Below, one piece after another: positions 1-64,000 of a stretch of 64,000 nt of DNA (within the stretch, counting starts at the first letter, position 1; each line of letters begins with the position of its first letter). Location of the stretch: assembly GCA_028710485.1 (NCBI GenBank), contig JAQTTZ010000004.1, positions 1-64,000 of the forward strand. Reading direction: 5' to 3'. The translations under genes were made by a program, and so were the position numbers. The notes under the pieces are model-generated. The model made no database searches, was not told the origin of the DNA, and was given only the letters and a program-made list of their open reading frames with translations. The DNA comes from Bacteriovorax sp. Its GTDB lineage: Bacteria > Bdellovibrionota > Bacteriovoracia > Bacteriovoracales > Bacteriovoracaceae.

Positions 1-2
1 AT

Positions 3-1787
3 ATCCAAAAGAAAATTTCCGATGAAGTGAACGATAAAGTTAATAAGTACCAACGTGAATACTTTCTGCGTGAACAATTAAAAGTTATTCGTTCAGAACT
101 TGGTATGGAAGAGGATGAAAAAACTCGCGACGTAAAGCGAATCAGAGAAGAAATTGAAAAAGTAGGGATGCCTGAAGCTGTTTTAAAAACAGCGAAAGAA
201 GAACTTGAACGCTTGGAACTCATTCCAGATAGTTCTCCAGAGTACAATGTTGCCCGCACATACTTAACTTGGTTAATTGAACTACCATGGAAAAAATCAA
301 CTAACGATAATGTTGATATTGCAACTTCAAGAAAAGTTTTAGAGAAGGACCATTACGGATTAGAGAAAGCCAAAGAAAGAATTTTAGAATTTTTAGCAGT
401 AAGAAAACTAAAACCTTCTTACGATGGAACAATTCTTTGTTTAGCTGGACCTCCAGGAGTCGGTAAAACTTCTCTTGGAAAAAGTATTGCTACTGCTCTT
501 GGAAGAACTTTTTATCGCTTCTCACTTGGTGGAATGAGAGATGAAGCAGAGATCAAAGGACATAGAAGGACTTATGTTGGAGCTATGCCTGGAAAAATCA
601 TTCAAGCTTTAAAAAGAGTTGAAGTAAATAATCCCGTTATCATGCTTGATGAGATTGATAAAATTGGAAAAAGTTTTCAAGGTGATCCAGCTTCAGCTTT
701 ATTAGAAGTATTGGATCCGGAACAAAACTCTGCCTTTATCGATAACTATCTTGATATCCCGTTTGATTTATCAAAAGTACTCTTTATTGCGACAGCTAAC
801 TATATCAATGATATCCCAGAAGCTCTTCTAGATCGTATGGAAGTTATTGAGCTTTCTGGTTATACGCTTGAAGAAAAAGTTGCGATCACCACAAAGTGGA
901 TTATTCCTCGCCAGCTTAAAAAACACGGTCTTCTACGAGCTGATTTTGCTTTAAACTTAAATGTAATTAAAAAAATTATTGCCGATTACGCACGGGAGCC
1001 GGGAGTGCGTGTACTAGAACAACATATTGCAAAATTATGTCGTCGTGCCGCTCTGGATAAAGTATCGCACCCTAAAAAGAAAACAAGATTTTCTCCAACG
1101 ATGGAAAATCTAGAAAGCATGCTTGGATCACCAAGATTTCAATCTGAAATTGCCGAGAAGAAAAATAAACCAGGTGTCGTTACAGGCCTTGCTTGGACAG
1201 CTTACGGTGGAGAAATTCTTTTCATAGAAACTCTTCCTCTTAAAGGAAAGGGCTTCAAGCTTACAGGCCAACTTGGTGGAGTTATGAATGAGTCGGCAAC
1301 ACTGGCATACTCATATGTTAAAAAACTTCTTCAAGATGAAATTGAAGATGCTGAAGCGGCAATGTCAAAGGCCATGAAAAAATCAAAATCGGGCGCTGGA
1401 GTAGATACGAATAAAGTTCATATCGAAACTGAAGATTACCTGGCCGGGCATGAAGTGCATTTGCATTTACCAGCGGGAGCAACTCCTAAAGACGGACCGA
1501 GCGCCGGAATAACGATGGCCCTTGCTCTTTATAGTCTTGCGACCAACAGAGCAGTCAATTCAGATCTAGCGATGACTGGAGAGTTGAGCTTAACTGGAAA
1601 GGTCATGCCTGTTGGTGGAATCAAGGAAAAGGTTCTGGCCGCTAAAAGAGCTGGAATTAAAAATATAATTCTTCCGAAACAAAATGAAAAAGATCTAAAA
1701 GAAGTTCCAATTCTTCATAGAAAAGGAATGAAATTCTATCCGGTATCCCATTTTGATGAAGTTTTAAAAATTGCTCTTAAAAAATAA
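3..1787 (+). CDS. lon: ATP-dependent protease Lon, 5'-truncated by window edge
   Basis: This is the cytosolic ATP-dependent serine protease Lon, which unfolds and degrades damaged or regulatory proteins. The reading frame is open to the left edge, and its first visible residues match the coiled-coil region just before the AAA+ domain. The N-terminal substrate-binding domain (about 200 residues) therefore lies outside the window. Counting from the first in-frame GTG at 27, Walker A GPPGVGKT is at about 141-148. The protease dyad is Ser492 in GPSAG and Lys535 in GGIKEK, with the 43-residue spacing usual for Lon. A 12-residue Lys/Ser-rich insertion sits just before the protease domain. A second full-length Lon lies at 50.6-53.0 kb, so this is one of two paralogues. 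A hairpin terminator follows directly. Confidence 0.95.
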   Translation: MQKKISDEVNDKVNKYQREYFLREQLKVIRSELGMEEDEKTRDVKRIREEIEKVGMPEAVLKTAKEELERLELIPDSSPEYNVARTYLTWLIELPWKKSTNDNVDIATSRKVLEKDHYGLEKAKERILEFLAVRKLKPSYDGTILCLAGPPGVGKTSLGKSIATALGRTFYRFSLGGMRDEAEIKGHRRTYVGAMPGKIIQALKRVEVNNPVIMLDEIDKIGKSFQGDPASALLEVLDPEQNSAFIDNYLDIPFDLSKVLFIATANYINDIPEALLDRMEVIELSGYTLEEKVAITTKWIIPRQLKKHGLLRADFALNLNVIKKIIADYAREPGVRVLEQHIAKLCRRAALDKVSHPKKKTRFSPTMENLESMLGSPRFQSEIAEKKNKPGVVTGLAWTAYGGEILFIETLPLKGKGFKLTGQLGGVMNESATLAYSYVKKLLQDEIEDAEAAMSKAMKKSKSGAGVDTNKVHIETEDYLAGHEVHLHLPAGATPKDGPSAGITMALALYSLATNRAVNSDLAMTGELSLTGKVMPVGGIKEKVLAAKRAGIKNIILPKQNEKDLKEVPILHRKGMKFYPVSHFDEVLKIALKK

Positions 1788-1811
1788 TTTAAAAAAAATT
1801 GCATGATTTGG

Positions 1812-1843
1812 AAAGCCTCCTTTTTAGGGGGCTTTCTTTTTTT
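1812..1843 (+). terminator. Rho-independent terminator of the first lon
   Basis: A 9-bp stem (AAAGCCTCC pairing with GGGGGCTTT, one T-G wobble) with a TTTTTA loop is followed by a run of T. It lies 24 bases after the lon stop codon. Confidence 0.85.
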
Positions 1844-1861
1844 AATGATTTTTTTAATAAG

Positions 1862-1890
1862 AAGAGGCCAGATCTCACCGGCCTCTTTTT
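1862..1890 (+). terminator. second hairpin with T-tract after lon
   Basis: Arms AAGAGGCC (1862-1869) and GGCCTCTT (1880-1887) enclose a 10-base loop and run into T's. It looks like a backup terminator for lon. No gene lies between it and the preceding terminator. Confidence 0.65.
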
Positions 1891-1996
1891 CACTACCCGC
1901 CAAAATATGCTTCCCCGAAAATTCAACATATTTGATAGTGCAAGACCTGTATCGGAATCTTATTTAAAGGACTTAATTTGGGCGAATAAGTACAAA

Positions 1997-2022
1997 TAAA
2001 AAAACCGCCTAATCTAGGCGGT
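1997..2022 (-). terminator. Rho-independent terminator of rpoZ
   Basis: An 8-bp perfect stem (ACCGCCTA at 2004-2011 with TAGGCGGT at 2015-2022) has a 3-base loop. The A-run on the left reads as a T-tract on the minus strand. It lies 42 bases downstream of the rpoZ stop. Confidence 0.85.
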
Positions 2023-2063
2023 CTTTATAAGGTCTTAAAATTTAAATTGGAATCTAAAACGAA

Positions 2064-2276
2064 TTAGAATTCGTCAGAATCGTATTCGCTGATAGGAGCG
2101 TGCTTAATTTTTCCAGCAGCAATCTCTCTAAGGGCCGTTACAACTTCTTTGTTTTTAGATTTAACTAGAGGATCAGCTCCATTGCGAAGTTGTTTTACTC
2201 TTTTAATTGCTAGATGAACTAGCTCATATCTGTTTTCAACTTTTTCTAAGCAATCTTCAATTGTGATTCTTGCCAT
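2064..2276 (-). CDS. rpoZ: RNA polymerase omega subunit
   Basis: Omega is the small RNA polymerase subunit that helps fold and assemble beta-prime and, in many bacteria, contributes to ppGpp binding. The 70-residue protein opens with the family motif [20 protein letters not shown] and has the conserved AIKRVKQL helix and the ALREIAAG segment. An AGGAG ribosome site lies 6 bases before the ATG. It appears monocistronic, with its own terminator downstream. The acidic C-terminal tail (EYDSDEF) is typical of the family. Confidence 0.93.
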
Positions 2277-2384
2277 GGATATCTCCTGCCAGCTAGGCGC
2301 CTAAAATAGGGTTATAGAACTTTAGGTTATATTCCCAAAGAGCATTTTTGTCAAAGAGTGAAGGGCTTATTTCCCTCAAGAAGT

Positions 2385-4217
2385 TTAAGACTCAAGCTTT
2401 TTATACAGAGCGTCTATCTCTTTTTTATAAGCGTTAAGGATCACTTTCTTCTTTAATTTGAGCGAAGGGGTGATCTGGCCGTTTTCCACCGTGAAATCAC
2501 TCGGTGCAATAAAAAATCCTTTGATACTTTCAAAGCGGGCGAGCTCCTTATTGGCCTCTTGGATTTCCTGGTCTATGACATTATAAATTTCTGCTTCGCG
2601 GGCCAAGTCTTCGTAAGGAGGATGGCCGCTGATTCCATGTTTTTCCAGCTCATCCAAAAATGCCTCGCGATCAATACTGATGACAGCAACTAAGAATTTT
2701 CGCCTATCACCAACTACCATGGCATTGGAAATATGTTTTTGGAGTTTGAGGATATTTTCTATTTTTTGAGGAGCAACGTTTTTACCAGCACTGGTTATTA
2801 TAATATCTTTTTTGCGGTCAGTGATTTTGACATAGCCATCAGTAGTCAGTTCACCTATGTCTCCCGTTAAAAACCATCCTTCCTGGTTAAAGGCTTCTGC
2901 AGTTGCAGCTTCATTTTTATAATAATAAGAAAAGAGAGCATGGGTCTTAAGCATAATTTCGCCGTCTTCAGCAAACTTCACTTGTACATCTCCAAGAGGC
3001 AAGCCAATTGTTCCTGGAATTTGGCGAACAACCGGATTCATAATACACGGTGCAATCGTTTCAGTGAGTCCATAGCCTTCCAAGATCGTTAAATTCGCAT
3101 TTTGAAGAAAGGTCATGATGTCTGGAGAAAGTGGTGCTCCACCGGAAACTAAAAAACGAATTCGTCCACCGAAGCGATTGTATATTTTTTCAAATACTAA
3201 TTTATAAGCCAGATTTTTTTGGATAATTTGGAAAGGCGTTGGTGACTTATCCTGATTAATTTTTTCGTAATAAGCATTTGAAGCTGCTAGTGCCCATTCA
3301 AAAACTTTTTTCTTTAAATTAGATTCTTTTTGAATGGTGTCCATAACCTTGCTGTAAACTTTTTCAAAAATTCTTGGCACAGAAATAAGAATTGTAGGCT
3401 TCGCGACTAGAAGATTATCAATAACTTTATCGAGTGATTCAGCATAGACACTTTCAGAATCAAAAATAAGATTTAACAAAGAATCACATCTTCCAAGAAC
3501 ATGAGAGAGTGGAAGAAAGATTAAAAAACGGTCAGTGGGAAGGATATTTGTTTTGAGTGAACTGTTAACATTATCGAGCATGGCGCAGAAAGCTTTTTGG
3601 GTAATCACAGCACCTTTAGGGTCACCAGTAGTACCAGAGGTATAAATAATTGAGGCGATATCATCTCCTTCACTTTCACTCACCGATTCCTCAAAAAGCT
3701 TAGGAGAGTGACGAAGTTCTTTCATTCCCATCTCGGTAAATTCTTGAAAAGTATAAAAAATAATATCTGATCTAAGACTCTTTTTTGATTCCTCAGAAAT
3801 ATCCTTGATCCCAATAATATGTTTTAAAAGCGGAAGCTTTTCTTGGGTTTCAAGAATCTTTTGCATCTGTCCTTCATTTTCAAGAATCAGAAATTTTGTT
3901 TCACTATCATTGAGAATATATTCTATTTCGTGAGCCATGTAAGTTGGATAGACAGGGATAACTATTCCTCGCGCGGCAAGAGTAGCTAAATCAAAAAAAT
4001 GCCATTCTTTGCTGGTATTCCCAAGGATTGCAACTTTATCCTGAGGCTGAATGCTCAATTTAATTAATCCATGAAAATATATTTTAACTTTTTGTAAGTA
4101 ATCTTCATTGGTGAAAAAATGAAGCTCGCCCCCATCCACCCAGCCCACCGATCTTTTATGAGGAGAGCCTGCAGTTTTTTTTAAAAACATTTTAGAAATT
4201 GTTTTGTCAGCAATCAT
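2385..4217 (-). CDS. long-chain acyl-CoA synthetase (AMP-forming)
   Basis: This is an ANL-superfamily enzyme that activates fatty acids to acyl-AMP and then acyl-CoA, feeding beta-oxidation or phospholipid synthesis. It is 610 residues, the usual length for the FadD/FAA1 (COG1022) group. Visible motifs are the P-loop IIYTSGTTGDPKG, the A5 motif GYGLTET, the ATP/hinge motif GWFLTGDIGEL and DRKKDIIITSAGKNV near the C-terminus. There is no signal peptide. In a predator such enzymes are often multicopy for using prey lipids, which is context only. It appears to be transcribed alone. Confidence 0.92.
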   Translation of the reverse strand: MIADKTISKMFLKKTAGSPHKRSVGWVDGGELHFFTNEDYLQKVKIYFHGLIKLSIQPQDKVAILGNTSKEWHFFDLATLAARGIVIPVYPTYMAHEIEYILNDSETKFLILENEGQMQKILETQEKLPLLKHIIGIKDISEESKKSLRSDIIFYTFQEFTEMGMKELRHSPKLFEESVSESEGDDIASIIYTSGTTGDPKGAVITQKAFCAMLDNVNSSLKTNILPTDRFLIFLPLSHVLGRCDSLLNLIFDSESVYAESLDKVIDNLLVAKPTILISVPRIFEKVYSKVMDTIQKESNLKKKVFEWALAASNAYYEKINQDKSPTPFQIIQKNLAYKLVFEKIYNRFGGRIRFLVSGGAPLSPDIMTFLQNANLTILEGYGLTETIAPCIMNPVVRQIPGTIGLPLGDVQVKFAEDGEIMLKTHALFSYYYKNEAATAEAFNQEGWFLTGDIGELTTDGYVKITDRKKDIIITSAGKNVAPQKIENILKLQKHISNAMVVGDRRKFLVAVISIDREAFLDELEKHGISGHPPYEDLAREAEIYNVIDQEIQEANKELARFESIKGFFIAPSDFTVENGQITPSLKLKKKVILNAYKKEIDALYKKLES

Positions 4218-4319
4218 TTTTGCACCTTCATTATATTGTATATTTTAATTTCGGTTAGTTACTCTAAAAACTTTCGTCCATTTATTGCATTTTCAACGGA
4301 TTAATTAGTGGAGTTATTT

Positions 4320-4580
4320 ATGCAAGAATTAATCTTAGTTATAAGCCGATGTGTTTCCAAGAGAAAGAGCGTAAAAGGTGAAAAAAGCTTTTATCGCTTT
4401 CATTTTAAGGGATACTACGCAGGTGAGAAGGTGAAGGTGATTCATTTATTTTCGAGTGGCAATAGTTTATTTCCCGAGCAGTTGAGTAAAGGTGACGATT
4501 ATCTTTTGTGGGTTAAGAGAAAGCGCGTATATTTGGAGGTTTTGGAGGTCGAATTAATCAAGTATAAAAAAATTATTTAG
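4320..4580 (+). CDS. small hypothetical protein, 86 aa
   Basis: The function is not recognised. I start it at ATG 4320 because a GGAG ribosome site lies 6 bases upstream; an in-frame GTG at 4308 overlaps that site. The protein is basic and beta-rich in pattern, with alternating hydrophobics and an LEVLEVELI strand near the end. This would suit a small OB-like or barrel fold, but that is inference only. There is no signal peptide. It lies 38 bases upstream of the next small gene on the same strand, so the two may be co-transcribed. Confidence 0.6.
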   Translation: MQELILVISRCVSKRKSVKGEKSFYRFHFKGYYAGEKVKVIHLFSSGNSLFPEQLSKGDDYLLWVKRKRVYLEVLEVELIKYKKII

Positions 4581-4618
4581 AATCTCCTCTATGGTAAGAT
4601 CATCGAATAGGAGATTTA

Positions 4619-4855
4619 ATGATGACACCAACGATAGAAGAGTTAGCGCATGGTGAAAGAAAATTCTTGCATGATATTGCCAACCATATAGTTGTTGCGC
4701 ATGGGATGTCGAGCTTTGTTCATAGAGCGCTCGTAGAGAACAAACCAATTGAAGCAAAGGATATTGATCGTCTGGAAAGGGCCATTGATGCAATCAATAA
4801 GATGACTGCACTTCTTAAAGAAAGAAGAACTTTTTTGCATACTTTTACTGAATAG
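4619..4855 (+). CDS. small DHp/HisKA-like helical protein, 78 aa
   Basis: A GGAG ribosome site precedes tandem ATG codons at 4619 and 4622. The short protein is all-helical in appearance. The stretch FLHDIANHIVVAHG resembles the phosphoacceptor H-box of histidine kinases (hydrophobic-His-Asp then Asn-His), and a second helix DRLERAIDAINKM follows. That would make it a free-standing dimerisation/phosphotransfer module with no ATPase domain. Resemblance to the DHp fold is my reading of the motif and was not tested by search. The pairing with the preceding 86-aa gene is unexplained. Confidence 0.6.
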   Translation: MMTPTIEELAHGERKFLHDIANHIVVAHGMSSFVHRALVENKPIEAKDIDRLERAIDAINKMTALLKERRTFLHTFTE

Positions 4856-4880
4856 TTTTTAATGCTAAATACAAGATTGA

Positions 4881-5882
4881 TTATTTGCCACTTAGTTCAT
4901 TAGCGATTGAATTATTTGTTTTTAAGTTTTTATAAAAATAGCCCAAGCTAAGCCAGCTTCCCATGAACAATCCAATATTATAGCAAAATAAAATAAAATA
5001 ATGAAGTAGAACAAGTCTTAAGCTTAGACGGCGGTGAGTAATCACGCCGTAAGCCAGAACAGCGAACGTATATAGCAATATGGAAATTAGAAAAAATAAG
5101 TTGGGTTGAAAAATCATCAAGAGAAAACATGCCAAAAAAATCAATGGTGCAAAAAAAATCAATTCATTTTTATTAGGCATTAAAAAAAATGTAGAAGCTC
5201 GGCATTTTCCACTTTGGATAAGAGCAGCACCAAGCTTTTCTAAGTTAGGTTGTCGTAGGTGATAAACAAAAAGGTTAGGATTATAATGAAAAGTTTTATT
5301 GTTTTTAGACATTTCTTTTAATAAAAAATGATCTTCATTTCTAAAAAGTTTTTTATTAAAATGAAACCCTTCATTTATAAAAAGAGTTTTTTTAAACCAT
5401 AAGTTGCAAATAACCAGGCTCTCTTCGGTTGCATTATGATTAGAGAATGAATTTCGAGAGTGACGTTTAAAGGCAGGTCCCATGCAAAGAGGTGAGGCAA
5501 GCGCTCTTCCAATTAATGTTTGAAGTGATGAAGCGTAAAGAGGAGTCTGATCAGGACCACCTAAAACATCCCAAGGAAGATCGAAGTTGATATTTTGAAA
5601 ATAATTAGTTGGCATTATACAATCATCTTCTAAAAAAAGAACATATTCACCTTGGGCTTTTTTTATAGCAATATTGCGAGCATTGGCCGAAGTCGTCTGG
5701 GAGATATGCATAAAGGTAAATTGGCGGAAACTTGCTTTATACTTTTCAAGATAACCTCTATCTCCATTTAAAATAACGATTACCTCATAAGGAATTTTCA
5801 GCGATTGTGAACATATAGATTGCAGGCATTCCGTTAATGCCTTCTTTCTATTGAATGTGACAATGATTATGCTAAATTTCAT
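4881..5882 (-). CDS. family 2 glycosyltransferase with C-terminal membrane segments
   Basis: It has an N-terminal GT-A domain starting MKFSIIIVTFNRKKAL, the classic GT2 opening. The metal-binding acidic triad EDD sits in FLEDDCIMP at about residue 88, and an acceptor-side ED (NEDHF) follows. Two hydrophobic stretches near residues 240-300 should anchor it in the inner membrane, as in O-antigen or cell-surface polysaccharide transferases. It is 333 residues, normal for the class. The donor and acceptor sugars cannot be told from sequence. No polysaccharide cluster surrounds it. Confidence 0.85.
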   Translation of the reverse strand: MKFSIIIVTFNRKKALTECLQSICSQSLKIPYEVIVILNGDRGYLEKYKASFRQFTFMHISQTTSANARNIAIKKAQGEYVLFLEDDCIMPTNYFQNINFDLPWDVLGGPDQTPLYASSLQTLIGRALASPLCMGPAFKRHSRNSFSNHNATEESLVICNLWFKKTLFINEGFHFNKKLFRNEDHFLLKEMSKNNKTFHYNPNLFVYHLRQPNLEKLGAALIQSGKCRASTFFLMPNKNELIFFAPLIFLACFLLMIFQPNLFFLISILLYTFAVLAYGVITHRRLSLRLVLLHYFILFCYNIGLFMGSWLSLGYFYKNLKTNNSIANELSGK

Positions 5883-5949
5883 CTAGCTCAGGTTATTTCA
5901 AAGAAATGACTTTGTAAGCAAGAATTAGACTGATGAGCTCATTTAACTT

Positions 5950-6354
5950 TTATTTAACGTGAGCGCTTACAATATCGCCGATCATGACTTTGCCGATTTC
6001 AAAAACCGGTGTCTCTTCTTCACTTTCGATTTTGTTTAAAACGCCGATAGAAGATCCTTCTTCGGAATGAAGTACTTTTACTTCACCAATTTTAATTTTG
6101 TGATTAAACCTTTTTTTGTTTTCATATGGATCTAAAACTGAAATCACTCGGAAGACATCAAGAACTGATCCTTTGGCCACACCCTGGTTTTTCCCCATAT
6201 CAATATAAAAGTTTTTACGAAGAATTTCTTTCTCAACTCCCATGGGAATGTCTTGAGAGATACTATAAATAACATAGTCTTTAGCGATCGCCATTGAAGC
6301 AGTAAAGGCCAGCGTCACCATGAAGAGGACAGGTAGTTCAAAATATTTTCTCAT
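5950..6354 (-). CDS. secreted protein with FlgT-C/MreC-like beta domain
   Basis: It has a cleavable signal peptide (hydrophobic stretch ending SMAIA at about residue 24). The mature part contains YIDMGKNQGVAKGSVLDVFR followed by KIGEVKVLHSEEGSSIGVL. This layout (a 'GxNxGVxxG' turn, then an 'IGxxxV...xxxxxV' strand) resembles the C-terminal domain of flagellar FlgT-like periplasmic proteins. The domain assignment is inferred. The protein is 134 residues and probably periplasmic, with its own transcription unit. Confidence 0.65.
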   Translation of the reverse strand: MRKYFELPVLFMVTLAFTASMAIAKDYVIYSISQDIPMGVEKEILRKNFYIDMGKNQGVAKGSVLDVFRVISVLDPYENKKRFNHKIKIGEVKVLHSEEGSSIGVLNKIESEEETPVFEIGKVMIGDIVSAHVK

Positions 6355-6501
6355 ATTACACTCGCGTCTTATTCAAAGTGCAGTCTTTGAATCTTAAACA
6401 ACCTATCGGTGAGTGGTTTGGCAAAAATAAGAATTGGCCGTTTAGAAGGAGAAGGTGGAAGAATTTGCCTAAAAAGGTACTTCCACTACTATTTTGGATT
6501 T

Positions 6502-8229
6502 TTATTTAACGCGAAGATATTTGGGATAACTCCAGACTAAATCAGAAGGACGATAATTCTTTACGTAATCATGGTAGAGAATAAAATTTCGAGAGTAATA
6601 CTGCATAATCCATGGAATGTCTCGGTTGACCTCTTTTTCCATGTTGGTAATGATTTTTTTCTTTTCAATACCATCGGGAAGTATAACTAGGCGATCATAC
6701 ATTTTGTTAAATGCTTTATTCGTATAAAAAGAGGCATTTGGTCCCGGAGGATAGTTTGTCGATACGAGAAGCTGTAAAACGTTCTCTGCATCTGGATAAT
6801 CGAGAGTCCATCCGTCTTGAAAAAATTGTAAACGACCAGTGCGCGATTTTTCTAAATATTGTTTGAAGTTATTTTTAACAATTTTAACCTTGATACCAAT
6901 TTGCGAAAGCTGTTCCTTAAAAAATTCAGCTTGATCGTTGCTGATTTTAGATTCAGCTCGTGTGTCGTAGACCAATTCGGGCATGTTCTTGCCGTTTGGA
7001 TAGCCGGCCTTCGCTAAAAGATCTTTGGCGACTTCTCGATTGTATTCATAAGGGAGAGTTGCCGAAGGATCATAACCAAAAATTCCTGGAGGAAGAATTG
7101 AGTTCGCCTTTTGACCGGTATTATTGGTGAAGAGTTGAATGTATTTATTCATGTCGATGGCGTGGGCGATAGCTGCTCGCAGATTGAGATTTTTCCCAAC
7201 CAATGGATCGCGCATATTGAATGCCAGCCACCAGTAAGTAAGGGTAGGCATGGTTTGCAAGCGAATGTCTGTCGCTTTAATTTTTTCTTTTAGATTGCCC
7301 ACATCGTCAAAAACTTGAGAATAAAACTCTTGAGGCAAAACAATAAAATCAAGTTCATTTTTGATGAAGAGGTCATAACGATTATTATTGTCCTTAACAA
7401 TTTTAAAATTAATCGAGTCTACAAATGGAATTTTTTCTCCGCTATCTTTTAAAAGACCCCGGCTATTGGCGTAGCGATCTCCTTCCGATGGATAAAAACT
7501 TTCGTGATACTGATTGAACTTGTTGAGAATCAGTTCTTTAGCAGGGTCAATTTTAGTTAAATAAAATGGACCAGTACCAACTGGATGAAGGCTTAAATCA
7601 TTTTTTTCATATTCAATGACTTCCAGTGGAATTGGAGAGATGAAACTCATTGCTAATTTATAAACAAACTGAGGAGAGGCTTGAGTGAGGTCAAAGATGA
7701 GAGTGTAATCATCAGGAGCACTTACTCCTTTTATCGCAGTTGTTTTAAATTTACTAAAATCTGATCCAACCGTTTTTTTAAATTCATTAACACCCAGGAT
7801 AACTCCATCAATAATCCACCAGCCCGTTGAGTTTAGGGGAGTGTAAGAAAGACGTTTAATTTGAGTAATATAGTCTTCAGCTTTTACGAAGCGAACTTTT
7901 CCTTTAAAGGCCGGGTGATCATGATAACGAATATTCTTTTTCAATTTGATTACGTAGCGCTTGCCTTGGTTTTCCATAAGCGGCTGGCTTTCGGCCAGCA
8001 AGGGTCTTAGTTCATATGGGCGGTTAAGGTAATGGTACTCGTAAAGTTGCTCGTAAATATTATAGATCACCAATCCCGAAACATTGTCATATGAGTTGAC
8101 TGGATCGAGTGTTGAAACTTCGCTAGAAAGCGCGATTCTCAATGTTTTTGTGACCCTTTGCTCTGCTTTTTTTGTGCATCCGAAAGCCAGGCTTAAAAAT
8201 ATAATACTAACGGAAACAATTTTTTTCAT
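6502..8229 (-). CDS. ABC transporter peptide-binding lipoprotein (SBP_bac_5)
   Basis: This is a periplasmic solute-binding protein of the OppA/DppA family, which captures oligopeptides for import. The N-terminus has a lipoprotein signal with lipobox LAFGC (Cys18), so it is anchored to a membrane. Family features include the 'STLDP' opening (EVSTLDPVNSYD), GTGPFYL, the NLRAAIAHAID segment and the WTLDYPDAEN region. It is 575 residues, the normal length. Its ATG lies 1 base past the alaS stop, and an AGGA ribosome site lies inside the end of alaS, so the two genes are co-transcribed. No permease or ATPase genes are adjacent. Confidence 0.9.
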   Translation of the reverse strand: MKKIVSVSIIFLSLAFGCTKKAEQRVTKTLRIALSSEVSTLDPVNSYDNVSGLVIYNIYEQLYEYHYLNRPYELRPLLAESQPLMENQGKRYVIKLKKNIRYHDHPAFKGKVRFVKAEDYITQIKRLSYTPLNSTGWWIIDGVILGVNEFKKTVGSDFSKFKTTAIKGVSAPDDYTLIFDLTQASPQFVYKLAMSFISPIPLEVIEYEKNDLSLHPVGTGPFYLTKIDPAKELILNKFNQYHESFYPSEGDRYANSRGLLKDSGEKIPFVDSINFKIVKDNNNRYDLFIKNELDFIVLPQEFYSQVFDDVGNLKEKIKATDIRLQTMPTLTYWWLAFNMRDPLVGKNLNLRAAIAHAIDMNKYIQLFTNNTGQKANSILPPGIFGYDPSATLPYEYNREVAKDLLAKAGYPNGKNMPELVYDTRAESKISNDQAEFFKEQLSQIGIKVKIVKNNFKQYLEKSRTGRLQFFQDGWTLDYPDAENVLQLLVSTNYPPGPNASFYTNKAFNKMYDRLVILPDGIEKKKIITNMEKEVNRDIPWIMQYYSRNFILYHDYVKNYRPSDLVWSYPKYLRVK

Positions 8230-8230
8230 A

Positions 8231-10849
8231 TCATCCTAATTTAGAAGTTAGAATTGCGTGAGCATGGGCCTTAATTTTAGAAATTAAAGCAGCTTCTCCT
8301 GAGCCCTGGGCAAGATCGGGTTTACCACCGCCTTTTCCATTAACCACCGTAAGAATTTCTTTCAGCACTTCACCAGCATTTAATTTAGACACGCCCTTGC
8401 TGGCGCGTACTAATATAGAACCATTTTTATTGTAGAGAACGACAGCGCCATTTTGAAATTTACTGATAAATAAATCTGAAAGCTTTCTTAAATCACTGTC
8501 CGTTGGTGCCTCAATGATAGCAACATCAATACCACCAATTTTTTCGACAACTGAGAAAAGCTCTTTTGACTCTGATGCTTGGATCTTATCTTTAAGAGAT
8601 TCAATTTCTTTTTGTTTTTCTTTCATGTCTCTGAGTAGAATTTCTATTTTTGCCAAGGCCTTATCTTCTTTGTCGTTAAAAATCATTTCTACTTTTTTGA
8701 GAAGGTGTGATCTATGCGATAGATAATGGATTGCTGTTTCAGAAGTAGTCGCTTCAATACGACGAACCCCCGTTGCTAAGGAGGCTTCCGAGAGTATGGT
8801 AATCAGACCAATTTCGCCAGTATTGTGAACGTGAGTTCCTCCACAAAGCTCCCTTGAAAATTCTCCCATAGTGAGAACGCGCACTTCATTTCCGTATTTT
8901 TCACCAAATAGTGCCATGGCACCCAACTTAGTTGCTTCCTCCATATTCATAACATTAGAAGCTACATCCATGCCTTTTTGGATTTCAGCATTCACTAAGT
9001 CTTCGACTTGTTGAATTTCTTCTTTAGTCAAAGCTTGAAGATGAGTGAAGTCAAAACGCAATTTTTCAGGCGTTACTAAAGATCCAGCTTGTTTTACGTG
9101 AGGGCCCAATACTTTTATCAGGGCCGCTTGAAGTAAATGAGTTGCAGAGTGATTTCTCATTGTAAGTTTACGAGTGTGCTCGTCAACTGCCAGAGTATAA
9201 GTTTCACCGACAATTAGAGCGTCAGCATCACTAGATAAATGAACAAATAAACCATCGACTGGTTTTTGAGTATCGTCGATATGAGCGATAATATTTTTTC
9301 CACTCATCACCACACCGATATCTCCAACCTGACCACCACCTTCACCATAAAAAGGAGTAGCATCGAAGACTAGAGCTTTTTGGTCACCGAAAGCTTCAAT
9401 TGCCACCAGCTTTACGTGGGCCTTGTAGTTCTCGTAACCCACAAAATTAGTGGCGCCGTGTTTTTCTTTAATGGCGTGGAAAACTTTATCAGAGTTATCC
9501 ATTGCTCCCTTCCAAGACTTGCGAGACATTTCTTTTTGTTCTTGCATCGCCTTTTCAAAACCACCATGGTCGAGTTTCAGACCAAGATCTTCTAAAAACA
9601 TTTGAGTAAGATCAACAGGAAATCCATAAGTATCGTAGAGTTTAAAGGCTGCAGAACCTGCTAGGATTTTATCTTTTACTTCTTTAGCGATTGCCTCATG
9701 TAAAAATTTTAATCCGTTTTCTAAAGTCTCTCTGAATTTTTTTTCTTCCAATTCAAGAAGCTTGGTTGCAAGTTCGGCATTATTAGCGTTTTGTGGATAC
9801 TCTTTGCCTAGAGACTCAAACACTGCGGGAATAAGTTTATAGAAAGAAATTTCTTTTACACCTAATTCATTTAAATATTTAATAGCTCGGCGGATGATTC
9901 TTCGAAGAACATATCCACGACCTTCATTAGAAGGAATAACTCCATCAGTGATGAGCATCGTCGCTGATCTAATATGATCGGCAACAACTCTGAAGGCTGC
10001 GGTGTGTGGAAGTTCACTCCCATCTGCCGCTAGATATTTTTTTCCACTTAAATCTTCAATTTTTTTCATGATCGATGTGAAGATGTCGGTATTGTAGTTA
10101 TTATAACAACCCTGAAGAGCAGCTGCTACACGCTCAAGACCGGCGCCTGTGTCGATAGATGGTTTAGGTAATGAGAAACGGCCTTCTGGTGTTTTTTCAA
10201 ATTGCATGAACACGAGGTTCCATATTTCGATATAACGTTTTTCATCTTCCAGAAGATCGTTTGGATCAATTCGAACCAATTCTTTGTCTGTGTATTGTTC
10301 ACCATGATCAAAAAAGATTTCAGAACACGGTCCACATGGTCCAAATTCTCCCATTTCCCAAAAATTGTCTTTATCACCTTTAGTAAAAATGCGCTCAAGA
10401 GGTAAACCAATTTTTTCATTCCAAATCTTCCGGGCTTCATCATCAGAGTGGTGAACAGTTACGTAGAGTAGATCTTTGGGGATTTTCAATTCAACAGTTA
10501 AAAATTCCCATGCAAATTTAATCGCGTCTTCCTTGAAGTAATCGCCGAAAGAAAAATTGCCCAGCATTTCAAAGAATGTATGGTGACGGGAAGTGTGACC
10601 TACATTTTCAAGGTCGTTATGCTTTCCACCAGCGCGTACACATTTTTGAATTGAAACTGCACGGCGATTACTGGGGGTGGACTTGCCGGTGAAATAATCT
10701 TTGAACTGGTTCATGCCAGCATTACAAAAAAGAAGAGTTTTATCATTGTGGGGAATGAGAGAACTTGAAGCGACTTTCTCATGTCCAGATTTTTTAAAAT
10801 ATTGAGCAAATGTTTCGCGAATTTCTTGGCCGGTTAACTTTGTTTCCAT
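8231..10849 (-). CDS. alaS: alanine-tRNA ligase
   Basis: This cytosolic enzyme charges tRNA-Ala. Its 872 residues match the family. The class II catalytic core begins TGQEIRETFAQYFKKSGH and contains the GMNQFKDYFTG motif. The editing domain carries the zinc ligands HSATH and CGGTH. The C-Ala domain ends in the GGGKPDLAQGSG motif. It is the first gene of a two-gene unit with the peptide-binding lipoprotein. There is no apparent T-box, as expected for a Gram-negative. Confidence 0.97.
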   Translation of the reverse strand: METKLTGQEIRETFAQYFKKSGHEKVASSSLIPHNDKTLLFCNAGMNQFKDYFTGKSTPSNRRAVSIQKCVRAGGKHNDLENVGHTSRHHTFFEMLGNFSFGDYFKEDAIKFAWEFLTVELKIPKDLLYVTVHHSDDEARKIWNEKIGLPLERIFTKGDKDNFWEMGEFGPCGPCSEIFFDHGEQYTDKELVRIDPNDLLEDEKRYIEIWNLVFMQFEKTPEGRFSLPKPSIDTGAGLERVAAALQGCYNNYNTDIFTSIMKKIEDLSGKKYLAADGSELPHTAAFRVVADHIRSATMLITDGVIPSNEGRGYVLRRIIRRAIKYLNELGVKEISFYKLIPAVFESLGKEYPQNANNAELATKLLELEEKKFRETLENGLKFLHEAIAKEVKDKILAGSAAFKLYDTYGFPVDLTQMFLEDLGLKLDHGGFEKAMQEQKEMSRKSWKGAMDNSDKVFHAIKEKHGATNFVGYENYKAHVKLVAIEAFGDQKALVFDATPFYGEGGGQVGDIGVVMSGKNIIAHIDDTQKPVDGLFVHLSSDADALIVGETYTLAVDEHTRKLTMRNHSATHLLQAALIKVLGPHVKQAGSLVTPEKLRFDFTHLQALTKEEIQQVEDLVNAEIQKGMDVASNVMNMEEATKLGAMALFGEKYGNEVRVLTMGEFSRELCGGTHVHNTGEIGLITILSEASLATGVRRIEATTSETAIHYLSHRSHLLKKVEMIFNDKEDKALAKIEILLRDMKEKQKEIESLKDKIQASESKELFSVVEKIGGIDVAIIEAPTDSDLRKLSDLFISKFQNGAVVLYNKNGSILVRASKGVSKLNAGEVLKEILTVVNGKGGGKPDLAQGSGEAALISKIKAHAHAILTSKLG

Positions 10850-10933
10850 ATGAATAGTCCCTAAATTGTTTTAGGAAAAGATTAGCATATTTTAATGGAA
10901 TTAGTATTGTGGAAATTTGCTTTGCTCGCCCCC

Positions 10934-11413
10934 TTACTCTGCCTGTGACGCTACCTCTCCAATAATTGATTTCAACACTTTTTTAGCATCACCAAAATCA
11001 TGACCCTTAGACAGGAGATAGCGCAAAATTTTGTTTTCTCCGGCATAATCAAACTCTGTTTTTCCCTGAATTTTCTTTCGAATTAGGCGATCAATTTGAT
11101 CTTTGGGGGTTAATCGGTACTCAGTAAAAACAGCTTCAATCTCTGCATCGGTTACAGTCAAATGTTCTTGGGCCAATCTTTGGCGGATATAATCAGGAGA
11201 GTAGCCTCGATCCATAAAACCTTTCACTCGTGCTTCTGCGTAAACTTCTTCACGAAGAAAACCTCGGGCCTTAATTTCGTTAATCGCACTATCAATTTCC
11301 TCTGCAGGATGATTTTTTTCACGCAATTTTTCACGAAGCTTGTGCTCAGAATAGTCGCGGCTAGATATGATTTTAACGAGATACGTGTAGGCTTTGCTGG
11401 ATGGAGTGATCAT
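10934..11413 (-). CDS. recX: RecX family regulator of RecA
   Basis: RecX binds the RecA filament and limits its activity. The 159-residue protein has the tandem three-helix repeats of the family: SSRDYSEHKLREKL, then IKARGFLREEVYAEA and FMDRGYSPDYIRQRLAQ. It follows recA on the same strand, about 100 bases downstream and behind a hairpin terminator. This is the usual arrangement in which recX is expressed by partial read-through of recA. The ribosome site before ATG 11413 is weak. Confidence 0.9.
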   Translation of the reverse strand: MITPSSKAYTYLVKIISSRDYSEHKLREKLREKNHPAEEIDSAINEIKARGFLREEVYAEARVKGFMDRGYSPDYIRQRLAQEHLTVTDAEIEAVFTEYRLTPKDQIDRLIRKKIQGKTEFDYAGENKILRYLLSKGHDFGDAKKVLKSIIGEVASQAE

Positions 11414-11450
11414 GTCTTTTTTCTTTGAGGGAGTGGTTTTGATTTAAAGG

Positions 11451-11507
11451 AAAAAGTTTTAGAACTTCTGTGACCTAATATTCACTAGGGGACAAAAGTT
11501 CTAAAAC
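11451..11507 (-). terminator. recA terminator / recX attenuator
   Basis: A perfect 12-bp inverted repeat, GTTTTAGAACTT at 11456-11467 and AAGTTCTAAAAC at 11496-11507, has a 28-base loop. On the minus strand it is followed by five T's. It sits between recA and recX, 9 bases after the recA stop. The long loop would suit partial termination, which would keep recX low; that is inference. Confidence 0.75.
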
Positions 11508-11515
11508 AATACGTA

Positions 11516-12646
11516 TTACTGGATAACTTTTTTTGCTTTTTTACCTTTTTCTTCATCTCTGCTATTTTCTTTAGCATCTTCAAAGATTTCGCCAGTCGCT
11601 GCATCCATTGCTGGAGCATCAACGCCACCTAGAAGACCGAACTTTGTAAGAAGTTTTAGCTTAATTTCTTCTACTATCTCAGGATTCGCTTCAAGGAAAG
11701 TTTTAGAGTTTTCTCTTCCTTGACCAAGTTTACTATTATTGTATGAGAACCATGCTCCTGCTTTTTCAACGATACCGTTGTTTGCAGCTAGGTCCAGCAT
11801 ATCTCCAATTTTTGAAATTCCAGTTCCGTACATAATGTCGAATTCAGCTTCTTTGAATGGAGAAGCGACTTTGTTTTTAACAACTTTTACTTTCGTACGT
11901 GATCCAATATGAACATCACCGTCTTTAATTGCAGCGATTTTTCTAATATCTAATCTTACAGAAGCGTAAAATTTAAGAGCGTTACCACCAGTAGTTGTTT
12001 CTGGGTTACCGAACATAACTCCAATTTTCATACGAAGTTGATTGATAAAGATAACAGTACAGTTTGAACGAGAAATTGAGCCAGTTAGTTTTCTTAGAGC
12101 TTGAGACATAAGTCTTGCTTGAAGACCCATATGTGAATCACCCATATCACCTTCAAGTTCAGCTTTCGGAGTAAGAGCTGCAACTGAGTCGATGATAAGA
12201 AGATTAACGGCACCTGAGCGAACTAGCATATCGGTGATTTCTAGAGCTTGTTCACCACTGTCTGGTTGAGAGATAAGAGTATTAGGGATATCCATTCCGA
12301 GTCTCGCTGCATAAGCAGTATCGAGAGCATGTTCAGCATCAACGAAAGCTACCGTTCCACCTTGTCTTTGGCATTCAGCCGCGATGTGAAGAGTAAGAGT
12401 TGTTTTACCTGAAGATTCTGGTCCGTAAATTTCGATGATTCTACCTTGGGGAATTCCGCCTATGCCAAGGGCCAAATCCAAACTCATACATCCTGCTGGG
12501 ATGATAGCTATTTTTTCAACAACAGATTTGCTGTCAAGCTTCATGATCGCGCCTTTCCCGAATTGTTTTTCAATTGCTGAAAGAGCTAGGTCTAGGGCCT
12601 TTAATTTTTCTGGAGATGGTGAAGCTGATACTTTCTGTAATGACAT
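11516..12646 (-). CDS. recA: recombinase RecA
   Basis: RecA is the ATP-dependent strand-exchange protein and SOS co-protease. I start it at ATG 12646 (MSLQK), which has a GGAGG site 4 bases upstream; a further in-frame start would add eight unconvincing residues. It is 376 residues. Walker A GPESSGKT is at 75-82, and the RecA signature [13 protein letters not shown] and loop [15 protein letters not shown] are present. The C-terminal tail is acidic and then ends in lysines. recX follows, separated by a hairpin. Upstream lies a candidate operator palindrome. Confidence 0.97.
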
Positions 12647-12789
12647 ATTTCCTCCGAAGGTGTGTAGCAATTCGCAAACACTAGTTTTCTTAATAGTTTT
12701 CTATTGAGTCACAGAGATGCAAATTGATGAGCCTATTTAATAATCAAAAGAGCGCAATTACTAGATGAAATTGGTCATCCAAATCACAT

Positions 12790-12810
12790 TTTGATTTGAC
12801 CGAAATCAAA
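12790..12810. promoter_or_regulatory. 21-bp palindrome upstream of recA
   Basis: A perfect inverted repeat TTTGATTT-N5-AAATCAAA lies 144 bases upstream of the recA ATG and 60 bases after the pgpA stop. Its symmetry and place suggest a repressor operator or an RNA hairpin. It does not match the LexA box TTAC-N3-GTAA that I recall for Bdellovibrio. No T-run follows on the minus strand, so it is not an obvious terminator. Confidence 0.45.
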
Positions 12811-12831
12811 GTTTGCTACTTGGTTAGTTTG

Positions 12832-12849
12832 TGCGTAGCTTTTGCGTAG
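12832..12849. repeat. direct heptamer repeat TGCGTAG, 11-bp period
   Basis: Two exact copies of TGCGTAG (12832-12838 and 12843-12849) are spaced one DNA turn apart in the recA-pgpA gap. On the minus strand they lie in the 17 bases just after a TTGACC hexamer. They could be a binding site for a regulator of recA; this is inference from spacing only. Confidence 0.35.
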
Positions 12850-12870
12850 GTCAAGGGTTTTTTACAAAAT

Positions 12871-13353
12871 TTAAATAAACTTAACTATGACCAAGTAGGT
12901 CAGTCCGGCAAAGAGGCCGCTGACGATATCGTCTAGGATCGTGCCTGCGCCATGATGAACTTTTTTGTCGAAGTAAGAAGCAGGCCAGATTTTTACGATA
13001 TCAAAGAATCTAAACAGAATAAAAAGAATCGTTAGATGTAATAAATTATGAGTCTGGATGAAAAGCCAGGCGGTAGTCATTCCTAAAACTTCATCAATAA
13101 CAATCCATTGGGGGTCGTGCAGCTTTAATTCTTTTTGAACACTTTCGGCCACAAAAGAAGAAATAATTGTAACAATTAAAAGAAGTGGAACAAAGAGAAA
13201 ATAGGGAGGATTAAATCGACCAATTCCGTAAAGAAAGGGCAAGGTCGCAAGAGTTCCCCATGTGCCAGGTGCTTTAGGAAGATAACCCGATCCAAAGAAG
13301 GATAGGAAAAGTATGTCTAGTCTTTTAAGTGATGGTCGATTAGCTTCATTCAT
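12871..13353 (-). CDS. pgpA: phosphatidylglycerophosphatase A
   Basis: This inner-membrane phosphatase makes phosphatidylglycerol from its 3-phosphate. Family motifs are all visible: FGSGYLPKAPGTWGTL near the N-terminus, DPQWIVIDEVLGM around residue 80, FRFFDIVKIWPA and GAGTILDDIVSGL. Several hydrophobic helices are present. Its 160 residues are standard. It lies upstream of recA on the same strand, but a 224-base gap separates them. Confidence 0.92.
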   Translation of the reverse strand: MNEANRPSLKRLDILFLSFFGSGYLPKAPGTWGTLATLPFLYGIGRFNPPYFLFVPLLLIVTIISSFVAESVQKELKLHDPQWIVIDEVLGMTTAWLFIQTHNLLHLTILFILFRFFDIVKIWPASYFDKKVHHGAGTILDDIVSGLFAGLTYLVIVKFI

Positions 13354-13400
13354 TAGATAATCATACTATCGAAAAATCTCCATGCTTACAAAGGCTAAAA

Positions 13401-14642
13401 ATGGAAAGACCTAGTTACCTTCAAAAATATATGTTCGATTGGGAAATGCTTGACGTGGTGGTCGGTGGCAAGTCGGCCCTCGATACAAAGAATTTTCTGG
13501 GTCCAATGTCTACGATTGAAGAAGTTAATCAGTTTCTGAAAGGTTACGGACTCGATCCGAATGACCATGTCACCAAGGCTGAGTTATTTGGAAATTTTCA
13601 AGAAGCAGTTCAATTCATCAAGCGCTATTTTTTAAAAGAAGGAAATCCGGATGGTTTGGATTTGAAACTTCCGAATTCCCTTTTAATGATCTCAGATATC
13701 ACCCAGCTTTTTTTAATGGCAGCAGATGACGCTCCTTTAAAAAAAGAAGATAAATTGTGGGCAGAAATCATTTTAAAAGTCATACATACGATCATGCATA
13801 CAGATAAAGATCTTCGCTCTAATTATTTTAATATTGTTCAAACTCAAATCTTCGATCGTTTTTATAAATATATTTTTAGAAACGAGAGCGGAAAACTTTT
13901 CCTTGGGATCAAGGGAACCGATAACGTTGTTCCACTTATTGACTTTGAAACGAAGTCAAAAAAAACCAGAGAAAGCACCATTATTAAACTTCTGCATAAG
14001 GCAGAAAATGTGGCGGAGGAATTATTTGATAGAATCGGCGTACGCTTCGTCACCAATTCTCGTTTTGATACTCTTCGCGTGATTCGTTTTCTTTTGGAAA
14101 AAAACATTGTTATTCCTCATAATAATAAGCCAAGCAGAGCAATTAATACGATGATAGATTTGCCACGTTTTAAAGAAGCTCATCAAAGAGTTATCAAAAT
14201 GGCGTTTCGAAATAATCTTTCTGAAGAACGTTTTGTAGCTGCCATGGAACGCGAAATTCAAGAGTGTCACTTGCAAGGTGAATCTAGAGAAAGAAATAAA
14301 TTCACTTCAAAAAGTTATCAGTCGATTCAATTTACTTGTCGGCAGTTGATCGAATATAAAAATCCCTTTCTTCAAGAGTTTAATGACCTCAGAAGAATTG
14401 CAAAAAGTTTAAACTCTGATGAAAATGAATTGGCCCGCAGGGTTTTGAATATGGATATTTCGCTAGTGGCGAGAGATATTCGCTTTTTCTATCCTTATGA
14501 AATTCAAATTGTTGATAACGATGCTTACCGGGAAAATTCGCAAGGTGAAGCTTCTCATCAAGAGTATAAACGTCAGCAAGTTCAGTCGGCGATGAAGCGT
14601 ATTTTTAAAATGATGATTGAGTATAAGAAGATTACGCTTTAG
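13401..14642 (+). CDS. conserved unknown with RelA/SpoT-like segment
   Basis: This is a 413-residue cytosolic protein of unknown function. Residues about 205-250 (ENVAEELFDRIGVRFVT, then DTLRVIRFLLEKNIVIPH) resemble the '(V/F)xDxxGxRxV...DxxxVxxxL' core of RelA/SpoT nucleotidyltransferases. The KPSRAINTMIDL stretch after it is reminiscent of a synthetase substrate loop. I believe this is the uncharacterised family TIGR04552 seen in Bdellovibrio and myxobacteria, but could not search. No HD, TGS or ACT domain is visible. It reads away from pgpA with a 47-base gap. The IS6 scar begins just after it. Confidence 0.75.
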   Translation: MERPSYLQKYMFDWEMLDVVVGGKSALDTKNFLGPMSTIEEVNQFLKGYGLDPNDHVTKAELFGNFQEAVQFIKRYFLKEGNPDGLDLKLPNSLLMISDITQLFLMAADDAPLKKEDKLWAEIILKVIHTIMHTDKDLRSNYFNIVQTQIFDRFYKYIFRNESGKLFLGIKGTDNVVPLIDFETKSKKTRESTIIKLLHKAENVAEELFDRIGVRFVTNSRFDTLRVIRFLLEKNIVIPHNNKPSRAINTMIDLPRFKEAHQRVIKMAFRNNLSEERFVAAMEREIQECHLQGESRERNKFTSKSYQSIQFTCRQLIEYKNPFLQEFNDLRRIAKSLNSDENELARRVLNMDISLVARDIRFFYPYEIQIVDNDAYRENSQGEASHQEYKRQQVQSAMKRIFKMMIEYKKITL

Positions 14643-14659
14643 GTTCCACAAGTGAAACT

Positions 14660-14893
14660 GGTTCCGTTGCATTAACTTTTGCCTACTATCATCCACTCTA
14701 AATCTTGTTTAAAATTTAAGTAATCTAAAGAGGTAAAGGATGCTAGATTTTAAAAGACGACGATTTGACTCCGACGTAATTTTAATGTGTGTCCGTTGGT
14801 ATTTATCATATCCACTCTCGTACGCGTTGAAGTTGATCACACTTCAGTCAATAGATGGGTTTTAAAATATACTCCAGACATTGAAAAGAAATT
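14660..14893 (+). mobile_element. IS6-family insertion sequence remnant (left end)
   Basis: The left edge GGTTCCGTTGCATTAA at 14660-14675 resembles the terminal inverted repeat of IS6-family elements (GGTTCTGTTGCAAA-like). It is followed 64 bases later by a transposase fragment. No right inverted repeat or DDE catalytic region is visible, so only the left quarter or so remains. It lies just behind the 413-aa gene and in front of a gene that has lost its 5' end, which fits an IS-mediated deletion. Confidence 0.7.
14740..14893 (+). pseudogene. IS6-family transposase, N-terminal fragment with frameshift
   Basis: From ATG 14740 the frame reads MLDFKRRRFDSDVILMCVRW then YLSYPLSY, the classic N-terminus of IS6/IS26-type transposases. 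The frame then breaks. The match resumes in another frame as VEVDHTSVNRWVLKYTPDIEK, the helix-turn-helix part normally found about 11 residues further on. The original thus lost roughly 30-35 bases, including the 'xLEEMMxERG' helix. Past the EKK the sequence dissolves into an 8-bp repeat. The catalytic DDE domain is gone, so it is inactive. Confidence 0.8.
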
Positions 14894-14923
14894 CAGAAAT
14901 TCAGAAATTCAGAAATTCAGAAA
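14887..14923. repeat. 8-bp tandem repeat AGAAATTC x4.6
   Basis: Four exact copies of AGAAATTC run from 14887 to 14918, plus a partial fifth. The unit is not a multiple of three, so copy-number slippage shifts frame. It sits at the broken end of the IS6 transposase remnant. Confidence 0.9.
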
Positions 14924-15069
14924 ATCAAAAAACATAGTTACAAGTCGATTTAAATTATCCAACTCTTCTTTCTTCAAATTTAAAGGATATAAAAAAAGGC
15001 ATTCCAGAATATGCTGAAGCCATCATTCGTGAGATTAGGAAATCAAAAAACCAGGGAGAGATAAAGAAC

Positions 15070-15879
15070 ATGCTGAACAAACAGCTTGAACAATATCTTA
15101 ATCAAACCTTTGAGACACAGGACACATCGCAATTGAGCAAGATTCTTCTGAAAACTGAGACGCGGGATATTGAAAGTGCGAGAATCAAACTCCATAAAAG
15201 AATATTGGTTCTTCATGAGGTGATTTATAAGGAAGCTATACTGTTGATCCTTTTATCTGTTTTTCTTTTTGGCATGACCGGTTTAAAGAAGCAACCTTTG
15301 ATTCCCTCCCAGTACATACTTCTTGTTCTCTCTCTGATCATCTTGCTGATTGCTGGCGTAACCACTCCGATGATCGATATGGATGCAAAAATATCACAGA
15401 TGAATTTTGTCTTAATGGGGCATCCTGTTCATTTTGAGAACCAGGTATTGTATTTCCAAAGTAAAAGCATTCTGGATGTATTTTGGATTATGATTACTAA
15501 TAAGGCAATTCAGATGAAACTGGTCGGGATCTTGATGATTACATTCAGTATTTTTATTCCTCTGTTTAAAATAGTGTCGTCCGTGGGATATTATTATAAT
15601 TTTCAACAGGCAAAAGAGAATGCGGTAATCAAATTTTTGGTCTTAAAGTCGGGGAAATGGTCAATGGCCGATGTCATGGTGATCGCCATCTTTATGGCCT
15701 ACATTGGATTTAATGGGATTATTACTAGCCAGTTGGGGAAATTAAGCTCAGAAGGTCAGGAACTGGTAATCCTAACTACCAATGGAACCTCTCTTCAGCC
15801 GGGGTATTACCTGTTCTTGACATATACCTTGTTGGCATTATTTTTATCTGAATTTCTGACGCGAAAACCTACTTCTTAG
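15070..15879 (+). CDS. PqiA-like membrane protein, probably 5'-truncated
   Basis: Four or five membrane helices and the stretch LKSGKWSMADVMVIAIFMAY match the paraquat-inducible protein A (PqiA) domain, whose KxSMxDV motif is characteristic. SILDVFWIMITN earlier fits the same domain. PqiA proteins work with MCE proteins in envelope lipid transport, but none is nearby. Upstream of ATG 15070 the same frame stays open from 14938 and reads like real protein (LKDIKKGIPEYAEAIIREIR), yet it contains no start codon. I infer the original N-terminus was cut off by the IS6 event. The ribosome site (GGGAGAG, about 9 bases from the ATG) is poorly spaced. The sequence looks less AT-rich than its neighbours. 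Confidence 0.65.
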   Translation: MLNKQLEQYLNQTFETQDTSQLSKILLKTETRDIESARIKLHKRILVLHEVIYKEAILLILLSVFLFGMTGLKKQPLIPSQYILLVLSLIILLIAGVTTPMIDMDAKISQMNFVLMGHPVHFENQVLYFQSKSILDVFWIMITNKAIQMKLVGILMITFSIFIPLFKIVSSVGYYYNFQQAKENAVIKFLVLKSGKWSMADVMVIAIFMAYIGFNGIITSQLGKLSSEGQELVILTTNGTSLQPGYYLFLTYTLLALFLSEFLTRKPTS

Positions 15880-15996
15880 GTTTAAAGGCTTTCAAGTGCT
15901 CTGCAATCACGTGAGTCGTAAGCCAATTCTTAAGAAATTAGCCGAAGGCTTCAGTTTTTGAGGAGGGGAACTTCCTAGGAGTTTTTGTATAGGTGA

Positions 15997-16158
15997 GACC
16001 CGACTAATATCTCCTATTGTCAAGACGGAGATGTTATTGAATATTGCAGTGAGATTTTTTTGGACGAAAATAGAAGAGTCTATATCGTTTCACCATCTGT
16101 GCACAAAATAGGGGAAATTTCAGAAATAACTATTACTGAGAGTGCAGCTATTTTCTAA
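15997..16158 (+). pseudogene. orphan C-terminal coding fragment
   Basis: Frame 1 is open for 53 codons and ends at TAA 16156-16158. It reads like genuine protein (e.g. IFLDENRRVYIVSPSVHKIG), but it has no ATG or ribosome site and is preceded by many stops. It is probably the tail of a secreted or beta-rich protein whose front was deleted in the same scar region. The rest of the gap from 15880 to 15996 shows nothing recognisable. Confidence 0.4.
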
Positions 16159-16166
16159 ACACACCT

Positions 16167-16805
16167 TCATGCGAAATTTTCTTTGTAAACTTTAAATGCC
16201 ATATAAAGACTGATGATAACAATTAGGACTCCACACACACGGCTAAAATTAGCATAAAATCTTTCAGGGATTTTGTTTTCGTATTTCTTTACGATTCTCA
16301 ATAGTAGATAAAACCAAAAAGCACTGCCAAGGGAGATCCCTATTGAAAGAGATAAATAACTTCTTAAGTTATAATTGAAAAGATTCCACGATTTTATAGC
16401 TGCTGCCAAGGCTGACATGCTTACAATTAGAGCGGGGTTAGAAGAATAGATCACGACACCTAAAAGAAAGAAGCCAATTAGCGTTGTTTTATTCGTTTCT
16501 GAATGTTCATCTAAATTGAAATTGCGAGTCTTAACAATTAACTCTTTAAGTCCAAACAAGAACAGAAAAACTACTCCGACAATTTTGAAAAACAATATAA
16601 TCTTTGGAGAAAAATGCAAAAAAGATAGACCGGTTAAGACAATCATGAAGTAAATAAAATCCATCAGGCATCCCCCCAATGCGATCGCAAAAGCGGAATT
16701 AAAATCACGTTTGATCAGAGTATTCACAACCCACACATTGACTGGTCCAATTGGAATACAGCTTAGAAAACCTATAATTAATCCGATGCTCAAAGCTATT
16801 AACAT
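16167..16805 (-). CDS. LysE/RhtB family exporter
   Basis: This is an inner-membrane amino-acid or small-metabolite exporter. It opens with ALSIGLIIGFLSCIPIGPVN, the LysE signature (PGP-like 'IPIGPVN' turn in helix 1). It has six hydrophobic segments, GGCLMDFIYF in helix 2 and NPALIVSM in the middle. Its 212 residues are typical. The substrate cannot be told. It lies 20 bases downstream of the DUF2141 gene on the same strand, so the two may form a unit. Confidence 0.85.
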   Translation of the reverse strand: MLIALSIGLIIGFLSCIPIGPVNVWVVNTLIKRDFNSAFAIALGGCLMDFIYFMIVLTGLSFLHFSPKIILFFKIVGVVFLFLFGLKELIVKTRNFNLDEHSETNKTTLIGFFLLGVVIYSSNPALIVSMSALAAAIKSWNLFNYNLRSYLSLSIGISLGSAFWFYLLLRIVKKYENKIPERFYANFSRVCGVLIVIISLYMAFKVYKENFA

Positions 16806-16825
16806 GTGATTCTTTCCATAAAGAT

Positions 16826-17257
16826 CTAAAGTTTAATCGTTACGACAGGGTGTTTCTTATCAAAAACAAATTTAGCCTTCTCCCATTTAGGAGGACGAAT
16901 GCAGCCTTTACAATTAGAAAAGCCATACTGTTCTTTTGGAATATTAAGAAAATTCTTGTCCAGCGTTTGGTTCATATTGGCATCGTGATACAACTTGATT
17001 GCATATTCACCGCAAGGAATATCCTTAAAAGTGTATTCCACTCGTTTGTCTTTTATTGGTGAGCGGCCTTTGGTAAAGGCTTGTTTTCCATTTTCTTTCG
17101 GTTTGAAAGTATCGGCCGCTTTATCGAGATCGAATTTAATTTGTCCTTCATCACTGTCTAATCCAGTGACAATCATCTTCAAGTTACCACGACACTCAGA
17201 AATCGCAGCAAAAGATTGTCCAGCAAGCAAAGTCAAAATAACTAATTCTAAAATCAT
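16826..17257 (-). CDS. periplasmic DUF2141 protein
   Basis: It has a short signal peptide ending QSFAA at about residue 18. The mature domain has the DUF2141 pattern: GLDSDEGQIKFDLD, then YTFKDIPCGEYAIKLYHDAN followed by DKNFLNIPKEQYGFSN. The family is a small beta-sandwich of unknown role. Two extra Cys (CKGC) near the end could form a disulphide. The ribosome site GGAG lies 6 bases before the ATG. The 283 bases upstream (17258-17540) show no gene. Confidence 0.88.
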   Translation of the reverse strand: MILELVILTLLAGQSFAAISECRGNLKMIVTGLDSDEGQIKFDLDKAADTFKPKENGKQAFTKGRSPIKDKRVEYTFKDIPCGEYAIKLYHDANMNQTLDKNFLNIPKEQYGFSNCKGCIRPPKWEKAKFVFDKKHPVVTIKL

Positions 17258-17540
17258 AATTGCTCCAATTCAAATCAATTTATTGAGGTTCCCTATCACG
17301 TGAGTGTAGACATTTAAACAGACACTGTCTTGACTTGTAACCGATTTTATAAAATATAGCTTTTGGCTTAACCACAATTAGATATTTTCTATTTTTTTAT
17401 ATGGATAGACTATGGCCAGAATTAGACCATCTTTTTTTTAAATCCAAACTCGGATCGCTTCCCCCTTAATACACGGAAGGCCGCGTTGGCAAGATTGGAA
17501 CTTGTCACTATAGAAACCCATGAATCTAAAATCAAAGTCT

Positions 17541-18437
17541 TCAAGTTTTTTCAAGCTTACTAACAAATCGCAAAAGCCTTTGATTAATTAATTCCGGAAA
17601 ATCCGCCTGCGGAACATGACTTCCATCTTTCACGATATATAATTCGCTCATTGGAAGGTGAGTCGTCAAAATGCGCTGTAAATAATTGGGAATAATCTTA
17701 TCTTTATCGCCACCAATAACTAAAGTTGGAATTTTGATAGACTCAAGATGATTAATAACATCATGGTCGTGCATAATTTTTAAAAGGTGAAAGAAAAGTA
17801 TTTCAGGCAGCTCGCTGATTTTTTTCATATAAAGTTGTATGAATTCCATTTCCACTTGCTTTTTATTGAAACCACCATCAAAAATCATGTATTGAGCAAT
17901 TGGATTTTTATATGAGTTTTTCCAGAAACTTTTAAAGAGTGCCGGTTTTTTTTCGGTGAACGCTTTTAAGTATGGGGTGATTATATCAACCATATTTGAA
18001 TCAAACATAATATCTTGAGGAGGGACTACGGTTCCTGAAATAAGAACCTGACCTTGCATATCTTCCGGGTAACGTCTGGAGTGCTCAAGACAAATATTTA
18101 CCCCCATGCTGTGACCGACGAATATAGATTTTTTTATATTGAGATCTGCTAGAAGTTCATGCAAATCTTTGGTGATATTGGGAAAGTTGCAAGTTTCAAC
18201 ATCTCCCTCTTGTGAAGATGAATAATGGAAACGGTAATCATGAATCAGGATTTGAAACCCAAGTTCTTCAAAAAAGGGAATTTGGAACTTGAAGTGATTA
18301 TTACTGCAAAGAAGTCCGTAAATTAAAACTAAAACAGGACGAGTTGGATCAAGATTCTCTCTCGCAAAATTAGTATTATGAAAAATGCGAATGCCATCAG
18401 TAGTATAAAAATAATGGGGGTGATTTTTTTTAAACAT
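17541..18437 (-). CDS. alpha/beta hydrolase
   Basis: The nucleophile elbow FVGHSMGVN is at about residue 110. The acid lies in VIGGDKDKIIP and the terminal His in DGSHVPQADFPE, giving a complete Ser-Asp-His triad. I chose ATG 18437, which has an AAGGA site 5 bases upstream, over a TTG at 18452. That gives 298 residues and an 8-base overlap with the FHA gene before it, implying translational coupling. There is no signal peptide, so it is probably cytosolic. The substrate is unknown. Confidence 0.85.
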   Translation of the reverse strand: MFKKNHPHYFYTTDGIRIFHNTNFARENLDPTRPVLVLIYGLLCSNNHFKFQIPFFEELGFQILIHDYRFHYSSSQEGDVETCNFPNITKDLHELLADLNIKKSIFVGHSMGVNICLEHSRRYPEDMQGQVLISGTVVPPQDIMFDSNMVDIITPYLKAFTEKKPALFKSFWKNSYKNPIAQYMIFDGGFNKKQVEMEFIQLYMKKISELPEILFFHLLKIMHDHDVINHLESIKIPTLVIGGDKDKIIPNYLQRILTTHLPMSELYIVKDGSHVPQADFPELINQRLLRFVSKLEKT

Positions 18438-18855
18438 GGGTGTCCTTCTCAAGATCTATTAAGACTTCTTCCATAAATTCTAATGCGAATTTAAGCTCAG
18501 GGGCAGCTTTATTGAAATCGTCATAGGCTGACGAAAAATCGACTGGCTGGTTAGTCACTGCCGATTCTATAATGCGAATTTGGTTCTCACCAAAAGCAAC
18601 AGTGTCGTTGGCCTTTAATTTAAGAGTTCCGCTGATTTTTTTTCCGTTAACAAAAAAGAATGGAGAACGATTTAAACTTTGAACGATTAATTGTCCCTGG
18701 GCGAGTTTAATAAGTAAGTATTGTAAAGGGAGTTCACGATCAAGAAAAATAAGATCGTTTTTTTTAGAACGACCAATAGATATCTGATCGAATTCAAATT
18801 GGTAGACACCTAAAACGAGTGGGTCTGAGCTTTTGGTTACTTCTAAGTAAATCAT
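18430..18855 (-). CDS. FHA-domain protein
   Basis: The 141-residue protein is mostly one forkhead-associated domain, a phosphothreonine-binding beta-sandwich. IGRSKKNDLIF (the conserved GR...N) is at about 27-37, VNGKKISGTLKL is at about 69-80, and LKANDTVAFGENQIRI comes next. The Ser after GR is present, but the usual 'SRxH' loop is replaced by ELPLQY, so phosphopeptide binding may be weakened. It is followed by an overlapping alpha/beta hydrolase gene, and the pair is likely co-translated. Confidence 0.85.
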   Translation of the reverse strand: MIYLEVTKSSDPLVLGVYQFEFDQISIGRSKKNDLIFLDRELPLQYLLIKLAQGQLIVQSLNRSPFFFVNGKKISGTLKLKANDTVAFGENQIRIIESAVTNQPVDFSSAYDDFNKAAPELKFALEFMEEVLIDLEKDTHV

Positions 18856-18881
18856 GGGATTAGTATAACAAATTATAGCAC

Positions 18882-21047
18882 TTATACTGTAGTGAAAATT
18901 CGATCATCCCGAGAGTATTTTTCCATAAGATTCATAATGTCGGGGTCTTGGTTTTGAATAAAATTGATCGCGTCTTCGCGGGCCTCATAAAGTACGTCTG
19001 CATGAAGAATAATATTGGCGATTCGTTTTTGAGTCTGAGCGCCTGATTGATCCGTACCAAAAAGATCACCTTCTCCGCGAATTTTTAAATCTTCTTCTGC
19101 AATTTTAAATCCATCAGTATTGTTTTCGATAACTTTCAAGCGCTCCATACTGGTTGCGGCAATAAGTTTGTCGTTTACTAGAAAACAAAAACCTGGTTTT
19201 TGATCTCTGCCCACCCGCCCTCTTAATTGATGAAGTGAAGATAATCCAAATCGCTCGGGATTCATAATGGCCATAACGGTGGCATTTAGCACATTGATAC
19301 CAACTTCAATTACGCTGGTGGAAACGAGAATATTTACTTTGTGATTTTTAAAAGCGCTAAATATCTTAGCTTTTTCATCAGACTTCATCTTGCCATGTAG
19401 ACCTTCAACCACATGATCGGGGAAATATTTTTTAAAGCGCTCGAGAATATCTACTAAATTGTGAAAGTCTTGTTCAACTTCGACACTTTCATTGATCGCC
19501 GGAACGACGACGTAGATCTGTTCATGTAATGACAATCTGGTCATGACGAAACTTAAAAATTGCTGAAAAGTTTCTTTGGTAACAATTCTGGTTTTATGTC
19601 CCTTTCTTCCAGCAGGCATCATTTTGATAGTGGAAATATCGAGATCTCCATACTGAGTAAGACTAAGAGATCTAGGAATCGGTGTGGCGGACATAATCAA
19701 GCAATGAGTACCTGTCGACTTACTTGTTAGTCGAATGCGTTGATCAACACCAAACTTGTGTTGCTCATCAATGATTGCTAAGCCCAATTGTTTAAATTGA
19801 ATGGTGTCTTGAATAAGTGAGTGGGTTCCAACGATAAAATCTATCGTTCCGTCTTCTAATTCTTTTTGAATTTGTTTTTTTTCTTTCGCGGGAGTTGATC
19901 CCAAAATTAATCGGACATTATAGTCTTTAGCATCAAAGAGCTCAGAGCAACTTAAAAAGTGCTGCATGGCCAGTGCTTCGGTGGGACACATCAAGGCAAC
20001 TTGAGCGTCGTTTTCAATGACAACCATTGCAGCAAGCATGGCAATCGTTGTTTTTCCGCAACCAACATCACCTTGAATTAATCTCATCATTGGGTGAGTG
20101 GCACCCAAGTCCGCTCGTACATCGCCCATCGTTTTTAACTGATCGTCAGTTAAAGTATAAGGATAGCGTGCGCAGAAACTTTGGAAAGTTTGATCGTTTA
20201 CAATATATGAATTGGCCTTAGGTTTTTTAAAATATTGACGGCGAAGATAGATTTTAATTTGGTCTTCAAAAAATTCTTCGTAAATTAGTCTGTTTTCGGC
20301 TTGTTTTTCTAATTCAGGAGTCGGTTTAAATTTGGCGTGAATAACTTGAAAAGCTTCAGAGAGGGAAAGGAAGTTTTTCTTTTTTATTAAACTATCGGGA
20401 AGTGTTTCAGGAATATTATTCCAAAGAGTCATTGGAATTTTATCAACTATTTTTTTGATGATAACGCCAGAAACAGTATTGACCGTCGGGTACTGGATTT
20501 TTAATTCATTGGAAACTGTGATGAAAGGGGACTCACTATCAATAGACTCCAATTGAAAGAAATCTGGATTAGTGAATTGCGACTGGCCATTGTAAATACT
20601 GGCTTCTCCCATGAATTCTATATATACACATTTTGAAATTTTCTGAGTGACTGAGCCGTATGAGTTAAACCATTTTAAGGTTAGAATTTTATCCGACAGA
20701 ATATCTTGAACATGCACACTTATATTATAGAGCATGACCTTGTCTCGACCGCGAGCTCTGAAATTAGGTTTTGCCTGAACATTTAAAATTTTAGCGCGCC
20801 CAATGAAAATTCGCCCTTCTTCTACAAAATCGAAACTACGAAGTGGTGGGAGTTCAAGTACACGCAGAGGGAAAATCCAGAGCAGGTCTCGGACTTCATT
20901 TATCCCAACAGCATTTAATTTTTCTGTAGATTTATGTGAAGCCTTGCCGAGCAGATTTTCCAGGGACGAAGACCATTCTATGATCTTCGTCTTTTTGATT
21001 GCTTTAGTCGTGTGGGTCTTACTAGTCGACGAATTCAAAAGATTCAA
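18882..21047 (-). CDS. recG: ATP-dependent DNA helicase RecG
   Basis: RecG remodels stalled forks and branched DNA. It has an OB wedge domain in the first third, Walker A GDVGCGKT at about 328, motif II IIDEQHKFG, motif III SATPIPRS and motif VI QLRGRVGR. At 721 residues it is slightly longer than E. coli RecG. No ATG fits the N-terminus. TTG 21047 has GGAG 7 bases upstream and lies within the end of greA, so recG appears to start at TTG by coupling, with a 26-base overlap. Confidence 0.93.
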   Translation of the reverse strand: MNLLNSSTSKTHTTKAIKKTKIIEWSSSLENLLGKASHKSTEKLNAVGINEVRDLLWIFPLRVLELPPLRSFDFVEEGRIFIGRAKILNVQAKPNFRARGRDKVMLYNISVHVQDILSDKILTLKWFNSYGSVTQKISKCVYIEFMGEASIYNGQSQFTNPDFFQLESIDSESPFITVSNELKIQYPTVNTVSGVIIKKIVDKIPMTLWNNIPETLPDSLIKKKNFLSLSEAFQVIHAKFKPTPELEKQAENRLIYEEFFEDQIKIYLRRQYFKKPKANSYIVNDQTFQSFCARYPYTLTDDQLKTMGDVRADLGATHPMMRLIQGDVGCGKTTIAMLAAMVVIENDAQVALMCPTEALAMQHFLSCSELFDAKDYNVRLILGSTPAKEKKQIQKELEDGTIDFIVGTHSLIQDTIQFKQLGLAIIDEQHKFGVDQRIRLTSKSTGTHCLIMSATPIPRSLSLTQYGDLDISTIKMMPAGRKGHKTRIVTKETFQQFLSFVMTRLSLHEQIYVVVPAINESVEVEQDFHNLVDILERFKKYFPDHVVEGLHGKMKSDEKAKIFSAFKNHKVNILVSTSVIEVGINVLNATVMAIMNPERFGLSSLHQLRGRVGRDQKPGFCFLVNDKLIAATSMERLKVIENNTDGFKIAEEDLKIRGEGDLFGTDQSGAQTQKRIANIILHADVLYEAREDAINFIQNQDPDIMNLMEKYSRDDRIFTTV

Positions 21048-21498
21048 TCTCGTACTCCACGTCGCCTTTTGGAGCTTTTACAACGACAGTGTCGCCTTCT
21101 TCTTTTCCAATTAAAGCTCGTCCAAGTGGGCTGGTATATGAAATTTTATTTTCTTTAGAGTTAGATTCGTCTTCACCCACAATGGTATATTTATGGCGAA
21201 TATCTTTTACGGTATCAAGAACAACAACTGTTGCTCCAAATACGACTCTTTGACTTATAATTTTACTGACATCAATTACCCGTGACCGTGCCAAGATTCC
21301 TTGAAGTTGCATAATACGACCTTCAATGATTCCTTGTTTTTCTTTAGCAGCATGATATTCGGCATTTTCTTTTAAATCGCCCAATTCCCGAGCTTCAGAA
21401 ATAGCAATTTTAATTTCTTCGCGCTCAACTTTGACCAATTGATCAAGTTCCGCTTGAAGCCTAGTTTGTCCGGCCAATGTTATAGGTACTTCGTCCAT
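21022..21498 (-). CDS. greA: transcription elongation factor GreA
   Basis: GreA rescues backtracked RNA polymerase by stimulating transcript cleavage. The 158-residue protein has the N-terminal coiled coil with acidic tip (ARELGDLKENAEYHAAKE) and the C-terminal FKBP-like domain (SPLGRALIGKEEGD). It is followed by overlapping recG and preceded 10 bases upstream by a zinc-ribbon gene, all on one strand and probably one operon. Confidence 0.95.
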   Translation of the reverse strand: MDEVPITLAGQTRLQAELDQLVKVEREEIKIAISEARELGDLKENAEYHAAKEKQGIIEGRIMQLQGILARSRVIDVSKIISQRVVFGATVVVLDTVKDIRHKYTIVGEDESNSKENKISYTSPLGRALIGKEEGDTVVVKAPKGDVEYEIESFEFVD

Positions 21499-21508
21499 GG
21501 GATATTCC

Positions 21509-21814
21509 TTATTTTTTAAATAGCGCGTCTGCTGAATTTATTAAATCGTCTTTTGATGGTCCGCTAGAACCACCGGCGGAGAGGGTAAAATAATCACAGA
21601 AATTTGACTTTTCTTTATCTACCACTCGATCTGCAAGGGGTTCAAGGCATTCGTTATATACTCTTTGGTCGTAGAATTTACACATCTTACAACAATGCAG
21701 ACTCCTAGAGCAATAGGGGCACTCCTCGGTTCTGCTAACTTTGAAAGAACCGAATACAGGGATGCTTTTTTGACAATGATAGCATTTAAAGCTGGTCGGA
21801 TTTGAGTTGCTCAT
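21509..21814 (-). CDS. small zinc-ribbon protein
   Basis: The 101-residue protein has four Cys pairs: CYHC at about 11, CPYC at about 33, CCKMC at about 42 and further C's ending in NFCDYF. It has the family stretch CKFYDQRVYNECLEPLADRVVDKEKSNFCDYF (given here only as landmarks CKFYD, NECLEP, NFCDYF). I recognise the pattern as conserved in delta-proteobacterial lineages, but no function is known. It probably binds two metal ions. Its ATG overlaps the upstream gene's stop by one base (TAATG), implying coupled translation. Confidence 0.8.
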   Translation of the reverse strand: MSNSNPTSFKCYHCQKSIPVFGSFKVSRTEECPYCSRSLHCCKMCKFYDQRVYNECLEPLADRVVDKEKSNFCDYFTLSAGGSSGPSKDDLINSADALFKK

Positions 21815-22341
21815 TAAAAACTCCAGTTTTTTGCCAACCCAATTTTAAAACCAGGAAAGCTCATATTTCCTTGAGGTCCTTGGGGATTATTTTCTGGGTT
21901 GAAGTAAATTTTAGGAAGATTGCGCTTATTATATTCTTCGACGGCCTTATTGAGATTGGCTTCATTGGTCACTTCCAAGGTTCTCGCAACTAGAAAGTTT
22001 ACAAGGATGGTAGCTGCACCTGAAATTAGATAAAGCTGTCTGTCTTGCGAGTCAGAGGTGAAGAAACCGAATAATAAAAGGCCTGTGCCTGCAGTACCCA
22101 AAAGGGCATTTGGCCAGCGAATAGCCGAGTTTTCTTGATAGTTATTCAGATATTGCAAAGCTTTGGGATCTTTTTCCAAATGGTAGCGCAGACCTTCGCC
22201 TTTTTCAGAGGCGTTCGAGTCTACCAAGATTTCTTGATAGTTAATAATAGCGATCCGACTGCATGTCTCTACCGCACTTACATTTTGTAAGCTTAAAGCA
22301 AAGATTAAAACGAGTCCAAAAAGAAAATTGCGCAAATTCAC
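21814..22341 (-). CDS. secreted/membrane hypothetical protein
   Basis: I start it at GTG 22341, where a good signal peptide begins (NLRNFLFGLVLIFALSLQNVSA). Longer starts would run through a promoter-like TATAAT. The mature part has one hydrophobic pair of segments (ALLGTAGTGLLLFGFF and LYLISGAATILVNFLVA) and an Asn/Pro-rich tail. No family is recognised. It heads the unit with the zinc-ribbon protein, greA and recG. Confidence 0.65.
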   Translation of the reverse strand: MNLRNFLFGLVLIFALSLQNVSAVETCSRIAIINYQEILVDSNASEKGEGLRYHLEKDPKALQYLNNYQENSAIRWPNALLGTAGTGLLLFGFFTSDSQDRQLYLISGAATILVNFLVARTLEVTNEANLNKAVEEYNKRNLPKIYFNPENNPQGPQGNMSFPGFKIGLAKNWSF

Positions 22342-22359
22342 CTCAATTCTGATTTTCTG

Positions 22360-22388
22360 ATTATAATATAGGCATATCCCATTCAAAA
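22360..22388 (-). promoter_or_regulatory. candidate sigma-70 promoter for the greA-recG unit
   Basis: On the minus strand a perfect TATAAT (22365-22360) has TTTTGA 17 bases upstream. It lies about 20 bases before GTG 22341 and back-to-back with the ubiB-like gene on the plus strand. Confidence 0.55.
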
Positions 22389-22397
22389 GGTTTTTTC

Positions 22398-24128
22398 ATG
22401 GATTTGATTAGAGCTGGCCTGGGCCTGAGTAAAACGATTCGAAATGTCGGGCGATTGCAAGAAATTGTGCTCGTTTTTGCCCGCCATGGATTCGATGAGT
22501 TTATAACAAATAATGTTACGACAAAAATTCCGAATTTTGTTTTACCAAAATCAAAAAAACGAATTTCTGAAGAATTGGCCAATAAATCAGAAAAAGACTG
22601 GAACCAAGTTTTAGGTTTCCGTTTGCGCAAATGCTTTGAGGAGCTAGGCCCGGCTTTTATTAAATTCGGCCAACTTTTAAGTTCAAGAGAAGATTTATTT
22701 CACCCTTCATTTTTAGAAGAAATGCGGATGCTTCGAGATAAAGTCAAAACGGTTCCTTTGGCAGATGTATTGCCTGCGATTGAAAAATCTCTTGGGAAAA
22801 AAATTGATCAAGTTTTTAGTTATGTTGATCCTATTGCCATTGGAACAGCTTCTATTGGAGTTGTTTACCGAGCAGTTCTATTAGACGGAACACCGGTTGT
22901 TATCAAAGTGCGCCGGCCAGGAATAGAAAAAGAAATTGAAACAGATTTTTCAATCATAATGTTCCTAGCAACACAAGCCGAGCGAGTGAGTAAAGAGCTT
23001 CGTTATCTTGGTGTCACCAGAGTTCTCAACGATTTTGCTTTTACTCTTCAGAGAGAGCTAAATTTTAATATAGAAGCCCTCAATTGTGAGCGCTTGAAGA
23101 AAAACTTAGAAAAGCACGATGAGAAAAAGCTTTATTATATTCCCAAAGTTTATAAAGAGTTTTCAACTGAAGACATTTTGGTTATCGAAGAGCTTAAAGG
23201 TATTCCTTTTAGTTCGAATGAACTTATTCTAGAAAAAAAAGATGAAATCATCCCCAAGATGGAGTACGGAGTTCAGCTTTTTCTAAAAACTTTTTTAAAA
23301 GATGGATTTTTTCATGCTGATCTTCACGGTGGAAATTTCTTTTATCTATTAGATGGAGTCAATGACGGTCGCATTGGATTAATCGATTTTGGCCTGATGG
23401 GAAGTTTAAGTAAAAACGGACGCCATCATTTTATCGCCATCGTTTATGCGCTCTTGTCTTATAACTATGAAAATTTAGTTTACGAATTTTTAGATGTAGC
23501 TGAGTATGACACTATTCCTGATATTGATGGACTGATTCGCGATGTTCGCGAAGGCTTAAGCCCTTTTGTTGGATTATCTGTTAAGCAGACTAATTTTTCA
23601 GACTTATTAACCGTTGTTTTAAACACTTTAAAAAAGCATCAAATTTTTCTTCCTCGTGAATGGTATATTATTTTTAGAGCGCTAATCACGATCGATGGAG
23701 TCGGAAAAGATTTAGGAATTGATCTCAATATTTTTGGAATTTTAGAAGGGGATATTAACGAGATCGTTCAAAGCACTTTCAATAAAGAAGAATTGATGGA
23801 AGAAGCTGCTTGGGCGGCACGGGATCTGACCTCTTCGCTTCGTGTACTTCCTCGCCATATCCGATGGTTTCTCCGTGACTTTGCCAAAAAGGGCTATGCC
23901 ATCGAAGTCAAAAACACTGGGTATGAAAAAGAACTTGTCTCCTTGGTCGGAGCACTTATTTTTCTGGGCTTCAGCCTTGTTGCTGGAATTTTTATTTTTT
24001 CAGGCATCTTCATAATAGCAGCTAAAGAAATTCATATCTGGAGCGATATCCCAACTTTGAGCTGGATCTTATGGAGTTTAGGTCTCCTTCTATTTTCATC
24101 AGGCATAGGTTCATTGAAAAAAGTTTGA
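22398..24128 (+). CDS. UbiB/ABC1 (AarF) family atypical kinase
   Basis: This is a membrane-linked atypical kinase/ATPase of the family supporting ubiquinone or menaquinone synthesis. It has the KxGQ motif (FIKFGQLLSSR) at about residue 88, the AxAS-type loop (IGTASIGVVYRA), VIKVRRPG as the ATP-binding Lys strand, ADLHGGNFF as the catalytic loop and LIDFGLMG as the metal-binding DFG. Two C-terminal membrane helices end the protein. Its 576 residues are typical. An AAAGG site precedes the ATG. It is divergent from the greA operon. Confidence 0.92.
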   Translation: MDLIRAGLGLSKTIRNVGRLQEIVLVFARHGFDEFITNNVTTKIPNFVLPKSKKRISEELANKSEKDWNQVLGFRLRKCFEELGPAFIKFGQLLSSREDLFHPSFLEEMRMLRDKVKTVPLADVLPAIEKSLGKKIDQVFSYVDPIAIGTASIGVVYRAVLLDGTPVVIKVRRPGIEKEIETDFSIIMFLATQAERVSKELRYLGVTRVLNDFAFTLQRELNFNIEALNCERLKKNLEKHDEKKLYYIPKVYKEFSTEDILVIEELKGIPFSSNELILEKKDEIIPKMEYGVQLFLKTFLKDGFFHADLHGGNFFYLLDGVNDGRIGLIDFGLMGSLSKNGRHHFIAIVYALLSYNYENLVYEFLDVAEYDTIPDIDGLIRDVREGLSPFVGLSVKQTNFSDLLTVVLNTLKKHQIFLPREWYIIFRALITIDGVGKDLGIDLNIFGILEGDINEIVQSTFNKEELMEEAAWAARDLTSSLRVLPRHIRWFLRDFAKKGYAIEVKNTGYEKELVSLVGALIFLGFSLVAGIFIFSGIFIIAAKEIHIWSDIPTLSWILWSLGLLLFSSGIGSLKKV

Positions 24129-24301
24129 AAATGGTGGCAGTTGCCCAGATATTGTGTCGGCCTAAGGGACAATCACTTAGCTCGTATAATTAGGATTTTC
24201 AGCGAGTTAACGGGCAAAAAGAGTCTCTTGGTTTACCTGAACATCATAAGCTAATAGTATTGAATAATATAAAGATAGTTTGTTTGTCCATCGAGGTACG
24301 T

Positions 24302-27300
24302 ATGTTGAAAATATTAATTCTTATCGCTTTATCTTTTAACATCGCTTTTGCGAAATCAAGATTTACAGATTCCGATAAGAAAAAGTTTATGGAAGAAGTG
24401 AAGCAAGGGATTGCTACTCATAAGCTTGAAAATAAGGGCAAGGTCGACCTCCAAATTATTAAGCCAGGTCTTTATGAAGAACTGGATATTTATTACAATC
24501 AAGAAAAGTTCACTCGTGAAGAGATGGTAAAACTTAAACAAAAATATGAAGAGTTTTCTAAGTCTGGAATAGCGCCGGAAAAAACAGAAGAAGAATTTTA
24601 TAAATTTGTGAATACTCAACTTGAGGAAATCAACAGAACACAAGTCGCAAAAGTTAAAGAAGGAAATGTTTGTAACAACTGGAGTTGCGAGGAAGGATTA
24701 AGGTGTGCCCTGGATCCCAAACAAGAAGATGGGAAATTATGCAAAAGGGGAGGAAGAGAATGTAAGGATAATGGAGACTGCTGTTCTTCGTCTTGCACAC
24801 TCATTAAAAAATTAAACAAAAGATTTTGTGTTGAAGTGAATAGATGCTTTAGACCTCTTAATCTTGGTATGTCGTGTATATTGAATCCCGTTTGCGGAGA
24901 AGGCGAATGCTTAGCATTTAATTCTAAAACTTCAGGAGTAGGAGAGTGCAAGGACAAAAACAAGTCGTGTAAAAAGAATTCAGACTGCTGTTCAAATTCA
25001 TGCAATAGCAACAAATGTATTGAGGCTTATGTTTGTAAAGACTGTATGATAAATGGGAAGAGGCCATCGCGAGGACAAAAATGTTGTGAAGGGCTTTATT
25101 TAAATGACAAAGGCATGTGTGTTCCGGATGCACCTCCCTTTGTTATTCCGCAAGTTAAGATAAAATTAATTCAGAAGTTTTTCATTACTTTGGGTTCAGT
25201 CTTTATTCCGTTTGCTAATGCGGATGAAGCATATGACATAGTTAAGGGTAATGGTGACAAGTATTCAAATTTCAAAGCGGTGTCGATTGATGCAGATATA
25301 GTCCAGGTTAAAAAACCAGAAATAACATTCAAAAGAAAATCAAATTTTAATACTTGCGATATTAGTTTTAGAGATGATTACTTGTTTTTTTTAAAGAACA
25401 ATAAATTTACAACTTCTGGTTGTGAGTATTCAGTTAATGACAAAGGCGTTTTCACCTTTGTCGACACAAACTGTTCGCAGCAGGATACTGGAAAAGCCGA
25501 TCCATCATTATTCGACATGGAATTGGCCCTACTTTCTTTTGACTATATGTTGTTAGGGGACGAGGGGGTGAATGATTATTGGACAAAAAGTTCAAATCCA
25601 GAGTCTTCAATTTATGGGCGCCTAAAAGCTGTAGCAACAAAACATCAACTAGTTCGCAACTCTACCAATGACAAAATTGATGCAAATAATATCAGGCTAA
25701 AATGTATGTGTCTCGATGTTATCGGGCATGACAATATCACAGATAAAGAGAAACAAAAATTCTTTGAAGGGTGTCCTGAATATCAAGTCGCACAAACAGG
25801 AGTCGTTTGTTCTAAGCAAGTTGCATGTGCTGTTGAGGATGGTTTTGCATGTGTTAAAGGTTTTATGCCTCAGAGTTGTAAGAGTGGGGAGGATGGTTGC
25901 ACTTGCACAGGTGGGAGTATTGATAACGTTACCGGCGAAACAGCTTCCGGAATTAAAGGAAAACGGCTTCTGGTTAATTGGACAAAAAATCTTACTTCAT
26001 TTAATGCTTCACTTGCGATCGACAACACCGAGGCTTACAAGGGAGTTGCTGAAGTTTCGACCTGGGCCGCGAACGACGCTAAATGGAATGACGTTGAAAA
26101 CAGAAAATACGATCTTTTTAATTTTAGTATCAAAAATTCAAGTGGAAGTGTTGCTGCCATGGGGGCCATCCTTGGCGCATTGTTGGCAGCTGGAGTAATT
26201 GCAGTATTAGGAGGATTTGCTTCAACTTCTATCTTGACTGCATGGGCGGCAGCCGGAATTATTGCGACCTCCTCTGTAACTGGTGGAACTGGTCTTTGGT
26301 TGATTGCTTCGCTTAAAGGAGCATGGATTTCAAAACGTCCGGAAGTTTTTGATAGATATATTAGAACTTACGGTTGTGGGAAAAAAGAAACTTGTGTGGA
26401 GTACAGCCGCGAATTGAACCAGCCGTATAATAATATTTGTAACGTTCATACTTCTGCCAATGCTTGTGTAAAAAACTTTGTGGTTTACTACGAAGATACG
26501 GAACCTCGTTATTTAGTTGATCCATGGATTCCCAAAGGCGTTTCAAAATCTTTGATCTTTCGAGACTTAAGTGGTGGTAGAACTTACGCCGAAAAAATGG
26601 AAGATGGATTTCAGGCTGCCAAATCTAATATGATTGCTAAAAATCCAGGTGGAGAATTTGTAGCCGAAGATTATATGCGCACTCTTTTTGTGGATGCAAA
26701 TGTTCTAGGTCAATACACTCCTCAAATTGGTTTGGATGATAAACGTTATAATCTCGATGCAACAATTATCGACGAGATAAAATCTAAAGCGAAGAAGTAC
26801 GCGATTGACCAAAAATTCTTTCTAGAAGGCGATACCGAGAATTTAAACAATTTTGCAGACTATACTTATGAATATCATTTCAAATGGCCTAAAACTTCAA
26901 GACAAAAAGAAATTAGTTATCCAACAGTCGGTTTAACGACCTATCTGGATCTAATGGCAAACGGAGTTACAGCAAACATGGCAGCAGGTTCAAGCAATGC
27001 TGCTAAAACTTTTGGTAATTTAAATGCTCAATACCTTCAAGATTATTTAAACACTCTTCATTTGTACAGTGATCTGCCAATCAATCAATCCGATGCGACC
27101 AAGCTTAAATTGATTAACGATGAGATTAATAAGACACAGACAGAGCTTGATAATCAAAAAGTTTTAAATGCTCTCGCTAATAATATAAACCTAGATAGTC
27201 AGTTGATGAATCTGAACCCCAGTGTTATTGATTCAACTGCCAAGTCGGTTGGCGCAAAAGGTGATGTCTCTTTATCAACAGATCAAAAGGCCTTCTTGAA

Positions 27301-27898
27301 TGCCATCGGAACACTCCGAACTGCTAGAAAAACTCAATTGAAAAAACTTGAGGCTTACAATAAGTCCATGGCAACAGGTGGAAATAGTGAGCGCGCAATT
27401 AAGATTGCGTCTGCTTCAAAAAATTTCGCTTCAAGCTTCGCTCGCCCTCTTTCAGGGTCATCTTCTAAAGGAAGCGGAAGCATCTTTGGTTCTGGTGGAA
27501 CAGATGGATTAATGTCTAGTGATAAGAATAAATCAGACTCTTCTAAAAATAATTCGAACTTTGAGGGCGGAAACTATAATACTTTTGGCTTGGGATCGGG
27601 TTCAGGTTCAGGTTCAGGGGCGGGATCTGGGTCAGGTGGTTCTTCTTCTGCGGGGATTGGTAAAACGGGGACTGATAATAAAAATGCAACTGCCGTAGAC
27701 AATGCCGGAAATGGCGTGAGTGATGAAGACAGCCGTAGATTAGCCGAGGCCATTGAAGCTCGCAACAAGTCAAATAAAGACAAATATCAATCTAAAGAAG
27801 AACAGTCTATTTTTGAAAAAGTAACAAATGCTTATATCAGAAATTACGACAAAGTTTTAAGCAAGAAGAAAGACAAGGATGTTATTGAACAAAAGTAA
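24302..27898 (+). CDS. large secreted Cys-rich protein with Gly/Ser-rich tail
   Basis: No known family is recognised. I start it at ATG 24302 (GAGG 6 bases upstream), which gives a clear signal peptide ending NIAFA and a 1198-residue product. The N-terminal third has a Cys-dense block of about 140 residues with two copies of a CxxNxDCCSxSC knot (CKDNGDCCSSSC and CKKNSDCCSNSC). A long hydrophobic Ala/Gly block near residue 630-680 could span a membrane. A helical region follows, and the end is Gly/Ser-rich (repeats of GSGSG) then charged. It is the first gene of an overlapping operon with a membrane acyltransferase-like protein and two polyamine-type enzymes, so it may be their target or surface partner (inference). 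Confidence 0.8.
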   Translation: MLKILILIALSFNIAFAKSRFTDSDKKKFMEEVKQGIATHKLENKGKVDLQIIKPGLYEELDIYYNQEKFTREEMVKLKQKYEEFSKSGIAPEKTEEEFYKFVNTQLEEINRTQVAKVKEGNVCNNWSCEEGLRCALDPKQEDGKLCKRGGRECKDNGDCCSSSCTLIKKLNKRFCVEVNRCFRPLNLGMSCILNPVCGEGECLAFNSKTSGVGECKDKNKSCKKNSDCCSNSCNSNKCIEAYVCKDCMINGKRPSRGQKCCEGLYLNDKGMCVPDAPPFVIPQVKIKLIQKFFITLGSVFIPFANADEAYDIVKGNGDKYSNFKAVSIDADIVQVKKPEITFKRKSNFNTCDISFRDDYLFFLKNNKFTTSGCEYSVNDKGVFTFVDTNCSQQDTGKADPSLFDMELALLSFDYMLLGDEGVNDYWTKSSNPESSIYGRLKAVATKHQLVRNSTNDKIDANNIRLKCMCLDVIGHDNITDKEKQKFFEGCPEYQVAQTGVVCSKQVACAVEDGFACVKGFMPQSCKSGEDGCTCTGGSIDNVTGETASGIKGKRLLVNWTKNLTSFNASLAIDNTEAYKGVAEVSTWAANDAKWNDVENRKYDLFNFSIKNSSGSVAAMGAILGALLAAGVIAVLGGFASTSILTAWAAAGIIATSSVTGGTGLWLIASLKGAWISKRPEVFDRYIRTYGCGKKETCVEYSRELNQPYNNICNVHTSANACVKNFVVYYEDTEPRYLVDPWIPKGVSKSLIFRDLSGGRTYAEKMEDGFQAAKSNMIAKNPGGEFVAEDYMRTLFVDANVLGQYTPQIGLDDKRYNLDATIIDEIKSKAKKYAIDQKFFLEGDTENLNNFADYTYEYHFKWPKTSRQKEISYPTVGLTTYLDLMANGVTANMAAGSSNAAKTFGNLNAQYLQDYLNTLHLYSDLPINQSDATKLKLINDEINKTQTELDNQKVLNALANNINLDSQLMNLNPSVIDSTAKSVGAKGDVSLSTDQKAFLNAIGTLRTARKTQLKKLEAYNKSMATGGNSERAIKIASASKNFASSFARPLSGSSSKGSGSIFGSGGTDGLMSSDKNKSDSSKNNSNFEGGNYNTFGLGSGSGSGSGAGSGSGGSSSAGIGKTGTDNKNATAVDNAGNGVSDEDSRRLAEAIEARNKSNKDKYQSKEEQSIFEKVTNAYIRNYDKVLSKKKDKDVIEQK

Positions 27899-29009
27899 AG
27901 ACGAGGACGTAACGTCGACAAGGATTGTTAACTTAGATTTCTTGCGCGGTTTGTTTATTATCTTCGCACTGGATGAACACTTCACGTACTACATTAACAT
28001 GTGGTATGTGGAATATTTTAGAGATGCTATTGCTCTAACTTCAACATATAAAATTCATTTCCCCATGATTGGGCAACAGATTGCAACAGATCATTTTAAT
28101 TATATGTTAGGTGTTGTTTTTATTCCTTGGGTCAGTCAAGTCTATCTAACATTGGCTTCCTTTAACTTAGCTAAAAAGTCTCAATATATCTTCAAAGAAG
28201 AACTTGGCCCGAAACTAAAGATCTTTGGTTTGATCTATCTTTTTTTTCTTATGGAAAATTTTATTGTGGCTCCAAACTTGGGACAGGCCATTTCATTTTA
28301 TCCAATAATGCTCTGGATGATCATCATGAGTCTCTTGTCGATTGTTTATAGCTTTGTTGGAGTAAGAGGGGTTTTGGTATTAACCATAATTTCGCTTTTT
28401 CGCTGGATTCTTCCTGTTGATTTGATTTCAAATCTGTTTCAGAGTTTTATCATTTATAATATTCATTCTGGATTTGAGTATGATGCACGAATTGAATATT
28501 TTTTCACATCAGGTTGTCTCGGTTTTCTGATGGGATATGTTCATTACCACAAACCCAATCTAAGACATCTTAAAGATATTTATTTTATCTTGATGGGGAT
28601 CGTGTTGGTCGCTTTTTACCTGGCTTACGGCGAGCCTTTGGTTCAAGATCCCGCCAATGCTTTTGCCCATGAACATGACCTGGCTCGAAATTTTAGTGGA
28701 ACACTTTATATCCTTGGGATTCAAGCAATAGTTATTTCTAGCTTTTTATGGCTTGAGAAAAAATCAATTCGTTTCAAAATTCCAATTGTTAATTGGGTTG
28801 GATTCAATTCAATACTTATTTTTGCTTTTCATCGCATATTTTTTGTTCGCATTCTTGCGCCCCTAAGCGTGCTATTTGGAAGTTTGTATGGCCGAACGTT
28901 AGGTGCCTCAACTCTAGAGATGTATATCTATGTCGGCATAACGATTGCTGTTTGCTATTTTATTAAAACCTCTAGGGTGGGGGATATTATTCTCCAAAGA
29001 AAAGGATAA
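27879..29009 (+). CDS. multipass acyltransferase-like membrane protein
   Basis: It has about ten membrane helices. The N-terminal NLDFLRGLFIIFALDEH resembles the opening of acyltransferase-3/DUF1624 (OpgC-like) proteins, in which 'LDxLRG' and a nearby acidic/His pair begin helix 1. A late NSILIFAFHR helix also fits. Such enzymes move acyl groups across the inner membrane onto sugars or polymers. The start overlaps the upstream gene by 20 bases and the next gene begins 9 bases downstream, so it is operonic. The acceptor is unknown, and the assignment is by pattern only. Confidence 0.65.
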   Translation: MLLNKSKDEDVTSTRIVNLDFLRGLFIIFALDEHFTYYINMWYVEYFRDAIALTSTYKIHFPMIGQQIATDHFNYMLGVVFIPWVSQVYLTLASFNLAKKSQYIFKEELGPKLKIFGLIYLFFLMENFIVAPNLGQAISFYPIMLWMIIMSLLSIVYSFVGVRGVLVLTIISLFRWILPVDLISNLFQSFIIYNIHSGFEYDARIEYFFTSGCLGFLMGYVHYHKPNLRHLKDIYFILMGIVLVAFYLAYGEPLVQDPANAFAHEHDLARNFSGTLYILGIQAIVISSFLWLEKKSIRFKIPIVNWVGFNSILIFAFHRIFFVRILAPLSVLFGSLYGRTLGASTLEMYIYVGITIAVCYFIKTSRVGDIILQRKG

Positions 29010-29018
29010 AGGATCATT

Positions 29019-30089
29019 ATGGACACGAGGTCCCAACATTTAATTTTCGATGCTGTTTGTGAAAGAGATTTCACGGATGCTGATATAGATGGCATAAAAG
29101 CAGTTATTGAAAAAGAATTAACGGTCATCAAAAAAGTAGAGCATAAGTTTACTCCACATGGAGAAACAACTGTCTTTATTCTATCAGAGTCCCATTTTGC
29201 GATTCATACCTATCCAGAAAACAGATACCTCTCAATGGATATCTATGTTTGTAATTTAGAAACGAATCTCGGAAAGATCCTGGACGAAATTAAGGGTATC
29301 ATTCCATTTGAAAAAACAGACTCACGAATCTTACTAAGAGGAAAAATTGGGCATAGAGAAGACGACCGCAATTTGAATATGGTTTACTTCTTAACCATCA
29401 TTGTCGCTTGTTGCAGTATTCTCTATGAATTTCTTTTGGCCCAATCCATCTCGACTACCATGGGAAATACAGCTCTCCGCTATAATCTCACCATTGGTTT
29501 ATTTATTGCTTCAATGGGCTTTGGAGCCTTGCTTTATAAAAAGTTTATTTCCAAAGAGTATTTCAAAGAGTTTATTAAAGTTGAACTTCTTCTCTCTCTC
29601 GTCGGGGGAGTTGCTCCGATTTTAGTATTAATAATAGACTATCTTTTCAATATGTTTGCCAGAACTAGCGGCGTCTCTTTTTTTTCATCGTGGGTGCAAA
29701 CTCCGCTCTTCACAATGAACCATCTTTTAATTGTGGCCATTGGTTTTTTATCTGGTTTAGAGCTTCCCCTTCTAATGGATATGAGTCGGCAATTTAAAAT
29801 CACCAAAGGGCATTTTGTTTTAGCTTATGATTATTTGGGAACTTTAATTGGAGCAATCCTTTTTCCTATCGCCATTTTGCCAAGCCTTCATATTTTTACA
29901 ATTGGCTATGTGGTCTCATTGATTAATATCTTGGTCGCTCTTTTTGTCATGATCAAAATGAAGATCGAAAATAAAAGATATAAGTTTATTATTTGGGTAA
30001 TGCTGGTCATTTGGATTTTACTGATCGTAAACTCGAATACTGTTAACCAGTTAATCATTGAAAAATTTTATTTTGGTGGGAAATTTTAA
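29019..30089 (+). CDS. S-adenosylmethionine decarboxylase fused to a membrane domain
   Basis: Residues 1-115 are a complete class 1B (SpeD/SpeH) pyruvoyl decarboxylase. The self-cleavage Ser58 lies in SESHFAIHTYPE, with His63 and Cys78 (IYVC). These match Ser63, His68 and Cys83 of the Thermotoga enzyme in kind and exact spacing. From about residue 118 it continues into 7 or so membrane helices homologous to the membrane domain of the next gene (both share 'S(I)xYExLL' and 'LSGxExPLxM' and 'YLGTLxG' landmarks). It should make decarboxylated SAM at the membrane. SpeD homologues have also turned into arginine or ornithine decarboxylases, so substrate is not certain. The stop overlaps the next ATG by one base. 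Confidence 0.85.
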   Translation: MDTRSQHLIFDAVCERDFTDADIDGIKAVIEKELTVIKKVEHKFTPHGETTVFILSESHFAIHTYPENRYLSMDIYVCNLETNLGKILDEIKGIIPFEKTDSRILLRGKIGHREDDRNLNMVYFLTIIVACCSILYEFLLAQSISTTMGNTALRYNLTIGLFIASMGFGALLYKKFISKEYFKEFIKVELLLSLVGGVAPILVLIIDYLFNMFARTSGVSFFSSWVQTPLFTMNHLLIVAIGFLSGLELPLLMDMSRQFKITKGHFVLAYDYLGTLIGAILFPIAILPSLHIFTIGYVVSLINILVALFVMIKMKIENKRYKFIIWVMLVIWILLIVNSNTVNQLIIEKFYFGGKF

Positions 30090-31804
30090 TGAATGCCAGG
30101 AATTTTATAAAACTAGAGCTTCTCCTAATCACTTCGATTCTTGCTTTTTGTAGCATCGTTTACGAGTTGCTGCTTTCTAATACCTTGGCGATTGTTACTG
30201 GAAATTATATCTGGTGGCAGTCCCTAACTATTGGCGTTTATATCGGAGGGTTGGGACTCGGTGCCTATTACTCTGATCGCTTGAAAAATACTTATAGAAG
30301 TTTAATTAATATAGAGTTAGGTCTTTCTTTTTTAGGGGCCATTTGTGTTGTTTATGTTTATCTTTTTCATGGGACTTATAAATACATAGATAATCTTTTC
30401 TTTTATACGGGGGACTTCTATTCTTCGTTCTATCTGCAAAATATATTTCTTTTAAAAATAGTTTTTTTTATTGCCATTCAAGGACTGACTCTATCAATAG
30501 GCTTGTTGTCGGGGTTTGAAATTCCCTTAATGATGAGAATTGCCGAAGAACATCTCGGTCATTCAGAAGAGGGGGAGCATCAGATCTTGGGTATCAATTA
30601 TCTTGGAACTCTGGTTGGGACTATTTGTTTTGCTTATTTCCTCCTTCCAAAGCTTGATGTTATAAAAACGTCTGTAGTGGTCGCTCTTTTAAATTTATTA
30701 GTTTGTGTTTATTGCCTGGTGAAGTTCGCAAAGTTCAAACGAAGTGTCTATACTGGGTTCATCGCTGCCCTTCTTGTTATGATTTCCATAATTGGGATAA
30801 GTGAACAAAGTATTACTCAAAGGTATTTGAAATTTTTTTATTATCTACCCAAGATTCTCTCTCAGAATAACACTGACCTTGATGACCTCATTAGAAGAGT
30901 GGACAATTTTAAGCCAATTGAGCGCTCAAAATCACTTTATCAGTATGTAGATATTTTTTCTTATCCAACTACCGAAGACAATAAAGTCGTAGAGTCAACG
31001 ATCCTGACTCTCGATACCAATTTTCAATTTAATACCAGCACTGAGTTTTATTATCACCAGGCATTTGCTCACGTTTCAATCATTATGAACAAGAAGGTTC
31101 CTAAAAAGATTTTACTTTTAGGTGGAGGCGATGGATTACTTCTGCGCGAACTACTAAAATATAAAGAGATTGAGTCCATTAAGCATATAGAGCTCGATCA
31201 GAAAATGATTGAGCTGGCCAAGACTCGCTTTGCTGAATTAAATAAGCACTCACTCGATGATCCGCGTGTTCACTCCGAAATTAATGATGGTTTTTATTAT
31301 GTCCGGAATACTACTGATAAGTACGATGCCATTTTTATTGATTTTCCTTATCCTAACTCTTACGATCTGGCCCGCTTGTACAGCTTGGAGTTTTATACCT
31401 ATGTGAGAAGAACACTCAACCCCGGCGGTTTTGTGGTCTTAGATGCACCTTTCTATAACAAGGAAGACTACACTAAGAATAAGTATCAAGGACGTGCTGT
31501 TCTCACTCAAGTTTTTAACGATCGCCATGTGATTAGCAATAGTGTCGTGGCCAGCACCTTTTATTATGCAGGATTTAAATCCTTTTTCCCGTACCGTGTT
31601 TCTGATGAATCCTTTTTATTTTTAAAAGTTGAGCCGGGAGCTATTGATTATAATTTTATGGATAGTGCGGATTTATCAAAGTTAGAACCGCAAACAATTC
31701 GTGAGATGAAAGAAATTAAGAATCAAGAGTTTCCGTACACCATTGCTTTAAAGTACGTGAATTCAATTTTTAAGCCGACTGTAATGAAGAAAAACGAGTT
31801 CTAA
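30089..31804 (+). CDS. membrane-anchored spermidine-synthase-like protein (COG4262 type)
   Basis: The N-terminal 7-helix membrane domain is paralogous to that of the preceding gene. The C-terminal Rossmann aminopropyltransferase domain has GGGDG at 345-349 and acidic HIELD ending the next strand. Typical enzymes have a 'DE..YHE' gate and 'D..DP' catalytic loop. Here these read TEFYYHQ and DFPYP, so two acidic groups thought to handle the amine are changed. It may use an unusual acceptor or have lost classic spermidine synthase activity. It is coupled by TAATG to the decarboxylase gene, which would supply its aminopropyl donor. Confidence 0.85.
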   Translation: MNARNFIKLELLLITSILAFCSIVYELLLSNTLAIVTGNYIWWQSLTIGVYIGGLGLGAYYSDRLKNTYRSLINIELGLSFLGAICVVYVYLFHGTYKYIDNLFFYTGDFYSSFYLQNIFLLKIVFFIAIQGLTLSIGLLSGFEIPLMMRIAEEHLGHSEEGEHQILGINYLGTLVGTICFAYFLLPKLDVIKTSVVVALLNLLVCVYCLVKFAKFKRSVYTGFIAALLVMISIIGISEQSITQRYLKFFYYLPKILSQNNTDLDDLIRRVDNFKPIERSKSLYQYVDIFSYPTTEDNKVVESTILTLDTNFQFNTSTEFYYHQAFAHVSIIMNKKVPKKILLLGGGDGLLLRELLKYKEIESIKHIELDQKMIELAKTRFAELNKHSLDDPRVHSEINDGFYYVRNTTDKYDAIFIDFPYPNSYDLARLYSLEFYTYVRRTLNPGGFVVLDAPFYNKEDYTKNKYQGRAVLTQVFNDRHVISNSVVASTFYYAGFKSFFPYRVSDESFLFLKVEPGAIDYNFMDSADLSKLEPQTIREMKEIKNQEFPYTIALKYVNSIFKPTVMKKNEF

Positions 31805-32856
31805 ATGCTGTCGGCACCCGCAATGTAGAGGGAAAGCTTATAGGAAGAAAATTCTTCCAGAGGTTTGGGCCCAAAAAGATATTGTAAAAAATCTTTAGCA
31901 CTGACGTCGTAACTTTTTCCTTTAAATAGAAAAACCATGAGCTCCCCTTCCATTTTTGTAATTACTAATTCTTTGTTAGAGATTTTTTTCAAAAATTCGT
32001 TTAAGAGCTTCATGCTTCCAAGTTTCATAAAGGCCGTATAGAAAACTTCTTTGTTGAATATGTTCTCAGCTTCAGTCTCTGGAAGCCAGAGCTTGAAGTT
32101 TTCTAGTTCTTTTAATAGCAGGGGATAATCTTCGATTTTACGACATGAGATTTCGTGAATAATATTAGATAAGTCTCGCCCTTTATTGAGACAAAAATAT
32201 CTCTCAATTTGACTTGTTGAAGTCCTTTTCACGTAGAGATCAATGGAATTCATATCTCTAATAATCGACCAATCTTTATCTTCACGCTTTACGGTGAAAA
32301 AATATTTTTCATTAAACGAGTGATAAAGATTAACGATAGTTTTAAATTCTTTGTCACTCAAAAGAGAAAACTTTGTTTTCTCGTATCCATTTGGGCGTTC
32401 GCTGGCGCTGAAGTTTTTTTTTCCCGTTTCTATCAATCCACCTGTGCGATAAAATGAAAACTTTTCATAAAGTCCTTCGAGATCACTCCATAGTATGAAA
32501 AGTGCAACATCCTCTTGATGAGTTTGAATTATATGGGTCATTAAGTTTTTAAATAAATTTTTACCACGATATTTTTTGTGAGTAACAATACCGCCAATCA
32601 GTGCAATTTTAATTTCTGCATCAGTTTTAACCAAAGTACGCATAGAAATTGCGAGATGAGCCGCTACTATATTTGAATCCCTATCTATATAAAAATAACA
32701 ATTTTCAAAATTAAGTGGATCAACTAATGGAGCGAAATCTTTTTCATAAGAATATTCCTCACTGTAATGGAATTCTTCTTCTATTAAGCGAATCACTTCT
32801 TCGAAATACTCAGGATTTTGTGAAAGGGTAGTAAGAGCGAAATTGTTTGTTGGCAT
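31801..32856 (-). CDS. GNAT family N-acetyltransferase
   Basis: The N-terminal GNAT fold has motif A as IGGIVTHKKYRGKNLFKNLM at about 88-107 (the acetyl-CoA binding R-G-x-N turn). A second half of about 180 residues resembles the C-terminal extension of Eis-like (COG4552) acetyltransferases. The substrate is unknown. It converges on the spermidine-synthase-like gene with a 4-base 3' overlap and no terminator between them, so antisense read-through is possible. Whether it acetylates a polyamine made next door is speculation. Confidence 0.8.
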   Translation of the reverse strand: MPTNNFALTTLSQNPEYFEEVIRLIEEEFHYSEEYSYEKDFAPLVDPLNFENCYFYIDRDSNIVAAHLAISMRTLVKTDAEIKIALIGGIVTHKKYRGKNLFKNLMTHIIQTHQEDVALFILWSDLEGLYEKFSFYRTGGLIETGKKNFSASERPNGYEKTKFSLLSDKEFKTIVNLYHSFNEKYFFTVKREDKDWSIIRDMNSIDLYVKRTSTSQIERYFCLNKGRDLSNIIHEISCRKIEDYPLLLKELENFKLWLPETEAENIFNKEVFYTAFMKLGSMKLLNEFLKKISNKELVITKMEGELMVFLFKGKSYDVSAKDFLQYLFGPKPLEEFSSYKLSLYIAGADSI

Positions 32857-32998
32857 ATTGTCTATTTTACAAACACTCGCGCCAAAATTGTCTAAATTTA
32901 TTCATTAAAATTGCTGGAGTGTTTTACTAAAACGATGAATTTTAGTAATTTCAATCACTTACTGTCGCAAAATTGTACAAATAATAGTCACTTTTTTC

Positions 32999-33025
32999 TA
33001 AAGTTATTTTGTGCGGTGTCGATTA
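32999..33025 (+). promoter_or_regulatory. sigma-28 (FliA) flagellar promoter
   Basis: TAAAGTTA-N11-GTCGATTA closely matches the sigma-28 consensus TAAAGTTT-N11-GCCGATAA with exact spacing. It lies 76 bases upstream of the first flagellin ATG. Confidence 0.85.
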
Positions 33026-33101
33026 GATATGCATGAAGCCGTGAGAGACCTATCTCACAGAAAGACATGATGTTTTTCAGACCAGAAATCAAGGAGGATG
33101 T

Positions 33102-33950
33102 ATGGGACTTCGAATTAACACCAACGTGGCGTCTTTAAACGCACAGAGGAATTTAGGATCTACCCGGATCAACATGAACAAGTCTTTGGAGAAACTTTCT
33201 TCAGGACAAAGAATCAACAGAGCTGGTGACGATGCTGCCGGACTCGCGATCTCGGAAAACTTAAAAGCACAAATTAAAGGTCTAGGTCAAGCAGAAAGAA
33301 ACGCTGAAGACGGTGTTTCACTAGTTCAGATTGCGGAAGGTGCTTTAGGTGAAGTTTCAAACATCCTAATCAGATTAAGAGAACTTTCGGTCCAAGCTGC
33401 TTCTGACACTATCGGTGGTACAGAACGAAAATTCCTTAACGTGGAATTTGAACAATTAACTTCGGAAGTTGATCGTATCGCAAACTCTACTGAGTTTAAC
33501 CGCGTACCATTACTTAACGGAACCGGTGCAGTGTTTGATATTCAAATCGGTACACGTAATGATCCTATCTCAGATAGATTAACATTTGATGCTTCTTCAG
33601 CCGACGTTAACGTTGCTGCTCTTGGATTAAATCTTGCTTCTGTTTCAGATAAAATTTCAGCACAGAACTCTTTGACTTCAATTGATCAAGCGATCATTTC
33701 TGTATCAGGGATTAGAGCGGACTTTGGTGCTCTTCAAAACAGATTGCAGTCAACAGTTAACAATATTCAAGTAAGTATTGAGAACCTTTCTTCTGCAAAC
33801 TCTCGAGTAAGAGATACGGATGTAGCTGCAGAAACTGCGGAGTTAACAAAACAAAATATCCTAATGCAAGCTGGTACGAGTGTGCTTTCTCAAGCTAACT
33901 CAAGTACTAACTCGGCACTAGCTTTAATTCAGGCTGCTGCTCAACGCTAA
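33102..33950 (+). CDS. fliC: flagellin
   Basis: This is the structural subunit of the flagellar filament, exported by the flagellar type III system. The D0/D1 N-terminal motif GLRINTNVASLNAQRNL, LSSGQRINRAGDDAAGLAIS and the C-terminal SSANSRVRDTDVAAETAELT are all typical. At 282 residues it has only a short variable domain. A near-perfect AAGGAGG ribosome site and a sigma-28 promoter precede it. A paralogue follows 200 bases later. Multiple flagellins within a sheathed filament are common in this lineage. Confidence 0.96.
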   Translation: MGLRINTNVASLNAQRNLGSTRINMNKSLEKLSSGQRINRAGDDAAGLAISENLKAQIKGLGQAERNAEDGVSLVQIAEGALGEVSNILIRLRELSVQAASDTIGGTERKFLNVEFEQLTSEVDRIANSTEFNRVPLLNGTGAVFDIQIGTRNDPISDRLTFDASSADVNVAALGLNLASVSDKISAQNSLTSIDQAIISVSGIRADFGALQNRLQSTVNNIQVSIENLSSANSRVRDTDVAAETAELTKQNILMQAGTSVLSQANSSTNSALALIQAAAQR

Positions 33951-33965
33951 TAAGCAATGAGTTTC

Positions 33966-33987
33966 AATCATGCCTGCAAGCGTGATT
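33966..33987 (+). other. imperfect hairpin after first flagellin
   Basis: Arms AATCATGC and GCGTGATT (one wobble) enclose a 6-base loop 15 bases after the stop. No T-run follows, so it may be an RNA stabiliser or processing site rather than a terminator. Confidence 0.35.
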
Positions 33988-34094
33988 TGATGCTGAATTA
34001 AAAAGATCGAATGAAGAGACCTAACATTGTAGTAGATGGTTAGAGCTGTAATTGAATTGTATTACGTATTGAATTTAAAAATAACAACAATTTT

Positions 34095-34113
34095 TTCGAA
34101 CAAGATGTTCGAA
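34095..34113 (+). promoter_or_regulatory. inverted repeat in second flagellin leader
   Basis: The perfect arms TTCGAACA and TGTTCGAA are separated by AGA, 37 bases before the ATG. It could be a 5' leader hairpin or a protein operator. No sigma-28 promoter like that of the first flagellin is seen in this gap. Confidence 0.45.
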
Positions 34114-34150
34114 GTATTACCAGGAAGGTTTGTATGAAAGGAGATTAAAA

Positions 34151-34987
34151 ATGGGTTTAAGAATAAATACAAATATTCCGTCGCTATCAGCACAGAGATC
34201 TTTAGGGATCAACACTAGAGCACAAAACGATAACCTAAGAAAGTTATCTTCTGGTGAACGTATAACTAGAGCAGGTGACGATGCAGCGGGATTAGCAATA
34301 AGTGAAAACTTAAAAGCAAGCATTAGGGGAATGAGACAAGCCAAAAGAAATGCTGGCGACGCCATCTCAATGTTACAAGTGGCAGAAGGTGGAATGAATG
34401 AGATCTCGAGTATGATTATCAGACTTAGAGAACTTTCAGTCCAGGCCGCTTCAGATACAGTGGGAACTACAGAGAGGGGATTCTCAGACATTGAATTTCA
34501 AAATCTTAAAGAAGAGATTGATAGAATTTCAAAGTCCACAGAGTTTAACGGAATTAAACTTCTCGATGGAACAGGCGGAAAACTCGAATTCCAGGTCGGT
34601 ATAAAAAATGATCCTCTCCTCGATAGACTTCACTACGACGGAGCAGGAGCGGACGCATCCGTTGAAGCACTGGGCTTGTCAGTGGATGGGGTGTCTACGA
34701 AAGAAGGTGCACAAGCGGCGCTTAAGAAACTTGATGATGCTTTGGTGCATATCAACGGAACGAGAGCAAACTTTGGGGCCCTTCAGAATCGGTTACAGTC
34801 GGTCACTAACAATCTTGAAGTCAGCGATGAAAATTTATCTGCTGCCAACTCGAGAATTAGAGATGTGGATGTAGCTTCTGAAACTGCAGAACTGGCAAAG
34901 AATAATATTCTTCTACAGGCCGGAGTTTCAGTGTTATCGCAAGCGAATCAGTCGCCGAACTCAGCTCTTAAACTACTACAAGGTTAA
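34151..34987 (+). CDS. flagellin paralogue
   Basis: This is a 278-residue flagellin. I start it at ATG 34151 (MGLRINTNIPSL), which has AGGAG 6 bases upstream; an earlier in-frame start would add a non-flagellin leader. It has the same N- and C-terminal motifs as its neighbour (LSSGERITRAGDDAAGLAIS and SAANSRIRDVDVASETAEL). It differs mainly at the variable middle and ends earlier, at LLQG. It is followed by a strong terminator, so the two flagellins may share a transcript or be separately controlled. Confidence 0.95.
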   Translation: MGLRINTNIPSLSAQRSLGINTRAQNDNLRKLSSGERITRAGDDAAGLAISENLKASIRGMRQAKRNAGDAISMLQVAEGGMNEISSMIIRLRELSVQAASDTVGTTERGFSDIEFQNLKEEIDRISKSTEFNGIKLLDGTGGKLEFQVGIKNDPLLDRLHYDGAGADASVEALGLSVDGVSTKEGAQAALKKLDDALVHINGTRANFGALQNRLQSVTNNLEVSDENLSAANSRIRDVDVASETAELAKNNILLQAGVSVLSQANQSPNSALKLLQG

Positions 34988-34991
34988 TTCA

Positions 34992-35033
34992 AGGAAAGTT
35001 GCTCCGAATGGAGCAACTTTCCTATTTTTATTT
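34992..35033 (+). terminator. strong terminator of the flagellin genes
   Basis: A perfect 14-bp stem (AGGAAAGTTGCTCC pairing with GGAGCAACTTTCCT) with a GAAT loop runs into ATTTTTATTT. Confidence 0.92.
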
Positions 35034-35184
35034 CCATGGATGGAATGTATGCACGCGAAGGCAGGAGCCGTGAGCGGGCGATTTCCATGAATGGAATGTA
35101 TGCACGCGAAGGCAGGAGCCGTGAGCGGGCGATTTCCATGGATGGAATGTATTTCCGCGGGAGGCAGGGCCGTAGCGGAAACCT
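35030..35184. repeat. 51-bp tandem GC-rich structured repeats, 2 full copies plus a diverged third
   Basis: Copies at 35030-35080 and 35081-35131 differ at one base. A third from 35132 keeps the first 20 bases and then diverges. Each holds a palindrome TTCCATGGATGGAA and a core CGCG-AAGGC-AGGA-GCC-GTGA-GCG, which can fold as a hairpin (GGC/GCC inside, CGC/GCG outside). In the third copy the outer arms change together to TTTCCGC and GCGGAAA, so pairing is kept. This resembles REP/BIME-type elements. It is clearly richer in GC than its surroundings. The 17-residue repeats it would encode in one frame look incidental. Confidence 0.85.
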
Positions 35185-35223
35185 GGTAAATCAAGGTATA
35201 ATACTCTCTATAAAGGAATTAAT

Positions 35224-36222
35224 ATGGCAACTGACCACACAACTTCTCTTGATAAAAGAAAAACAGTCCTGATTATTGGAGTGAACTCTTTTGTTGGCTC
35301 AAATCTCGCAGAGTTTTTTAGAAAAGATTATCGTGTGGTTGGAACCTACCATCTAAAACATCACCCTCTTCCTGGAATTTTAACGCTTCCATGTGATGTG
35401 CTTAATAAAGAAGAAGTTCAATTGGTTCTTTATGCTTTTAAGCCAGATTTTGTTTTGTATTGTGCAGGATTGGTTTCTCTTAAGGACTGTGCTGAAAGAC
35501 CAAATGTTTGTGACGCTCTTAATTCAACAGGATTATTTAATGTCGCAGAACTGGCTCCGCGCTATGGCGCTCGCATCGTTTACTTTTCATCTCAATTTGT
35601 ATTCGCTGGTGCTAACAAAAATTATAATGAAATGGATAACCCTGATGTTATTACTCAATATGGAAAAGCTCAGGCTTCCTCGGAATTTTATTTACAAAAA
35701 TCTTCCCTCAATTATTTAATCTTCAGATGTAATAAGCTGTATGGGCGAGGATTGACACCACTTCGAAATACTTTTTTTGAGTTACTGCAAAAAAATATCA
35801 AGAATAATCAAGGGGCCGCTTACGATGATTTTGTTCATCAAGGTTTTTTAGACATTTATTATTTGGGCATGATTCTAAAAATGTGTATTGATAAAAACGT
35901 TTCAAACCGCTTGGTGCATTTTAGTTCACAAGATACTATGACCTATTATGAATTTTCAAAATTATATTGCGAAATATTTAATGAAACGGATGGATTGGTT
36001 AATAAAGGGAAGTGGCACTTTCCAATCGCCAAAGGTGCCAACCGTGAAAAGCTAGAAGAGCATCTCCATTTTAAATTAGATATACTAAATATCGAAGGGC
36101 TGCTTAAAATCAAGATGCCGACGATCAGAGAGTCGATCGAATTTACCTATAAAAGATTTAATGGAAGCAAGCATGTAAGTAAGTCCATTACCAATAAAGG
36201 CGATGGGATCTCTTACATTTAG
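35224..36222 (+). CDS. RmlD-like NAD(P)-dependent sugar-nucleotide reductase
   Basis: This is an extended short-chain dehydrogenase. The Rossmann motif IIGVNSFVGSNLAEFF is at about 17-32, with YCAGLVSLKDCAE, the YFSSQFVFAG Ser strand and the YGKAQ active-site Tyr/Lys at about 139. It resembles dTDP-4-dehydrorhamnose reductase (RmlD). Its position just past the flagellins hints at a role in flagellin or surface sugar modification, which is inference only. It is 332 residues, with a Ser/Lys-rich tail slightly longer than usual. Its 3' end overlaps the convergent next gene by 4 bases. Confidence 0.82.
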   Translation: MATDHTTSLDKRKTVLIIGVNSFVGSNLAEFFRKDYRVVGTYHLKHHPLPGILTLPCDVLNKEEVQLVLYAFKPDFVLYCAGLVSLKDCAERPNVCDALNSTGLFNVAELAPRYGARIVYFSSQFVFAGANKNYNEMDNPDVITQYGKAQASSEFYLQKSSLNYLIFRCNKLYGRGLTPLRNTFFELLQKNIKNNQGAAYDDFVHQGFLDIYYLGMILKMCIDKNVSNRLVHFSSQDTMTYYEFSKLYCEIFNETDGLVNKGKWHFPIAKGANREKLEEHLHFKLDILNIEGLLKIKMPTIRESIEFTYKRFNGSKHVSKSITNKGDGISYI

Positions 36223-36755
36223 CGAGCAGAATTGACAATGAATTCTGTAAGGTAGTGACGAACCAAGGCGTCGACATCTACAACTTCATTGTTAAAGCGC
36301 CATGTGATTTTATTAAATGGTCCCAAGTGCGCACGCACTTCATGGATATTGGTTGAACCAAATTGATCGTTAAAACTCAAGCGAGCTCCATAAATATCTT
36401 TTCCATTGGCAAGAAAGCCAATTGAAATTACATCGTAAGATTTGCGAGCAAAAATTAAACGAAGAGAGTTTCTAAACAACATGAAGTCATTCACAGTGTT
36501 TGAAATTTTAAAAAGTTTTATAGCTGCATTAGAGTGATTGCGAGTGCGGTGTTCATTAAATTTTGCAGTGTAAGCTTCAAAACGATCGCGAAGATCATTC
36601 ATGAAAGCAATTGAAGACTCCTCTAATAAAAGTTCAGGATTTAAATGGCCGTTGATATTAACAATACCCGACTCATCCATATTGATTTCGTCTAAGGCGA
36701 GACCTTCGATCCAGGCGTAATTAAGAGGTTGAAATGCAAGATTTTGTTCGATCAT
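36219..36755 (-). CDS. conserved hypothetical, 178 aa
   Basis: No family is recognised. It is a soluble protein without signal peptide. A helical middle (NDLRDRFEAYTAKFNEHRTR) is followed by a beta-rich second half (VISIGFLANGKDIYGARLSF, then IHEVRAHLGPFNKITW). It converges on the reductase gene and reads away from the next membrane protein. Codon use matches its neighbours. Confidence 0.65.
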   Translation of the reverse strand: MIEQNLAFQPLNYAWIEGLALDEINMDESGIVNINGHLNPELLLEESSIAFMNDLRDRFEAYTAKFNEHRTRNHSNAAIKLFKISNTVNDFMLFRNSLRLIFARKSYDVISIGFLANGKDIYGARLSFNDQFGSTNIHEVRAHLGPFNKITWRFNNEVVDVDALVRHYLTEFIVNSAR

Positions 36756-36852
36756 ATAAAAATGATCGGGGCAGAGAGTTAAACTGTCAAGGGCTTAAAA
36801 ATTCGAACTAATTTTTTGGCTCATTGAGGAAAATCCCCGCTATAATTATTTC

Positions 36853-38301
36853 ATGAAATTATTTACGAGAGATTTTCTCTATACAGCATTTTTTTTTCTG
36901 CTCCCACTTCTTTATTTTCTCTCGCTTCCGGTTTCGACCAGTGATTTGGCAATCTGGACAGCTCTTGGCGTCCAGGGAATCAAAACAGGAAGTATTCCCA
37001 TCTATGATACTTTCAGTATTCTTCCCACGAGCAAAATGATTTATCCTTCGTGGGGAATTTCCTGGCTTTATGGCTTAATTTATTTAAACACTGGAAAATG
37101 GGGAATTTCATTTTTAAGTCTTTTTCACAAATCAGTGCTGCTTCTTTATTTGTTTTTAATCTATCGCTGGTACTTATTAAAAATTCCAAATCGTTGGCAT
37201 CCTAAAAACTTAGTTTTAATTTTAATTTTTTTCCTGGGAAGCTCTTTTCTCTATGTCGACCGGCCAGCACTTGTCGCTATTATTCCATTTCTTTTTGCAT
37301 TTACCTTAGTAGAGCAAAATGCTCAGTTAAGTGAAAAAAATATCATTAAACTCTTTGTCATTACCAGTTTGTGGATAAATATTCATGCCTCAGCACTCCT
37401 GGTCATATTAATGTTAGCTTGGAAAATATTCTCATCTGCAATAGTTGAAAAATGGACAGGCAAAAAATCATTAGATTATAAAAGTTTTAGCCTGGCGGTT
37501 GTGGCAACCAGTGCTGCTCTTGTAATCAACCCATTTGGGGGGCACATATTTTCCTACACGCTACAGACAGCAACAATTTCCAATAAGAGAAAGTTTGATG
37601 AGTGGCTTTCCCCTTTTCATTTTAACGACATTTTTCATTCATCACTTTATTTTTTGTGGCTTTCATTTTTTCTATTTATTCTCTTCAAGGAAATAAAAAA
37701 TAGAAACTATAGGCTTTTTATTTCACCCTATTTTTTTTTGAGCATGATGGGACTCCTCGCCATAAGAGATATCATTTGGACATTTTTTTTAATCGTCCCA
37801 ATGCTAATGGTCGACGGTCCCCAAAATGAATCCAATGGGAAATCCTCATTTTTTAATTTGATTTTTGTGACACTTTTGTTTGGCTTGTGTGTATGTGTTA
37901 ATCCATTTTACAGACCAGATTTTATTAGTAATTTAAACCCTGCCCGTTACAGCTTGAAAGAAATGGTTCCGGAAGAAGAAATTCAGATTATTTTTAAAAG
38001 TGGAAATCAAAAGCCGATAATGAACGACTTGCCAACAGGGGGATATGCTGCACTTAGGTTACAGAATAAAATATTTATTGATGCTAGAAATATTATTTTT
38101 TCTGAAGATGCCTTTAGGGAGTTGCACACAGTCTTTGTTGTGGGCGGCGACTGGAAAAAAATTCTTAATAAATACCAATTTGGATTTGTTTTACTGGTTA
38201 AATCAAATGAGACAAAAAGACTGATTAGTGAAATTGAGAAATCAATCGAGTGGAAAGTTGTAAGCTCTAGGGTGAATTATTTTCTAGCACAAAAAATTTA
38301 A
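36853..38301 (+). CDS. multipass membrane protein, GT-C-like
   Basis: It is 482 residues with about ten membrane helices and a small C-terminal soluble part. The first periplasmic loop carries SDLAIWTALGVQGIKTG then DTFSILP and YPSWGISWLY. This resembles the first loop of lipid-linked-sugar GT-C transferases (the 'DxxxH/W...G..P..D.FS' pattern). It could glycosylate a surface polymer or pilin, and the Tad operon follows, but the donor and acceptor are unknown. The 6S RNA candidate ends right behind its stop on the other strand. Confidence 0.6.
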   Translation: MKLFTRDFLYTAFFFLLPLLYFLSLPVSTSDLAIWTALGVQGIKTGSIPIYDTFSILPTSKMIYPSWGISWLYGLIYLNTGKWGISFLSLFHKSVLLLYLFLIYRWYLLKIPNRWHPKNLVLILIFFLGSSFLYVDRPALVAIIPFLFAFTLVEQNAQLSEKNIIKLFVITSLWINIHASALLVILMLAWKIFSSAIVEKWTGKKSLDYKSFSLAVVATSAALVINPFGGHIFSYTLQTATISNKRKFDEWLSPFHFNDIFHSSLYFLWLSFFLFILFKEIKNRNYRLFISPYFFLSMMGLLAIRDIIWTFFLIVPMLMVDGPQNESNGKSSFFNLIFVTLLFGLCVCVNPFYRPDFISNLNPARYSLKEMVPEEEIQIIFKSGNQKPIMNDLPTGGYAALRLQNKIFIDARNIIFSEDAFRELHTVFVVGGDWKKILNKYQFGFVLLVKSNETKRLISEIEKSIEWKVVSSRVNYFLAQKI

Positions 38302-38314
38302 TTAAATTTAAAAA

Positions 38315-38502
38315 GAGTCTAGGTGTTGGACTTACTCTCAGGTTCCGCCCATTTTTGAAATAGGTGGCCGCAGTTAGTAGTCACTTCAGGCTTCTCACTT
38401 AAAAAACCCAGAGGGTTTAATATGAGCTTGCACACCGTGACCAGGGACCGCTCCCGATAATATCTTTATAGAGGAACCAACTTAATGCCAACTCCTAGAC
38501 TC
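38315..38502 (-). ncRNA. ssrS: 6S RNA candidate
   Basis: The minus strand encodes a 188-nt hairpin RNA with the 6S layout and length (E. coli about 184). The closing stem is 9 plus 5 bp (38315-38323 with 38494-38502, 38325-38329 with 38488-38492). The inner stem is GGTTCC/GGAACC, followed by an open central bubble with a small GGGA/TCCC hairpin. The apical arm includes GTCAC/GTGAC and the AAACCC-TCT-GGGTTT tip. Reading the minus strand, GAGAAGCCTGAA then AACTGCG and CCACCT echo E. coli 6S (GAGAAGCCTTAAAACTGCG, CACCTT). The closing stem runs into T5, a terminator. 6S RNA sequesters sigma-70 polymerase when nutrients run down. Confidence 0.7.
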
Positions 38503-38508
38503 ACTTTC

Positions 38509-38514
38509 ATTATA
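38509..38514 (-). promoter_or_regulatory. -10 box of the 6S RNA candidate
   Basis: A perfect TATAAT on the minus strand ends 7 bases before the first base of the closing stem, placing +1 at about 38502. No good -35 hexamer is visible. Confidence 0.55.
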
Positions 38515-38714
38515 CACCTCAGCTGTTTACATCTCTAGGAAACTTTTTACCTCTCTCGTAATTTCTAATAGTTGTCTGAAAAAAAACTCTTTTCCTATAT
38601 TACAGGATTGAAAAGTTGAGTGTTATGGTAAAATGATTGAGTAAAGGATTAAAGATTTCGCTGAAGATTACCGAAAAGATATCTAGCGTGTATCTGCAAG
38701 AGGAGAAGGACAAT

Positions 38715-38903
38715 ATGAAAAAGGTTATGGCCTATTTAAAAGACGAAAGTGGGCAGACGTCTACAGAGTATATTCTGCTTGTCGCGGTTGTAGCGATGAT
38801 TGTTTTTAAGTTTAAGACTACTGCGGGCTCGAAGCTCGATGGTTTAACGCAAGCTGTTTTTGGTAAAGCAGATAAAATGGTCGAAGGTATTCAGACAGAA
38901 TAG
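38715..38903 (+). CDS. flp: Flp-type major pilin
   Basis: This is a 62-residue class III (Tad/Flp) pilin. I start it at ATG 38715, which has a GGAGAAGGA site just upstream; a longer frame from 38637 has a poor leader. The prepilin peptidase site is G then QTSTEY, with the Flp-defining Glu5-Tyr6, followed by the hydrophobic ILLVAVVAMIVF helix. It is first in the Tad operon, which suits the major pilin. A weak promoter (TTGAAA, 15 bases, TAAAAT at 38608-38634) lies upstream. Confidence 0.9.
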   Translation: MKKVMAYLKDESGQTSTEYILLVAVVAMIVFKFKTTAGSKLDGLTQAVFGKADKMVEGIQTE

Positions 38904-39004
38904 TTTTAAAAATACTTTCGTCGTAAGTCGCCTTTTTCGAATAATTGCCTCGGCATTATTTGCCTCCTATTGCGCCAAGAGCTTCAATCTTTAATCTTTA
39001 AATC

Positions 39005-39232
39005 ATGACAATTAAAATAAAAATGAGAGCCCAAGGTCAGGCACTCATTGAATACCTTCTAATTTTTAGCTTCATGACTTTCATTGCCATCAGTATGGTA
39101 AAGGGACTCGGTGCCACTCTATTAAGCTCCGTGGGCTATGTGGGCTACGAACTCACAGAACAATTCACAGTTGGTGTATGTGCAAAAGAATGTTTTTTTG
39201 ATGGATATGTTAATAAGGGAAAAAAACCATGA
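39005..39232 (+). CDS. Flp-like minor pilin
   Basis: The 75-residue protein has the same processing motif, G then QALIEY (Glu5-Tyr6), and the helix LLIFSFMTFIAIS. The short mature tail carries two Cys (CAKEC). It is a minor pilin or adaptor of the Tad pilus. It overlaps the peptidase gene by 4 bases (ATGA), so the two are co-translated. Confidence 0.85.
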   Translation: MTIKIKMRAQGQALIEYLLIFSFMTFIAISMVKGLGATLLSSVGYVGYELTEQFTVGVCAKECFFDGYVNKGKKP

Positions 39233-39738
39233 TACCTATGATGGTGTTTATTTTTCTTTCCATCCAACTCTTAGTCGTAGCCTACATAGATTTTAAAACC
39301 AGCAAAATTTCGAACACCTGGCTAATCATCAATTTTATTTTTTTTTGTTTGCTTACAATCGTATATCCAAAAATTTATGTCTGGAACTTTAGCGTAATGC
39401 TCTTTCCAGTTGCATTTTTAATAGTAGGATTTGCATTATTTGTAGTGAATATTATGGGCGGGGGAGATTCTAAATATCTTTCTTCACTCTACCTTTTAAT
39501 TCCTTTAGGGTTTCAAGAGATAGTGTTTCTTTATCTTCTATACACGACGGTGATCGTCGGAAGTTCACTTTTATTATTTAATACTCTCAAAAATTTCGAT
39601 AAAATTGTATTATTAGTAAAAATTGGTGATGTGAAAGGAATAAAAAAAATTTTTGGAAAAAAATTTACTTATGCACCAGTAATCTTTATCGCATGGATGT
39701 GGTTCGGATGGCAAAATCATTCAGTTTTAGGCTATTAA
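39229..39738 (+). CDS. cpaA: prepilin peptidase (CpaA/TadV)
   Basis: This membrane aspartate protease cleaves Flp and TadE-type prepilins. The catalytic Asp residues lie in AYIDFKTSKISN (first, about residue 21) and GGGDSKYLSS (second, about 78). It has about six helices. Its 169 residues are typical of the short A24 type without methylase domain. It sits between pilin genes, with 4-base and 31-base overlaps. Confidence 0.92.
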   Translation: MIPMMVFIFLSIQLLVVAYIDFKTSKISNTWLIINFIFFCLLTIVYPKIYVWNFSVMLFPVAFLIVGFALFVVNIMGGGDSKYLSSLYLLIPLGFQEIVFLYLLYTTVIVGSSLLLFNTLKNFDKIVLLVKIGDVKGIKKIFGKKFTYAPVIFIAWMWFGWQNHSVLGY

Positions 39739-40046
39739 GAAATAATCTTGGTCAAACGGCTGTGGAATATATTCTGCTTTTAGCAGTTATAAGCTCACTC
39801 AGCTATACCTTCTATAATAATAAAAGATTTAAAAACTTTCTCGCAGGTAAGGATGGGATGTTTGCCGTCATGAAAAAAGGAATAAGTTATTCTTACCGCT
39901 ATGGTTTAGACTATAAACAAGATGTTTCATTTGAGGATAAAATGCAATTTGATTATAGCAATAAGGGCCACGATACTTTTTATAGTTCCAAAGAAAATCA
40001 ATCTCACTTTTTTGGGGGCTCTGAAATTTATCCAAATACCCCATGA
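39708..40046 (+). CDS. Flp-like pseudopilin
   Basis: The processing motif G then QTAVEY (Glu5-Tyr6) and the helix ILLLAVISSLSY identify a class III prepilin. The 112-residue size and Tyr/Lys-rich tail make it longer than a normal Flp. I prefer ATG 39708; an earlier ATG gives a longer overlap with cpaA. The next gene overlaps its stop by 4 bases. Confidence 0.82.
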   Translation: MAKSFSFRLLRNNLGQTAVEYILLLAVISSLSYTFYNNKRFKNFLAGKDGMFAVMKKGISYSYRYGLDYKQDVSFEDKMQFDYSNKGHDTFYSSKENQSHFFGGSEIYPNTP

Positions 40047-40564
40047 AAGAAAAAAATAATAAAGGCCAATCAACGATTGAATTTATTTTAACCTTTACGG
40101 CCGCTGTCGGTTTCATATTCCTATTCCTAAAAATGGCCCTTAACTATACCAATGGTTACATGGTTCACCATGCCACCTTTATGGCCTCTCGTGCTTACTT
40201 GGTTGGGGATGCCGAACGCTATCCTCGTGCCGAGGCAGGTGATGCCCTAGCTTTTGAATTAGCGAAAGCGGTTTTTGCTAAAAATCTTCCTGCCGCTTTG
40301 ATTCCTGATTTTGATGGAGTTTTAATAGAAAATAATCCTGACAAAATCGGTATATCTGTCTTTGTCGGAGTCTGGGTAGAATTTAATCAAGCCTTTTCAC
40401 TCGGATTTGTGGGAGGGAAGGATAAAGTGGCATTCCGTTCAGAGTCTTTTCTAGGAAGAGAACCCACTCGTGCAGAGTCAGCCGAACAAGTTTGTAAGGC
40501 CATAAAGACTGTGACTGGCGGGGACTGTGATGTGGAAGCGACTTTGGATGATAATGGTGGATAA
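40043..40564 (+). CDS. TadE-like pseudopilin
   Basis: The N-terminal motif KG then QSTIEF (Glu5 kept, Tyr6 replaced by Phe) precedes a helix ILTFTAAVGFIFLFLKMAL. The mature part (about 140 residues, two Cys near the end) fits TadE/TadF minor pseudopilins of the Tad system. Confidence 0.82.
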   Translation: MKEKNNKGQSTIEFILTFTAAVGFIFLFLKMALNYTNGYMVHHATFMASRAYLVGDAERYPRAEAGDALAFELAKAVFAKNLPAALIPDFDGVLIENNPDKIGISVFVGVWVEFNQAFSLGFVGGKDKVAFRSESFLGREPTRAESAEQVCKAIKTVTGGDCDVEATLDDNGG

Positions 40565-40568
40565 AAAA

Positions 40569-41096
40569 ATGAAAAACAGCTTCCATCAAAAAATTCTTAA
40601 TCAAAAAGGACAAGCTCTCTTTGAGATGATTTTGTTTTTACCTTTCTTAATGTTTCTTTACACAATTTATTACACCGCCGGAAATTCGATCAGCGGCTCC
40701 ATAAATCAACAAAAAGCAGTCAGAGGGTACTTTTACGCTCTAGTAAAAGGAAATTCTTATATCGTTACACTCGCTGATCTTAGAAAATTAAAAGAAGAAA
40801 GTGTTACCAAGGTTGGCTTTAACGCCATTGGATGGAAAGAACGCGTAACATCTACAGAAAAACCTATTGCCCCGTGCTTTCATTTTTCTTCCCTCTTAAA
40901 AAATAATACGACTGAAACATGTGAAGGCAGTGAACGCGACGGTGAAGCCACTAGTCGCTTTATCCGACTATTTACCTTCTATGGTGTATGCGGCCCTTAT
41001 TATAATTTTAGTCAGACTCCTCTTGATGATAAAGGCCACTTCGATATCGATCCACGCATTCAAGCCTCCACTGTTAGTTGCACCCTCGGCCACTAG
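40569..41096 (+). CDS. TadE-like pseudopilin
   Basis: I start it at ATG 40569, 4 bases past the previous stop, with a GGTGGA site. The motif KG then QALFEM (Glu5) is followed by ILFLPFLMFLYTIYY. The 175-residue mature form has four Cys (APCF, TCEG, VCGP, VSCT) that could form disulphides outside the cell. It is a minor pseudopilin of the Tad pilus. Confidence 0.82.
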   Translation: MKNSFHQKILNQKGQALFEMILFLPFLMFLYTIYYTAGNSISGSINQQKAVRGYFYALVKGNSYIVTLADLRKLKEESVTKVGFNAIGWKERVTSTEKPIAPCFHFSSLLKNNTTETCEGSERDGEATSRFIRLFTFYGVCGPYYNFSQTPLDDKGHFDIDPRIQASTVSCTLGH

Positions 41097-41175
41097 TGCA
41101 AAATCTTCCCCTCCGTAAAAAATGATCAAAGTTTGGTAGAATTAAAAAGCTAGTTATTTAAACAGGTTGGAAAAG

Positions 41176-42003
41176 ATGAACACACGCGCCCTGACTCTGG
41201 CCCTCGTTATCGCAGGATTTGCCATGATGATGGTCTATACATATATCGAAGATCAAAAAGCGGCAATGATAAGAGACTATGGTACTCAAAGTTCTGTCAT
41301 CGTTGCAAAAGTAGATATTCAAGAATTGGATTTGATCGACGATTCAAAAATTCAAGTAATAACTGTTCCAGAAAATTTTCTTGCTCCAGGACATTTTAAA
41401 TCGGTGAAAGATTTAGAAAATACAATCGCAACTGTTCCAATTATTAAAGGTGAGCAGATAACAAAGCCAAGAGTGACTTATCCTGGAATTAAAACAGGTC
41501 TATCGCGACAAGTTTCAATTGGTAAACGTGCCGTTGCAATTAATATTACAGAGAGAGATGCCGTAGGGAGATTGATCAAGCCAGGCGACAGAGTTGATGT
41601 CCTTGCAGCTATTGATATTTCTCAAGGTTCAAGAAGAGATTTACAGAAATCCAGAACAATTCTGCAAGATGTTTTAGTTCTTTCAACTGGTATGAGTATG
41701 ACGAATTCAATTCCAATTTATGGTGTTGAAACTCCAAAAGTTATTCGAACGATGAATTTAAATACATATACCTCGTACAATACAATTACACTTGAGCTTG
41801 ATCCTTACGACGTTCAAAAACTTTCATTTATCCAGGCTTACGGAGGTGGGACATTGTCTCTTGCCCTAAGAAACAACGCGGATAAAGAACCAGTGCGATT
41901 AAAAGCAACTCAGATTTACGATGTACTCGGGGAAGACGCTTCAGAAGCTAAAATTTTCTTTAATGATAAATATACTAAAGAGAATAAAAATAATGCTCAA
42001 TAA
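41176..42003 (+). CDS. cpaB: Tad pilus assembly protein CpaB/RcpC
   Basis: One N-terminal anchor helix (LTLALVIAGFAMMMVYTYI) is followed by a SAF domain (SSVIVAKVDIQELDLIDDSKIQV). An RcpC-type domain then has ITERDAVGRLIKPGDRVDVLA. I chose ATG 41176 over the TTG at 41167. It is 275 residues and periplasmic. It works with the secretin in the Tad outer-membrane complex. The next gene's start lies inside its end. Confidence 0.92.
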   Translation: MNTRALTLALVIAGFAMMMVYTYIEDQKAAMIRDYGTQSSVIVAKVDIQELDLIDDSKIQVITVPENFLAPGHFKSVKDLENTIATVPIIKGEQITKPRVTYPGIKTGLSRQVSIGKRAVAINITERDAVGRLIKPGDRVDVLAAIDISQGSRRDLQKSRTILQDVLVLSTGMSMTNSIPIYGVETPKVIRTMNLNTYTSYNTITLELDPYDVQKLSFIQAYGGGTLSLALRNNADKEPVRLKATQIYDVLGEDASEAKIFFNDKYTKENKNNAQ

Positions 42004-43483
42004 GTTTTACTCCTTAATTTTTGTCAGTTTTTTTAGCTTGTGTTTGCTGGCTCAAGATGAAGTTAGCAAAGAGGAAACGTTGAAGGAAATTGATGTCGTT
42101 GTAGGTTTAGAAAAAATTATCAAATTAGATTTTGTTCCCAATAGTGTTGTTAAGCTGGCAAACGAAAATCTTGCGAGTTACCAAATTGTTCCTTCAAAAA
42201 AAGAAGTTCTCCTGACAGGCTTAAAGGCCGGGGAAACGACACTTACCTTGAGAGATACAGCGGGTGATATCCGCGCTCGTTACTTAGTTAAAGTTACGGC
42301 GTCGGACCAATCGAAAGTCGTTGTTCAATTAAAAGAATTGTTAAGTGACGTTGAAGGATTAGAAATAGGAATCAAGGGAGACTCCGTTTTTGTCGGCGGT
42401 CAAATTGTTGTTCCAAGTGATATTGGTAAAGTCGTCGTTATCTTAGATAAGTACCCAGATGTTTTAAGACTAGTTGAGCTCTCTCCACAAACACAATTAA
42501 TTATTGCCAGGAAAATGCAGGAAGAAATTCAGAAAAGTAACTTTAAAGATGTCACAGTGAGAGTCGTGAACGGAAGTTTTTGGGTTGAAGGTGTCGTTGG
42601 TTCCGAAGATGATATTAAGAGGGTTGAGCAAATTGTTAACGCTTACTTGCCAGATCAAATTCAAAATTTAGCAAGAAGAGCTGATGCCGTTCAATCAATA
42701 AAAAAACGCCCTTATGAAATTCTTTTAACTTTTAGTTCAAAGCCAAAACAAGAGCCATTGCCAAAGTTGTTTAAGCTTACAGCTCAGTTTGTAGAATTAA
42801 CGAAAGGGTATGATCGACTTTTTTCCTTTACATGGACACCAACGCTAGGAACAGGAGATGGATCAATTGCAATTGGAAAAAGTACTAGTGGAGGAGTGAC
42901 AACTTCATCAACTGGAGCTTTATCTGCAACTATTTCAAACCTCTTTCCCAAACTAAATTCAGCTAAAAGTGCAGGGCATGCCCGCATTGTGGAGTCAGGA
43001 GTCGTTGTAGTTAAAGAAAATGTTGCAGGATCTATCAAAAAAACGACAACGATTCCTTATCAAATTGGAAATACTGATAATGCTAAGGCCGGAGCAGCGG
43101 TAGCAGGATTTGATATGAACATTACTCCAACCATGCTTCAAGAAGAAAAAATTAATTTAAAAATAGTTATCCATGTTTCTTCGGCTTCAGGTGATAATCC
43201 ACCTCAAACACTCGACAACACCGTTGATACAACAGTCATTGTTAAGTCCCAAGAATCAGCTGTTATTGGTGGCGTCGTGACCAACAAAACTTCAACTGAT
43301 TTTGATAAAGATGGTGTGCCTCTTGCTATTGCCGATGGGGTGCCCTTGTTTTCATTTGTAAAATCAAAAAAATATTCTACCAGCCGCACGCAATTCGTAA
43401 TGTTTGTAACTCCAGAATTAATTGAATCAGCTGCAACTGGTGCATCTGATATTGAAAGAAAGTTTAGAAAAAGGAGCCGATAA
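41993..43483 (+). CDS. cpaC: Tad secretin CpaC/RcpA
   Basis: This is the outer-membrane secretin ring through which the Tad pilus exits. I start it at ATG 41993, giving a signal peptide (MLNKFYSLIFVSFFSLCLLA) and 496 residues. The N-terminal domain (ASYQIVPSKKEVLLTGLKAGETTLTL) is the pilus-specific N0-type domain of RcpA. A BON-like segment (GSFWVEGVVGSEDDIKRVEQI) follows. The C-terminal half has the secretin core (SAVIGGVVTNKTS, then FSFVKSKKYSTSRTQFVMFVTPEL). It overlaps cpaB by 11 bases, and the ATPase gene begins directly after its stop. Confidence 0.92.
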   Translation: MLNKFYSLIFVSFFSLCLLAQDEVSKEETLKEIDVVVGLEKIIKLDFVPNSVVKLANENLASYQIVPSKKEVLLTGLKAGETTLTLRDTAGDIRARYLVKVTASDQSKVVVQLKELLSDVEGLEIGIKGDSVFVGGQIVVPSDIGKVVVILDKYPDVLRLVELSPQTQLIIARKMQEEIQKSNFKDVTVRVVNGSFWVEGVVGSEDDIKRVEQIVNAYLPDQIQNLARRADAVQSIKKRPYEILLTFSSKPKQEPLPKLFKLTAQFVELTKGYDRLFSFTWTPTLGTGDGSIAIGKSTSGGVTTSSTGALSATISNLFPKLNSAKSAGHARIVESGVVVVKENVAGSIKKTTTIPYQIGNTDNAKAGAAVAGFDMNITPTMLQEEKINLKIVIHVSSASGDNPPQTLDNTVDTTVIVKSQESAVIGGVVTNKTSTDFDKDGVPLAIADGVPLFSFVKSKKYSTSRTQFVMFVTPELIESAATGASDIERKFRKRSR

Positions 43484-45733
43484 ATGGCCGGACATATAAT
43501 TTCCATAATTGGGGGAAAAGGCGGATTGGGTAAATCTCAAGTAGCCGCGAACCTCGCTTTTGCTTATGCCATTGAAGGAAAAGTGAAAACTTTGCTTTTA
43601 GATTTCGATCAAAAAGCAAGCGGTGATCAAGATTTTATTACAGGAATGAAGGGCAAGAAAAACATTAAAGAGCTAGCAGAGTTTAAAGGTGCAATTGACC
43701 CCAATTCTATTCAACAATTCGTTAGCATGAACCAAAATGTTTATTATATCGGGATGCCCAGTGATCCCATGGCCTCAAGTGGAATTGAAGTTGAAGCTCT
43801 CGGACGAACACTGAAGGCCGTTACTAATATTTATCCAGTAACCATAATTGATGCTGGAAATGAATTAACCCCGCTTGCAATTAAGGCTCTTGAATATTCA
43901 ACCCTTATTTTAGTCGTGGTGACTCCAGATATTCTAGCATTGAATCAGACTAAGCGTATGTACTCTGATCTAGTAACCATGATGTTTCCCAAAGACATGA
44001 TTCAATTTATAGTGAATCAGGCCCAGCAAGGTCATCCTGTTACCAACGATGTTATTGCTAAAACTTTAGGCAAGCCTGTCTTCTCGGCAGTTGCTAAAGA
44101 TGATCAGAATTGCACTTTAGCTCTCAATCAAAAAAAACCAGTCATGTTAGTAGCCCGAGGAAGTCCTTTTGCTAAAGGAATAATCGATACCGTTAGAAGA
44201 TTAAACGAAAAAAACGTTTTAAAAACGCTGGAAAAACTTTCAAAACCATCTGATGCCAGTGCAAAAAAAGAAGAAGCGAAAGATGCTTCTGGAGCTCCGA
44301 TTAAGGGTGGAAAAAGTCCGTGGACTGAGCTGAAGTCTCGAATTCATAAAGCACTTGTTGAAGAAATGGATTTAAAGAAAACTGATGAAAATGATCCTAA
44401 GGCCCAAATTATTTTAAAAGAACAGACTAAAAAAGTAGTCGTTGATCTCTTGGGAAAAGAAGACACAAAAGCTGTGCTCAATTCCAGAGAAGATATGAAT
44501 CAAATCGTAAAAGAAATTATTGATGAAGCTTTAGGTCTTGGGCCTCTCGAAGATCTTCTGCGAGATAAGACCGTTTCGGAAGTCATGGTTGTTGGTCCTT
44601 ATAAGATTTATTATGAACAAAACGGAAAAATTAAACTTTCAGATGTTACTTTTACGAATGATCGTCAGGTCCTAAATGTCATTGAAAGAATCGTAGCTCC
44701 TATTGGACGTCGTATTGATGAAAAAACTCCCTACGTAGATGCTCGTCTTCGCGATGGTTCACGGGTGCATGCTATTATTCCTCCCTCATCTATTGATGGT
44801 TGTACAATTACTATTCGTAAATTTCCAGAGAAGCGATTGACTTACAAAGATGCTGTTAAGTTTGGATCAATGACTGAAAGTATGGCCGACTTTCTCCGAA
44901 TTGCAGTTGAGGCTCACCGAAATATTATTGTGTCTGGAGGAACAGGTTCTGGTAAAACCACGCTTATTAATATCCTTGGAGGATTCATTCAATCTAACGA
45001 GCGTATTATTACCTGTGAAGACTCGGCAGAATTAAATTTTCCGCAAGAACATATTGTTCGACTTGAAACACGTCCTCCTTCTCTCGAAGGCGATGGCGCA
45101 ATCGATATTCGCTGTCTCGTAAAACAAACTCTTCGTATGCGACCAGATCGAATTGTGGTCGGAGAGTGTCGCGGCGGTGAAACATTAGATATGCTTCAAG
45201 CGATGGGGACTGGGCATGATGGCTCTATGACTACTGTGCATTCCAATAATCCTCGCGAATGTATTGGCCGCTTGGAAACGCTTGTTCAGTACGCGGGGAC
45301 GTCTATTTCAGCTCGAGCCATTAAAGAAATGATTGCTGGAGCAGTTCACTTAATTATTCAACAGTCGAGGTTGGATGATGGAAGCAGAAAAATTATGTAC
45401 GTCACTGAGATCGGCGGACTTCAAGGTGATACAATGATACTGCAGGATATTTTTCTCTATGTTCAAAAAGACATGGATAAAAACGGAAAAATTATCGGAG
45501 AGTTTCAGGCCACAGGGTTTATTCCTAAATTTATTGAGGTGCTTGAGAAAAAAGGATTTAACGTACCTCGAGGAATTTTCAGCAATCGCCCTCCTGCGGC
45601 GGTTGCGGCGGTAACACCAGCGGTAGCTCCGGCAGCAGCGCCAACTGCTGTAGCCAGTGCAGTCGCTAAGCCTCTTTCTGGAAATGGAACCCCTTCTACA
45701 ACGCCACCGGGAAAGCCACCGGTGAAGAAATAG
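43484..45733 (+). CDS. TadZ(CpaE)-TadA(CpaF) fusion ATPase
   Basis: One open frame joins two proteins normally made separately. Residues 1-270 are a ParA/MinD-like ATPase (Walker A GGKGGLGKS at 10-18, LLLDFDQKASGD), equal to TadZ/CpaE, which places the pilus machine. A Lys-rich linker (about 270-330) leads to a full TadA/CpaF secretion ATPase, with GPLEDLLRD, Walker A GGTGSGKT at 485-492, Asp box ITCEDSAEL, MRPDRIVVGE Walker B and TGHDGSMTTVHSN. The tail after 700 is Ala/Pro-rich. The TadZ part lacks a recognisable N-terminal receiver domain. The GGAG ribosome site lies in the end of cpaC. Confidence 0.93.
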   Translation: MAGHIISIIGGKGGLGKSQVAANLAFAYAIEGKVKTLLLDFDQKASGDQDFITGMKGKKNIKELAEFKGAIDPNSIQQFVSMNQNVYYIGMPSDPMASSGIEVEALGRTLKAVTNIYPVTIIDAGNELTPLAIKALEYSTLILVVVTPDILALNQTKRMYSDLVTMMFPKDMIQFIVNQAQQGHPVTNDVIAKTLGKPVFSAVAKDDQNCTLALNQKKPVMLVARGSPFAKGIIDTVRRLNEKNVLKTLEKLSKPSDASAKKEEAKDASGAPIKGGKSPWTELKSRIHKALVEEMDLKKTDENDPKAQIILKEQTKKVVVDLLGKEDTKAVLNSREDMNQIVKEIIDEALGLGPLEDLLRDKTVSEVMVVGPYKIYYEQNGKIKLSDVTFTNDRQVLNVIERIVAPIGRRIDEKTPYVDARLRDGSRVHAIIPPSSIDGCTITIRKFPEKRLTYKDAVKFGSMTESMADFLRIAVEAHRNIIVSGGTGSGKTTLINILGGFIQSNERIITCEDSAELNFPQEHIVRLETRPPSLEGDGAIDIRCLVKQTLRMRPDRIVVGECRGGETLDMLQAMGTGHDGSMTTVHSNNPRECIGRLETLVQYAGTSISARAIKEMIAGAVHLIIQQSRLDDGSRKIMYVTEIGGLQGDTMILQDIFLYVQKDMDKNGKIIGEFQATGFIPKFIEVLEKKGFNVPRGIFSNRPPAAVAAVTPAVAPAAAPTAVASAVAKPLSGNGTPSTTPPGKPPVKK

Positions 45734-45742
45734 GGAAGTAGG

Positions 45743-46633
45743 ATGAGCGTATTTATAGATCTTATTGGCCTCAAAGGGCTCATCTCATTGGTGGGTATTT
45801 TGATATTTATCTTAAGCTATAAATACTCAGTGAATATTTTTGATTGGGTTGAACAACAAACTTTCGGGACTCGAACTTATATAATGGAAAAATTGGAATT
45901 TCTTTTTATTGAAATTTCTCAAGATCGTCTTACTTATATTTTACTAGGATCTTCTGTCGGGCTTGGCGCTTTTATATTTATATTATGTGGAATTATAGGG
46001 GCGTGGATTATTGGAATTATTTTGGGAGTTATTTTTGCGTTTATTGGTTTTAAGGCACCTCGATTAATTGTTGATTACTTAGTAGAGAAAAGAATCAAAG
46101 CCTACTCGAAACAAATGGTGGATGCCCTACAGTTGCTTGCTAACGGAATTCGTGCAGGTCTCTCAGTGCCACAATCACTGGGCATGATCGTTGACGAAAT
46201 GCCGGCGCCTATTTCTCAAGAATTTAATATAATTCTTCAGCAAAATAGAATTGGAGTTCCGTTAGAGGAATGCTTTGAAAATTTGGCAAAAAGAGTGCCA
46301 ACAGAAGACAATGATATGTTTGTCTCATCTATCAACATTTTAAGAGAAACCGGAGGTAATCTTGCAGAAACTTTTGACACTATCGTTGATGTAATTCGCG
46401 AAAGGGTTAGATTGCAACAAAAAATTGACACTTTTACTGCTTCAGGAATGTTTCAAGGGATGGTTATAGGGGCCATGCCTTATGCCTTAGGATTAATTTA
46501 TTATGTGCAAGATCCCGCCTCTATGACTCCACTATTCACCACGGTAATAGGATTTATCATGTTGTTTTTTGCAGTTCTCTTCGATTTAGCGGGTATTTAC
46601 GTTATAATGAAAATTGTAAAAATTAAGGTTTAA
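45743..46633 (+). CDS. tadB: Tad inner-membrane platform protein TadB
   Basis: It is 296 residues with one T2SSF domain (MVDALQLLANGIRAGLSVPQSL, then NILRETGGNLAETFDTI) and helices at both ends. In other Tad loci a second, similar gene (tadC) follows; here the next gene is an RHS protein. It either partners a distant TadC or works as a homomer. It is spaced 9 bases after the ATPase gene. Confidence 0.9.
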   Translation: MSVFIDLIGLKGLISLVGILIFILSYKYSVNIFDWVEQQTFGTRTYIMEKLEFLFIEISQDRLTYILLGSSVGLGAFIFILCGIIGAWIIGIILGVIFAFIGFKAPRLIVDYLVEKRIKAYSKQMVDALQLLANGIRAGLSVPQSLGMIVDEMPAPISQEFNIILQQNRIGVPLEECFENLAKRVPTEDNDMFVSSINILRETGGNLAETFDTIVDVIRERVRLQQKIDTFTASGMFQGMVIGAMPYALGLIYYVQDPASMTPLFTTVIGFIMLFFAVLFDLAGIYVIMKIVKIKV

Positions 46634-46694
46634 AGAAATTAAGTTAAACGACCGAAATATTAAATGGATTTTTTTATTAACAAGGACTTGGTTT

Positions 46695-48323
46695 ATGAAT
46701 TTAAAAAAAGCACTAATTGCTCTCATTTTGCTACCGATGGTAGCCTTCGGTGGAGTGAATTTAAAGAATGGTAACTTTTACATCACGTACACTGATATCA
46801 TCGTTCCCGGAGGGGACCACGATTTAGAAGTGACGAGAACATACAATGCGAAATCAATTGAAAATGGTTGGTTTGGTTTTGGCTGGGGCTCTCTCTATGA
46901 AACAAAACTAGTTGTTTCTGCTGACGGATCTGTTGTTGTTATTGAAAATGGTTCTGGCGCGCAAACGCGTTTTGTACCGAAAGAAGCTGTAAATGTTGGA
47001 TCAGCTTCGAAGAAAATTGTTGAAGCAATGAAGAAGAAAGAGCCAATGAGTGAGTCTGCTGTGCAAGCATTGATTAATCGTTTAAATAATGATGCTGAAA
47101 TTCGCCAAGCATATTCAAAAAAATACAATGTTGAAACTAAGCTGGCAGACGGAACAACTCTTTATTCAAATGACCGCGGTATCCAAACAATCGTTAAAGA
47201 AAAAGATGGATACAAGAGAAGTAACTCTGATGGGCGTACGGACTTTTTTGACAATGATGGAAAACTTACAAAAATCACAGATAAAAATGGTTATGCTATC
47301 TTGTTCGAATATAAAGCGAACCAGGTTTATGCGATCAAGGACACTCAAGCGAAACAAATTCTCTTAGAGTGGTACCCAGATGGAAAAATTAAAAGCGCCT
47401 CTTCTGCAGGGGACAAAAAAACTAACTACACTTACGATCCTAAAGGAAACTTAATCCAAAGTGTTGATGTTGGTGGAAATAGTTATAAATATGATTACGA
47501 TGGTAATCACAACTTAACGACGATCACTTATGTTGATAATTCTAAAATGCATATTAAGTACGACAAAAACTCTTTTGCCACTGAAGTTGTAGAGAGAAAC
47601 GGAGAGTCTACTAAGTACAAATACGAAAACAATCCTAAAAATCCAGACCTACATTACTGGACTACTGTTTCTAAAAAAACTGCAGATGGTCCAGAGTCAG
47701 TTAGTCGCTACGAGTACGAAATTAAATCTAAACCAGATGGTCAGCAATACACTTACAGAATTGCTACTGAACTTGACGGGACTAAAACTGAGACAATCTA
47801 CTCTGAATGTTGCTCGCTTCCATTAAAAATTACTCGTGGAAAAGATGTAACTACATTTGAATACAATGCCAAAGGACTTCTTACTAAGAAGACTTCGACT
47901 AAGGGTGAGTTCGTTCAACTTGATTACGATGATAAAATCAATAAGATTACAAAAGTTGTAAATAATGAAGGTTGGACCACTTTCCAATACGACAAAACTG
48001 GAAACCTTTCTAAAGCTGTTAACAGCTCTGGAAAATCAGTTCTCTTGATTTACGACCGCGCCGGAAAGATCACTAAGATGATCGATCAGGAAAAGAACGA
48101 TGAAAAATCACGTCGTACACTTTCATTTAAATACAACTCAATGGGAAAGCCCGTTGAAATTGAAATGGAAAACGTTGGAATCATTAACGTAGCTTACGAT
48201 AACTACGGCGAGATCAAAAAAGTTGAATCAAAGGCCGGCGCAAAGATGGCCCTACAGGTTACTCAAGCATTTCAATCTCTTTTAAGTATTGTTAAACCCG
48301 CAGGTGTTAACTTAAATATGTAA
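46695..48323 (+). CDS. secreted RHS/YD-repeat protein
   Basis: A signal peptide ends MVAFG. The mature protein opens with DIIVPGGDHDLEVTRTYNAKS, the start-of-RHS (DUF6531-like) motif, then carries many YD-type repeats (YTYDPKGNLIQS, YDYDGNHNLTTI, FQYDKTGNLSKAV). At 542 residues it is short. It has no RHS core 'PxxDPxG' autoprotease motif and no toxin tail, so it is probably a surface or adhesive beta-cage, not a polymorphic toxin. The AAGGA ribosome site fits the ATG. It follows tadB by 61 bases, and a Cys-rich small protein gene follows it by 41 bases. Confidence 0.82.
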   Translation: MNLKKALIALILLPMVAFGGVNLKNGNFYITYTDIIVPGGDHDLEVTRTYNAKSIENGWFGFGWGSLYETKLVVSADGSVVVIENGSGAQTRFVPKEAVNVGSASKKIVEAMKKKEPMSESAVQALINRLNNDAEIRQAYSKKYNVETKLADGTTLYSNDRGIQTIVKEKDGYKRSNSDGRTDFFDNDGKLTKITDKNGYAILFEYKANQVYAIKDTQAKQILLEWYPDGKIKSASSAGDKKTNYTYDPKGNLIQSVDVGGNSYKYDYDGNHNLTTITYVDNSKMHIKYDKNSFATEVVERNGESTKYKYENNPKNPDLHYWTTVSKKTADGPESVSRYEYEIKSKPDGQQYTYRIATELDGTKTETIYSECCSLPLKITRGKDVTTFEYNAKGLLTKKTSTKGEFVQLDYDDKINKITKVVNNEGWTTFQYDKTGNLSKAVNSSGKSVLLIYDRAGKITKMIDQEKNDEKSRRTLSFKYNSMGKPVEIEMENVGIINVAYDNYGEIKKVESKAGAKMALQVTQAFQSLLSIVKPAGVNLNM

Positions 48324-48364
48324 TTGACCGATACAGATTGTGTCGATAGACGAAGGAGATAACG

Positions 48365-48628
48365 ATGAAAATTTTTATGACAGCAATGATGATGATGATG
48401 GTGATGACTTCTGCAATGGCAGGGGATTGTAAACTCGGTGGTGATTGTAAAGTAGAGGCCGACTGTAAAGCACTCTCAGGCGCTTTCTCTAACGGTAAAT
48501 GTATTGATCCAAAAGCTAATGAGAAAGAAACTCAATGTGCTGGGATCGTGGGTACTGCTGGTGCAAAACCATCTACCGATTCAGCGACAGATGCTGCAGC
48601 GGCTGGTGCAAAAGTCCAACAGAAATAA
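48365..48628 (+). CDS. small secreted Cys-rich protein
   Basis: The 87-residue protein has a Met-rich signal peptide ending SAMAG. Five Cys follow: DCKLGGDC, ADCKA, KCIDP and TQCAG. The tail is Ala/Ser-rich and low complexity. A good AAGGAG site precedes the ATG. It is co-directional with the RHS gene and ends the unit before a terminator. The function is unknown. It may be a partner or anchor for the RHS protein (context only). Confidence 0.7.
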   Translation: MKIFMTAMMMMMVMTSAMAGDCKLGGDCKVEADCKALSGAFSNGKCIDPKANEKETQCAGIVGTAGAKPSTDSATDAAAAGAKVQQK

Positions 48629-48641
48629 ATTTAAAAATATT

Positions 48642-48682
48642 TCAAGACTGTCCAAATATTTAGGCAGTCTTGATATTTTTTA
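48642..48682 (+). terminator. terminator of the RHS unit
   Basis: Arms TCAAGACTG (48642-48650) and CAGTCTTGA (48665-48673) enclose a 14-base loop and lead into TATTTTTT. Confidence 0.85.
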
Positions 48683-48975
48683 CATTTAGAATCGTTTCAA
48701 TTTTATTGTTTTTCACCACGTTTCTCTCCAGCGTGTCGGCAGCCACGCTTGGCGATTCCCCGAGTGATCAATGTTGTAGCCGTAGATAATACATCCTTAA
48801 AAAATCAATGATGGCCTCTAATCAAATGTGCCAGTAGCTGTCTAAAGTTTATCCATCCTGTAAAAGTTAACGACACCATTATATTTATAGAGTATCTAAC
48901 ACCCTAGAAGACCTGCCGTCAGTACTTGGCATCCCTCGTGCAACGTTAATTGTAAACGAACACAAGGGGAATTTT
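48683..48975. other. intergenic region with a small hairpin
   Basis: There is no convincing gene in these 293 bases. It holds a GC-rich hairpin near 48736-48760 (AGCGTG pairing with CACGCT), and the sequence before it is T-rich. Any promoter for the next small gene should be here, but I could not fix one. Confidence 0.5.
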
Positions 48976-49158
48976 ATGAAACTTTTAATCTTAATAACGA
49001 TCTCTATAATTTCTTTAAATGTATTTTCTGCAGATCTTGGAGAAGACCAAAAAAGTGAATGTCCTTTTTTGAACCAGTCTTCTAAAAGAGATGCAAAACC
49101 CGTTGAAGCTGTTGAATCAGAAATCTCTAAAGAGGGAGCTAAAGTTATTAGCAAATAA
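48976..49158 (+). CDS. small secreted peptide, family A copy 1
   Basis: The 60-residue precursor has a signal peptide ending NVFSA. The mature part (about 42 residues) reads LGEDQKSECPFLNQSSKRDAK and ends GAKVISK. An AAGGGGA site precedes the ATG. It is clearly homologous to the gene at 49432, sharing GEDQK-x-ECP, SKR-x-AK and GAK-x-ISK. It has one Cys, so it may dimerise or be lipid-free. No known family is recognised. Confidence 0.7.
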   Translation: MKLLILITISIISLNVFSADLGEDQKSECPFLNQSSKRDAKPVEAVESEISKEGAKVISK

Positions 49159-49188
49159 TAGAACCGTTCATTCCATATTTGATTTTGA

Positions 49189-49220
49189 AGAGCCCCGCCG
49201 ACTATGTCCGGGGCTTTTCT
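49189..49220 (+). terminator. terminator after small peptide copy 1
   Basis: AGCCCCG (49191-49197) and CGGGGCT (49209-49215) form a stem with an 11-base loop, followed by TTTCTTATTT. Confidence 0.8.
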
Positions 49221-49300
49221 TATTTATTAGCTCTTTTAATCGACTGTCGATCTTTTCCTCTCGAAGCATTCGACCAAGTTTGACTATTTTTTCAACGGCC

Positions 49301-49408
49301 ATGTCGAAAAATTCAACACAATTTAATTTTCAGAAAGCTAAGGTCTTTATTTTTCTAATGTTTTATTTTGGCATGATGACTGCAATTAACTATTACAAGA
49401 AAGCTTAA
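49301..49408 (+). CDS. possible 35-aa single-span membrane peptide
   Basis: ATG 49301 opens a 35-codon frame with a polar front (SKNSTQFNFQKAK), a hydrophobic stretch (VFIFLMFYFGMMTAI) and a basic end (NYYKKA). That is the layout of a small membrane protein. No ribosome site is visible upstream, so it may be chance. It lies between the two secreted-peptide genes, past the first one's terminator. Confidence 0.35.
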   Translation: MSKNSTQFNFQKAKVFIFLMFYFGMMTAINYYKKA

Positions 49409-49431
49409 ATAAACATCGTTAGGGAGCATAT

Positions 49432-49617
49432 ATGAAAGCACTAGTAATCGCATCAGTTCTCTTTTTTAGCTTAAGAGCAATATCATCTGAAATTGGCGAG
49501 GATCAAAAGGGTGAATGTCCTTATGCTAGCCAGACTTCTAAAAGAGAAGCAAAAGTTGTAGCACCAGAAGAAGTAGAATCTACAAGTGACGTAGGCGCAA
49601 AATCAATTAGCAAATAA
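49432..49617 (+). CDS. small secreted peptide, family A copy 2
   Basis: The 61-residue precursor has a signal peptide ending RAISS. The mature part (EIGEDQKGECPYASQTSKREAK, given only as landmarks GEDQKGECP and SKREAK) ends GAKSISK. A GGAG site lies before the ATG. It is a paralogue of the gene at 48976 with the same length and layout. A bidirectional terminator follows. Confidence 0.7.
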   Translation: MKALVIASVLFFSLRAISSEIGEDQKGECPYASQTSKREAKVVAPEEVESTSDVGAKSISK

Positions 49618-49644
49618 TTTAATTCCACTCCACTCCACATAAAA

Positions 49645-49671
49645 AAAAGCCCATCGAATGATGGGCTTTTT
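49645..49671. terminator. bidirectional terminator
   Basis: AAAAGCCCATC and GATGGGCTTTT, with a GAAT loop, are flanked by A's on the left and T's on the right. It serves peptide copy 2 on the plus strand and the convergent gene on the minus strand. Confidence 0.9.
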
Positions 49672-49697
49672 GCATTATGAATCTATTGTTTTAAAAT

Positions 49698-50030
49698 TTA
49701 GTCATTACTTAATACTTTTCGAAGTCTTTCTCTTTCCTCGTCAGTGTATGAATCATCATTAGCATGCTTTTTTATCTCGTGATTCTTTTTTTGAATCCCT
49801 GCTAGTTTAGTTTTTACTTCATCTTTTTCAATGGGCTCAGAGTTAGAATAAAGCTTTTTTGAATAGCGTTTAGTTATCGACATTTTTTGCTTGGTCGTTA
49901 TGACTGCTTGGTCTGCATAAGGAGTGACCATGGCATAGAATTTATCAAAGAGATGACGCCCGCTGCCGATTGGAATACAGAGTATAGCAAAGCTTAACGT
50001 AAAGTAGAAAACAAAGCGGATTAAAAACAT
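49698..50030 (-). CDS. small membrane-anchored hypothetical protein
   Basis: The 110-residue protein has an N-terminal hydrophobic helix (LIRFVFYFTLSFAILCIPIG) as signal or anchor, then a charged helical region rich in Lys and Glu and the stretch DDSYTDEERERLRKVL. No family is recognised. It is downstream of the response regulator gene by 20 bases on the same strand, so probably co-transcribed. Confidence 0.65.
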   Translation of the reverse strand: MFLIRFVFYFTLSFAILCIPIGSGRHLFDKFYAMVTPYADQAVITTKQKMSITKRYSKKLYSNSEPIEKDEVKTKLAGIQKKNHEIKKHANDDSYTDEERERLRKVLSND

Positions 50031-50050
50031 ATACTCTAGCTCCTAAATGA

Positions 50051-50458
50051 TTAGTGACTATCTTTAACTACAAGCCTTTCGATTTTCTCAACGGCCTTCA
50101 AGAGGTCATCGCACTCGAATGGTTTCTGAAGAAAATCAATTGCGCCATTTGAAATTGATTCGATAACAATACTGTCAATGTTAAGCGAAGACATCATAAT
50201 AATAAAACGCTCGCCAGTATGTTTTTCTTGGAAATGTTTAGTGAGTTCGAGGCCTGATATATCCGGCATAACAACATCAATGAAGATTAAATTTGCCTTA
50301 GAACTATGGGCAATCTGAATTGCATCTTCTGCAGATCCAGCCTGACCGGCGACGTTATATCCTTCATTTGTTAAAATTTCAGCCATCGAACGGCGATTAA
50401 AATCAGAATCATCTACGATGAGAATTCTTAGTTTGTCGTGATTGCGTGGTGGTTTCAT
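50051..50458 (-). CDS. single-domain response regulator (CheY-like)
   Basis: It is a receiver domain alone. The acidic pocket is in ILIVDDSD, the phosphoacceptor Asp is in LIFIDVVMPDISG, the Ser switch is in IIMMSSLN and the Lys is in FLQKPFE. I start it at ATG 50458 (MKPPRNHDK); an upstream in-frame stretch is hydrophobic and includes the lon terminator, so it is not coding. It is 135 residues with no output domain, so it probably acts by protein contact. Its sensor is not nearby. Confidence 0.9.
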   Translation of the reverse strand: MKPPRNHDKLRILIVDDSDFNRRSMAEILTNEGYNVAGQAGSAEDAIQIAHSSKANLIFIDVVMPDISGLELTKHFQEKHTGERFIIMMSSLNIDSIVIESISNGAIDFLQKPFECDDLLKAVEKIERLVVKDSH

Positions 50459-50511
50459 AGAATGATCCAGGATAATTGTTACTAGTATTATGATAACAAT
50501 TTCCTTACACA

Positions 50512-50546
50512 AAAAAAGAAAAACCAACAATACTGTTGGTTTTTTA
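50512..50546 (-). terminator. terminator of the second lon
   Basis: ACCAACA (50523-50529) and TGTTGGT (50534-50540) form a stem with a 4-base loop. On the minus strand a T-run follows. It lies just downstream of the lon stop. Confidence 0.85.
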
Positions 50547-50573
50547 CTTTTACTAGACAATTTTATTCAGATA

Positions 50574-52991
50574 CTAAGCAGCTGCAGGCGGCAAAGATTC
50601 TTTAGCACGAGCGTAAGTTTTCTTCTTCTTTTTCTCTTTCCAGCCAAGAAGAGCGACATCTAAAACTTCATCGAAGGTTTTCACTGGGATAAAGGTTAAT
50701 TTTGCTCGGTATTCTTCTGGGATCTCTTCTAGGTCTTTTCTGTTTTTCCAAGGAATGATGATCGTTTTGATGTTCATTCTCATGGCAGCCAATGCTTTTT
50801 CTTTTAATCCACCGATTGGTAAAACTTTACCAGTCAGGGTGATCTCACCAGTCATCGCGACTTCGCGGCTAATTGGAGTATTGGTTAAAAGGGAAACAAT
50901 AGTTGTGGCAAGTGTAATACCAGCACTTGGTCCATCTTTCGGAGTAGCTCCGGCCGGAAGGTGGATATGAATTTCATTTTTCTCAAAGATCTCTTCGTCA
51001 ATATGAAATTCAGCAGCCTGACTTCTGATATAGCCTATCGCCGTTTGAGCAGATTCTTTCATGACGTCACCAAGTTGACCGGTAAGAGTTAAACCTCTTC
51101 CTTTCATTTTTGTGGCTTCAATATAAAGAACTTCACCACCGTGAGAGGTCCAAGCTAGACCAGTTGCCACTCCAACTTCATCAACATCTTTTTCATCATC
51201 TTTTGTGTAAACAGGAGGTCCTAAAAGTTTAAAAACCGTCTCTGTCATGATGTGTGTTTGTTCAGCTTCACCTTTTGCGATTTTCATCGCCACTTTTCTA
51301 CAAATTGCCCCAATTTTTCTTTCTAGGTTACGAAGGCCGGCTTCGGCTGTGTAGCCCTTGATAACACTCGCAACACCGTCATCAGTAAAAGCAATATGCT
51401 TTTCATTGATTCCGTTTTCATCCATTTGTTTTGGAATAATGTATTTTTTCGAGATCGCAACTTTTTCTTCCTGGGTATAACCAGAGAGGTTGATGATTTC
51501 CATCCTGTCTCTAAGAGGAGCAGGGATTTGATCAAGAACGTTTGCAGTAGCAATGAACATTACATTTGATAAATCAAAAGGGATGTTCAGGTAATGGTCT
51601 CTGAAAGCTCCATTTTGTTCTGGATCTAGAACTTCAAGAAGAGCCGATGAAGGATCCCCTTTGAAATCACCACCTAGTTTATCTACTTCATCGAGAAGGA
51701 TAACAGGGTTATTTGTTTTTACTTGTTTAAGAGCTTGGATGAAACGACCTGGCATTGCTCCAACATAAGTTCTTCTATGACCTCTGATCTCAGCCTCATC
51801 TTTTACGCCACCTAGAGAGATACGAACAAATTCTCTTCCACGAGCTTGCGCGATCGTTTTACCAAGAGAAGTCTTTCCAACACCAGGAGGTCCAGAGAAA
51901 CAAAGAATTGGTCCTTTCATGCCAGGTCCTTTTAATTGTCTAACCGCGAGATATTCTAAAATTCTTTCTTTAACTTTATAAAGTTCAAAATGATCCTCAT
52001 CTAATATTTCAAGAGCAGCATCAAGGTCGATATGTTCTGGACTTGAATTATTCCAAGGCAGATCACACATCCATTCAAGATAGGTTCTAAGAATTGATGC
52101 CTCTGAAGAATCAGGATGCATTTTTTCTAAACGACCAATTTGTTTGATTGATTCTTTTTCTGCTTCTTCACTCATCTTGGCTTTTTTAATTTTTTCTTTT
52201 ATTTCACCAAATTCATCATCTGGATCTTTTTGTGTTTCATCACCCAGTTCTGATTTGATGGCCTTAATCTGTTCTCTAAGGAAATACTCTTTTTGTGTTT
52301 TAGAAATTTCTTCTTTTGCAGTGCTTTTAATTTTATTTTGCATCGCTAGAATTTCTAATTCGCGAGAGAGAATATCGTTGATTCTATGGAGTCGCTCCAT
52401 TGGGTCAAGTGTTTCAAGGATAGTCTGCGCTTCACCAACATGAAGATTCAAGTTTGATGCAACAAGGTCGGCAAGTCTTCCCGCATCTTTGATATCTTCC
52501 AAGATCATCAAAATGTCAGGAGAGAGAACTTTTCCCATGTTAATAACTTTTTCAAGTTGTTCGCGGATGTTTCTCATTAGAGCATTTGCAGCAACATTGT
52601 TTTCTGGAATGGCCATATCTGAGACTTTCATTAGCTTACACATGAAGTAAGGAGCTTCCTGAGTAAATTCTGTGATGCGAGCTTTTGAGAGCCCCTGCAC
52701 AAGAATTTTTACTCTTCCGTCTGGCAACTTTCGCATTCTCATGATCATCGCAATAGTTCCCGTCTCATAGATTTCATCCGGAGTTGGGGCTTCTGCTTTC
52801 ATGTCTTTTTGGCTAGCAAGAAGAATTAGCCGATCAGATTTGTTAAGAGCATGATCTACGGCCTGAATCGAGGAGTCGCGTCCTACAAAAAAAGGTAAAA
52901 TCATAAACGGGTATACCACTATGTCCCTAATTGGCAGGAGAGGGAGGTGATCTTTTAGTTCGATGTTGTCACCCTCGTAATTAGTTACCAT
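50574..52991 (-). CDS. lon: ATP-dependent protease Lon, full length
   Basis: This 805-residue Lon has the N-terminal substrate domain (LPLLPIRDIVVYPFMILPFF), a coiled coil, AAA+ Walker A GPPGVGKT at about 367, Ser689 in GPSAG and Lys732 in GGLKEK. A Lys/Ala-rich tail ends the protein. A GGAGG site precedes the ATG. It differs from the partial Lon at the window start throughout, so the organism has two Lon paralogues. No CIRCE or sigma-32 site is obvious upstream. Confidence 0.95.
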   Translation of the reverse strand: MVTNYEGDNIELKDHLPLLPIRDIVVYPFMILPFFVGRDSSIQAVDHALNKSDRLILLASQKDMKAEAPTPDEIYETGTIAMIMRMRKLPDGRVKILVQGLSKARITEFTQEAPYFMCKLMKVSDMAIPENNVAANALMRNIREQLEKVINMGKVLSPDILMILEDIKDAGRLADLVASNLNLHVGEAQTILETLDPMERLHRINDILSRELEILAMQNKIKSTAKEEISKTQKEYFLREQIKAIKSELGDETQKDPDDEFGEIKEKIKKAKMSEEAEKESIKQIGRLEKMHPDSSEASILRTYLEWMCDLPWNNSSPEHIDLDAALEILDEDHFELYKVKERILEYLAVRQLKGPGMKGPILCFSGPPGVGKTSLGKTIAQARGREFVRISLGGVKDEAEIRGHRRTYVGAMPGRFIQALKQVKTNNPVILLDEVDKLGGDFKGDPSSALLEVLDPEQNGAFRDHYLNIPFDLSNVMFIATANVLDQIPAPLRDRMEIINLSGYTQEEKVAISKKYIIPKQMDENGINEKHIAFTDDGVASVIKGYTAEAGLRNLERKIGAICRKVAMKIAKGEAEQTHIMTETVFKLLGPPVYTKDDEKDVDEVGVATGLAWTSHGGEVLYIEATKMKGRGLTLTGQLGDVMKESAQTAIGYIRSQAAEFHIDEEIFEKNEIHIHLPAGATPKDGPSAGITLATTIVSLLTNTPISREVAMTGEITLTGKVLPIGGLKEKALAAMRMNIKTIIIPWKNRKDLEEIPEEYRAKLTFIPVKTFDEVLDVALLGWKEKKKKKTYARAKESLPPAAA

Positions 52992-53187
52992 ATCTATCCT
53001 CCAAAAATTGGCCTTCGCAAATACATTTGCATTCGAATACTTAAATCGGGATATGAAATAAACTCTTTAAGGAAAAGTGGAGATTTGTGCATTTTTCTTT
53101 ATATTTTTTGGGTATACTTGATTGCAATAATCAGCGTTCTAAATGAAAATACAGGGAATGTCTGACTAGTTTAAGAGGGAGTTACGT

Positions 53188-54588
53188 ATGAGTTTGACTA
53201 TAGGGGCAGTTATTTTAGCAGCTGGGGAAGGGAAGCGTTTGAAATTAAATGCACCGAAGCCGCTAGCTCCATGTTTGGATAAAAAATTAATAGATTTTCC
53301 AATTAAAGCATTAAAAAACTTTTTTAGTCAAAACAAGATTGATGGGAAGATTACGGCAGTGATCGGACACCAGCGTGAATTAGTTCGGCCTTATATAGAA
53401 AAACATCACCCAGATATTGCTTTTGCAATTCAAGAGGAACAAAAAGGAACAGCTGATGCCCTCCGGTCATACTTTATTTCCCATGAGAACAATCACATTA
53501 CAAATCAGTTTCAATACACACTTGTGATTTGTGCTGACACACCAGTTGTTTCTGCCAAAGAACTAACTGAGATGTTAACTCTTATTACCAATGAAAATCT
53601 CGACGGCGTGGCTGCGAGTTTTATTGAAAAAAATCCTAAAGGATATGGCCGGATTGTTAGAGAGAAAAAGGGCTTTCATATTACCGAAGAAAAAGATGCA
53701 ACTGACGAAATTCGAAAAATTACAGAGGTGAATTCCGGACTCTATATTTTAAAGACCAGTTATCTCCTCGAGCATTTAAAAGCAATTGATTCTAATAATA
53801 AGTCGGGTGAATTTTATTTAACTGATGTTTTTAAAGATGGATTAAATGTAAAAGCACACTGTTTTCCAAATGGAGATATATTTTTGGGAGTGAATACTCT
53901 CAGTCAATTGGAAGATGCAGAAAAGGCCCTAAGAATCAGAAAGAAAAATGAGTTGAGGGATAACGGCGTACGCTTTATCGATAGCTCTCATTGCTATATT
54001 GATAGTGAAGTTGAAGTGGGGGAAGGATCGGTCATTTATCCAAATACCTTTCTTACTGGTAAAACCCAAATTGGAAAAAATGTCGTTATCGAGATGGGTG
54101 CTCAGATTACCAATTCGATAGTTGACGATAGTGCTAAAGTTTTAGCTTATACCATTCTAGATGGGGCCCATCTTCATACCAAGGCTTCAGCTGGCCCTTT
54201 TGCGCGACTGCGCCCTGGCGCTGACATTGGCCCAGAAGCCAAGATTGGGAATTTCGTAGAAATAAAAAAATCTGTGCTAGATCGCGGCGTAAAAGTTTCA
54301 CATTTAAGTTATGTGGGAGATGCTTTTATAGGTGAAGAAACAAACATTGGTTGTGGTTTTATTACCTGTAATTTTGATGGGCTAAATAAACATATTACCA
54401 AAATTGGAAAAAACAGTTTTATAGGCTCTGACTCTCAGACTATTGCCCCAGTTGTAATCGGAGACGATTGCTTCGTAGCATCTTCATCAACTATCACCAA
54501 AGACATGCCGGATGGCTCATTTGCCATATCGCGCGGTCAACAGACAACGAAAGAAGGGATGGCAAAAAAGTTTTTAAAGAAGAAATAA
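53188..54588 (+). CDS. glmU: bifunctional UDP-GlcNAc pyrophosphorylase/GlcN-1-P acetyltransferase
   Basis: GlmU acetylates glucosamine-1-P and then uridylylates it, giving UDP-GlcNAc for peptidoglycan and LPS. It has the nucleotidyltransferase motif ILAAGEGKRLK at about 9-19, EEQKGTADALR, and the C-terminal left-handed beta-helix of hexapeptide repeats with FARLRPGADIG and KKSVLDRGVKVSHLSYVGD. It is 466 residues. A GGGAG site lies 6 bases before the ATG. glmS follows, so the two UDP-GlcNAc steps are paired. Confidence 0.96.
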   Translation: MSLTIGAVILAAGEGKRLKLNAPKPLAPCLDKKLIDFPIKALKNFFSQNKIDGKITAVIGHQRELVRPYIEKHHPDIAFAIQEEQKGTADALRSYFISHENNHITNQFQYTLVICADTPVVSAKELTEMLTLITNENLDGVAASFIEKNPKGYGRIVREKKGFHITEEKDATDEIRKITEVNSGLYILKTSYLLEHLKAIDSNNKSGEFYLTDVFKDGLNVKAHCFPNGDIFLGVNTLSQLEDAEKALRIRKKNELRDNGVRFIDSSHCYIDSEVEVGEGSVIYPNTFLTGKTQIGKNVVIEMGAQITNSIVDDSAKVLAYTILDGAHLHTKASAGPFARLRPGADIGPEAKIGNFVEIKKSVLDRGVKVSHLSYVGDAFIGEETNIGCGFITCNFDGLNKHITKIGKNSFIGSDSQTIAPVVIGDDCFVASSSTITKDMPDGSFAISRGQQTTKEGMAKKFLKKK

Positions 54589-54597
54589 TAATGGTAG

Positions 54598-54617
54598 AAC
54601 CCCATCTTAGGGTTTTT
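54598..54617 (+). terminator. weak hairpin between glmU and glmS
   Basis: AACCC and GGGTT flank a 7-base loop and run into TTT. It may attenuate read-through into glmS. It is too short for a firm call. Confidence 0.35.
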
Positions 54618-54640
54618 AATTCGCTCACAAAGGTTAGTTT

Positions 54641-56470
54641 ATGTGTGGAATCGTCGGTTATCTAGGGCCATCTCAAAATTCAGTCCAAATTGTTCTCGAA
54701 GGTCTAAGACGACTTGAGTACCGCGGATATGATTCCGCTGGAGTGAGTTTTTTAGATGAACACAATCATCTTCAAAATTATAAAAAAGCCGGAAAGCTTG
54801 ATAATTTAAAGATTGAGCTTGAAGGAAAAAATATTATTGCCCGCGCCTGTATCGGCCACACTCGTTGGGCAACTCATGGTGGTGTGACAGATGCAAATGC
54901 TCATCCTCACTACAACGAAACTCTCTCTATTATTCATAACGGTATTATTGAAAATGCCAACGAGATAAAAAAAGAATTAATGGGGCACGGAGTAAAATTT
55001 AAATCTGAGACTGATAGTGAATCTTTTTTAGAGTTAGCAACTTTTGAATTAAAACAAGGCAAGCCAATTCTTGAAGCTATTGCTGATTCCTTTAAGCGCA
55101 TCCATGGAAACTCTGCTTTTGTAATTCTTTATCCAAAAACAGGTGAAATTTTTGCAATCAAAAGAGGAGCACCTTTGGTATGTGGGATTAACGATATAAC
55201 TTCTGAAGCATTGGTTTCTTCTGATCCCTATGCTCTTGCAGGGATTGTCCATAAACTTTACTTCCCCGAAGATGAAGTTATTGTTCATCTCTCTGGTGCC
55301 AATAAAAACCTGGTAAATTTTTACGAATTAAAAGATCTTGCAAAAACCACAAGATACCTTTCTAAAAAACAAGATATGTCGATCGAGGTTAGTGAAAAAG
55401 GTGAGTATGAACATTTCATGCTTAAAGAAATTCACGAGCAACCAGGTCTCATTCGCAATCTGACTCAGTATTATTTTGCAGGAGAGGGGCGTGAAGCATT
55501 AGAGAAAATAGCCTTGTATAAACCAAAGCATATTTATATTTCTGCTTGTGGAACAGCTGCTTATGCTGGCTTAGTTATCCGCGATTTCCTTGAAGGAATT
55601 AATCGCATTCCGGCCAATGTTGAATTAGCTTCTGAGTTTCGTTACAGAGAACCTATTTTAAGAGAAGGCGATGTTGGTATTTTTGTTTCTCAATCAGGCG
55701 AAACAGCAGATACCTTGGCAGCCCAATCGTTATGTAAAAAAGCTGGAGTTAAAACTCTTTCAATTGTAAATGTTGATGGGTCAACTCTTTATAGAGAATG
55801 TGATGACAACCTTTTAATTAGGGCCGGAATTGAAATCGGAGTAGCTTCAACTAAAGCATTTACTCAACAAGCACTTACTGGTCGCTTAATGTCTGCAGCA
55901 ATGGCCGGAGACTTAAAAGACGAAGCTAAGAAAGTAAGTCTTACAGGTAAATTTGCTCTTCTTGCTGAACGAATTGATCGCTTGCTTGTTCAGTCAGACA
56001 TTATTAAAACTGTTGCAGAATCTATTTATAATAAAAAAGGATTTTTTTATACTGGTAGAGGTGCATATTTTCCAATCGCTCTTGAAGGTGCTTTGAAGTT
56101 AAAAGAAATTGCTTACGTTCATGCAGAAGGATACGCAGCGGGAGAATTAAAGCACGGACCGATTGCACTAATAGATGAAGAGATGGTTAATATTGCTTTA
56201 GTTGGACCCGAGTTGTTTGAAAAAACAGTTTCGAATGTTCAAGAAATCAAAGCGAGAAAAGGAATTATCGTTGGAATCGGACCTCGTAACAATGAAGAGC
56301 TTATGGGACTGAGTGATTATTATATTCCATTGGACTTTGATGGCCTAGATGAATTGTCACCACTATACGTAAACGTAGTTAACCAATTATTGGCTTACTA
56401 TATGGCAAAATTCAAAGGAACCGATATTGATAAGCCAAGAAATTTAGCGAAGTCTGTAACAGTAGAATAG
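54641..56470 (+). CDS. glmS: glutamine-fructose-6-phosphate transaminase
   Basis: GlmS makes glucosamine-6-P, the first step to UDP-GlcNAc. Cys1 (CGIVGYLG) is the glutaminase nucleophile, and GHTRWATHG follows. Two SIS domains (GTAAYAGLVIRDFLE and YTGRGAYFPIALEGALKLKE) and the C-terminal DKPRNLAKSVTVE complete the enzyme. Its 609 residues are typical. It follows glmU by 52 bases. There is no glmS ribozyme upstream, as expected outside Firmicutes. Confidence 0.97.
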   Translation: MCGIVGYLGPSQNSVQIVLEGLRRLEYRGYDSAGVSFLDEHNHLQNYKKAGKLDNLKIELEGKNIIARACIGHTRWATHGGVTDANAHPHYNETLSIIHNGIIENANEIKKELMGHGVKFKSETDSESFLELATFELKQGKPILEAIADSFKRIHGNSAFVILYPKTGEIFAIKRGAPLVCGINDITSEALVSSDPYALAGIVHKLYFPEDEVIVHLSGANKNLVNFYELKDLAKTTRYLSKKQDMSIEVSEKGEYEHFMLKEIHEQPGLIRNLTQYYFAGEGREALEKIALYKPKHIYISACGTAAYAGLVIRDFLEGINRIPANVELASEFRYREPILREGDVGIFVSQSGETADTLAAQSLCKKAGVKTLSIVNVDGSTLYRECDDNLLIRAGIEIGVASTKAFTQQALTGRLMSAAMAGDLKDEAKKVSLTGKFALLAERIDRLLVQSDIIKTVAESIYNKKGFFYTGRGAYFPIALEGALKLKEIAYVHAEGYAAGELKHGPIALIDEEMVNIALVGPELFEKTVSNVQEIKARKGIIVGIGPRNNEELMGLSDYYIPLDFDGLDELSPLYVNVVNQLLAYYMAKFKGTDIDKPRNLAKSVTVE

Positions 56471-56493
56471 AAAATAAAAGGGTATAAAGAACA

Positions 56494-58785
56494 ATGGTAA
56501 GTCTTGATGGTTTAAATCCCGTTCAAAAACAAGCGGTCCTTCAAACCGACGGACCAGTGATGATTTTAGCAGGTGCTGGCTCTGGTAAAACTAAAACTCT
56601 GGTCACTAGAATTACTTATTTATTAGATGAAAAAAACTTAAGCCCGCACCAATTATTAGCACTTACTTTTTCTAATAAAGCAGCTCGTGAAATGCGAGAG
56701 CGTATTGCTCACGAGATTGCTACGATAGATATAGGCGCTCTTCAAATTACAACCTTCCATGCTTTTTGTGCAAAAACATTAAGGTCAGAAGCTAATTTTC
56801 TGGGTCTTTCGCGCAACTTCACCATTTATGATGAAGGTGAATCAAAGGCAATTGCCAAAGCTTTGCTTGAGCGCAGAGGAATTTCTACCAAAGAAATTAA
56901 TCCCTATGAAATTTTAAGTTATATAGATTCATTAAAAAATAATGGCTACTACCCCGGACGCGTAATGAGCGAGGGAGGGGCTGACCCAAGTGACGAGTAT
57001 TTTGGATATTTTGAAGAATACGAATCGGAACTTCATCGTGCAAATGCTGTTGATTTCGGTGGTCTTATTACTGCAGTCATTCAGCTTTTTGAAAAATTTC
57101 CAGATGTTCTTCTTCGCTATCAGAATCGTTATCAATATGTATTAGTAGACGAGTACCAGGATACCAACCGCGCTCAGTTTGAACTTATCACCATGCTTTG
57201 TGGAAAACGCCGAAATATATGCGTGGTCGGAGATGAAGATCAGTCTATTTATTCTTGGCGGGGCGCCGATATCAGAAACATTCTTGATTTCGAAAAAGTT
57301 TTTCCCGATGTTACCATTTTAAAACTGGAACAAAACTATCGCTCGAGTAAAACGATTATTGAAGCAGCTTCGTGTGTGATTGAGAAAAATACCTTGAGAA
57401 AAGGTAAGCATATGTGGACTGAAAATCCCGAAGGCGATGCTATCGAGATTGTCGAATGCTTCAATGACAGAGATGAAGCAGAATTCATTGCTAAAGAGAC
57501 CTATAAACTCTCTAAGGCCGGGGTGTCTTATAAAGAGATGGCGGTCTTTTACCGCTCGAATGCTCAGGCCCGTTTAATTGAAGACTCTTTACGAAAATAT
57601 AAAATTAATTACCGCGTAATTGGCGGAGTGAAATTTTATGAACGAAAAGAAATTAAAGACATGCTTTCATACATGCGCTTAATTATTAATTCGAAAGATT
57701 CTTTGGCATTGAGTAGAATTATCAATGTACCGGCGAGGGGAGTTGGAGCGACAAGCTTGCGCAAATTAGAAATGGAAGCCGTAAATGCCAACACTTCTTT
57801 ATGGGACATTATTGAACGAATTGTGGATAACCAGAGAAAATCTGGCGAAGAATTCTCTCATATAAAGCTGTCTGCAAAAATTAAATCATCCCTATCAGAA
57901 TTTGTGACATTGATAAATGAACTTCGCCATCTTGATGAAAACCGTATTAAGCCTTCAGTTATTTACGAAAAAGTTCTCCATGAATCGGGATATTATTCGT
58001 TTTTAAAGGCCAATAAAGATTATGAAACACTGGCCCGCTTAGAAAACTTAGATGAACTTTTAAATGCACTCACTCAGTTTGAAGATGGTAATCCCAATGC
58101 TTCGCTCGGGACATTTCTTGAAACGATCACCCTAGATACCAGCACAGAGTTTGATGAAGATGCCATTCCTAATCAGGGAGAAGTCTCGTTGATGACAGTT
58201 CATGGAGCTAAAGGTTTAGAGTTTACTCATGCCTTTGTTGTTGGTGCAGAAGAAAATGTTTTTCCAAGTTATAGAAGTGTTGATGGTGGCGAAAATGCCA
58301 TGGAAGAAGAGCGCAGGCTTTTTTACGTAGCTATGACCAGAGCAATGATTAAACTTTATATTTGTTTTGCTCAAGGACGCATGCTTTTTGGACAAGTGAA
58401 ATTTAATGGACCAAGCCGCTTTATCGACGAAATTCCTGAAAAACTTTTTACTTGGAAAAAGCTTAACAATGCTCCAAGGAAAGAAGAATACAATCCGAGC
58501 TGGAAACAAAATAGTAAATACGGTGATACGTTTGATCCTTATGATCAGTCACAGGAAACAAAATATGATGATGAGGCAGTAATTTATCAGGTGAAAGGGC
58601 CGGAACGCCTTTCATTCCATGAACCGAAATTTCCCAAAGGATCTAAAGTTGTTCATTCGCTTTATGGTGTGGGGAAAGTTGAAGACAGTGAAGGGGCAGG
58701 ACCTGACGAGAAAGTGATGATTCGGTTTGTGGATGGCGCTCGTAAAAAGTTTATGGTGAAGTTTGCGCCGATAGTAATGGCATAA
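56494..58785 (+). CDS. uvrD: DNA helicase UvrD/PcrA
   Basis: This is a superfamily 1A 3'-5' helicase for excision and mismatch repair. It has Walker A AGAGSGKT at about 26-33, motif Ia TFSNKAAREM, motif II VDEYQDTN, motif III VGDEDQSIYSWRGA, SLMTVHGAKGLEF and RRLFYVAMTRA. It is 763 residues and ends in the PcrA-type 'GxKVxHxxYGxGxV' element (KGSKVVHSLYGVGKVED), which contacts RNA polymerase in PcrA. It is the third gene of the glmU-glmS unit. Confidence 0.94.
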   Translation: MVSLDGLNPVQKQAVLQTDGPVMILAGAGSGKTKTLVTRITYLLDEKNLSPHQLLALTFSNKAAREMRERIAHEIATIDIGALQITTFHAFCAKTLRSEANFLGLSRNFTIYDEGESKAIAKALLERRGISTKEINPYEILSYIDSLKNNGYYPGRVMSEGGADPSDEYFGYFEEYESELHRANAVDFGGLITAVIQLFEKFPDVLLRYQNRYQYVLVDEYQDTNRAQFELITMLCGKRRNICVVGDEDQSIYSWRGADIRNILDFEKVFPDVTILKLEQNYRSSKTIIEAASCVIEKNTLRKGKHMWTENPEGDAIEIVECFNDRDEAEFIAKETYKLSKAGVSYKEMAVFYRSNAQARLIEDSLRKYKINYRVIGGVKFYERKEIKDMLSYMRLIINSKDSLALSRIINVPARGVGATSLRKLEMEAVNANTSLWDIIERIVDNQRKSGEEFSHIKLSAKIKSSLSEFVTLINELRHLDENRIKPSVIYEKVLHESGYYSFLKANKDYETLARLENLDELLNALTQFEDGNPNASLGTFLETITLDTSTEFDEDAIPNQGEVSLMTVHGAKGLEFTHAFVVGAEENVFPSYRSVDGGENAMEEERRLFYVAMTRAMIKLYICFAQGRMLFGQVKFNGPSRFIDEIPEKLFTWKKLNNAPRKEEYNPSWKQNSKYGDTFDPYDQSQETKYDDEAVIYQVKGPERLSFHEPKFPKGSKVVHSLYGVGKVEDSEGAGPDEKVMIRFVDGARKKFMVKFAPIVMA

Positions 58786-58798
58786 AGTTTTTATGAAT

Positions 58799-60154
58799 CT
58801 ATTGGTCCAAACTTTTCAAATTTTTTCGCAACCAATTGAGGACATTAATCTGTTCTGGGAGCAAGTTCTCATCGCCAATAGTTAAAAGTTTCATTAGATC
58901 TTCTTTGTAATCTATATCAAAATTTTTCTCTAAAAAATTAATATTTTTTTCACCAAGTTTTTTTCTTAATTCAGATGAAGTTTGCTCTGAACTATAGGGA
59001 ATAGATGTCCAAATAGCGCGTTCAATAATTCCTCTGCCTCCGAATAGATAAAAACCACCATCCTGTGTTTCTCCTAAGACAAATCCGGAAGATGAATTTA
59101 GTTTGTACTGAGCTCGAAGTAATGTTTTGTAATTAAGATGAGGAAGATCTGCTCCAATTAAAAAAACTCGTTTATGCTTTTTCTGCAGTTTAGAGTAAAC
59201 AGTGGCAAGACGCTCTCCTAATTCACCATGACCCTGATAAATAGTATTAAAACTATTCCAGAGAGGATGGTGGAGAGTTTCTTTTTCTGCTACAGCCCAG
59301 TAAGCTTCAATCTTTCCTTCGCTTTTCTTAATGGCCTCCATCACTACCGCTTCAGTTGCCTTAATAGACAAATTAAAAAATTCTTCAGCTTTTTCTTTTC
59401 CGATATCTGCAGCTAGCCTGCTTTTTACAGGAGAAACCCCAGGCGTTTTTACAAAAATTGCTATAGCCGTGGAGAATTTCTTTTTCTTTCTTGAGCGTAG
59501 ATAAGTCAACCACTGAGGAATTGCTTGTTTATAAGTCAAAATAATATGGCGAGAAGTAGTCATGACCCAGCCAAAATTTCGGTATTTTCTTGCACTGGTA
59601 AAAAGCTCTGCATAGGCCGGAAGAACTTCAATTCTTCTTTGGTGAGCTTTCCATACGAGGAGATGATCTTCCCCATATAAGGCATTTTCATCAAAGAGAC
59701 CTAGAGAGAAAAAAGTCTTCCTCGCCATGAAAAAACCTTGATCGCCAAATGGCATCTTTAATAGGTGAGAACGCCAATAAGCTCCAAGAGTATTTAAAAT
59801 CATCAAGCGGGGGCCATCAGACAGAAAATTTAAGTCAAAGAAGAAAATCGCTTCAGGTTTTTCTTTTAATTTCTCTTCGATTTTTTGCAAGGGACGATTA
59901 GATAATCTTGAATCAGCGTGCAGAAACCAAATAAATGACTTCGTCGCAATCTGGGCTCCTCGGTTTTGTTGATGAGCGCGACCAAGTTTTGAGAACTCAA
60001 AGCGCACTCTTGGATTGTCTGATTTCTTGTTTTCTAAATCAGGACCAACCACAATTATTTCAAAATCACCTTGGTGACTTAAAAGTTCAGTGACAAGATC
60101 TTGCCATGAATTCTCTTGGGATTTTACGGGAATGATAATACTTAAATCATTCAT
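58799..60154 (-). CDS. fused rSAM-associated glycosyltransferases (TIGR04283-TIGR04282)
   Basis: Residues 1-225 are a GT2 (SIIIPVKSQENSW, FLHADSRL, MPFGDQGFFM), the 'transferase 2' type. From about 228 (SRKKKKFSTAIAIFVKTPGVSPVKSRLAADIG gives landmark FVKTPGVSPVKSRL) a DUF2064/CofC-like nucleotidyltransferase follows, with LIGADLPHL and GETQDGGFYLFGG. Both families accompany ArsS in arsenosugar biosynthesis, usually as separate genes. Its ATG abuts the arsS stop with no gap, so the two are coupled. They would build a sugar donor and transfer it. Confidence 0.88.
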   Translation of the reverse strand: MNDLSIIIPVKSQENSWQDLVTELLSHQGDFEIIVVGPDLENKKSDNPRVRFEFSKLGRAHQQNRGAQIATKSFIWFLHADSRLSNRPLQKIEEKLKEKPEAIFFFDLNFLSDGPRLMILNTLGAYWRSHLLKMPFGDQGFFMARKTFFSLGLFDENALYGEDHLLVWKAHQRRIEVLPAYAELFTSARKYRNFGWVMTTSRHIILTYKQAIPQWLTYLRSRKKKKFSTAIAIFVKTPGVSPVKSRLAADIGKEKAEEFFNLSIKATEAVVMEAIKKSEGKIEAYWAVAEKETLHHPLWNSFNTIYQGHGELGERLATVYSKLQKKHKRVFLIGADLPHLNYKTLLRAQYKLNSSSGFVLGETQDGGFYLFGGRGIIERAIWTSIPYSSEQTSSELRKKLGEKNINFLEKNFDIDYKEDLMKLLTIGDENLLPEQINVLNWLRKNLKSLDQ

Positions 60155-61114
60155 TTAAGTAAGGGCCCCACCACATGAACTCCCGGCTCCGGCCGTACAG
60201 CCATAACAGTGATTTGCAACAGCAATTTTTTTATTTTTAAAGTCATCGAGTTTTTCAATATTCCAAAGAGTAGTGGTTTGAGGATGAGTGGGAATCTCAA
60301 GCATCTGGTTAAAATCACAATCATAAATCTGTCCATCCCACCCGATAGAAATAAGTGATTTACACATTACAGAATCAACAGCATGGGGATTAAAATTATT
60401 CAATAATAGATCCATATACTCGTCATATTTCCCAAGACGATTAAGATCTTCAAGGAAACGTTTAATGGGCATATTGGTAATTGTATAAAGTTGATTAAAT
60501 TCTAAATTAAAAAGATGTTTTAACTCGTGCTTATAATCAGCTTGCAGTTTTTCCTGAGGACCAGGAAGAAAAGCTCCTCCGGGATTATAAACTAAATCCA
60601 ATAACAGGCCTGTGCCTTCTACTCCAAAACCCATTGAGTTTAAAAGTTTCAGCGCTTCTATGCTTTTATCAAAAACGCCACGCCCTCTTTGTTTATCAAC
60701 ATTTTCTTTGGTGTAACAAGGCATAGAGGCAACGACATGCACTTTTTGTTCTTTTAAAAATCGGGGAAGATCTTCAAACCCTTTTTCGTAAAAGACCGTT
60801 AAGTTGCAGCGATCAATCACTTCTAAGTTCATCGAACGAGCAGCACTTACTAATTTTTTAAAATAAGGATTCATCTCAGGAGCGCCACCAGTAATGTCGA
60901 TAGTTTTTAAATAAGGAGACTGACTCATTAATTCTATCAAGCGATCAATCGTTTTTTCGCTCATCATCTCAGTGCGATTAGGGCCTGCTTCCACATGGCA
61001 GTGATGACAAGCTTGGTTGCACATTTTTCCAACGTTGATTTGTAAAATATCAATCGAGACTCGGGCCAAGCTTAACTGATGTTCTTGAAGTTTTCTTGCA
61101 AATGGTAAAATCAA
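60155..61114 (-). CDS. arsS: arsenosugar biosynthesis radical SAM protein ArsS
   Basis: The radical SAM cluster motif is C-NQA-C-HH-C at about 33-40 (CNQACHHCHVEAGP). ITGGAPEMNP binds SAM. The C-terminal DUF3641 domain has GIGWDGQIYDCDFNQ-like SIGWDGQIYDCDFNQ and ends CYGCTAGAGSSCGG. ArsS adds the 5'-deoxyadenosyl group of SAM to dimethylarsenate. No arsM methyltransferase is in the window. The normal Cys versions are present, with no sign of selenocysteine. It overlaps the phosphoesterase gene by 4 bases. Confidence 0.9.
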   Translation of the reverse strand: MILPFARKLQEHQLSLARVSIDILQINVGKMCNQACHHCHVEAGPNRTEMMSEKTIDRLIELMSQSPYLKTIDITGGAPEMNPYFKKLVSAARSMNLEVIDRCNLTVFYEKGFEDLPRFLKEQKVHVVASMPCYTKENVDKQRGRGVFDKSIEALKLLNSMGFGVEGTGLLLDLVYNPGGAFLPGPQEKLQADYKHELKHLFNLEFNQLYTITNMPIKRFLEDLNRLGKYDEYMDLLLNNFNPHAVDSVMCKSLISIGWDGQIYDCDFNQMLEIPTHPQTTTLWNIEKLDDFKNKKIAVANHCYGCTAGAGSSCGGALT

Positions 61115-62289
61115 ACTTTTGTCCCAGTTGAAGTAAATATTATTTCTGCTATTTCAGAATTTACCATAAAACGATTAGGTGGTCCCCAAAAACCAGTTCC
61201 ACTATGAACATACACATTCATTCCTTCGTGCTTATTGAGTCCTCTCACATAAGGCTGAAGCAAAGTTACAATAATATTCCAAGGGAAGCCCTGACCACCA
61301 TGCGTGTGTCCAGAAAGTTGAGTATGAAATCCGGCCTTACATGCTCTAAAACAGGCATTGGGTTGATGAGCAAGTAAAATTTTATAAGCTTCAGTCGGAA
61401 TTCCCAATACCGCTTTTTTAGGATCACTGGCATTTTTTTTATCAAGCCTGTTGCTTGATGGATCAGTAACGCCTGCTAAAAAGAAATCAGTATTATTATG
61501 CGAGAGTTTAACATTTTCATTCATGAGAGGAGTCATTCCGGAACTTCGCGCCCATGCAACCCATTCGTTAGCATACCAGTAATATTCATGATTTCCTGTG
61601 ATGAAATATGTTCCAAGGCGAGATTGGAAATTAAGAAAGGGAAGTAATTCATCTTTTAAATAAGCCACTCTGCCATCAACCATGTCACCGGTGATCGCTA
61701 TCAAGTCTGGCTTTAAAGCATTTACTTTTGTAACTAGCATTTCACAGAATTCTTTTTTTAAAGTCGGACCGATATGAATATCTGACAATTGAACAATTTT
61801 TAAGCCATTTAGATTTTTATGAGCTTCAGAAAGAGGAATATGGATTGTACTGACTTGAGGATCAAAAGAATTTGCATAACCAGCTCCGGCAATCATCGTA
61901 CTCGTAGCGATGCCAGTAATCGCTAAATTTTTTTTAAAGAATTCTCGTCTTCCGAGATCGGCTAGAGCTGGAGGGGATCTTTTGAAAAAATTATCAAAAG
62001 TATGCTTGAGATCTAAAAGAATAAAGACCAACGTGATTAATCCCAAAAACCCCAAGAGCACGTAACTCAGGTTGATAAGAAAATAGAAAGCAGAATTATT
62101 TAAGTAAGAATTTTGTATTCGATAAATAAATCTAAAAAAAGCGCAGAAAACAAAAATAAAATCAAAAACATAAAGCCAGAGGTGGCCAATTTGGAAAAGA
62201 TTTACAAAGTTTCGCTTTAAATTATGGCGCATGTATAGCCATAAAAGGATTGAAAATAGAGCTGAAACAATGGAGGGAATTATTGTCAT
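61111..62289 (-). CDS. membrane metallophosphoesterase (YaeI/COG1408-like)
   Basis: Four N-terminal helices (about 1-100) precede a Tat-like RREFF motif (GRREFFKKNLAITGIATST) near residue 113. A calcineurin-like phosphoesterase follows with all metal motifs: LSDIHIGP, TGDMVDG, TGNHEYYW, LLAHQPN and SGHTHGGQ. The protein should face the periplasm, with the enzyme past the last helix. It is 392 residues. It starts the arsS unit on this strand. Its substrate is unknown; family members cleave lipid A precursors or nucleotides. Confidence 0.88.
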   Translation of the reverse strand: MTIIPSIVSALFSILLWLYMRHNLKRNFVNLFQIGHLWLYVFDFIFVFCAFFRFIYRIQNSYLNNSAFYFLINLSYVLLGFLGLITLVFILLDLKHTFDNFFKRSPPALADLGRREFFKKNLAITGIATSTMIAGAGYANSFDPQVSTIHIPLSEAHKNLNGLKIVQLSDIHIGPTLKKEFCEMLVTKVNALKPDLIAITGDMVDGRVAYLKDELLPFLNFQSRLGTYFITGNHEYYWYANEWVAWARSSGMTPLMNENVKLSHNNTDFFLAGVTDPSSNRLDKKNASDPKKAVLGIPTEAYKILLAHQPNACFRACKAGFHTQLSGHTHGGQGFPWNIIVTLLQPYVRGLNKHEGMNVYVHSGTGFWGPPNRFMVNSEIAEIIFTSTGTKV

Positions 62290-62335
62290 ACATTTATTAT
62301 AATGAATAATTTTTGAGAATGGATTAAAATACTTT

Positions 62336-63370
62336 ATGGAAAATAGTATTAATCAAAGGGTTTTGATCATTGGGGCAGGTCCCGCAGGCCTTACTCTCGG
62401 GTATTACCTAAATAAGTATAATGTTGATTACTTAATTTTAGAACAAAGTGACAAGGTAGGTTCCTCATGGACCCAAATGCCAGACCATCTTCATCTAATA
62501 ACTTATTGGAAGTCTAATTGCTTACTTGATGAGGATCTAAAGCTGTTTGATCCCGACAAAATCCATTCTGCCAAGGATTTCGCTCAGTATCTAGAAGATT
62601 TTTCTTCCATCCATCAATTAAAAATTAAAACTCACAACAAGGTCTTGGACATTGCCAAAGAGAATAATCAATTTATAGTTCGCACTCAGATTGATGAGTA
62701 CAAGGCCGTTTTGGTTGTGGATTGTCGTGGTTATTTTAGTTTTCCATATATTCCTCTATTGAAAATTAATGGAAATGCCCCTTTTATGATGCACTTTAAG
62801 GATTACAAAAATTGTACTCAGTTAAATCAACATAAAAAAATTTTAGTAGTCGGGAAACGTCTTTCGGCAGGGCAGCTGCTTTGCGAATTATCGATTTCTG
62901 GAAAACATCAATTATTTCTTTCAGCGAGAAGCTCTATTCGCTTCAGCTCACCTCTTTTTCTTTTTAAACATTTTTTAAGACATCTGGATTTCTATGAAGG
63001 AATTATTAAAAAGTTCAATCTTCGCTTAAAAGAAGCAAGAGAAGTACCAATGCATATAAGTGCAAAGACAATAATCAAGAAACAAGTAAAAGTTTTTGGA
63101 GATATTGTAAAAATTGAAAATAAAAAAGTTCATTTTACCTGTGGAACGATCCAAGAGATAGACGCCATTGTTTTTGCCACTGGTTTTAGTCCGACAGCTA
63201 TTAACTTGCGAGATGATTTCGAATCCGCAACTATTGATGGCCTTTATTATCTAGGTCGAGGAACTCAGCGAACCTTTACTAGTCGCTTCATTAGAGGAAT
63301 TCGTGAAGACGCTTCTGTTTTAGGCCAGTTGATTTTAGGTAAGCTGGCACCTAATAATAAATCCCAATAA
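62336..63370 (+). CDS. FAD-dependent monooxygenase-like oxidoreductase
   Basis: The N-terminal FAD motif IIGAGPAGLTLGYYLNK is at about 10-26. The middle has a second Rossmann motif whose usual GxGxSA is altered to VVGKRLSAGQLLCE. The FATGFSP motif lies near residue 283, as in flavin-containing monooxygenase and CzcO-type proteins. It is 344 residues. It reads away from the phosphoesterase gene. The last 106 bases overlap the end of the minus-strand gene. Confidence 0.85.
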   Translation: MENSINQRVLIIGAGPAGLTLGYYLNKYNVDYLILEQSDKVGSSWTQMPDHLHLITYWKSNCLLDEDLKLFDPDKIHSAKDFAQYLEDFSSIHQLKIKTHNKVLDIAKENNQFIVRTQIDEYKAVLVVDCRGYFSFPYIPLLKINGNAPFMMHFKDYKNCTQLNQHKKILVVGKRLSAGQLLCELSISGKHQLFLSARSSIRFSSPLFLFKHFLRHLDFYEGIIKKFNLRLKEAREVPMHISAKTIIKKQVKVFGDIVKIENKKVHFTCGTIQEIDAIVFATGFSPTAINLRDDFESATIDGLYYLGRGTQRTFTSRFIRGIREDASVLGQLILGKLAPNNKSQ

Positions 63371-63999
63371 AAATAGGTGCCGAAAGGGAATAAAAAGAGC
63401 AATAAAATGGCACGATCAACAAGACTCGCGAGCAATGCTGTTTCAAATTGAATCCCATATTGTTGAGCAATATAAGCAGTCGCTACTTCTTTTACGCCAA
63501 TATTTCCCGGAAGAACTTGGAAAAAAGATGAAGCTAAAAGAATAAGACTAATCTCAAATGAATCAATTAAATGAATGTGAATTCCAATGGCCTTAAATGA
63601 AAGGTAAATTTTAATAGGGTATAGAACAAACATTCCCATATAACAAAATAATGAAATAAGAACAATTTTTTTATCAGTTAAATATTTTTTGGGAGAATAC
63701 TTGCGCTCCATCTTGAAAAGTCGAGTGAGCAGTTCTGAAGCAAAAATCAAAATAAAAGACGAAATAGTTAAAGCAATGAAAAGAGATTCAAGGGCAACAA
63801 AAACAAGATTGTGTTTTTGGAGAAAAAAATGACAGTAGATAGTTCCCACAATTCCTAGTAATGAAAAACCGGTGAGAACGACCGCAAGGGCCATCGAGAG
63901 AAATTCTCTAATCGGCAACCCTTTTTTTTCGTTGATATACATCATGCGAATAGCGGTTCCACCTTTGGCAGGAAGGAGCATATTGAAAAGCTCAGAAAC
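63265..63999 (-). CDS. LPG synthase/UPF0104 family membrane protein, 5'-truncated by window edge
   Basis: The frame is open to the right edge, so the N-terminus is missing. About 6 helices are visible, with LFNMLLPAKGGTAIRM at the edge and ASSFFQVLPGNIGVKEVATAYIAQQYG further on. These are the two conserved loops of the flippase-like lysylphosphatidylglycerol synthase membrane domain (the 'LPxxxGxxE' motif). There is no soluble synthase domain after it. Its C-terminus overlaps the convergent flavoprotein gene by 106 bases; the last 30 or so residues may be over-extension. Confidence 0.82.
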   Translation of the reverse strand, partial: VSELFNMLLPAKGGTAIRMMYINEKKGLPIREFLSMALAVVLTGFSLLGIVGTIYCHFFLQKHNLVFVALESLFIALTISSFILIFASELLTRLFKMERKYSPKKYLTDKKIVLISLFCYMGMFVLYPIKIYLSFKAIGIHIHLIDSFEISLILLASSFFQVLPGNIGVKEVATAYIAQQYGIQFETALLASLVDRAILLLFLFPFGTYFYWDLLLGASLPKINWPKTEASSRIPLMKRLVKVR

Positions 64000-64000
64000 A

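What the first reader, a model, noticed from the sequence alone, without database searches (positions are those of the whole stretch)
24302..31804. Membrane-tethered polyamine-type pathway in one operon with a giant secreted Cys-rich protein
Four tightly spaced or overlapping genes encode a 1198-residue secreted Cys-knot/Gly-Ser protein, an acyltransferase-like membrane protein, an AdoMet decarboxylase fused to a 7-helix membrane domain, and an aminopropyltransferase carrying a homologous membrane domain. Donor production and transfer would sit side by side in the membrane, perhaps as a heteromer. This suggests aminopropyl modification of an envelope or secreted product rather than ordinary cytosolic spermidine. 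I know of polyamine-linked modification clusters with membrane SpeE and SpeD, but not of this combination.
Basis: partly seen in the sequence, partly recalled or inferred. Interest (0 to 1): 0.78.

Follow-up and report, generated by a model that had tools for sequence, protein, structure and literature searches.

The report
Predicted transmembrane aminopropyl-transfer operon
In this predatory-type bacterium (Bacteriovoracaceae), four co-inherited genes appear to encode a membrane machine that makes an aminopropyl donor inside the cell and uses it on the outer side of the inner membrane, probably to decorate an exported protein, which would be a new use of polyamine enzymes.

Summary
Four abutting genes encode a 1198-aa exported Cys-rich protein (SEC), a HGSNAT-like membrane acyltransferase (ACT), SpeD fused to seven helices (SPD), and a homologous seven-helix domain fused to SpeE (SPE). 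In the family, 17 full-length SPD fusions were found in 129 genomes. SEC lies just upstream in all 17 and ACT lies between in 16, although flanking genes differ outside the genus. The genome also has ordinary speD and speE elsewhere.

The SPD membrane half descends from a stand-alone partner gene paired with membrane SpeE across the phylum. Those pairs usually sit beside pilin-like genes. Two genomes carry pilin-partner-SPE-ACT operons with true ACT homologues. So the unit recurs: exported protein, paired membrane halves, aminopropyltransferase, membrane acyltransferase.

Four computed lines place the SpeE domain in the periplasm: positive-inside charge with seven helices, no cysteine in it, TM7 missing from the partner half in two natural fusions, and SpeD N-terminal while SpeE is C-terminal. 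Donor-site residues are kept, but the second Asp of DxxDP is Tyr.

Best model: SpeD makes dcAdoMet in the cytosol, the paired MFS-like halves pass it out, and periplasmic SpeE aminopropylates an exported acceptor. Donor export, acceptor and product are inferred. SEC relatives also occur without the enzymes.

The parts
24302..27898 (+). SEC: 1198-aa exported protein; signal peptide, Cys-rich knottin-like repeats, central hydrophobic hairpin, Ser/Gly-rich region; putative substrate
   Evidence: immediately upstream (with ACT between in 16) in 17/17 full-length fusion genomes; no Pfam/NCBIfam hit
27752..27895 (+). C-terminal tail of SEC (...SIFEKVTNAYIRNYDKVLSKKKDKD), a motif also ending other exported Bacteriovoracaceae proteins
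27879..29009 (+). ACT: 376-aa polytopic acyltransferase-like protein (HGSNAT/GWT1, TmAT-like fold)
   Evidence: AlphaFold pLDDT 85.6; Foldseek top 15 all HGSNAT or GWT1, best E 5e-3, probability 0.99-1.00, TM about 0.5; invariant H34, H318, E126
29019..29354 (+). SPD, SpeD domain (class 1b AdoMet decarboxylase); S58, H63, C78 match T. maritima S63, H68, C83
   Evidence: PF02675, PDB 1tlu/1vr7, residues kept in 15/15
29373..30053 (+). SPD, seven-helix partner domain, derived from a stand-alone partner gene
30110..30808 (+). SPE, seven-helix membrane domain (catalytic-side half), predicted N-in / C-out
30875..31801 (+). SPE, SpeE-like aminopropyltransferase domain, cysteine-free, predicted periplasmic
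   Evidence: PF01564; SpeE fold; Cys counts
31340..31354 (+). DFPYP motif (residues 418-422) in place of canonical DxxDP: catalytic Asp kept, second Asp replaced by Tyr

Best explanation
A transmembrane aminopropylation operon. The SpeD domain of SPD, on the cytosolic face, decarboxylates AdoMet. The partner membrane domain of SPD and the membrane domain of SPE pair in parallel, like the two halves of an MFS transporter, and pass dcAdoMet across the inner membrane. The SpeE-like domain of SPE, on the periplasmic side, transfers the aminopropyl group to an extracytoplasmic acceptor that is not putrescine, most likely the co-encoded exported protein SEC (pilin-like proteins in the related operons). 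ACT, an HGSNAT/TmAT-like acyltransferase, probably adds an acyl group to the same product, perhaps to the new amine. Shown by computation: the block and its conservation, fold assignments, the partner origin of the fusion, retained donor-site residues, altered acceptor motif. Predicted with fair support: SpeE domain outside. Inferred: pairing as a transporter, dcAdoMet export, acceptor identity, the role of ACT.
For: Block conservation. ACT occurs in 17/18 SPD genomes against 3/111 others, Fisher p 3e-17 without correction for relatedness. Related operons pilin-partner-SPE-ACT in two genomes, three operons (L121, L194, L195); pilin-like genes at 17 partner/SPE loci. Tree: partner side and SPE side separate (96/90, 95/96); SPD fusion one origin (99/97). 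Topology: K/R 10.7 in N-terminus and loops 2-3, 4-5, 6-7 against 1.2 in the other loops, 29/29 proteins. SpeE domain Cys: 0 in 15/15; pilin-type 0 in 14/18 and 2 in 4/18; cytosolic SpeE 2-5 in 30/30. In two A-B-SpeE fusions the A half keeps six helices (TM7 gone) before a B half with seven. HGSNAT-like ACT. DFPYP motif.
Against: No biochemistry. Residues just after TM7 carry about 3.4 K/R per 26 aa, which by the positive-inside rule would favour the cytosol, and the AlphaFold secondary structure merges TM5 and TM6 into one helix, so seven crossings are not proven. A simple topology predictor gave six helices and C-in for some members. SEC homologues without the enzymes are common. G292 keeps SEC without the enzymes, and G293 keeps partner+SPE without the SpeD domain.
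Confidence: 0.5

Rival explanations
1. The SpeE domain is cytosolic and the complex aminopropylates a lipid head group or another membrane-bound acceptor at the inner leaflet, as has been suggested for the PspA-linked 7TM-SpeE operons; SEC and ACT then use or export that product.
For: Homologous 7TM-SpeE in CesT/Tir-PspA operons with proposed membrane or aminopropylation roles (PMC11237479); positive residues after TM7; TM5/TM6 not resolved as two helices.
Against: Cys depletion of the SpeE domain and loss of TM7 in A-B fusions; recurrent linkage to exported proteins instead of PspA/DUF350.
Confidence: 0.22
2. The system makes and secretes a polyamine (spermidine-like or acylated) into the periplasm for surface protection, in the manner suggested for surface polyamines of Pseudomonas aeruginosa; SEC is a bystander or a binding protein.
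For: SpeD and SpeE domains keep donor-side catalytic residues; surface-associated polyamines dependent on SpeE2 are reported in P. aeruginosa (PMC11107197).
Against: The second acceptor-site Asp is replaced by an aromatic residue in all 15 window-type proteins; related operons encode pilins, not polyamine transporters; no ornithine or arginine decarboxylase in the block.
Confidence: 0.15
3. SPE is no longer an aminopropyltransferase: it acts as a SAM-binding methyltransferase or as a non-catalytic assembly factor for exported proteins, and the SpeD fusion is regulatory.
For: Weak methyltransferase-domain hits; acceptor motif changed; partner without SpeD in G293.
Against: SpeE fold, with top structural hits all aminopropyltransferases; donor-site residues invariant across 29 divergent members; fusion to an intact SpeD in 15/15.
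Confidence: 0.08

Closest known systems
MFS-like membrane domain + SpdSyn fusion with AdoMetDC (Li et al. 2019, Biochem J, doi 10.1042/BCJ20190561; COG4262/PRK03612)
   Same: Seven-helix domain fused to a SpeE-like domain, with an AdoMetDC partner and, as I recall from the abstract (paper not held), no spermidine made.
   Different: Here SpeD is fused to a second, duplicated membrane half; no DUF350 or PspA; acceptor motif DFPYP not DxxDP; operon with SEC and a HGSNAT-like protein.
CesT/Tir-PspA operons with 7TM spermidine-synthase fusions (PMC11237479)
   Same: Homologous 7TM-SpeE protein; an envelope role is proposed.
   Different: No PspA, CesT/Tir, DUF350 or DUF4178 gene in the block; PSP-type members in this phylum keep DFPDP and lack a partner gene beside them in the loci read.
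TmAT superfamily (HGSNAT, GWT1, AT3 proteins; PMC12423673, PMC11357348)
   Same: ACT fold match; same idea of using a cytosolic donor for an extracytosolic acceptor.
   Different: Fold similarity is modest (TM about 0.5, E 5e-3); no Pfam family hit; substrate unknown.
Silaffin-type polyamine-modified exported proteins of diatoms (from my own knowledge)
   Same: Exported Lys/Ser-rich protein carrying polyamine-type modification, an analogy for the proposed product.
   Different: No homology tested or claimed; modification here is not demonstrated.

Membership tests
PRK03612/COG4262-type membrane aminopropyltransferase | N-terminal multi-helix domain homologous to the family | tested here: met
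   NF002956 E 6e-83 for SPE and 9e-39 for the SPD membrane half, both far below the curated cut-off of 472 bits: distant member
PRK03612/COG4262-type membrane aminopropyltransferase | SpeE domain with dcAdoMet-site residues (YQ, YH, GGGDG, ELD, first Asp of DxxDP) | tested here: met
PRK03612/COG4262-type membrane aminopropyltransferase | second Asp of DxxDP (DLPDP/DFPDP) | tested here: not met
   DFPYP in 15/15 window-type proteins; DFPDP kept in the four PSP-type proteins
CesT/Tir-PspA 7TM-SpeE operon | PspA, CesT/Tir, DUF350 or DUF4178 neighbours | tested here: not met
   none among the block and the neighbouring genes scanned with Pfam
Spermidine synthase (SpeE equivalog) | passes an equivalog cut-off | tested here: not met
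   TIGR00417 118 of 249.6 bits; NF002010 140 of 260
AdoMet decarboxylase class 1b (SpeD) | pyruvoyl Ser, His and Cys of T. maritima S63/H68/C83 | tested here: met
   S58, H63, C78; kept in 15/15
AdoMet decarboxylase class 1b (SpeD) | uses AdoMet rather than ornithine or arginine | tested here: inconclusive
   ESH and PE retained but HTWPE is HTYPE; diagnostic residues of SpeDC were not mapped
TmAT/HGSNAT-like membrane acyltransferase | fold | tested here: met
   Foldseek top 15 all HGSNAT or GWT1, probability 0.99-1.00, TM about 0.5
TmAT/HGSNAT-like membrane acyltransferase | acyl-CoA-dependent transfer | not testable with these tools
   conserved H34, H318, E126 only
Extracytoplasmic aminopropyltransferase | SpeE domain outside | tested here: inconclusive
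   four computed lines agree, but no experiment; AlphaFold merges TM5/TM6

The most novel reading that the evidence does not exclude
A transmembrane aminopropylation machine: two MFS-like halves export dcAdoMet made by a cytosolic SpeD domain to a periplasmic SpeE-like enzyme that modifies exported proteins (SEC here, pilins in relatives), followed by acylation by a HGSNAT-like enzyme. I found no earlier description of an extracytoplasmic aminopropyltransferase in the held papers.
Probability: 0.42. Interest if true: 0.88.

Novelty: new variant of a known kind. Interest (0 to 1): 0.7.

Why it matters
Membrane-fused spermidine synthases that do not make spermidine have had no known acceptor. 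This block and its pilin-linked relatives name candidate acceptors (exported proteins), propose why a SpeE is fused to half a transporter (to use dcAdoMet outside), and add an acyltransferase that works by the same logic. If true it would be a new post-export protein modification, testable by topology fusions and proteomics.

Tried and rejected
The SEC C-terminal tail as an aminopropylation tag: rejected, since it also ends proteins in genomes without a membrane aminopropyltransferase. Homology of SEC to the pilin-like proteins: none found (hhalign P 0.08), despite a shared CGKK-type motif. ACT as a member of the acyltransferase-like cluster of other pilin loci: only weak profile similarity, although true ACT homologues occur in G032 and G309. 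SpeD neofunctionalised to ornithine or arginine decarboxylase: not excluded, judged unlikely. Pfam scan of pilin-locus neighbours: mostly no family. The key paper, Li 2019, is not held. Literature searches for a pilin-spermidine synthase link or a periplasmic aminopropyltransferase found nothing. The genome-contig scan found only three close relatives, so occurrence of the fusion outside the phylum is untested.

Full report
What is there. The window lies in a 4.3-Mb draft genome (G000, contig C166); close relatives are recorded as Bacteriovorax or Bacteriovoracaceae. SPD carries a class 1b AdoMet decarboxylase domain, then a membrane domain that matches the membrane half of PRK03612; SPE carries a homologous membrane domain, then a SpeE domain. 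The genome has a separate ordinary speD and speE, close together and divergent on contig C44, so the block is not needed for cytosolic spermidine.

Conservation. In the family, 17 full-length SPD fusions were found among 129 genomes, plus one partner without the SpeD domain in G293. SEC lies immediately upstream (with ACT between, or absent in one genome) in all 17, counting C-terminal fragments at two contig edges; ACT lies between in 16. Outside the genus the neighbours of the block differ, so the block is kept while its surroundings are not. ACT occurs in 17 of the 18 SPD genomes and in 3 of 111 others (Fisher p 3e-17, not corrected for relatedness). At the same genomic site, G170 has only a 906-aa protein with the SEC tail, G292 has SEC with the enzymes replaced by another gene, and G293 has partner+SPE without SpeD.

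Origin of the fusion. Across the phylum, membrane SpeE genes often sit next to a stand-alone 210-240-aa membrane gene. A tree of 72 membrane domains puts the stand-alone partners and the SPD halves on one side and the SpeE-linked halves on the other (support 96/90 and 95/96), and the SPD fusion arises once (99/97). A third, more divergent set of 10 rows (PSP-type and a few others) falls outside both. So SpeD was joined to an existing partner subunit.

Context of the relatives. Seventeen of these loci also encode pilin-like proteins with the prepilin N-terminus (cluster; Pfam N_methyl in most of the members scanned, some below the curated cut-off). In G032 and twice in G309 the order is pilin, partner, SPE, true ACT homologue. 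The common unit is therefore an exported protein, two membrane halves, a SpeE domain and a membrane acyltransferase. ACT itself folds like HGSNAT and GWT1 (pLDDT 85.6; Foldseek probability 0.99-1.00 for the top 15, TM about 0.5).

Topology. Positive charges lie in the N-terminus and loops 2-3, 4-5 and 6-7 (mean 10.7 K/R) and not in the other loops (1.2), in 29 of 29 SPE proteins. With seven helices the N-terminus is cytosolic and the C-terminus periplasmic. This fits SpeD at the N-terminus of SPD and puts the SpeE domain of SPE outside. The SpeE domain has no Cys in any of 15 window-type proteins, although their membrane domains do; pilin-type domains have 0 (14) or 2 (4); cytosolic SpeE has 2-5 in all 30 (p 2e-8 for pilin-type against cytosolic, not corrected for relatedness). 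In two single-chain fusions partner-SPE (L118, L053), the partner half keeps six helices and loses TM7 before a hydrophilic linker and a seven-helix SPE half, which is what parallel halves with outward C-termini require. Caveats: post-TM7 residues are moderately basic, some members were predicted with six helices, and the AlphaFold helix list merges TM5 and TM6.

Active sites. SpeD: S58, H63 and C78 correspond to T. maritima S63, H68 and C83 and are kept in 15/15. SpeE: Y284-Q285, Y322-H323, the G/D residues of GGGDG, D370 and D418 are invariant in 29 members, but the second Asp of DxxDP is Tyr. From my knowledge of SpeE structures, that Asp binds the distal amine of putrescine; its loss suggests a different acceptor.

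Mechanism. I propose that SpeD makes dcAdoMet at the cytosolic face, the paired MFS-like halves pass it across, and the periplasmic SpeE domain aminopropylates an exported acceptor, SEC being the best candidate; ACT then acylates, perhaps the new amine. Steps after the fold and topology predictions are inference. SEC homologues without the enzymes mean that any modification is a lineage feature of SEC, not its only business.

Novelty. The nearest known kind is the membrane-domain/SpdSyn fusion with AdoMetDC that has a polyamine-independent role (Li 2019, known to me from its abstract; cited in PMC11237479). New here: the partner duplication, the SpeD fusion, the exported-protein plus TmAT-like operon, and the prediction that catalysis is extracytoplasmic. 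I call it a new variant of a known kind.

Noticed in passing
window 27752-27895; L073-L088, L089-L102: A C-terminal motif (D-[ST]-[LI]-[FW]-x2-[VI]-[TS]-x-x-Y-x-R-N-x-[DE]-[KR], often followed by K/R) ends many otherwise different exported proteins of Bacteriovoracaceae, with several in some genomes; it may be a sorting or anchoring signal.
   Followed up: partly
L055:4147-5658 (also L057:1557-3317): A pilin-like protein near a partner/SPE pair has a C-terminal Hint/intein-type domain (Pfam E about 2e-5, below cut-off); a second large pilin-like protein ends in a similar HN motif, suggesting autoprocessing pilins.
   Followed up: no
L103:589-1578, L105:505-1488, L114:3689-4810, L115:3443-4555: A recurrent 330-370-aa polytopic protein with a D-x2-HVY-(x)-T-(x)-RTY motif accompanies membrane SpeE genes; no Pfam family.
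   Followed up: no
L111, L112, L113: In three genomes an ordinary speD lies divergent from the stand-alone partner gene, an arrangement consistent with the later SpeD-partner fusion.
   Followed up: partly
L168:1203-3616 (G293, same genus): At the same site as the window block the partner lacks the SpeD domain and a different acyltransferase-like gene replaces ACT; a natural comparison for the role of the SpeD fusion.
   Followed up: partly

What the first reader, a model, noticed from the sequence alone, without database searches (positions are those of the whole stretch)
24302..27898. Undescribed secreted Cys-knot protein
Two CxxNxDCCSxSC knots in a 140-residue Cys-dense block, a long Ala/Gly hydrophobic segment and a Gly/Ser tail make an unusual 1198-residue architecture. 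DCCSxSC knots are typical of eukaryotic knottins and toxins. It could be a predator adhesin, an invasion factor or the modification target of the operon.
Basis: partly seen in the sequence, partly recalled or inferred. Interest (0 to 1): 0.5.

Follow-up and report, generated by a model that had tools for sequence, protein, structure and literature searches.

The report
Bacterial protein with two cystine knots
This is an undescribed, very large, apparently exported bacterial protein that carries two disulfide knots of the kind known from spider and cone-snail venoms, ends in a tail shared by many other proteins of its bacterial family, and is encoded in a row with membrane-bound polyamine-type enzymes, so it points to an unknown cell-surface system in relatives of predatory bacteria.

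Summary
An 1198-residue ORF lies at 24302-27898, without any Pfam or NCBIfam match over cut-off or a meaningful PDB relative. Both knots have inhibitor-cystine-knot (ICK) spacing. Across 38 related Cys domains, an unbiased scan puts C147-C161, C216-C230 and C223-C234 among its five best pairs, the ICK pairs C1-C4 (twice) and C2-C5. On a tree built without that domain the two C1-C4 pairs change 6 and 3 times, always together. Fold and profile matches to ICK peptides exist but are weak.

(1) The Gly/Ser stretch is a linker, not a tail. It leads to a C-terminal motif found in 47 sampled genomes of the family (3 listed without), always at the protein's end where I checked. (2) The gene heads an operon-like run: a putative membrane acyltransferase, an AdoMet-decarboxylase-7TM fusion, a 7TM-spermidine-synthase. 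The decarboxylase-7TM fusion occurs in 17 of 129 family genomes searched, each time one or two genes downstream of this protein.

Best reading: an envelope-anchored surface protein, possibly the client of the membrane aminopropyl module. Function is inferred; nothing was tested experimentally.

The parts
24302..27898 (+). The 1198-aa exported Cys-knot protein (P0001)
24302..24352 (+). Signal peptide, residues 1-17 (MLKILILIALSFNIAFA; AFA-K cleavage site, by inspection)
   Evidence: hydropathy; conserved in orthologs; no signal-peptide program was run
24671..25120 (+). Cys-dense block, residues 124-273, 24 Cys
24740..24829 (+). ICK domain 1, C147-C176 (C-x6-C-x5-CC-x3-C-x10-C)
   Evidence: spacing; co-loss of C147/C161; Foldseek (weak)
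24947..25018 (+). ICK domain 2, C216-C239 (C-x6-C-x5-CC-x3-C-x4-C)
   Evidence: spacing; co-loss of C216/C230 and C223/C234; profile matches (weak)
26138..26341 (+). Ala/Gly-rich hydrophobic hairpin-like segment, residues 613-680
   Evidence: hydropathy; helices in a very low-confidence model
27449..27721 (+). Gly/Ser/Asn-rich linker, about residues 1050-1140
   Evidence: composition; alignment
27797..27871 (+). Shared C-terminal tail motif, residues 1166-1190 (core SIFEKVTNAYIRNYDKVL)
27879..29009 (+). Hydrophobic, apparently multi-pass protein with an acyltransferase-3-like LD-x2-RG-xn-H start (376 aa; resemblance recalled); overlaps P0001 by 20 bp
   Evidence: no acyltransferase family in 10 members; a 42% identical relative matches DUF418/Acyl_transf_3 only at E 0.01-0.02, below cut-off
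29019..30089 (+). AdoMet-decarboxylase (SpeD) domain fused to a 7TM-type domain (356 aa)
   Evidence: PF02675 8.6e-17; match to the membrane part of NCBIfam PRK03612; active-site ESH and Cys
30089..31804 (+). 7TM-type domain fused to a spermidine-synthase-like domain (571 aa)
   Evidence: PF01564 3.3e-31; DFPYP in place of DSTDP

Best explanation
P0001 is an exported envelope protein of a Bacteriovoracaceae lineage. Seen in the sequence: a signal-peptide-like start, a 24-Cys block with two ICK (knottin) domains, an Ala/Gly hydrophobic hairpin, a Gly/Ser linker, and a C-terminal tail shared with other proteins of the family. Inferred: Sec exports it, periplasmic disulfide formation locks the knots, the hairpin anchors it in a membrane with both flanking Cys regions outside the cytoplasm, and the flexible linker presents the tail to a common envelope receptor or sorting machine. 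Its operon partners form a membrane-bound second copy of the aminopropyl pathway: SpeD-7TM makes decarboxylated AdoMet at the membrane, and 7TM-SpeE, whose diamine-binding Asp is replaced, transfers aminopropyl to an acceptor other than putrescine. With the acyltransferase-like protein this most likely decorates the exported protein, or an envelope molecule it works with. The knots most likely serve as a rigid binding head at the surface. All steps after the sequence features are inference.
For: Knots: paired spacing that 0 of 20000 shuffles give. Co-loss scan of 38 Cys domains: C147-C161 19 both/0 one/16 neither (3 rows with a gap set aside), C216-C230 35/0/3, C223-C234 36/0/2. On a quick tree from residues after the domain (36 rows) C147 and C161 change 6 times each and C216 and C230 3 times each, always together; 5 of 5 and 3 of 3 independent pairs on starred branches; the wrong pair C216-C234 never goes the same way. 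Foldseek's first hit is a funnel-web spider ICK toxin, prob 0.96, target TM 0.75, but E 0.46. 13 of 25 PDB profile hits are small venom- or ICK-type peptides by name (two names are not telling), all over the Cys block, best E 0.13. Operon: SpeD-7TM in 17 of 129 family genomes, six genera, each time downstream of a P0001 homolog; order P0001-AT-SpeD-SpeE in 16 of 17; gaps of -74 to 78 bp in the 15 loci with all four whole genes. In another genus the four genes stay together while the flanks differ. A second, soluble-type speD and speE lie elsewhere in the genome. SpeD ESH and Cys kept in the 12 copies aligned; SpeE DSTDP replaced by DFPYP in the 18 aligned. Tail: 49 of 49 matches at E<=0.01 lie 0-34 residues from the C-terminus, 26 of 26 lie 0-16 from it in 20 further loci.
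Against: AlphaFold was poor: Cys domain pLDDT 51 (33 of 180 residues at 70 or more), full length pLDDT 30. No Foldseek hit reaches E 0.001, and 24 of the 47 are coagulation-factor chains with EGF-like domains. The best PDB profile hits are not knottins (E 0.0048 and 0.029, other parts of the protein). Pfam toxin hits are weak. By the tree tool's sign test no single pair reaches 0.05; the argument is the pooled 9 joint and 0 single changes at the two C1-C4 sites. One row set aside (L111) has Cys at 161 and a gap at 147. Relatives without the enzyme trio exist (G007 in the same genus; others), so the protein does something without them. The trio's link to P0001 looks like one acquisition in one clade. 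G010 has a 7TM-only gene without the SpeD domain. SpeD-7TM was not sought outside the family. No data on expression, location, modification or phenotype.
Confidence: 0.45

Rival explanations
1. P0001 is a surface or stalk protein (adhesin-like) that is not modified; the trio only makes an aminopropylated or acylated envelope lipid or polyamine under the same regulation.
For: P0001 homologs without the trio; membrane SpeE genes in other bacteria sit in PspA/DUF350 envelope-stress operons (PMC11237479, passages).
Against: In 129 family genomes SpeD-7TM was not seen away from a P0001 homolog (17 of 17); a split 7TM/7TM-SpeE pair in other genomes again has pseudopilin-like proteins within six ORFs (11 of 12 loci).
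Confidence: 0.3
2. P0001 is a secreted attack protein: the Ala/Gly hairpin inserts into a prey membrane and the knots bind a target.
For: Hydrophobic hairpin inside an apparently exported protein; weak Holin-X-like hits on that segment in P0001 (E 2.3) and in a homolog fragment (E 0.0066), both below cut-off; the named relative is a Bacteriovoracaceae MAG.
Against: Several other tail proteins also have hydrophobic segments, which fits an ordinary membrane anchor; no toxin family match in P0001 itself; predation by this organism not shown.
Confidence: 0.15
3. The Cys block is not an ICK but another disulfide or metal-binding fold.
For: AlphaFold confidence is low; about half of the Foldseek hits (24 of 47) are coagulation-factor chains.
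Against: Co-lost pairs are C1-C4 and C2-C5 in ICK order, with the spacing.
Confidence: 0.12

Closest known systems
Inhibitor cystine knot (knottin) peptides (e.g. funnel-web Hc3a, maurocalcin, omega-atracotoxin, conotoxins)
   Same: Six-Cys spacing with CC in the middle; C1-C4 and C2-C5 pairing inferred from co-loss; short, weak fold and profile matches.
   Different: Two copies inside a 1198-residue bacterial protein with other Cys-rich parts; in P0001 no Pfam toxin hit at all; no evidence of toxicity.
7TM-SpeE operons with PspA/DUF350/DUF4178 (PMC11237479, passages) and polyamine-independent SpeD (Li 2019, cited there, not read)
   Same: Spermidine-synthase-like domain fused to a 7TM transporter-like domain, in some operons with AdoMet decarboxylase, in an envelope context.
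   Different: By Pfam/NCBIfam none of the four genes here is PspA, DUF350, DUF4178 or ATP-grasp; SpeD itself is fused to the 7TM-type domain; the partners are a giant Cys-knot protein and an acyltransferase-like protein.
C-terminal sorting tags (MYXO-CTERM/myxosortase, PMC11980579 abstract; PEP-CTERM and GlyGly-CTERM, listings only)
   Same: Short motif at the very C-terminus shared by different, apparently exported proteins of one lineage, often after a low-complexity linker.
   Different: No transmembrane helix and no Cys in the P0001 tail; no sorting enzyme identified.

Membership tests
Inhibitor cystine knot (knottin) | Six Cys in consensus spacing CX3-7CX3-8CX0-7CX1-4CX4-13C (recalled) | tested here: met
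   147-176 and 216-239
Inhibitor cystine knot (knottin) | Disulfides C1-C4, C2-C5, C3-C6 with a ring-and-thread fold | tested here: inconclusive
   C1-C4 (both knots) and C2-C5 (knot 2) supported by co-loss; C3-C6 only by elimination; model pLDDT 51
Inhibitor cystine knot (knottin) | Sequence match to a known family over its cut-off | tested here: not met
   Best UPF0506 (2.1e-4, 3 of 34 homologs, not P0001); the one bit score printed is below cut-off
Class 1b AdoMet decarboxylase (SpeD) domain | Pyruvoyl-forming Glu-Ser-His and catalytic Cys (recalled) | tested here: met
   12 of 12 operon copies aligned (of 17); substrate not testable, since SpeD homologs can be Orn/Arg decarboxylases (PMC10407285, passages)
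Spermidine synthase (SpeE) | dcAdoMet-binding G-G/A-GDG and catalytic Asp | tested here: met
   kept in 18 of 18 copies aligned (17 operons plus G010)
Spermidine synthase (SpeE) | Second acidic residue (D-x-x-D) that holds the diamine (role recalled) | tested here: not met
   Tyr in 18 of 18 copies; Asp in the 2 soluble-type SpeE aligned
Acyltransferase-3 / DUF418-like membrane acyltransferase | Pfam match over cut-off | tested here: not met
   No family in the window protein and no acyltransferase family in 10 members; a 42% relative below cut-off
MYXO-CTERM type sorting tag | Invariant Cys, TM helix, Arg-rich end | tested here: not met
   Residues 1166-1198 have no Cys and no hydrophobic 19-mer

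The most novel reading that the evidence does not exclude
Bacteriovoracaceae own a re-partnered membrane module (acyltransferase + 7TM, with or without SpeD, + 7TM-SpeE) that covalently installs an aminopropyl or polyamine-derived group on exported client proteins. In this lineage the client is a tandem-knottin protein. In other genera it is large pseudopilin-like proteins, two loci with a Hint-like domain that could take an amine by self-cleavage. The shared C-terminal tail would be a new sorting or docking signal for exported proteins of the family.
Probability: 0.12. Interest if true: 0.85.

Novelty: new variant of a known kind. Interest (0 to 1): 0.6.

Why it matters
Knottins are known mainly from animals, plants and fungi (recalled). 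A bacterial protein family with two of them, whose pairings can be read from natural Cys co-loss, makes their function in bacteria testable. The pairing of SpeD-7TM with this protein gives a concrete candidate for the unknown acceptor of membrane aminopropyltransferases. The shared tail defines a set of 1-9 matches per genome (E<=0.05) that can be searched for a common receptor in a group with predatory relatives.

Tried and rejected
Full-length AlphaFold of P0001 with one homolog: pLDDT 30, unusable; not searched further. Cys-domain model: only its Foldseek hits are used, as weak support. The TTG start at 24260 was rejected, since homologs start at 24302. Tandem-repeat origin: none found. Holin-X match on the hairpin: E 2.3 in P0001, below cut-off. 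Naming the 376-aa protein from Pfam or PDB failed. Neighbours (four ORFs of 90 aa or more each side, where the contig allows) of 21 homologs taken as lacking the trio: a different partly conserved neighbourhood and no BLAST match to the trio. Promoter scan: 20 sites against 26.3 expected, no information; 11 terminator-like sites against 5.4 expected, not followed. My note says 18 of 18 for SpeD-7TM 'directly beside' P0001. Checked later: G010 has a 7TM-only gene, and in 16 loci the acyltransferase-like gene lies between; the count is 17 of 17, one or two genes downstream. C124-C135 and 117-130 also co-vary, but C124-C135 has only 1-2 changes on the tree, so no claim is made. One regex 'pilin' (L160) lies in a transporter-like protein and was dropped. 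The 50 of 129 genomes include about a dozen that match only the last third (linker and tail), so they are not all relatives of the whole protein. Hydrophobic N-termini were counted crudely: 41 of 49 tail proteins, but also 311 of 607 fetched ORFs of 200 aa or more, so 'exported' rests on inspection. Literature searches for this protein, its tail, such operons or bacterial knottins listed no description of it; several listings were capped (e.g. 15 of 28, 15 of 4,534) and the library holds only CC-licensed PMC papers. PMC6406012 (passages) reports an insect-type antimicrobial peptide gene in one Streptomyces strain; I could not tell whether it is an ICK.
Full report
What is there. Window 24302-27898 (+) encodes 1198 residues without a stop. 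A DNA search finds the gene once in the genome. Pfam-A gives only a below-cut-off E 2.3 hit, NCBIfam nothing, the PDB only low-complexity-type matches (best E 0.0043, in the Gly/Ser part). Collinear relatives fill most of the genus and reach other genera: a protein search of 37 related genomes found 18 with a match; of 129 genomes of the family 50 match at E<=1e-5, about a dozen of them only in the last third. A profile of the Cys block found 38 domains (E<=1e-10, one duplicate gene dropped) in the loci fetched. One named record is a MAG titled Bacteriovoracaceae bacterium (L032). The genome's reported contamination is 8%, but the operon recurs in eight other genomes of the genus.

Anatomy. 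Residues 1-17 look like a signal peptide. Residues 124-273 hold 24 Cys; more Cys lie at 352-535 and 692-722. Residues 613-680 are Ala/Gly-rich and hydrophobic. About 1050-1140 are Gly/Ser/Asn-rich. The last ~55 residues are charged and conserved. In an alignment of 34 homologs the tool reports 22 invariant columns, 16 of them Cys.

The knots. Both motifs extend to six-Cys ICK spacing: C-x6-C-x5-CC-x3-C-x10-C and C-x6-C-x5-CC-x3-C-x4-C. I scanned all Cys columns of the 38 domains for pairs lost together. The five best pairs were C147-C161 (19 with both, 0 with one, 16 with neither, p 2.5e-10; three rows with a gap set aside, one of which, L111, has Cys at 161), C124-C135 (19/2/12), a pair P0001 itself lacks (117-130, 11/1/15), C216-C230 (35/0/3) and C223-C234 (36/0/2). 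In ICK numbering three of them are C1-C4 of knot 1, C1-C4 of knot 2 and C2-C5 of knot 2. A quick tree of 36 homologs, built only from residues after the Cys block (two short rows dropped; two long branches flagged), counts 6 changes at C147 and 6 at C161, 3 each at C216 and C230, always together, and one joint change at C223/C234; the wrong pair C216-C234 never goes the same way. No single test reaches significance by the tool's sign test; pooled, the two C1-C4 sites give 9 joint and 0 single changes. The Cys-domain model is poor (pLDDT 51), yet Foldseek's first PDB hit is an ICK spider toxin over 37 columns at 1.7 A (E 0.46, prob 0.96); 24 of its 47 hits are coagulation-factor chains. The family profile has 25 PDB matches at E<=5: the two best lie elsewhere in the protein, and 13 are small venom- or ICK-type peptides by name, all over the Cys block (best E 0.13). 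Single homologs hit UPF0506, Conotoxin_I2, Toxin_7 and Toxin_29 weakly; P0001 itself does not. I take the ICK fold as likely, not proven.

The C-terminal tail. A profile of the last ~44 residues finds matches in 30 of 57 genomes, all within the 35 of the window's family. In the fetched loci 49 of 49 matches at E<=0.01 lie 0-34 residues from the C-terminus; 17 are P0001 relatives, 32 are other ORFs without the Cys-block profile (one, in L070, is the back half of a broken relative), and 14 of the 49 built the profile. Some of the others share more of P0001's last third as well. A shorter profile matches, at E<=0.05, 73 of 191 genomes of the phylum: 47 of the family and 26 outside it; outside, only weakly (best E 9.2e-5). 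In 20 further loci, picked for a hit and not for its position, 26 of 26 matches among 166 ORFs lie 0-16 residues from the end; 23 have E<=1e-4 and two have E above 0.1. Three P0001 homologs and three other tail proteins have no NCBIfam family. The core reads roughly S-(I/L)-(F/W)-x2-(V/I)-(S/T)-(N/K)-x-Y-x-(R/K). In P0001 it has no TM helix and no Cys, unlike MYXO-CTERM (abstract of PMC11980579). What reads it is unknown.

The operon. Downstream, overlapping by 20 bp, lie a hydrophobic acyltransferase-like protein (AT, 27879), a SpeD domain fused to a 7TM-type domain (29019) and a 7TM-SpeE protein (30089). Of 129 family genomes 36 match the SpeD-7TM query, but only 17 over the SpeD domain as well; the others match only its membrane half. 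In all 17, from six genera, a P0001 homolog lies upstream on the same strand. The order P0001-AT-SpeD-SpeE holds in 16 of 17 (in G231 the P0001 homolog is cut by the contig end); G046 lacks the AT between them. In G018, another genus, the four genes stay together at 30-39% identity while the flanks differ. On the tree the 15 trio-bearing proteins included fall in one clade of 17 rows (G046 and G231 are not in the tree). The two other rows are G007, which lacks the trio (a C92-family amidase gene follows instead), and G010, which has a 7TM-only gene without SpeD. So this looks like one acquisition kept for long. In 21 loci taken as lacking the trio no match to it lies within four ORFs.

What the enzymes may do. 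The genome has another speD and speE side by side elsewhere (C44), and a third, weak spermidine-synthase match on C204, so the window pair is a second, membrane-bound set. SpeD active-site residues are kept in the 12 copies aligned. SpeE keeps its AdoMet-binding motif and first Asp, but DSTDP of the soluble enzyme reads DFPYP in the 18 copies aligned. The second Asp binds the diamine (recalled), so putrescine is an unlikely acceptor. Caveat: SpeD homologs can be ornithine or arginine decarboxylases (PMC10407285, passages). 7TM-SpeE proteins are known from PspA operons, where aminopropylation of other substrates was suggested (PMC11237479, passages).

A parallel. I fetched 21 of the 26 loci in which only the membrane half matched outside such operons. 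Of these, 12 show a split pair (7TM-only plus 7TM-SpeE), and 11 of the 12 have a pseudopilin-like protein within six ORFs; the 8 loci with a single fused gene have none, after dropping a regex match in a transporter-like protein (L160); L143, cut at a contig end, also has pseudopilins. Two of these loci have a Hint-like ending: one was tested, Intein_splicing E 1.7e-5, below cut-off, the other is by regex only. Relatives of the AT occur in three of them (L117, L155, L158). That the module pairs with different exported-looking proteins supports, without proving, that such proteins are its clients.

Verdict. Observation confirmed, interpretation partly supported. I commit to an envelope-anchored, tail-sorted protein with a two-knot head, working with a membrane aminopropyl module that most likely modifies it or its partner (0.45 for the whole, higher for the anatomy, lower for the chemistry).

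Noticed in passing
L116/L162, L117, L144, L145, L148, L150, L153, L155, L157, L158, L159 (other genomes of the family): Split 7TM + 7TM-SpeE pairs, several with acyltransferase-like genes, have large pseudopilin-like proteins within six ORFs, many with Cys-rich ends; two loci have Hint-like C-termini.
   Followed up: partly
L064:4377-8810 (own genome, C73): Two tandem proteins (709 and 756 aa) with the ISNRY form of the tail and several hydrophobic segments; no Pfam match over cut-off.
   Followed up: partly
L119:215-2007 (own genome, C44) and L044, L045, L098, L105 and others: A ~340-aa gene next to the soluble-type speD in the window's genome has, by eye, the same kind of start (MSS-x2-WG) as a conserved gene next to trio-less P0001 homologs in other genera; may be chance.
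   Followed up: no
L040:12377-13777: In G007 a C92-family amidase gene (PF05708, 4.3e-21) stands where the polyamine trio is in its relatives.
   Followed up: no
33102-34987: Two adjacent flagellin-like genes (by eye) downstream of the operon; the first is 96-100% identical in the relatives compared.
   Followed up: no
24671-25120 and L042, L095: A further covarying Cys pair (columns 117/130) exists in relatives but is absent from the window protein.
   Followed up: no
L070:3155-6894 (G040): The P0001 homolog is split into two ORFs on one contig; one search reports stops inside the match. Decay or sequencing error.
   Followed up: no
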